A DNA stretch of 21,486 bases from a virus, in the IMG/VR virus record IMGVR_UViG_3300027844_000730, positions 1 through 21,486 of that record, one strand, 5' to 3'. Position 1 is the stretch's first letter. Each line of letters starts with the position of its first letter. Below the pieces are notes generated by a model. It was not told where the DNA came from. It searched no databases and worked only from the letters and a program-made list of their open reading frames with translations. Position numbers and translations under genes: made by a program. Of the stretch, positions 1 to 21,486 are shown piece by piece.

Positions 1-244
1 TTGTCATCGTTGCGTTACCAGACATAGTTACCCATGCACTAGTTCCTGCTGACGCACCACCTACAAGCAATTTTGTAGTAGTTGCTGTACTTGCAGTAAT
101 ACCTACCTTTTCTTGTAGTTCTTTAATTGCAGCGTTTTGGTTGTTTTGATGAGCAGCCGAAACGGTGTCTACGTTGTCAGCAAGGTTCTCATTTAAGTTA
201 GTATTAGTATCTAACGCAGCGGGATATGCTGTTGTTCCTGCCAT
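1..244 (-). CDS. Start of a fibre- or tail-like structural gene (partial, 3' end beyond the window)
   Basis: Only the first 81 residues lie in the window. AGGAG (250-254) five bases before the ATG, ten bases after the previous stop, supports this start. The N-terminus is flexible (MAGTTAYPAALDTNTNLNEN). Then comes a helical stretch (DNVDTVSAAHQNNQNAAIKELQEKVGIT), resembling the N-AIKELQ-KVG module common in phage fibres, hooks and appendage proteins. It is followed by a Gly/Thr/Ala-rich part (LLVGGASAGTSAWVTMSGNATMT) typical of repetitive trimeric fibre shafts. A head-fibre, tail-fibre or adaptor role is likely. The length and receptor-binding part cannot be seen. Confidence 0.55.
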   Translation of the reverse strand, partial: MAGTTAYPAALDTNTNLNENLADNVDTVSAAHQNNQNAAIKELQEKVGITASTATTTKLLVGGASAGTSAWVTMSGNATMT

Positions 245-254
245 TCCTTCTCCT

Positions 255-419
255 CTAGGCTAATCGCCTTCTTCTTATTCTTCTATAGATGTTCTGGATT
301 TCTACAGCTGAGTATTTAAACTTAGCATACAGATTACCAGAACCACCGTATTGTTCTTCACTACCGACGTTACCAGCAGCAATTCCTACATTACCTTCAC
401 CTGTCGTAAGACCAGCCAT
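255..419 (-). CDS. 54-residue protein with an Arg-rich C-terminus
   Basis: This short frame begins at the ATG of a TAATG overlap with the 156-residue gene and ends in TAG, 10 bases before the next ATG. The N-terminal half is Gly/Asn/Ala-rich and flexible (MAGLTTGEGNVGIAAGNVGS). The middle (GNLYAKFKYSAVEIQNIY) could form a strand or helix. The last residues are strongly basic (YRRIRRRRLA). I know no family. A basic tail behind a flexible linker could bind packaged DNA or an acidic surface of the portal, or be a peptide that anchors in another virion protein. Tight spacing on both sides and the coupling site support its being real. Confidence 0.6.
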   Translation of the reverse strand: MAGLTTGEGNVGIAAGNVGSEEQYGGSGNLYAKFKYSAVEIQNIYRRIRRRRLA

Positions 420-889
420 TAGACTCTAAATGTCCCTGTTACTGAAAAAGTAAATGAGGCATTGTCTGAACCAGCATCTGTTACTGCCCACTTGAATCGG
501 AGTGCATCACCCCATGCAAGGTCAGCAACTGAACCAGCTGTCAGTGCTCCATCGTTAATTGTTCCAGACGTTTCACCGCCTGTAGCACCGGGGTAAACAT
601 CAGCACGATATTTCTTTGCACCCCCGTTACCTAAGACTTCTGTGAAGGATACAAGATCCATCCAGTCACCATTAGGCATTTCTCGCTGAACAAATACAGC
701 GAGTTTATCTCCTACTTCTGTGGCTGCGGCTGTAACATCAAGCATGAAGTAAGCACTCGTATATGGAGCAAGCCCTTTCACAGTTGTTGTATCACTAGCA
801 GTTCTAGCAGCAGCTGATACTAAAGTTAAGTTGTCCATATAGGGCATAGAATTTTGTAAATTGTGCCCATAAGATACTCCACCTGACAT
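419..889 (-). CDS. Virion-structural-like beta-rich protein (156 aa)
   Basis: I do not recognise a named family. The 156 residues are Ala/Thr/Gly/Asp-rich, with strand-like runs (AYFMLDVTAAA, DKLAVFVQREM, WMDLVSFTEVL, ALRFKWAVTD and ASFTFSVTGTFRV). This suggests a beta-sandwich of the kind found in head decoration, head-fibre or neck proteins. The N-terminal SMPYMD and the C-terminal F-x-V ending echo the 140-residue protein. Translation starts after AAGGA (898-902), eight bases from the ATG, downstream of the G6/C6 hairpin. It is therefore probably made at a lower level than its upstream neighbour. The TAA stop overlaps the next ATG as TAATG, so the 54-residue protein is probably made with it. 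A minor capsid or decoration role is the best guess. Confidence 0.5.
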   Translation of the reverse strand: MSGGVSYGHNLQNSMPYMDNLTLVSAAARTASDTTTVKGLAPYTSAYFMLDVTAAATEVGDKLAVFVQREMPNGDWMDLVSFTEVLGNGGAKKYRADVYPGATGGETSGTINDGALTAGSVADLAWGDALRFKWAVTDAGSDNASFTFSVTGTFRV

Positions 890-911
890 TTTCCACTTCC
901 TTTATAGTAGA

Positions 912-933
912 AGGGGGGAACTTAATCCCCCCT
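912..933 (-). terminator. G6/C6 hairpin after the capsid-decoration genes (weak or leaky terminator)
   Basis: Six G and six C face each other, extended by one A-T pair on each side (8-base stem) around a 6-base loop, 11 bases after the stop of the 140-residue gene. On the minus strand only TTCT follows rather than a U-run, so termination would be weak. It may instead protect the 3' end of the abundant capsid message from exonucleases, or lower expression of the genes beyond. Confidence 0.55.
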
Positions 934-944
934 AACTAGCTATA

Positions 945-1367
945 CTAAACTCTCATATGAAAGATCATCGTCGTATCAATAGCGTGAGTCCCGTGTGAGG
1001 ACTGCACATCTACTTCAACTACGTCACCTTTCTCTAGGTACAAATCAGTGGTAGCTGTACCGAAAGCACCGACAGCGGCTGCTGTTAGTGTAAGGATAGC
1101 GGTAGCTGCTCGTGCAGTTTCACTATTCTTAAGGTGTATTACCGTATCTGTAGCTCCAGATTTTGTTCCAACATAGTAATCGTACATATCCACGTACCCA
1201 GAAGCAGGAGCTGAAAATTTAGCAACGATACCATCTGTAGCGTCAGCTATTCCTTCATCTTCTGCTAAGTTTCCGGGAATATGAACAGTTATCGGTAGCC
1301 GGAAGTGCTTATCAACATTGGGCATAGTATGACCAAAGAACCTATAGGATTCTGCAGTGTTACCCAT
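945..1367 (-). CDS. Probable head decoration/stabilisation protein (140 aa)
   Basis: This 140-residue protein follows the major capsid gene and has no recognised family. It is Ala/Thr/Val/Asp-rich and looks like an all-beta sandwich (alternating hydrophobic strands such as GYVDMYDYYVGT, DTVIHLK, GDVVEVDVQ and TTMIFHMRV). It has no signal peptide, membrane segment or Cys. Position, size, beta content and the exceptional ribosome site suit a protein needed at about capsid copy number, such as a decoration or cement protein. Its first residues (FFGHTMPNVD) and last residues (IFHMRV) resemble those of the 156-residue protein downstream, so the two may be related. A head-tail connector is less likely given the predicted fold and the strong translation signal. 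The stop is TAG, just before a G6/C6 hairpin. Confidence 0.55.
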   Translation of the reverse strand: MGNTAESYRFFGHTMPNVDKHFRLPITVHIPGNLAEDEGIADATDGIVAKFSAPASGYVDMYDYYVGTKSGATDTVIHLKNSETARAATAILTLTAAAVGAFGTATTDLYLEKGDVVEVDVQSSHGTHAIDTTMIFHMRV

Positions 1368-1371
1368 TTAT

Positions 1372-1382
1372 ATCACCTCCTT
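1372..1382 (-). promoter_or_regulatory. Near-perfect Shine-Dalgarno of the 140-aa gene
   Basis: AAGGAGGTGAT is complementary to 11 consecutive bases of the typical 16S rRNA 3' end. The GGAGG core lies eight bases from the ATG at 1367. It is the strongest ribosome site in the window and implies very high translation. Confidence 0.85.
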
Positions 1383-1384
1383 CT

Positions 1385-2635
1385 TTAACTTAAGGTTGTA
1401 CTAAGACCGTAGATCCAGCCATGAGCTTTATCTGCGTTTCGTACTTCCATTGTGTACTCACCTGTAATCGTAGCGGTTTGTCGGTCACCGTCTACTGGGA
1501 CTGGTGTAGTAAAGAATGAACGGTCGTTGCCATTACCCTTAAGTGCACCAATTCCGATATACTCTCTTTGAAGTATAATCAAATCTGATGGTTGTACATA
1601 GCGATCAAGAACAATGTCTAGGTCACCAAACTCAGACTCGTAAGTACCTACAACTACACCGAGTGCACTCTCTTGTCGGTCAGTCCGTACATACGGGCTA
1701 GCGAAAGAAGAGAGAACTCGCTTCTGTGTTGCGTTTACTAGAATCGTGTCTGGCTTTCCACCATCATTCCAAATGTTTTGTAGTTCATCCATAAGAAGCT
1801 TCTCAGTCAGTTTGGCATCTGCGCCATTTGTACTGTTGGCAGTAGCAGAGGTTTTAATAAACCCATATAGACCACCCATTCTTCGCGCTGTAGCTGCCGT
1901 GTTAGCAGCGGGAACGTCGTTCCTGATACCGTAGTGAGCAGCTCTTTCAAGCTTAATTACGATTTCTTGGAACTTCTTAGCAAACTCTCTATCAAACTCA
2001 TTAGTAATACCAAACTTCTCAATTGACTCTGAAGTACCAGAAACTGATACCGCATCGTGAAAGATTTGAGTGTAATTACTATCTGTACCTAGCGCAGTTG
2101 AATTATAGACCGTAGAGAAGGTCGCACCATCTGCTTGCAAGTTACCAAGATTGTAGATAGTCTGACCAGTTACGTTAACACCTAGTCCGTGTGCTGCGTC
2201 TTCTGTTTCATCTGCTGCGCCAATAGTTAAAGTACCTGCAGATGTGCTCATTGCTGTCACAACACCGTAAGTACGGGCTACGTTACCTACGTTAATCAAG
2301 TCGCCTATCTTAAAGTAGTTAACTGAATCTGTTCCAACTGTTAGTGTTTCACCGGCGGAGCTGTCTCCTGCTGTTAGTAAAACTTGTGAAGGGATTAGCT
2401 CATCACTCTGCCATGTATGTGTCGTATTAAGACAAGGGTAGGCCAACGAATCAGCACCTGCGTTAGCAGATCCTGCTTCATCACCCATGCCCAGCATGGA
2501 AAGTAATGGAATATCCCTTGGGTCGATTGCATCAATGAATTCTGATACATTCTGTTTTTGGGTATAGGCGTTACTATCAAAGATAGACCTCATACCACCT
2601 GCGGCACCATCGGTGCCTGTAAATGCTGTTACCAT
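1385..2635 (-). CDS. Major capsid protein, SU10/DUF5309 type (HK97 fold)
   Basis: This is the main shell subunit, 416 residues, the usual family size. The N-terminal arm (1-40) precedes DIPLLSMLGMG. Residues about 85-165 form a Gly/Thr/Val-rich beta insertion with the family's 'GDLINVGN...VVTAMS' pattern. The strongest signature is NYTQIFHDAVSVSGTSESIE (187-206) followed by KFGITNEFDREFAKK, a long helix ending in IKLERAAHYG. RRMGGLYGFI (251-260), IWNDGGKPDTILVNATQKR (288-306) and the C-terminal GEYTMEVRNADKAHGWIYGLS (392-412) complete it. This order matches the SU10 major capsid (DUF5309) family, which adopts the HK97 fold. No cleavable N-terminal delta domain is obvious; a separate scaffold gene lies upstream. 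It is followed 17 bases later by the 140-residue gene, whose ribosome site touches this stop region. Confidence 0.92.
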   Translation of the reverse strand: MVTAFTGTDGAAGGMRSIFDSNAYTQKQNVSEFIDAIDPRDIPLLSMLGMGDEAGSANAGADSLAYPCLNTTHTWQSDELIPSQVLLTAGDSSAGETLTVGTDSVNYFKIGDLINVGNVARTYGVVTAMSTSAGTLTIGAADETEDAAHGLGVNVTGQTIYNLGNLQADGATFSTVYNSTALGTDSNYTQIFHDAVSVSGTSESIEKFGITNEFDREFAKKFQEIVIKLERAAHYGIRNDVPAANTAATARRMGGLYGFIKTSATANSTNGADAKLTEKLLMDELQNIWNDGGKPDTILVNATQKRVLSSFASPYVRTDRQESALGVVVGTYESEFGDLDIVLDRYVQPSDLIILQREYIGIGALKGNGNDRSFFTTPVPVDGDRQTATITGEYTMEVRNADKAHGWIYGLSTTLS

Positions 2636-2644
2636 TTAGGTATT

Positions 2645-2649
2645 CCTCC
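2645..2649 (-). promoter_or_regulatory. Ribosome binding site of the major capsid gene
   Basis: GGAGG stands nine bases before the ATG at 2635 in the 25-base gap after the scaffold stop, and it decides that start. Confidence 0.75.
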
Positions 2650-2660
2650 AAATTTATTTT

Positions 2661-3473
2661 TTATTGGAGTCCAAAGCTTCTCTTGTAAGAAATTATTTCC
2701 CCTTGAATTGCAATAGCCACTGCGAGTTTCCGTCCCTTTCGGGCCTGTTCATATCTTTCCTCCAGCTCAATTAGCCCTGCGTTGACAGCATTGCTGCCAT
2801 CGCGCCTACTCGTTGAGGCAGTTTCAGATCCACGCGATGTTCCCGGTGTACGGGATGCTTCTTCTTGTGCAGGTACTTCAGCATCTCTTGCAGGTTTAAC
2901 TGCGGCTAGTAACTCTTCTTTTAAAATGTTCATTTTATCATCAAGTTTAGATTCTTGTGCTTTTGCACTTAAATCTCCAGCCATTTTCCACACCTCTTGT
3001 GGTGTTGATGCAGATTGTAACGCACTAGGGTCGACATCAGGAAACGAGCTCACGGCTTGCTGAATAGTTTGTGTAAGAATTCGCTGACGGTTAGTCGACT
3101 GTTCCCTACGTTCTTGTTCAGCTTGCTGAGTTGCTTGTTCACGTTGTTGTCTTTCTTCAAGAACCAATTTGGCTCCATCTGCGTCGTCGGTTTCAATTAA
3201 CCGTTGTTCAAGAGTGTTGATAGCACCATCTTTGGTTTTTATCTGCTCATCGTAATAAGATTGCAATCCCGTGTACCACTCTTGGTATTTACCTTCAAGG
3301 TCACGTTCTTGTTCCCCCATCTTACGAGCCATATCACCAACTCTTGAATTTAAGTCTTTTTTATCCGACTCTAGTTCTACGATTTTGGCTTGCATGTCAT
3401 CTGATGACAGATTAGGGTTATTTTCGAGTGAGTCCGTAGACTGCTCTGTAATACCCTCTGTTTCGTTAGTCAT
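2661..3473 (-). CDS. Capsid scaffolding protein
   Basis: This 270-residue protein lies directly upstream of the major capsid gene, the usual place for a scaffold. It would template assembly of the empty procapsid and then leave or be degraded. The sequence has scaffold character: an acidic Asn/Ser/Glu-rich N-terminus (1-30), a Gln/Glu/Arg-rich coiled coil (about 27-135, with heptad-like runs such as LEERQQREQATQQAEQERRE), a Ser/Thr/Arg linker (about 205-230) and a basic amphipathic C-terminal helix (about 234-266, YEQARKGRKLAVAIAIQGEI). Basic C-terminal helices bind the coat in known scaffolds. Trp and Cys are few or absent. No protease domain is visible, so this is not a protease-scaffold fusion. 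It is the first gene after the candidate promoter, and the capsid gene follows 25 bases after its stop. Confidence 0.8.
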   Translation of the reverse strand: MTNETEGITEQSTDSLENNPNLSSDDMQAKIVELESDKKDLNSRVGDMARKMGEQERDLEGKYQEWYTGLQSYYDEQIKTKDGAINTLEQRLIETDDADGAKLVLEERQQREQATQQAEQERREQSTNRQRILTQTIQQAVSSFPDVDPSALQSASTPQEVWKMAGDLSAKAQESKLDDKMNILKEELLAAVKPARDAEVPAQEEASRTPGTSRGSETASTSRRDGSNAVNAGLIELEERYEQARKGRKLAVAIAIQGEIISYKRSFGLQ

Positions 3474-3479
3474 ACTAAT

Positions 3480-3484
3480 CCTCC
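3480..3484 (-). promoter_or_regulatory. Ribosome binding site of the scaffold gene
   Basis: GGAGG lies six bases before the ATG at 3473 and fixes that start for the scaffold. Confidence 0.8.
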
Positions 3485-3494
3485 ATTCATATTT

Positions 3495-3523
3495 ATTATA
3501 ACACTTTTGTCAAGGTTTGACAA
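3495..3523 (-). promoter_or_regulatory. Sigma70-like promoter for the scaffold-capsid genes
   Basis: On the minus strand TTGTCA (3523-3518, five of six matches to the -35 consensus) is followed by exactly 17 bases and then a perfect TATAAT (3500-3495). It fills the only sizeable gap between the giant gene and the scaffold. Transcription would begin about 3488, leaving a very short leader before the GGAGG ribosome site at 3484-3480. This would let the high-copy capsid genes be expressed independently of the 17 kb upstream. It is read from sequence only; the start site is not proven. Confidence 0.65.
3507..3523. repeat. 17-base palindrome overlapping the -35 box (operator-like)
   Basis: Two perfect 7-base arms, TTGTCAA and TTGACAA, flank a 3-base centre. 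The palindrome covers the -35 hexamer and half of the promoter spacer, the position where a repressor or activator dimer would act. There is no T-run after it on either strand, so it is not a good intrinsic terminator for the giant gene, although a short RNA hairpin is possible. Confidence 0.55.
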
Positions 3524-3526
3524 GTG

Positions 3527-6500
3527 CTAATCTCTACGTCTCGCAAACCTCGGAGTATCAGATGGATATGAGAATGTAGGAGAACGACCATACGTTTTAT
3601 AATTACTACCTCCCAACCCAAGCATTTCCTTAGTTTGATAGATTAATTTTAATGCCTGTACCCACTGTTCAAATGAGTAACTTGTGCCTACAGGGAACGT
3701 TCTAAACATAGCTCGTAACATACGTTCGTGATTACGAGTTAACTTCTGACTAGGATTTGTAAAGAAGTTAGTAAGTGCATCTTCAAACGAAGAATCATGG
3801 AACACCATATTGATGTGCTTAGATACCTCACTCCACTCAGGTAAGCCACCCACCCCAGAAGATGTTGGTGAGGCTTGCCTTCCACTTGCAGCAGGTTTAG
3901 CCCATCCGCGACTTGGCAGTGATACCTTAGTAGGTGTTTTTTCATTTCTCTTACGGCCAGTAGCTATTCCTACTATAGCTGAAAGAGCATCTATGTATTG
4001 AAAAGAAGCAATCTTAGCATCTTTATCGGCTACTCCACTGGGACCAGTTAAGCGCAGTAAGGTAGCTACTTCTCTGATGTTTGATAAGTCACCATACATT
4101 GTAGTAATCTGGGAGAACATACTCTCCCACATATCTTTAATGTCTTCAATATCTGATACACCGTTTCTTGCAAATGTTTCAAAGATGAAATCACCCGGCA
4201 TAAGGTTCTGTGTCTGTCTATAGTACCGTGATGCAATAGACGCTTTAATATTTTGAGCTTCTTTAGAAAGTCTAGGATGTTGTGCTAAGTCATACAGCTG
4301 ATACTTTCTACCAATGTTTCTAGCAACGTTACTTACTGAAGGGTACCCGCTTTGTGGCTTCCCTCTGATATCTTGTGGTATGCCTTGTACATCATCGAAG
4401 TCAGGCAAGTCCATACCTTCTTCAGCAGCAGCTACAGGGCCTAGGGGTGATCCAGATTTATCTCTCTCAGCATATAGTTGTTTTAATTGTTCTGCTTCTT
4501 CCCACTCACCTTTATCTTCTAACGCTTTTATTGTTAGAGCTTCTGCAATAATTCTATCTGCGTCCTTTTTAAAGTATTTAATATACAACTTATGTTCATC
4601 CAAAGTCGGATCAAGTCTATTAAAAATATCATAAAGTGATACAAACTTCATAAGTTCTTTTACTTCTAAAGCTTTCTTAAACTCGTCAAGAGATTCAGCA
4701 TCATAGATTCCAAGCTCTTGGTTTGGAGCTAAGAAGTGGTACTGTTCATCCCATGGAGCAGCTTGATTGAAATCAGTCTGCAAACGAGTCACTTTCTCAT
4801 CCCACGCACCATTCTTCATATCCTGAAATGAAATATTTTTTACATCACCAAGTCTTTCTGTTACATGTTTTACAAGGTCAGATTGTGAATACTCATTACG
4901 TTCCATCCAGACTTTGCCGTACTCATTAGTTTCTAACCAGTCTAGAACACCATCAACCGTAGGTGGTTTCCACATATCTATAGAAGTTTGTACTGCATTT
5001 GCTATAGAAGCAGCGTCCCCAAGTTCCCCTTCGTATATCTCACTAAGTTCTTTTTGCATCTCACGCATGACAGATTCAATAGCTTTATCTACTATTTGTG
5101 GCATACTTGCGGATGAAGCTTCTACTATTTTATATAAACGGAACTGCTCAGGATCTTTGGCTTTCATCGAAGTTTCCCACGCTTCTACCTCTTTAAGATA
5201 TTGCCCCCAGTTAACAATGTTAGTAGTTCTACCGTCTTTAGCTACCAAAGAGAACTCATCTTTTCTAGCAGTAAACTCTTCTGAGAATAATGTAGGAGCT
5301 GTCTTACGTTTATCTTCACGCATAAGCTCAACAAAGTTTTCAAGTTGCCACGCATTAAACATATCTACACTAATAAATCTTGGGTCATACCTAACTCCAG
5401 TTTTCTCAAACTTCCAGTCAGACATCTCTTGTAGAACCTGTTCAACATCTTCCCTTTTTATTTCACGGTATTCACCATCAGCGAACAAAGCATCCATCAC
5501 TTCTTCAACTTTGTGTACTCCTGCCATAGGGTCATCCGCAAACAGTGTCATGAACCACTCGTCTTTAATAAGCTTATCGCGTGTTAACTGCCTCCATAAC
5601 TGTGTAGAACCAAAAGAAGTTTTATCCATAATATGATTTGGATCAATAGGTACACCGCCTACCTCTTCAGGAGATAGTCCTACATTTATACCTGTTGTTT
5701 CAAATATACGTTTCTTCGCATCATTAAGTTGTGCATTCTTTCGGTTATTAACCGTCTCTAAGTCTCTAAAGAATGTCTCATCCATTGCAGGAGAGTCTTG
5801 TATTTCAAGTCCAAACTCGCTTAGATTTGGTCTATCTTCACTTCTCCCACTAGGTATTGAAGGACGCTCGCCGGGAATTGCAGCTATACCTGCATCGTAT
5901 TCATTGTTTATATCTTCCGCAATCTGATAGTACATACTTGAAGCTTGTGCACGATTAATTGAGTCGTGTTCAAGTTTTTTATTATTCAACCAATTTCTCG
6001 CCCATGGTGTTCCATCAAAGAACTCCGCATATTTCTTACTCTTTTGTGCTGCAGTTAGTGATCTACTCCGTACAATATTATAGTAGTTATTCATAATATC
6101 TGCGGCAAAGACTTTCTTACCAGTCGAAGGATCCATAGTATATTCACGTCCCGGTTTAAAAGCGAACCCAAGTAGTAGAGAAGAGGTATCTTGTATACCT
6201 CGTCTGCCACCAGCAGCCCTTTCCATATCATCATGTACTTGGTTTAGTACACTCATTTCTATTTTTTTACCATTAATAGGATCAGTAAGTTCTGCCTTTG
6301 GATCTAGCTTATGCCCAAATAACTTACTGCTAGTATCACCTATTGTATGTAGCAGAGGAATATTTATTACATTGTTCTGCTTTTGACGACTCCATGCATC
6401 CCACGCAAGTAATAGTAAGTATAGCTTTTCGTTTGTTTCAGGATTCGGGTCAGGCGATTGTACGTGTACTTCCCTACCATCTTCATCAATGGTAGTTGTA

Positions 6501-9500
6501 TAACTATTCATTATAGCTGCATGAGCTGCATTCATATAAGCGTAGTCAATTTCTCGAATATCCCTATTTGTTCGGATAAGTTGTGTTGCACTATGTTTTC
6601 CTGTAAGGGCTGCTGTTAAACTCATCGCCGTATCAAGAGGACGAGTCATTGAACCAATAGTTTTTTCAAGCTTATCAACATTGTCTCCATATTGACCAGT
6701 TATAGTCATAGCTGTTGTAATAGCTGGGTTAAGAGGCAACTTAAACATACCAGAGTAGACTTCACTCATCTTACCTAGTCGGCTAAAATCATCCATAGCA
6801 TTTAATGGATCTTCCCCAGCTCTAATTCTTCCTCTACCTGATGGGTAGTAGTCAAACATGTCATTCCAGAACATTATTGCATCAACATTAATTGTTGATC
6901 CCTCTGAGTATTTTTCAGCAGCAGATACCCATCCACCGGGATCTACACCGAGTGCCTTAGACATACCGAACATAGGCTGCAGTGCTTGTCCAATTGGTAT
7001 ATCACGTTGTGCCCACTTAGAAGTACCTAAATCTCTGTTTACATCTCGTATAGATTGTAGATATTGTGTAACTCTATTCAATAACTTTGGGTTATCCATG
7101 AGTGTCATAGCAGTCTTACCCGCTGTACGTGTCTGCCAAATATGCCATGGGCCAAGCCACCTAATAATATAGTCAAGGTTACTTGTATTACTGTAATCAT
7201 GTAACATCCAATCAGCCTGTGCCTGAGCTAATTTAGAAGAAGTTCTACGCATTTGGTTAGACTGAGTTTCTAACTCTTTCATTAGATCTCGTAGTTTCTG
7301 TACATCCTCTTGTCTTATAACTCTAGATGGGCCTTGTGTAATAGGTGTATACGGCTTTGTCCTATCCGCATATGCAGCAGCACGTTCACTTACATCACCT
7401 ACTGTGATACGTTGCTGTGCCCTAGCCTTTTCAAATACTTTCTGCTCTCTAATAAATAAGTCAAGAATTTCATCTCGTGATGTATTAGGTCGTCCATAAA
7501 TAGGCCAGCCTTTATCCCACTGATCCATCATATAGTTTGAAAGATTCTTAAGTGCACGTCTACGTACAGCTATCTCATAAGACAAATTATCCTTAGTTGC
7601 TTGTTTCTTAAACTTTGGAAGAAATCCTTTATAAACATCTGAATCAGCATCTTTCAACGCAGCAACTTCGTTAAGAACCTCTTCTAATTCTTTCTTAGCA
7701 AACTCAGGAGTCATTCTTGTGTTACTTTGTAGACCAGCTGAACCTGCCCACGATGCTTGAAAACCTGTCCAGTTTTCAGTACCACGAGATTGTTGTCGAT
7801 ACTTCCACCCAATTTTTTCATTATCTTTAGCTAGTCTATCTCTATACTGTGCAAGTTGCTTGATACCCGCTTCAATGTCCGCTTCACTAGCATCTTTTCT
7901 AACAAAGACAGCAAGACGATTCATAGCGAGTTCCCCATTTCGATTCCACGAATCATCTGTAATAAGGGGAACATAGCCTTCAGGGGCATTTTGCATAGGC
8001 ACCCGTCCATGGACACCTTGTGGTGGGAATCTATTTAGTACAGTCCCATCTGTTCTTACTTGGGGGTCCATACCAAAATTCATTGGAAGTACTGCTTCAG
8101 TACCTGAAAAGTCTAAATGTTTTCCGCCAACAGGATCCTGTAGTTTCCAGTTATATGCACGATCATTTTTATGTTTAGATATTGCGCGCTGCGCCGGACT
8201 AAAAGTACGCGAACGAGTGACATCTTCAGTTTGTCCTCTAGGAATAATCACACGCATAAGAGGTACACTAAAAGTTCTATTCTTTGCAGAAGAAGAAACA
8301 TTAAGTAAGCTTTCTAATTGTATTCTTTTTTCTGGTTTAAATGCATTTTCACGAACATCTTCAAAGTTATTACGGCGGGGCATCCCTCGATATTTAATGT
8401 CTTTACCAACCTCAAACTCTTGTGTTTTGTGCATTGGGTCAATTGCATCTAAATGGTCTTTGAACTCTAGAATTAGATCTTCATCTAATTCTGTATCTAA
8501 GTACAGACCACTCCAAGCACGAGCTTCTGCTTCTTTATATTTACTTAAGCTATCTATAAAAGCTCCGATACTATCCCTTGGAGGCTCACTTCCAGCTGAG
8601 AAAGGAACCAGAGTATCGAAGCCTTCTGTAGTTCCCCCCTTTACTAGATCAGCGTCAATTTGCTTTTGCCACTTTTGTAAGAAAGCTAACACAGGAGCTT
8701 TTTCTAATAAGATACGATCAAATGCATGTTGACCTTGATCATGCCAAACATCCAGACCTGCTTCGGCTGAGTGATTTAGCCCACCCTTACGCCGCAAGTC
8801 TTTTGTTTTTGGTTCTAGTCCAAGAGTGGTACGGACATCATTTAGGCGATTAATACTATCTTCTACAAAAGAATCCTTACCTTGTAATCTCTTATTTATC
8901 TCATCAAGTAATGTTTCTTTAGCTTTTCTAGCATTAGGATCTGAGTATACAGCTCTTGGTCGTGCGTCTCCTGCAGATAGGAACGTAGCTGTTAATTTAC
9001 GAACGTCTTCAATAACTAAGTTAGAATCTTCATTTAAGATCTTTGCAAGCTCATCAATTTGTTCTCTAGGACCTTTTTTAGAGAACATTCTTAATGTTAC
9101 GGCATCTGCTAGTATATCTAATTGCTCCCCAAGCTCATTTGCTTTTGCAATTAATTGCTTCTCACTAAGTGGAGGTCTCGTTGGCCGTGGTTCTATTTGT
9201 ACAAACTTACTCTTTTTTGCAGGTCTTTTTGCCCGCATAAACGTACCGTCATCAATACGTTTTTGTATAGCCATGGTTACATCCGCATTGCTAAAGGACA
9301 TTTTAGCATCTTTAGTGAAGTATTTATTACGGAGAAATTGTGCGTCTAGTAATTTTATATCAGACCCATTAAATAGAATATCCATAAGTGTTTCATCAAG
9401 AATCTTCCTTCTTATTTCAGGATCTGTAGACCAAGTACCTGTCTTACTTCTCATCTCCTTAAGACGTATATCGAGTCTTTCTTTTAATTGCTTAGTGGGT

Positions 9501-12500
9501 ATTGTACCAACGTTGACTCTTGATCCCTGACTTACGCTATCGGCTCGGAATTCTCCAAGAAGGGTTTGTGCACTACGCGATGCATCGTTTATTTCTTGCT
9601 GCTGCAAAGTAGGATTTAGATTATCAAGAAATTGCTCTCCTTCTAGAGGTTGACGTGCTTCATTAATTAAATCTTCTATAGCTTTAAACCCAAGCATCTC
9701 ATCGCCATTTTGTATCTGCTCAAACATACTTGCTTTTTGTGTCGGAGGAACAAAATTAAGCATTTCTTCTTCATCGACTTTACCTAACTCTCTTAACTTT
9801 TGTACAAAATCAAAGCGTTCTGTTTTATAAGTCTCTTTGTCTGTCATAATTGTAAGAAGGTAATTCTTCTGCTCTTCCATAGCTCGAAGAGGCTTAATGA
9901 GTTCAAGAATAACCTCTTGCGTAGCGTCATGAGCGGCTTTAACTGTTTCTTCACTAACAGGACCAGTCCCATGGTGCATATATCCTTTTATTGCATCGAA
10001 TAATCCTTCTTCCTCTTGAGTTCCCCCAAAAAGAGTAAGTATATTATTTAGTAAATCATCTTTGTTTTGCCACTGACCACCAATCAAAGAGCGATCTTCT
10101 CCAGCAGCTTTACGTGCTCTCTCTACTACAGTAGGATTGGTATTATATTTTACATCAATACCTGCTTCCATTGCAGCTTCTCGAAGTTCACGATAAATTT
10201 TATCGTACTCCTCTTTTAGAGCCTTTTTAACATTTTCTGCTGCTTTAAAATTTTCACCGACTTGTTTAAGAGGTTGAGTTCCATCTGCATCATATGCTCT
10301 ATGATCTGGTGTATGATACTCAATACCATCAAGTATCCTATTTATTAAATCATCTGCTTTTGCATCTTCTAATGCATTAGCATGGAAGCCTAATGAACGT
10401 ATATATGTACGTGCGCTCTGCCTCATCTCTAAGAACGCATCTCCTGTATCAGTAACACCTTCTACAATATTTATAACGTCATCTAAATTTAAAGTTCCCG
10501 GTGATTGTATGGCCTCTACCATTGTTTTCCATAAGGTACCATCACCTTCTTTTAAAATGTTTATTACTTCAGGATCACTAATCTGTCTAACTAGATTCTC
10601 AATCTGCGCTTCAGAGGATAATAATCTATACCATCTATAAGAAGCAGAATCAATAATTCGCATACGGTCTACAGATTCAGCATATCCAGAAAGCTGTCGT
10701 GCATATACAAAAGGTAGACCACCCCCTATACCGGGAATACCACCACCCTTAGCTCTAGTAAGGAATTTTTTCCAACCTTGTTTTTTTTGTACAGCTTCGT
10801 CTGCGCCACCTACAGCAATTCTCCATGCTTTTGCTTTACCTCTTACTGGAGCTAGTGCCGCTACATCTATATCAAGTGATGTTCTTGTATGTCCTTTAAC
10901 AGCAAGGTCTACATCTCCCCAAACACTTTGCCACTGTTTATCTCTTGCTCTAAATATATCTCCAACATTCATACCATCCATAAGCATTAGGGTCTTATTC
11001 GTGACGTAGTTTCTTACAGCAAATGCAGGTCGTTCTAGGAATAATTTAGATGTCCAACTATTGATAGCGTTTTGTAGTGCAAGTGCCTCACCTGCATTTT
11101 CATCTAAACCATACCGCTTGAGCATTACCTTTTGTGTCTCAACCTTTACTTCTTCATTAAGTCTCGCCCACCACTCAGCTGGTGTAAGTCCGTCAGGGTC
11201 TATATCTGATGGCTCTAGTCCATGTTTAAGAGAGGGAACATTATCTAAATTAATATCTTTAAGGATATCTAATGATTTAGCTGTCTCATTATGTAATTGA
11301 TTACTTATCTTTTTACTCTGTAAAAACATTAGATAAGCCATCGGATCGTCAGCCTTTCCAATTCTTTTTATATCTAAAAGTAAATCCTCAACTATACCAG
11401 CATGTGCACCTGATAAGGTTTCTTGAAATCGAGGTGCCCAAGCCCCAATCATAGAGCTGAACTCATTCATTGTACTGTAGATATTTGACACCATTCGGTC
11501 TCGTGTAGAACCCTCAGATGTTGCACTAAACGCTTTATTTCGTAGCCAACGTGTGCTATTAAATGCACCCCCTAGTACACCTGTACTTGGTTCTTGTATG
11601 ACGTTTTGTAAATCATGTCTACCAAATTTAGCTGTTGAACGAAACTCATCAATATTAAATGAAGCAAGTTTTTCAGATCTACCTAACGCTTTATTAATCT
11701 TAAAGAAGTCTTTAATACTACCAGCAGTGTCTATGTACTGATCAGCACGTAATACGGCTTGACCAATATCTTCATAACCTGTTAAAGGGATAGTTTGTAC
11801 TTTTCCTAAACCGAGTTCTATCTCATCAGCTAATTTTGTTAGGTTTGCTGCTTCATCACCAAACTCCGAAACCTTGGTTGGGAGGGAACCAGCATCAACA
11901 GTAAGTTTTCCTCGCACATTTTGTAATACTCGACCAGGGAAACTCTCAGAAACTTCAGTTAATTCACCTATGTCAGCTTGTCTTTGTTGTTCTCTTTTAG
12001 TAAGTCTTTTAGGCGCTTTAGGATCTACAATAATTGTTTGGTCAATTTTAGGTATCACGTTTTTATTTAGATCATGCAAAGATGCTTGTGGTGTGGGTAT
12101 GAACCCTAACTCATCTATTGCGTCTGCTTGTAGATTGTTCATAGCATGTGCTTTTTGACGTAACGCATCTATCATTGTTTGAGCTTGTTTTGGATTTGAT
12201 ATATTAAGTGTACCAGAAGCTTGTGTCACTTCTTGAATAGCACGAATAACATCATTATTAGCACCACTAACTCTTGCAAGACGAGCACTTTTCACAGCAC
12301 TCGTAACACCTATCTGGGCAACACTCGCGACTGCACCACCAAATACATCAAATAAATTAAATGTGCCGTAAGAGAAACCAGCTCTCATACGTTCACCCAT
12401 TCCCATTGACTCAGAAAGTGCCTCGTTAACAGTATAAATCCTGTTACCATTATCATCTTTTAAGTCATAAATCTTAATAAACTCATCGGCAGCACCAAGG

Positions 12501-14743
12501 TACCATCGACCATTCTCATCTGCTTCATAAGATAAGAGACCACCAATAGCATCTTCTAGTTCATCCTTCTCATCTTGCTCAAGACCTAGGTAAATTCTTG
12601 TAAGGTTTTTTCTAATAGAACCACCTTCTCTAGAATCTTCACGTCGCTTACTGTTACGAATAGTAGAGTATGCTGTTAGTGGACTAACATTCTTTAGCTC
12701 AGGAAACTCCTCTATAAATGAGTTATATGCCGGGTTTCTACTTTGAACTGCCTCAACAGAAAACTCAATTTGTTCCCAACTAGGCCCAATTGCTTCTCCA
12801 CCAGTCGAACCTTTTATGTTTGCCCTACCTGCTAAATTTCGGGTGACTTCGTATGTTCCCCCTATTCCAAGCCAAACAGCAGCCATTGTTTTCTGCTCAC
12901 CAAGTGTTAGACCACCCATAAGATTTGCCCAACCTTGAGCTGCTTTATTACCCTTATTTAGTTCAGCCCACTCGTTCCACTCTTCCGCTGTCTTCATCTC
13001 ATAACCAGTAATAAGACCAGCGAGACCGGAAAATAAACCAAGTTGCTCTCTTTGTCCTTGTTTATAGGGGTCATCTTCTAACGACCAGTCAGCAGATGCA
13101 TTTGGATCTAATAGTACTTTTTCTGCAATGCCATCTACGACATATTCATCTGCAGCAATAAGTCCACCCATAGCATCGCCACCAAGTCCAAACGCCTTAC
13201 TCAGTCCTTTTGAGTACCAGCTACGCCTATCTACTGTTTGCAATCCTTGACTTAATAAAAACTCATTAGAAATATTATCGGTAATTGGCGCACCATTAAG
13301 AGGTAACGCTTCATTTGGAGGCCAGTCATCACCAGCTCGTATACGTTCATCACGCACTCCACTTATCCACTTAAGAAGATTCTGTTCATCTTCTGCTTTT
13401 TCATCTGCAGCTTGTGCAGCTTTTGCTAATGGACCAGATAATCCTGTTTTAGCTCCTTGTAGAATAGCTGCTCTAAGATTATTCTGTTGTGAAGTTGTTA
13501 GTCCTAAATGTGTCCACATATCTTCTACTTTAGTACCTATACCACTCATACCTACGTTTATATCATTTGGGTTAAGGTCAGAAGGAGTTACCATAAGTGC
13601 ACGTAAGAATGTATCTGTATCTATTCCTCTGAGGGAACCTATACGCTTCATCGCTACTAGGTCAGTTGGTTCTACAGAAAGTAAGAAAAAGTTCTCTTCT
13701 TTAGAACCAAAGTTTTGTAAAGAACTTAAGACATGTGTACGAGCTTCAAGTAAGTCATTTTCTTCTATTACTGATTCGTTACCAAACTTACTGAATGCAC
13801 CCGCAATGAGGTTAAGTGTTTCAACACGGTAGAAAGGTGTCTTTGACAGATTTATATTCTCTTCTGTAATATATCTAGAAAAAGCCGAACGTAAGGCCTC
13901 TACAGTACCATCATTATTTAGCTGATCGTCAAGCACCTTAGCAAATCTAGGCTCTAGGTTTGATAGATCTTTTGGAATCTGAATAGGGTCATTTGTTGTT
14001 GTGACTGCAGCTTTATCTTTTAACAGTTTATACTGTCGGAAGAATTGCTGCATATCTTTACCAGCTTTAGGATCATTAATCGTGTAATCAAGCATGGCAG
14101 AGAATATTTCTGACTCACCCTCTTCACTACCCAATCGACTTCTAATAAAATAGTTTGCTTCTGGATGATCTATACGCTCTATCTCAGTTGTAACCATACC
14201 TAAGAACTGACTTTTTATATCTTCTTCTAGAAACTCATATGCATTTTTAGCAAGTTCTTGTGCAATATCTTTTCCTGTACGGTTTTTAGTTTCATTTGCC
14301 CATTTTCTTCGAGCAATACCATCAGTATATGCTTCTTTAGTACCTGTGATAATACCCGTAAGATTCTCACCTACCTCAAAATTAGATTCTTTTGTGTAGT
14401 AGTTAAAGTTAGAGTCAACTTGTTCAAGTGCCTTATCTACTTCGTCTTCGACAATCTCATCAACACCATACTTATCATACTTAAGTGAAGTTCCGTCTTC
14501 AGGAAGTTCATGACTTGGAATAAGTGTTTCTGTGGTTAAGTTGTTTGTAGTTTCTACGAGGTCTGGTTTAACACTCTCTGTAAGTAGGTTAGCCTCAGCT
14601 AATTCACTTTCTGCACCAAGTTCGGTTGTACTGCTAGTTGGACTAGTAGTACGTATTCGTTCCATCATTTTTCTAGATTGTTCTGGAGTAGAGTTACCAG
14701 AACCTAGTTCACCTAACCAATTGTCTATTTCTTCAATTGACAT
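3527..14743 (-). CDS. Giant probable virion-delivered (polyvalent-type) protein, 3738 aa, with a candidate ADP-ribosyltransferase domain
   Basis: This uninterrupted 3738-codon frame ends in TAG and has no recognised overall family. Seen from the N-terminus: an acidic, Thr/Ser-rich leader (1-100); a helical region; Gly/Ala-rich hydrophobic segments between about 515 and 825 (such as GGDAMGGLIAADEY and FDVFGGAVASVAQIGV); a block WTSKLFLERPAFAVRNYVTN (from 1230) and a Gly-rich stretch plus R/Y-rich helix (1322-1372); long charged helices; a candidate R-S-E ADP-ribosyltransferase (about 2105-2230); a block YIIRWLGPWHIWQ...DNPKLLNRV (2522-2563); more helices; and a basic, Tyr-rich tail (ARRRD). 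The start ATG lies 18 bases after the upstream stop with only a weak ribosome site, suggesting coupling. Size and position between portal and scaffold fit the giant polyvalent proteins that phages package and inject. It is as large as the N4 virion RNA polymerase, but I saw no polymerase motifs. The gene call is near certain; the function is inference. Confidence 0.9.
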   Translation of the reverse strand: MSIEEIDNWLGELGSGNSTPEQSRKMMERIRTTSPTSSTTELGAESELAEANLLTESVKPDLVETTNNLTTETLIPSHELPEDGTSLKYDKYGVDEIVEDEVDKALEQVDSNFNYYTKESNFEVGENLTGIITGTKEAYTDGIARRKWANETKNRTGKDIAQELAKNAYEFLEEDIKSQFLGMVTTEIERIDHPEANYFIRSRLGSEEGESEIFSAMLDYTINDPKAGKDMQQFFRQYKLLKDKAAVTTTNDPIQIPKDLSNLEPRFAKVLDDQLNNDGTVEALRSAFSRYITEENINLSKTPFYRVETLNLIAGAFSKFGNESVIEENDLLEARTHVLSSLQNFGSKEENFFLLSVEPTDLVAMKRIGSLRGIDTDTFLRALMVTPSDLNPNDINVGMSGIGTKVEDMWTHLGLTTSQQNNLRAAILQGAKTGLSGPLAKAAQAADEKAEDEQNLLKWISGVRDERIRAGDDWPPNEALPLNGAPITDNISNEFLLSQGLQTVDRRSWYSKGLSKAFGLGGDAMGGLIAADEYVVDGIAEKVLLDPNASADWSLEDDPYKQGQREQLGLFSGLAGLITGYEMKTAEEWNEWAELNKGNKAAQGWANLMGGLTLGEQKTMAAVWLGIGGTYEVTRNLAGRANIKGSTGGEAIGPSWEQIEFSVEAVQSRNPAYNSFIEEFPELKNVSPLTAYSTIRNSKRREDSREGGSIRKNLTRIYLGLEQDEKDELEDAIGGLLSYEADENGRWYLGAADEFIKIYDLKDDNGNRIYTVNEALSESMGMGERMRAGFSYGTFNLFDVFGGAVASVAQIGVTSAVKSARLARVSGANNDVIRAIQEVTQASGTLNISNPKQAQTMIDALRQKAHAMNNLQADAIDELGFIPTPQASLHDLNKNVIPKIDQTIIVDPKAPKRLTKREQQRQADIGELTEVSESFPGRVLQNVRGKLTVDAGSLPTKVSEFGDEAANLTKLADEIELGLGKVQTIPLTGYEDIGQAVLRADQYIDTAGSIKDFFKINKALGRSEKLASFNIDEFRSTAKFGRHDLQNVIQEPSTGVLGGAFNSTRWLRNKAFSATSEGSTRDRMVSNIYSTMNEFSSMIGAWAPRFQETLSGAHAGIVEDLLLDIKRIGKADDPMAYLMFLQSKKISNQLHNETAKSLDILKDINLDNVPSLKHGLEPSDIDPDGLTPAEWWARLNEEVKVETQKVMLKRYGLDENAGEALALQNAINSWTSKLFLERPAFAVRNYVTNKTLMLMDGMNVGDIFRARDKQWQSVWGDVDLAVKGHTRTSLDIDVAALAPVRGKAKAWRIAVGGADEAVQKKQGWKKFLTRAKGGGIPGIGGGLPFVYARQLSGYAESVDRMRIIDSASYRWYRLLSSEAQIENLVRQISDPEVINILKEGDGTLWKTMVEAIQSPGTLNLDDVINIVEGVTDTGDAFLEMRQSARTYIRSLGFHANALEDAKADDLINRILDGIEYHTPDHRAYDADGTQPLKQVGENFKAAENVKKALKEEYDKIYRELREAAMEAGIDVKYNTNPTVVERARKAAGEDRSLIGGQWQNKDDLLNNILTLFGGTQEEEGLFDAIKGYMHHGTGPVSEETVKAAHDATQEVILELIKPLRAMEEQKNYLLTIMTDKETYKTERFDFVQKLRELGKVDEEEMLNFVPPTQKASMFEQIQNGDEMLGFKAIEDLINEARQPLEGEQFLDNLNPTLQQQEINDASRSAQTLLGEFRADSVSQGSRVNVGTIPTKQLKERLDIRLKEMRSKTGTWSTDPEIRRKILDETLMDILFNGSDIKLLDAQFLRNKYFTKDAKMSFSNADVTMAIQKRIDDGTFMRAKRPAKKSKFVQIEPRPTRPPLSEKQLIAKANELGEQLDILADAVTLRMFSKKGPREQIDELAKILNEDSNLVIEDVRKLTATFLSAGDARPRAVYSDPNARKAKETLLDEINKRLQGKDSFVEDSINRLNDVRTTLGLEPKTKDLRRKGGLNHSAEAGLDVWHDQGQHAFDRILLEKAPVLAFLQKWQKQIDADLVKGGTTEGFDTLVPFSAGSEPPRDSIGAFIDSLSKYKEAEARAWSGLYLDTELDEDLILEFKDHLDAIDPMHKTQEFEVGKDIKYRGMPRRNNFEDVRENAFKPEKRIQLESLLNVSSSAKNRTFSVPLMRVIIPRGQTEDVTRSRTFSPAQRAISKHKNDRAYNWKLQDPVGGKHLDFSGTEAVLPMNFGMDPQVRTDGTVLNRFPPQGVHGRVPMQNAPEGYVPLITDDSWNRNGELAMNRLAVFVRKDASEADIEAGIKQLAQYRDRLAKDNEKIGWKYRQQSRGTENWTGFQASWAGSAGLQSNTRMTPEFAKKELEEVLNEVAALKDADSDVYKGFLPKFKKQATKDNLSYEIAVRRRALKNLSNYMMDQWDKGWPIYGRPNTSRDEILDLFIREQKVFEKARAQQRITVGDVSERAAAYADRTKPYTPITQGPSRVIRQEDVQKLRDLMKELETQSNQMRRTSSKLAQAQADWMLHDYSNTSNLDYIIRWLGPWHIWQTRTAGKTAMTLMDNPKLLNRVTQYLQSIRDVNRDLGTSKWAQRDIPIGQALQPMFGMSKALGVDPGGWVSAAEKYSEGSTINVDAIMFWNDMFDYYPSGRGRIRAGEDPLNAMDDFSRLGKMSEVYSGMFKLPLNPAITTAMTITGQYGDNVDKLEKTIGSMTRPLDTAMSLTAALTGKHSATQLIRTNRDIREIDYAYMNAAHAAIMNSYTTTIDEDGREVHVQSPDPNPETNEKLYLLLLAWDAWSRQKQNNVINIPLLHTIGDTSSKLFGHKLDPKAELTDPINGKKIEMSVLNQVHDDMERAAGGRRGIQDTSSLLLGFAFKPGREYTMDPSTGKKVFAADIMNNYYNIVRSRSLTAAQKSKKYAEFFDGTPWARNWLNNKKLEHDSINRAQASSMYYQIAEDINNEYDAGIAAIPGERPSIPSGRSEDRPNLSEFGLEIQDSPAMDETFFRDLETVNNRKNAQLNDAKKRIFETTGINVGLSPEEVGGVPIDPNHIMDKTSFGSTQLWRQLTRDKLIKDEWFMTLFADDPMAGVHKVEEVMDALFADGEYREIKREDVEQVLQEMSDWKFEKTGVRYDPRFISVDMFNAWQLENFVELMREDKRKTAPTLFSEEFTARKDEFSLVAKDGRTTNIVNWGQYLKEVEAWETSMKAKDPEQFRLYKIVEASSASMPQIVDKAIESVMREMQKELSEIYEGELGDAASIANAVQTSIDMWKPPTVDGVLDWLETNEYGKVWMERNEYSQSDLVKHVTERLGDVKNISFQDMKNGAWDEKVTRLQTDFNQAAPWDEQYHFLAPNQELGIYDAESLDEFKKALEVKELMKFVSLYDIFNRLDPTLDEHKLYIKYFKKDADRIIAEALTIKALEDKGEWEEAEQLKQLYAERDKSGSPLGPVAAAEEGMDLPDFDDVQGIPQDIRGKPQSGYPSVSNVARNIGRKYQLYDLAQHPRLSKEAQNIKASIASRYYRQTQNLMPGDFIFETFARNGVSDIEDIKDMWESMFSQITTMYGDLSNIREVATLLRLTGPSGVADKDAKIASFQYIDALSAIVGIATGRKRNEKTPTKVSLPSRGWAKPAASGRQASPTSSGVGGLPEWSEVSKHINMVFHDSSFEDALTNFFTNPSQKLTRNHERMLRAMFRTFPVGTSYSFEQWVQALKLIYQTKEMLGLGGSNYKTYGRSPTFSYPSDTPRFARRRD
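7055..7178 (-). other. Conserved-looking 'WLGPWHIWQ...DNPKLLNR' block of the giant protein
   Basis: Residues 2522-2563 hold an aromatic-rich helix (YIIRWLGPWHIWQTRTAGK) followed by MDNPKLLNRVTQYL. The aromatic-Pro-aromatic then Asn-Pro layout resembles large polyvalent-protein-associated (LPD) domains of other giant phage proteins. About 1,150 residues, including the candidate ADP-ribosyltransferase, separate it from the RPAFAVRN block. The call is by resemblance only. Confidence 0.3.
8054..8431 (-). other. Candidate ADP-ribosyltransferase (R-S-E class) domain inside the giant protein
   Basis: Residues about 2105-2230 of the giant protein show the three strands that define arginine-type ADP-ribosyltransferases, in order. 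The first is KYRGM, with Arg2119 as the candidate NAD-binding arginine. The second is LLNVSSSAKNRTF, with Ser2150-Ser2152 in the STS position. The third is SGTEAVLPMNF, with Glu2216 in the place of the second Glu of ExE, followed by the usual hydrophobic-Leu-Pro run. Between the last two lies PLMRVIIPRGQ, resembling the family's 'I-x-V-P-x-G' strand. The first Glu of ExE is Gly2214 here, which is atypical. Such domains are known in injected phage effectors (T4 Alt) and in polyvalent proteins. The motif reading was done by eye. Confidence 0.5.
10929..11056 (-). other. Conserved-looking 'RPAFAVRN' block of the giant protein
   Basis: Residues 1230-1271 contain WTSKLFLERPAFAVRNYVTN and then a hydrophobic MDG turn. 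This resembles the pattern seen in many giant phage proteins, where a helical segment carries a Pro-hydrophobic-Arg-Asn signature. About 50 residues later comes a Gly-rich stretch (GGGIPGIGGGLP) and a helix rich in Arg and Tyr. I read it as the start of a polyvalent-protein core domain. The family assignment is tentative. Confidence 0.35.
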
Positions 14744-14761
14744 TAGAGCTTGCCTATTCCC

Positions 14762-17700
14762 TTATTTATTGCCATACTTTTTAAGCCAGTCTTTACCTTT
14801 TTTCGTAATCTCCGAACCCTTTACTGTAGTTGCGGCATCACCTGTTGATCCTGCAGTAGCACCTTCGTATGATGCAAATGCGGCTTTGTCTGCGGCATCT
14901 TGTGCGGCATCCTTTGCCGTTAGTCCAGTGTATGTTCCCTTAGCTCCCGTATTCTTAATTACTTTTCCAAAATGTGGTTTTTCAGGTATATTAAATACAC
15001 TATCCTTTGGTGCAACATACCCTTTATAAGCTTCCGCAGCTTCGGTACCTGTAACACCAATCTGTCCTGTACTTGCTAAGTAATCTTGCCACTGTCGTTC
15101 TGCGTTCGCATCTGAAACGGTATCAGCTGTTGCTCTAGCTGTGACTTGTTTTGCTGCTATATCTGCGGCACTATCTCCTACTTCGTTGACCTCCACACCT
15201 TCTTGTCCATATGCTGTTGTATCTACAACTTTTTTAGTTGCAGTTACAGGTGCAGTTGCTGCTTCATATGCTTCAAAAGCTTCCTTTTCTTGTGCATCTC
15301 GTTGTGCCGCTTCAGCAGCTAATCGCACAGCTTTTTCTGTTGGGGTTTCTGTAGGAGCAGGAGCAGGAGCAGGAGTAGAATCTGTAGTAGTAAGGCCAGC
15401 AATTCTTTCTGCTTCTATCCGATCTGCTTCTAATTTTGCAGCCGTAGCATCCGCCGAAGTCTGTAATTTCTTCGCTTCTTTATCTTTTGCTGTTGCCAAG
15501 TCCTCAAGTCTCTTCTTCTCTTTATCGTCTGCTTCGATTGCAGCCGCCGCTTTTAATCTATCTGCTTCAGTCTTCGCTGCTGCAGCTTCATCTGCATCTT
15601 TTTTATCTGTGATATCCTTATCATAAGCAGCTGCTTGATCTATAAGATTTGTAACAGTTCCAACGAATTCTTTAAGTGCAGGATCTCTCAACATCTCATT
15701 TTCCCAGTCACCAGCAGCGATTACTCGCATCCAGTCAGGAACGTCTTCACCAAGTTCTTCTAGTCGAGCTATTTCTGCAAGAGAAGACCTTTCAACACTA
15801 TTTAGTTGACTAAGAATAAAGTTGTATTCTTCTTGTTCCTCTGTTGGATAATTTGCAGCCCATCGTTCTTTCTCAGCTTCAGTACCGTATAGCTCCACCC
15901 AACGTAGTCGTGCGGCTCTATCCGATGTACCAGGATTTCTAGATAAAATATTACCTTCAGCATCTGTATTTACCCAAACAGCTAAGTTATCTGGAGATAC
16001 ATCCCAATGACCAATAACATTACCCTCTGCATCATATTCTCTTTCTAAAAAGGCTGAGGAATTAAATTTACCTTGACCAGTAGTATTATACTGCCACATA
16101 TTTCCAGCTACACCACGACCACCCGCCTCTTTATTATCGGCTTCAGTAGTTCCCGGCATTGGTTTTGCATTTGATGGTATCAAACTAGATCTAATATCAT
16201 CTAGTACACCTTTTACATCCATAACAGGGACACCATCTACTGTAGGCTTTCCAGCAGTGTCTCCTCTATCACTAAAGTAAAGTGGTGGGAAATTACCTTG
16301 ACGACCCTCAGAACCTATTTGTTCATACTGGTCCATCTTATTCCACTGGTCATACCAACTCCCCGCAGTTTTTAATAAACTATCGGCACCAAGTGCAGCA
16401 GCGGCTCTTGTTCCTAAACCAAAATCACTTTCTCTTCCTGTTGAATTTATAAAATTAGGAAACTTAACATCAAAACCAGCAATAGTAATTGGTGGTTCAC
16501 CCATACCCATAGGGATTTCTACTGGTTGCATAGCATATTTAGGATCACTTGCAAGTCGAGTCTGTCCCAATAAAAATCCTACCCAATGCTTCACAACATC
16601 TTTTCTTTTTATAATAGCCTGTTGATCTGGGGATAGTGCGGCCAACTCATCTCCAGATAGATTACGAAGTTCAGCTGGAATAGCTGCTTCGATGACACTC
16701 ATATCTCCACCTGAGTTTAACACCGCATTTAGCCACGGTCGAACAGAGGTGGGAACGCCTTCTAGCATACTCTTACCTACTTGTGCTTCTGCTGCTTGAT
16801 CAATTTCCCAAGCGCCACGTCCAGTAGGATTATTAGGATCTTTTGGAATCCATCGTAGTGATGATGGAGAGGGGCCTACCCACGGCAGCGTATCAATTAG
16901 CTCTGGTCGTTTAGTTATTGGGTCGTAAGACCATGCAATTCCTGTCTTTATTAGTTCTGCAGGAAGGGCTGGCATTTGATCTTCTCTTGGATTATATGGA
17001 TTTGCCTGTTCAACTACTCCATTTAATCTACTGTATATCCTAGCAAGTGCTGGAACATCTCCTTCACCTACTCCAAGTAGGTCAGGATTTAGTAAGGCAT
17101 CTTTTAAGTCCCACCAACCTCCAGCATGTATATCAATTGTCTTTACGTTGCCATCGGCACTTTCAGTAACTTTACCAAGATAATCTTTAATAAGTGTAGA
17201 ATTTTTTAGTATATTCCATGATTCTTCATCGAGTACTATTTCGGCAGTATCTGGTGACATCATCCCGTCACCTTCTTGTTTCATTATTTCTATTCTAATC
17301 GTGTAGGGTTCTGGCGCAACAATAAATGCGTCACCTTCTAATTGAGTTCCCTCTGGTGCAGGAGTATCTACTTTTGCAGCTGCAGATACTAATGCAGTCC
17401 AACGAGCTATAGTCTCCTTAGAAACTGTACTATCTGTATCATTTCTGTGGTCTCTTACTGTTTCGGATGCGTCAAATAAAAATGCGTAGCGTTTCTTATA
17501 CCATGAATACCAAGCTAGAAACTGATTTAACTTCTCCTGATCAGCAGTTGGATCTTGCCATCTTTTCATAACCTCCATTACTTGCTTCATCGTAATGCCA
17601 TTACTAAGCATATAAGGAGTCTGAGTTGGAGGCTTACCCCCACCTGATGTACCTGTCGGACCTTGTATTGTATTATTAGGATCTGCTAATATGACTGCTT

Positions 17701-17785
17701 CATATTCAGGAGAGTACTCTGGACTGTTGGGGTCAAGTCTACTGTCATAATTTGAATGGTTAGGGTCTGTACTAAATATGGGCAT
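14762..17785 (-). CDS. Large probable virion-internal protein with coiled coil and degenerate C-terminal repeats (1007 aa)
   Basis: I do not recognise a family for this 1007-residue protein. The N-terminal third is Asn/Pro/Asp-rich (STDPNHSNYDSRLDPNSPEY) and followed by a Trp/Tyr-rich helical patch (FLAWYSWYKKRYAFLF, near residue 90). The middle looks globular. From about 715 to 795 it is a long Ala/Lys/Glu/Asp coiled coil, then comes an Ala-Pro linker (PAPAPAP). The C-terminal 200 residues are Ala/Thr/Gly-rich with two related blocks, KEAFEAYEAATA (about 834-845) and KAAFASYEGATA (about 965-977). The end is basic (KKGKDWLKKYGNK). The start is supported by AAGGAG seven bases upstream and by the TAATG overlap with the 83-residue gene. 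The giant gene begins 18 bases after its stop. Lying between portal and scaffold, it is most plausibly a head-internal or ejected protein working with the giant protein; a structural spacer or length-determining role is also possible. Confidence 0.85.
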   Translation of the reverse strand: MPIFSTDPNHSNYDSRLDPNSPEYSPEYEAVILADPNNTIQGPTGTSGGGKPPTQTPYMLSNGITMKQVMEVMKRWQDPTADQEKLNQFLAWYSWYKKRYAFLFDASETVRDHRNDTDSTVSKETIARWTALVSAAAKVDTPAPEGTQLEGDAFIVAPEPYTIRIEIMKQEGDGMMSPDTAEIVLDEESWNILKNSTLIKDYLGKVTESADGNVKTIDIHAGGWWDLKDALLNPDLLGVGEGDVPALARIYSRLNGVVEQANPYNPREDQMPALPAELIKTGIAWSYDPITKRPELIDTLPWVGPSPSSLRWIPKDPNNPTGRGAWEIDQAAEAQVGKSMLEGVPTSVRPWLNAVLNSGGDMSVIEAAIPAELRNLSGDELAALSPDQQAIIKRKDVVKHWVGFLLGQTRLASDPKYAMQPVEIPMGMGEPPITIAGFDVKFPNFINSTGRESDFGLGTRAAAALGADSLLKTAGSWYDQWNKMDQYEQIGSEGRQGNFPPLYFSDRGDTAGKPTVDGVPVMDVKGVLDDIRSSLIPSNAKPMPGTTEADNKEAGGRGVAGNMWQYNTTGQGKFNSSAFLEREYDAEGNVIGHWDVSPDNLAVWVNTDAEGNILSRNPGTSDRAARLRWVELYGTEAEKERWAANYPTEEQEEYNFILSQLNSVERSSLAEIARLEELGEDVPDWMRVIAAGDWENEMLRDPALKEFVGTVTNLIDQAAAYDKDITDKKDADEAAAAKTEADRLKAAAAIEADDKEKKRLEDLATAKDKEAKKLQTSADATAAKLEADRIEAERIAGLTTTDSTPAPAPAPTETPTEKAVRLAAEAAQRDAQEKEAFEAYEAATAPVTATKKVVDTTAYGQEGVEVNEVGDSAADIAAKQVTARATADTVSDANAERQWQDYLASTGQIGVTGTEAAEAYKGYVAPKDSVFNIPEKPHFGKVIKNTGAKGTYTGLTAKDAAQDAADKAAFASYEGATAGSTGDAATTVKGSEITKKGKDWLKKYGNK

Positions 17786-18036
17786 TAATTAACTCCTTGC
17801 TTGTCAATCTCACCAAGCTTCTTCTCTACTTCAGCGGCAATTTTGACCATCCAATCAGGGCCAAGCTTGTCTACTATCTGTACTTGTTCCATTGGCTGCA
17901 TTGTAATAAATGATTGTCTTACCATTGAGTTAATTAATGCATCTTCAGGGTACGTCTCTAGAATATGTCCACGTACCTTTAAAACCGCATCAAATATATA
18001 ATTATCTAGTTTTTCTGGATAAGATTCTTTAACCAT
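17785..18036 (-). CDS. Small protein of unknown function after the portal (83 aa)
   Basis: I do not recognise this 83-residue protein. It looks soluble and mostly helical, with no signal peptide or membrane segment. It holds a hydrophobic-amphipathic stretch (about residues 12-30) and a charged C-terminal helix (AAEVEKKLGEIDKQ). Stop-start TAATG overlaps on both sides lock it between the portal and the 1007-residue gene, so it is very likely translated by coupling with the portal. No strong Shine-Dalgarno sequence precedes it; GGGGATGGG lies nearby inside the portal end. The conserved-looking packing argues for a real gene. By position it could be a head-assembly or portal accessory factor, or a chaperone for the large proteins downstream. 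That is a guess from context only. Confidence 0.75.
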   Translation of the reverse strand: MVKESYPEKLDNYIFDAVLKVRGHILETYPEDALINSMVRQSFITMQPMEQVQIVDKLGPDWMVKIAAEVEKKLGEIDKQGVN

Positions 18037-19997
18037 TAAACACCCATCCCCGGTGGTAGATTTGCTAAAGGATTTTCTTCAGGTACTGGTAGTGGTGTGG
18101 CGTTGTCTGCCATACCCTGATCAGCACCTAGCTGTGCTAACAATCCTTCCATTTGCATTTGGTCTGGTGGAGGACCCATTGGGGCCGGTGACTGTGGTGT
18201 ACCCTGTTGGCTCATCTGGCCTCGCATAGCAACTTCATCTGGAGTCATTGGAGCCGCTGGTGGTCCCTCACCTTGTTCAGCAAGTGCTGAGAGTTCTTCT
18301 TGTACCATTTGTTGTATGGTTGAGCGTTGTGCAATAGTTTGTAATTGTGTATCAATAAGCTGTTGCATAACCATTGGGTTATCTTCAGCTCGTGTAGCAA
18401 GAATCTCATCACGCCACGTTTCAGGATCTTGAGCGTGTAGCAGTCGCTTCATAACAACTTTAGCGGGCATAAGTTCTGAATTCTTAAGAGTAGCTGCAGC
18501 CGCAACATTACGTAGTTCTTCAAGTGGGAACCTTGCTCGTAAGTGCACTTTAGTATTTCGCATACCTTTTGTATCTTTACCTTTTATATTAAACGCAAAT
18601 GATTCTACGTTATCTTCAGAGTCCATTCGACCCATAACTTCAATAGGAACATCCCATGAATACCGCTGTGACAAACCTACTATCTTAGAGTTAACATCCT
18701 CTAGTGCCATCTGCGCATTTTCAACAGGTTTAAATATTTTAATAAGAGAAGCTTGTTGTTGTGCGATAGTATCAATACCACTAGATCCTGATTGTGGTAA
18801 GGAAAACCCTTCTTCGTCAACTTGTATACGAAAGAAGTTTGTTAGTTGATCTAGGTCAGGCAGCGTACCCCTGAATTGGAGGTAGTACACATCCTCTCCT
18901 TCGAGGATCTCGATTGTACCTGACCCCGGCTCAATGTCTACTGGCTCATCATTGACGCGCCGAATAACCATTGTTGGGTCTGCATACAAATCTGCAATAC
19001 GCATATGCCTGTTAAGCAGCCATTCCATCTCAGCTACACTATCAACAAGTGCGTAGTTTACAGAAAGCCCCATATTACCACCTTGCTTAGATGTAGTCTT
19101 CGCACAGTGGAATATAGTAAAAGGTAAGCAATCATAGAACTTCATAACTGAAGGACGCATCACAAATTGGTTATGCGCGGATACAGCATGAATAATCGAG
19201 TCCCCTTCCCATGCCCAGTAGTCTACTACTTCAACTTCTTTTTCTGGGTGTAAAGGTTCTGTCCAGTCTAAATCTTCGTCTTCACGATCAGTATCATTAT
19301 AGTTTAGTTGAACACCCCATTGTTCTTCTACTTCATATACTTTCATCCAAGTACGGTGTACAATAGCTTTCCATTGTTCATGAGTTCCGCCAGCAATGGG
19401 GAACACCTCTCTAGGATCAATATTCTTTATCTCAATCGGAAAGTGATACATGGGTTTATCACCTTTAAAATCGTCATCATCATCTGCGTAGGTATTCCGT
19501 GACCAAGTAGTTCTTAAAATACCCCAACCATACAATAACTGATTAAATATAGCATCATGTACAGGATTAGAACCCCATTTTCGGTTATTTAATTGATAGA
19601 CACTATGGAGCAACTTCACTACTCTGTCTGCACGAGATGATCCAGACAATACTTCTATTACAGGTTCTTCTCCTGTCATCATAGTATGTGCTCGTTGTAC
19701 TGAGGAAAAAGGTATGTTAAGTGTGACTAAGTGTTCATTCTCAATATTTGAGCTGGTGTCAACCTGCTCTGAGAGGGGTGTGTCGGAACCTTTAACTGTT
19801 GTACGGTCATAGTGATCTCGATAATACCAGCGTTCTTGACGAGCAAACTCTTGATCTCGCTCAGCATAGAAGCCATACCCAAACTTAAGATCTGCCATCA
19901 TACGGTCTAAAAATTTGTCATCGCGTTCTTGATTAGCCTCAATCTCGGCTTCTCCTTCACCAACTCCAACTCCCTTAGCGTATAGTATATCTCTCAT
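18036..19997 (-). CDS. Portal protein
   Basis: This 653-residue protein probably forms the dodecameric ring at the head vertex through which DNA enters and leaves and to which the terminase docks. It directly follows the terminase, the classic position. Portal-like features include an N-terminal helical region (residues about 20-60), NIPFSSVQRAHTMMTGEEP (94-112), LLYGWGILRTTW (154-165) and a NIDPREVFP stretch (192-200). A long Glu/Asp-rich middle follows, with helices rich in Gln and Met towards the end. The last 100 or so residues are Pro/Gln/Met-rich low complexity, a common portal tail. The length suits the larger portals of podovirus-like phages. The start is the ATG inside TAATG shared with the terminase stop, with GAGG eight bases upstream. 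Its own stop overlaps the next start in the same way. I could not assign a specific portal subfamily by eye. Confidence 0.88.
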   Translation of the reverse strand: MRDILYAKGVGVGEGEAEIEANQERDDKFLDRMMADLKFGYGFYAERDQEFARQERWYYRDHYDRTTVKGSDTPLSEQVDTSSNIENEHLVTLNIPFSSVQRAHTMMTGEEPVIEVLSGSSRADRVVKLLHSVYQLNNRKWGSNPVHDAIFNQLLYGWGILRTTWSRNTYADDDDDFKGDKPMYHFPIEIKNIDPREVFPIAGGTHEQWKAIVHRTWMKVYEVEEQWGVQLNYNDTDREDEDLDWTEPLHPEKEVEVVDYWAWEGDSIIHAVSAHNQFVMRPSVMKFYDCLPFTIFHCAKTTSKQGGNMGLSVNYALVDSVAEMEWLLNRHMRIADLYADPTMVIRRVNDEPVDIEPGSGTIEILEGEDVYYLQFRGTLPDLDQLTNFFRIQVDEEGFSLPQSGSSGIDTIAQQQASLIKIFKPVENAQMALEDVNSKIVGLSQRYSWDVPIEVMGRMDSEDNVESFAFNIKGKDTKGMRNTKVHLRARFPLEELRNVAAAATLKNSELMPAKVVMKRLLHAQDPETWRDEILATRAEDNPMVMQQLIDTQLQTIAQRSTIQQMVQEELSALAEQGEGPPAAPMTPDEVAMRGQMSQQGTPQSPAPMGPPPDQMQMEGLLAQLGADQGMADNATPLPVPEENPLANLPPGMGV

Positions 19998-21486
19998 TAT
20001 CTGTGCCTCGTGCCAAAATGCTTCTTCATAACTTGTTTTCGGCGTGGTCGCCCTCGGCTAGTAATATCTACTACTTCTTTTGCCATAAGCGCAACTCCCA
20101 TACTACTTACTCTATCATCATGCCCTGAACCTTCTGCACCTGTCTTTTGTCCTGTTCTTACGTAGGACTGCGCTTCATATACAAAATCCATCTCTCTAAC
20201 TTTTAAAGAACGTTGAGCGATTTCAGTTTGTAATCGACTCTCCATTATTGCTTTTGTTTTTGAATTTGTAGGCCAACCCTGTTTATTATCGCCATCCCCT
20301 GTCTTTTTATCTTTCTTATATATAAAGATATTTTCGTATTCAAAGGCGTTCTTCAATGCAGATAACACTGCATAGCCGTGGTTATTTCTTTCCACAGCTA
20401 GCAATGCACGATTAAAACTTCTACCTAACGCCGCAAGAAGTCCTGCAAAAGTATCCGGGTCATAACGCCCTGCAACACTTGCGTACTGTTCCCCAGTTGC
20501 GGCATCAATCACTTGTGCCACTGAAAGGTCTCCGTTAGGTTCACCACCTGCAGGGTCTGCTCCAACTATAAAACCTTGTCCTACTCGTGGAAGTGTCCAG
20601 ATTTTTAAATCAGGCCAGTCCCTTTGTAAGTCATGTAAGTATCCATTTCTACTACGAATATCGCTTACAGTTAGAGGATCTCTACAGTGTGTCTCTGCTA
20701 TATATTGTAACCCATCTAGGTCAAAAATGCAACCCCCTGTAGTAATAAAAGATTCCAAAGGGCTGGAAGGGTACTCTTGCTGAAAAAGCTTATCATCTGT
20801 ATAACTAGACTTCTTCTCGTCGTACCAGTCATCATCTCTTCCCGGTCGTAAGTAGTAAGGGAGGAACACTCCTTCAAAGCCATTGTCGTGTGCTTCAGCA
20901 CCTTTCCACATTTTGTAGTAGAAGTTACCTAATCCATTAGCAGTGCTTACTCCAATAAACTGACCACCCGCATCAATCGTTGGTGATAGAGCAGCCCAGT
21001 TTTTCTCAGCATGTGGATGGAATGCCCACTCATCTGCAATAACAACAGACGCAGTTTCAGAACGTCCTGCATCTTCAGTAGCCGGTAGTGCAAATACGAC
21101 AGAATGATGTGTTACGTTCCCCTTCTTATTACGCTGCTCTAATTCAATTTCTTTTTTATTGTCGTTAATTAATGGTCGCCATTTGCGTATCCATTGGGGT
21201 AATCGGGAGTATTGGAACTTTACTTTCAGAAGAAGCTTCTGTGCTTCATCTTCTCGTTTAGATAACATAAGTACGTTTGCGTTATTAAAAAATAGGGCTT
21301 TATGTAATGCGTAAGAAGAAGCACACCAAGATACACCTAACTGTCTCCCTTTAAGCACAATGACTCTATCACTCTTTTGGAAAGTGCTTAGTAGTTCTTT
21401 CTGAAAGTCCCAAAGTTTAAACGGAAATGTTTCAAAAGTTTGCGGGTCGTTGATTTCACAATATGTTTCAAGAAAATATACAATAT
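19997..21486 (-). CDS. terL: Terminase large subunit (partial, 5' end beyond the window)
   Basis: This is the DNA-packaging motor: an N-terminal ATPase drives DNA through the portal and a C-terminal RNase H-like nuclease cuts the concatemer. The frame is open to the window edge, giving 495 visible residues; the upstream 42 include a Q-motif-like stretch (FETFPFKLWDFQKELL) before the ATPase. A GTG at 21358 is therefore not the real start. In visible numbering, the deviant Walker A is LKGRQLGVSW at about 44-53, Walker B VVIADE at 147-152 and coupling motif GVSTANG at 178-184. The nuclease acids are D310 (GADPAGGEPNGD), E365 (AVERNN) and D456/D457 (GHDDR). The usual Lys of GK[S/T] is Val here, and the Lys of LKGRQ probably substitutes, as in other RQLG-type terminases. 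The C-terminus is basic (RGRPRRKQVMKK). The stop overlaps the portal start as TAATG. The identity is secure; the packaging type cannot be told. Confidence 0.96.
   Translation of the reverse strand, partial: IVYFLETYCEINDPQTFETFPFKLWDFQKELLSTFQKSDRVIVLKGRQLGVSWCASSYALHKALFFNNANVLMLSKREDEAQKLLLKVKFQYSRLPQWIRKWRPLINDNKKEIELEQRNKKGNVTHHSVVFALPATEDAGRSETASVVIADEWAFHPHAEKNWAALSPTIDAGGQFIGVSTANGLGNFYYKMWKGAEAHDNGFEGVFLPYYLRPGRDDDWYDEKKSSYTDDKLFQQEYPSSPLESFITTGGCIFDLDGLQYIAETHCRDPLTVSDIRSRNGYLHDLQRDWPDLKIWTLPRVGQGFIVGADPAGGEPNGDLSVAQVIDAATGEQYASVAGRYDPDTFAGLLAALGRSFNRALLAVERNNHGYAVLSALKNAFEYENIFIYKKDKKTGDGDNKQGWPTNSKTKAIMESRLQTEIAQRSLKVREMDFVYEAQSYVRTGQKTGAEGSGHDDRVSSMGVALMAKEVVDITSRGRPRRKQVMKKHFGTRHR

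What the first reader, a model, noticed from the sequence alone, without database searches (positions are those of the whole stretch)
3495..3526. Near-consensus promoter overlapped by a perfect 7+3+7 palindrome
TTGTCA-17-TATAAT, with TTGTCAA/TTGACAA arms over the -35, sits immediately before the scaffold-capsid genes. It would give the structural genes a separate, controllable start, probably using host sigma70. Such a strong host-type promoter in the late region must be kept silent early, and the palindrome offers a way to do so.
Basis: seen in the sequence. Interest (0 to 1): 0.6.

Follow-up and report, generated by a model that had tools for sequence, protein, structure and literature searches.

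The report
Capsid-operon promoter in an uncultured phage
Just before the genes for the head scaffold and coat protein of an uncultured phage (probably marine) sits a conserved, near-perfect bacterial-type promoter, which most likely boosts capsid production; the palindrome over it is real and mostly conserved, but there is no evidence that it is an off-switch, and the arrangement is ordinary.

Summary
The sequence is as described, on the minus strand: TTGTCA (3523-3518), 17-bp spacer, TATAAT (3500-3495), with TTGTCAA/ACC/TTGACAA at 3523-3507. The promoter is far beyond chance: 0.01 comparable sites expected in shuffles. The palindrome alone is not: four 7+3+7 repeats in the window, 1.4 expected.

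Fifteen related viral contigs (nine lineages besides the window) keep the site in the same gap between a giant (about 3,700-aa) gene and the scaffold gene. TGnTATAAT is invariant while its free n varies (T/A/C), as expected of a working sigma-70 extended -10. The right arm never varies. The left arm, which is the -35, is broken without compensation in two lineages.

The dyad is at no other promoter of two ~60-kb relatives, including the equally strong lead promoter of the late operon. Neither genome shows a T7-type polymerase or sigma factor. Downstream, scaffold, capsid and a 140-aa gene end at a conserved GC hairpin.

Best reading: a host-sigma-70 internal booster for a scaffold-capsid cassette, working like T7 phi10. 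The off-switch is unproven. Ordinary in kind, in an uncharacterised clade.

The parts
3518..3523 (-). -35 hexamer TTGTCA (also most of the left arm of the palindrome)
   Evidence: becomes TTGCAA in L002 and TTGCAT in L005/L006
3495..3503 (-). extended -10 TGTTATAAT
   Evidence: TG and TATAAT invariant in 10 lineages, n varies
3507..3523 (.). palindrome TTGTCAA-ACC-TTGACAA (minus strand); right arm 3507-3513 invariant in relatives
3499..3529 (-). extended imperfect inverted repeat, 13 pairs with a 2-nt bulge when folded as RNA
3487..3489 (-). predicted transcription start
   Evidence: inference from the position of the -10; no RNA data
3471..3488 (-). short leader with Shine-Dalgarno GGAGG and start codon of the scaffold gene
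   Evidence: 18 of 18 columns from -15 to the ATG invariant
2661..3473 (-). scaffold-like protein gene, 270 aa (named by position and composition; no family match above cut-off)
1385..2635 (-). major capsid protein, SU10 type, 416 aa
   Evidence: PF17236, E=1.5e-71; PHROG 1328 major head protein
945..1367 (-). 140-aa protein, third gene of the cassette, no family match
903..947 (-). conserved GC hairpin without U-tract, possible 3' boundary of the cassette

Best explanation
The site is an internal promoter of the late operon read by the host's housekeeping sigma (sigma70/SigA type). An extended -10 (TGnTATAAT), helped by a -35 that is nearly consensus in most lineages, starts a short-leader mRNA about 15 nt before the start codon of the scaffold gene. 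It gives scaffold, major capsid protein and a 140-aa protein extra mRNA over what reads through from the late operon's lead promoter more than 18 kb upstream; a conserved GC hairpin after the third gene would end or stabilise that mRNA. Shown: sequence, location, conservation, constraint pattern, other sigma70-type promoters in the relatives, no detected T7-type RNA polymerase or sigma factor. Inferred: that it is transcribed, its strength and timing, the role of the hairpin. The palindrome's right arm (TTGACAA, about -25 to -19) is more constrained than a spacer needs to be; an accessory protein may bind it, but the sign of any such control is unknown.
For: Best promoter match in the scanned window, 0.01 expected by chance. 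Sits in a 53-bp gap directly before a strong Shine-Dalgarno. Present in all 15 related loci that cover the gap; a pattern that does not include the promoter found only contigs that have it. TG and TATAATA invariant in 10 lineages while n changes. Positions -40 to -21 from the ATG: 18 of 20 columns invariant against 40 of 65 fourfold sites, binomial p=0.005. Relatives of ~60 kb carry further near-consensus sigma70 promoters with TGn. No T7-type RNAP with T7 as positive control, no sigma70 region 2 with 10 of 14 control genomes positive. Conserved hairpin after the 140-aa gene in 18 loci.
Against: No transcript data and no known host. The -35 is weak (3-4 of 6) in L002 and L005/L006. Background conservation is high (62% of fourfold sites invariant), so the constraint is moderate statistically. 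Four distant relatives with scaffold-capsid order have no such promoter. The hairpin lacks a U-tract, so termination is uncertain.
Confidence: 0.8

Rival explanations
1. One reading: the promoter is real and the TTGTCAA/TTGACAA dyad is an operator where a phage (or host, or satellite) dimeric regulator covers the -35 and spacer, keeping the capsid genes silent until late.
For: Perfect dyad in 8 of 10 lineages; centred near -27, where a bound protein would block RNA polymerase; right arm 7/7 columns invariant, p=0.03; a conserved 80-aa protein with a ribbon-helix-helix-like sequence pattern lies at the late-operon divergent promoter of the relatives.
Against: Left arm broken without compensation in 2 lineages. 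The exact dyad is unique per genome and absent at the lead late promoter. Dyads of this size are common by chance. The candidate regulator has no family match and its predicted structure is low-confidence (pLDDT 54).
Confidence: 0.25
2. The inverted repeat acts in RNA: in read-through mRNA from upstream it forms a hairpin just behind the giant gene's stop codon that protects, pauses or processes the transcript, and the promoter-like bases are secondary.
For: 13-bp stem, -11.1 kcal/mol, z=-4.5 on the 34-nt stretch; some outer pairs kept through G-U changes.
Against: L006 does not form the stem; no pair changes on both sides; the stem does not explain the invariant TGnTATAAT or its free n; no U-tract.
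Confidence: 0.08
3. Chance: an AT-rich gap that looks like a promoter and is kept only by recent common descent.
For: Background invariance in the clade is high (40 of 65 fourfold sites); whole-gap invariance only slightly exceeds it, p=0.046.
Against: 0.01 expected per window; variation falls exactly on the positions that sigma70 does not read (n of TGn, spacer middle, between -10 and Shine-Dalgarno).
Confidence: 0.07

Closest known systems
T7 phi10 promoter - gene 10 (capsid) - Tphi terminator cassette
   Same: A dedicated promoter right before a head gene inside the late region, and a 3' transcription signal after it (T7 annotation).
   Different: phi10 is read by T7's own RNA polymerase and lies after the scaffold gene; here the promoter is host sigma70-type and lies before the scaffold gene. 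The closing hairpin here has no U-tract.
Host sigma70 extended -10 promoters (TGnTATAAT) as used by many phages
   Same: Hexamers, 17-bp spacing, TG motif, free n.
   Different: The spacer holds an invariant TTGACAA that sigma70 does not need.
Repressor-operator promoters such as lambda PR/OR (known from general knowledge, not tested here)
   Same: Inverted repeat overlapping -35 and spacer.
   Different: No repressor identified; arms not equally conserved; one site only.
Scaffold-capsid gene pair of LUZ24-like phages (Pseudomonas phage tf)
   Same: Portal - small gene - scaffold - capsid order with an annotated terminator after the capsid gene; related capsid protein.
   Different: No promoter-like site before the scaffold gene in the stretch scanned; no giant gene between portal and scaffold.

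Membership tests
sigma70 (housekeeping) promoter | -35 and -10 hexamers near TTGACA/TATAAT, spacer 16-18 | tested here: met
   11/12, spacer 17; -10 invariant in relatives; -35 only 3-4/6 in 2 lineages
sigma70 (housekeeping) promoter | extended -10 TGn with unconstrained n | tested here: met
   n = T, A or C, TG invariant
sigma70 (housekeeping) promoter | transcript start 6-8 nt after the -10 | not testable with these tools
   no RNA data, no cultured host
Phage-RNAP promoter (T7 phi10 type) | genome encodes a single-subunit RNA polymerase | tested here: not met
   PF00940 absent in two ~60-kb relatives, found in T7; completeness of the relatives is unknown
Repressor operator | both arms conserved or co-varying | tested here: not met
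   left arm 3/7 columns vary, right arm 0/7, no compensation; left-right difference itself p=0.19
Repressor operator | a cognate DNA-binding protein | tested here: inconclusive
   no clear regulator among the proteins scanned; 80-aa candidate unresolved
Repressor operator | same site at other controlled promoters | tested here: not met
   exact palindrome once per genome, none at the other promoters
Intrinsic terminator (903-947) | GC hairpin followed by U-tract | tested here: not met
   hairpin present and conserved, but tail TTCTACTATA; not called by the scan

The most novel reading that the evidence does not exclude
A clade-specific phage, host or satellite protein reads the TTGWCAA repeats in the promoter spacer and tunes capsid synthesis independently of the rest of the late operon, so that capsid dosage has its own control point in an uncultured phage group.
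Probability: 0.2. Interest if true: 0.45.

Novelty: new member of a known kind. Interest (0 to 1): 0.25.

Why it matters
It shows a conserved scaffold-capsid expression cassette (promoter, three genes, closing hairpin) in a phage clade without isolates, and suggests that the clade relies on a host sigma70-type polymerase, which narrows the possible hosts to bacteria with TTGACA/TATAAT promoters. If the invariant TTGACAA in the spacer is a protein site, it would be a case of separate control of capsid dosage.

Tried and rejected
Searched for the dyad across the relatives' records, up to 60 kb: the exact form occurs once per genome. Looked for a composite motif TTGACAAnAGTGnTATAATA in all viral contigs: 13 contigs outside the clade in about 8 families (one a T4-like cyanophage by gene content); a control with one more spacer base gave 9 hits, so I treat it as background, though the form AACACTTGACAATAGTGTTATAATA in L091 and L099 is strikingly similar. 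One exact dyad+AGTG hit outside the clade (L111) is at the end of an unrelated coding gene. No relative of the capsid protein was found in bacterial genomes, so no host. An RNA-only explanation was tested by folding and pair counts and is weak. Rfam found nothing in the window. Four distant capsid relatives have no such promoter. The predicted structure of the 80-aa candidate regulator is uninformative. The papers found did not describe this case.

Full report
WHAT IS THERE. The window is a 21,486-base virus record whose genes run on the minus strand: terminase, a 653-aa protein (portal by position), an 83-aa ORF, a 1007-aa protein, a 3738-aa giant, a 270-aa scaffold-like protein, an SU10-type major capsid protein (PF17236, 1.5e-71) and small ORFs. 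The finding lies in the 53-bp gap between giant and scaffold genes. On the minus strand it reads CACTTGTCAAACCTTGACAAAAGTGTTATAATAAATATGAATGGAGGATTAGTATG. TTGTCA-17-TATAAT is right, and TGTTATAAT is also an extended -10. It is the best promoter match in the scanned 20 kb. Sites of that quality are expected 0.01 times per window by chance, whereas perfect 7+3+7 inverted repeats are expected 1.4 times and found four times. So the promoter is the significant part and the palindrome by itself is not.

CONSERVATION. Twenty viral contigs encode relatives of the capsid protein. Fifteen of them, in nine lineages besides the window, cover the gap. A pattern that covers only the ribosome-binding site and first codons found 15 stretches, all in contigs of this same set and thus all with the promoter. 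Column by column, TG and TATAATA never change while the n of TGn is T, A or C; this is the signature of selection on an extended -10. The right arm TTGACAA never changes. The left arm, which contains the -35, becomes TTGCAAA in L002 and TTGCATA in L005/L006. No change is compensated on the other side. Background conservation is high (40 of 65 fourfold sites in the scaffold gene are invariant), so the statistical weight is moderate: p=0.005 for the 20 columns from the right arm to the -10, p=0.03 for the right arm alone, p=0.19 for left versus right arm.

CONTEXT IN THE GENOME. In G001 (60.8 kb) the replication-type genes (family A DNA polymerase, class II ribonucleotide reductase, helicase) are on one strand and the late block on the other. 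Near-consensus sigma70 sites with TGn lie at G001 +51744, -50456, +12267 and -19980, and at matching places in G002. The site at -50456 is the apparent lead promoter of the late block, 504 bp before the terminase gene and over 18 kb before the site studied here. None of them carries the dyad; the exact palindrome occurs once per genome. No T7-type polymerase (the T7 control was positive) and no sigma70 region 2 were found. Host sigma70 use is therefore the likely rule in this clade, and the premise that a host-type late promoter must be specially silenced is weak.

A CASSETTE. After the 140-aa gene behind the capsid gene there is a strongly conserved hairpin, TATAGCTAGTTAGGGGGGATTAAGTTCCCCCCTTCTACTATA, -22.5 to -24.4 kcal/mol in 18 loci. 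It has no U-tract, so it is not a textbook terminator. With the promoter it brackets the scaffold, capsid and 140-aa genes. T7 places phi10 before and Tphi after its capsid gene, but with its own polymerase. Pseudomonas phage tf has an annotated terminator after its capsid gene but no promoter-like site before its scaffold gene, and neither do three other distant relatives at a useful score.

MECHANISM. Most likely, host RNA polymerase starts at about 3487-3489, about 15 nt before the scaffold start codon, and adds capsid mRNA to read-through from upstream (0.8). A repressor on the dyad remains possible (0.25) but predicts arms that are kept or co-vary, and a regulator; the first was tested and not met, the second not found. 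The invariance of TTGACAA inside the spacer is the one feature that plain sigma70 recognition does not explain. These probabilities overlap, because an operator would sit on the same promoter.

RNA LEVEL. In read-through RNA the dyad folds as a 13-bp stem (-11.1 kcal/mol), but L006 does not form it and no pair shows a change on both sides, so an RNA role is less likely.

VERDICT. Observation confirmed; promoter interpretation supported; silencing interpretation not supported. An ordinary kind of element in an uncharacterised phage clade.

Noticed in passing
window 903-947, minus strand: GC-rich hairpin without U-tract after the 140-aa gene, near-identical in 18 related loci; possible transcript 3' end or stability element of the capsid cassette.
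   Followed up: partly
window 3527-14743, minus strand: Single 3738-aa ORF (3758 aa in G001) between the 1007-aa gene and the scaffold gene, with no Pfam or PHROGs match; about half of the window.
   Followed up: no
L043 12225-12330 (+ strand; G001): Intergenic stretch with a promoter-like TTGCCA-17-TGTTATAAT inside a very stable hairpin (-38.9 kcal/mol, z=-5.1), GGTTGCCAAATGTCTGC...GTAGACATATTGGTGACC, apparently with compensating changes in G003/G004 (by eye); no Rfam match; possible structured RNA or replication origin.
   Followed up: partly
L045 10473-10715 (+ strand; G001): 80-aa protein, 86% identical between distant relatives, ribbon-helix-helix-like pattern by eye, divergent from the late operon with overlapping back-to-back promoters; candidate regulator, fold prediction inconclusive.
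   Followed up: partly
L090, L091, L096, L099, L101: Other viral contigs (L099 looks like a T4-like cyanophage) carry AACACTTGACAAnAGTGTTATAATA before a gene: the same element as here minus one 10-bp repeat unit; could be coincidence.
   Followed up: partly
L043 1043-1393, L043 4665-5489, L045 16677-17471 (+ strand; G001): ArdA-like antirestriction protein, an N6/N4 DNA methylase and a C5 DNA methylase: several counter-restriction candidates in one phage.
   Followed up: no
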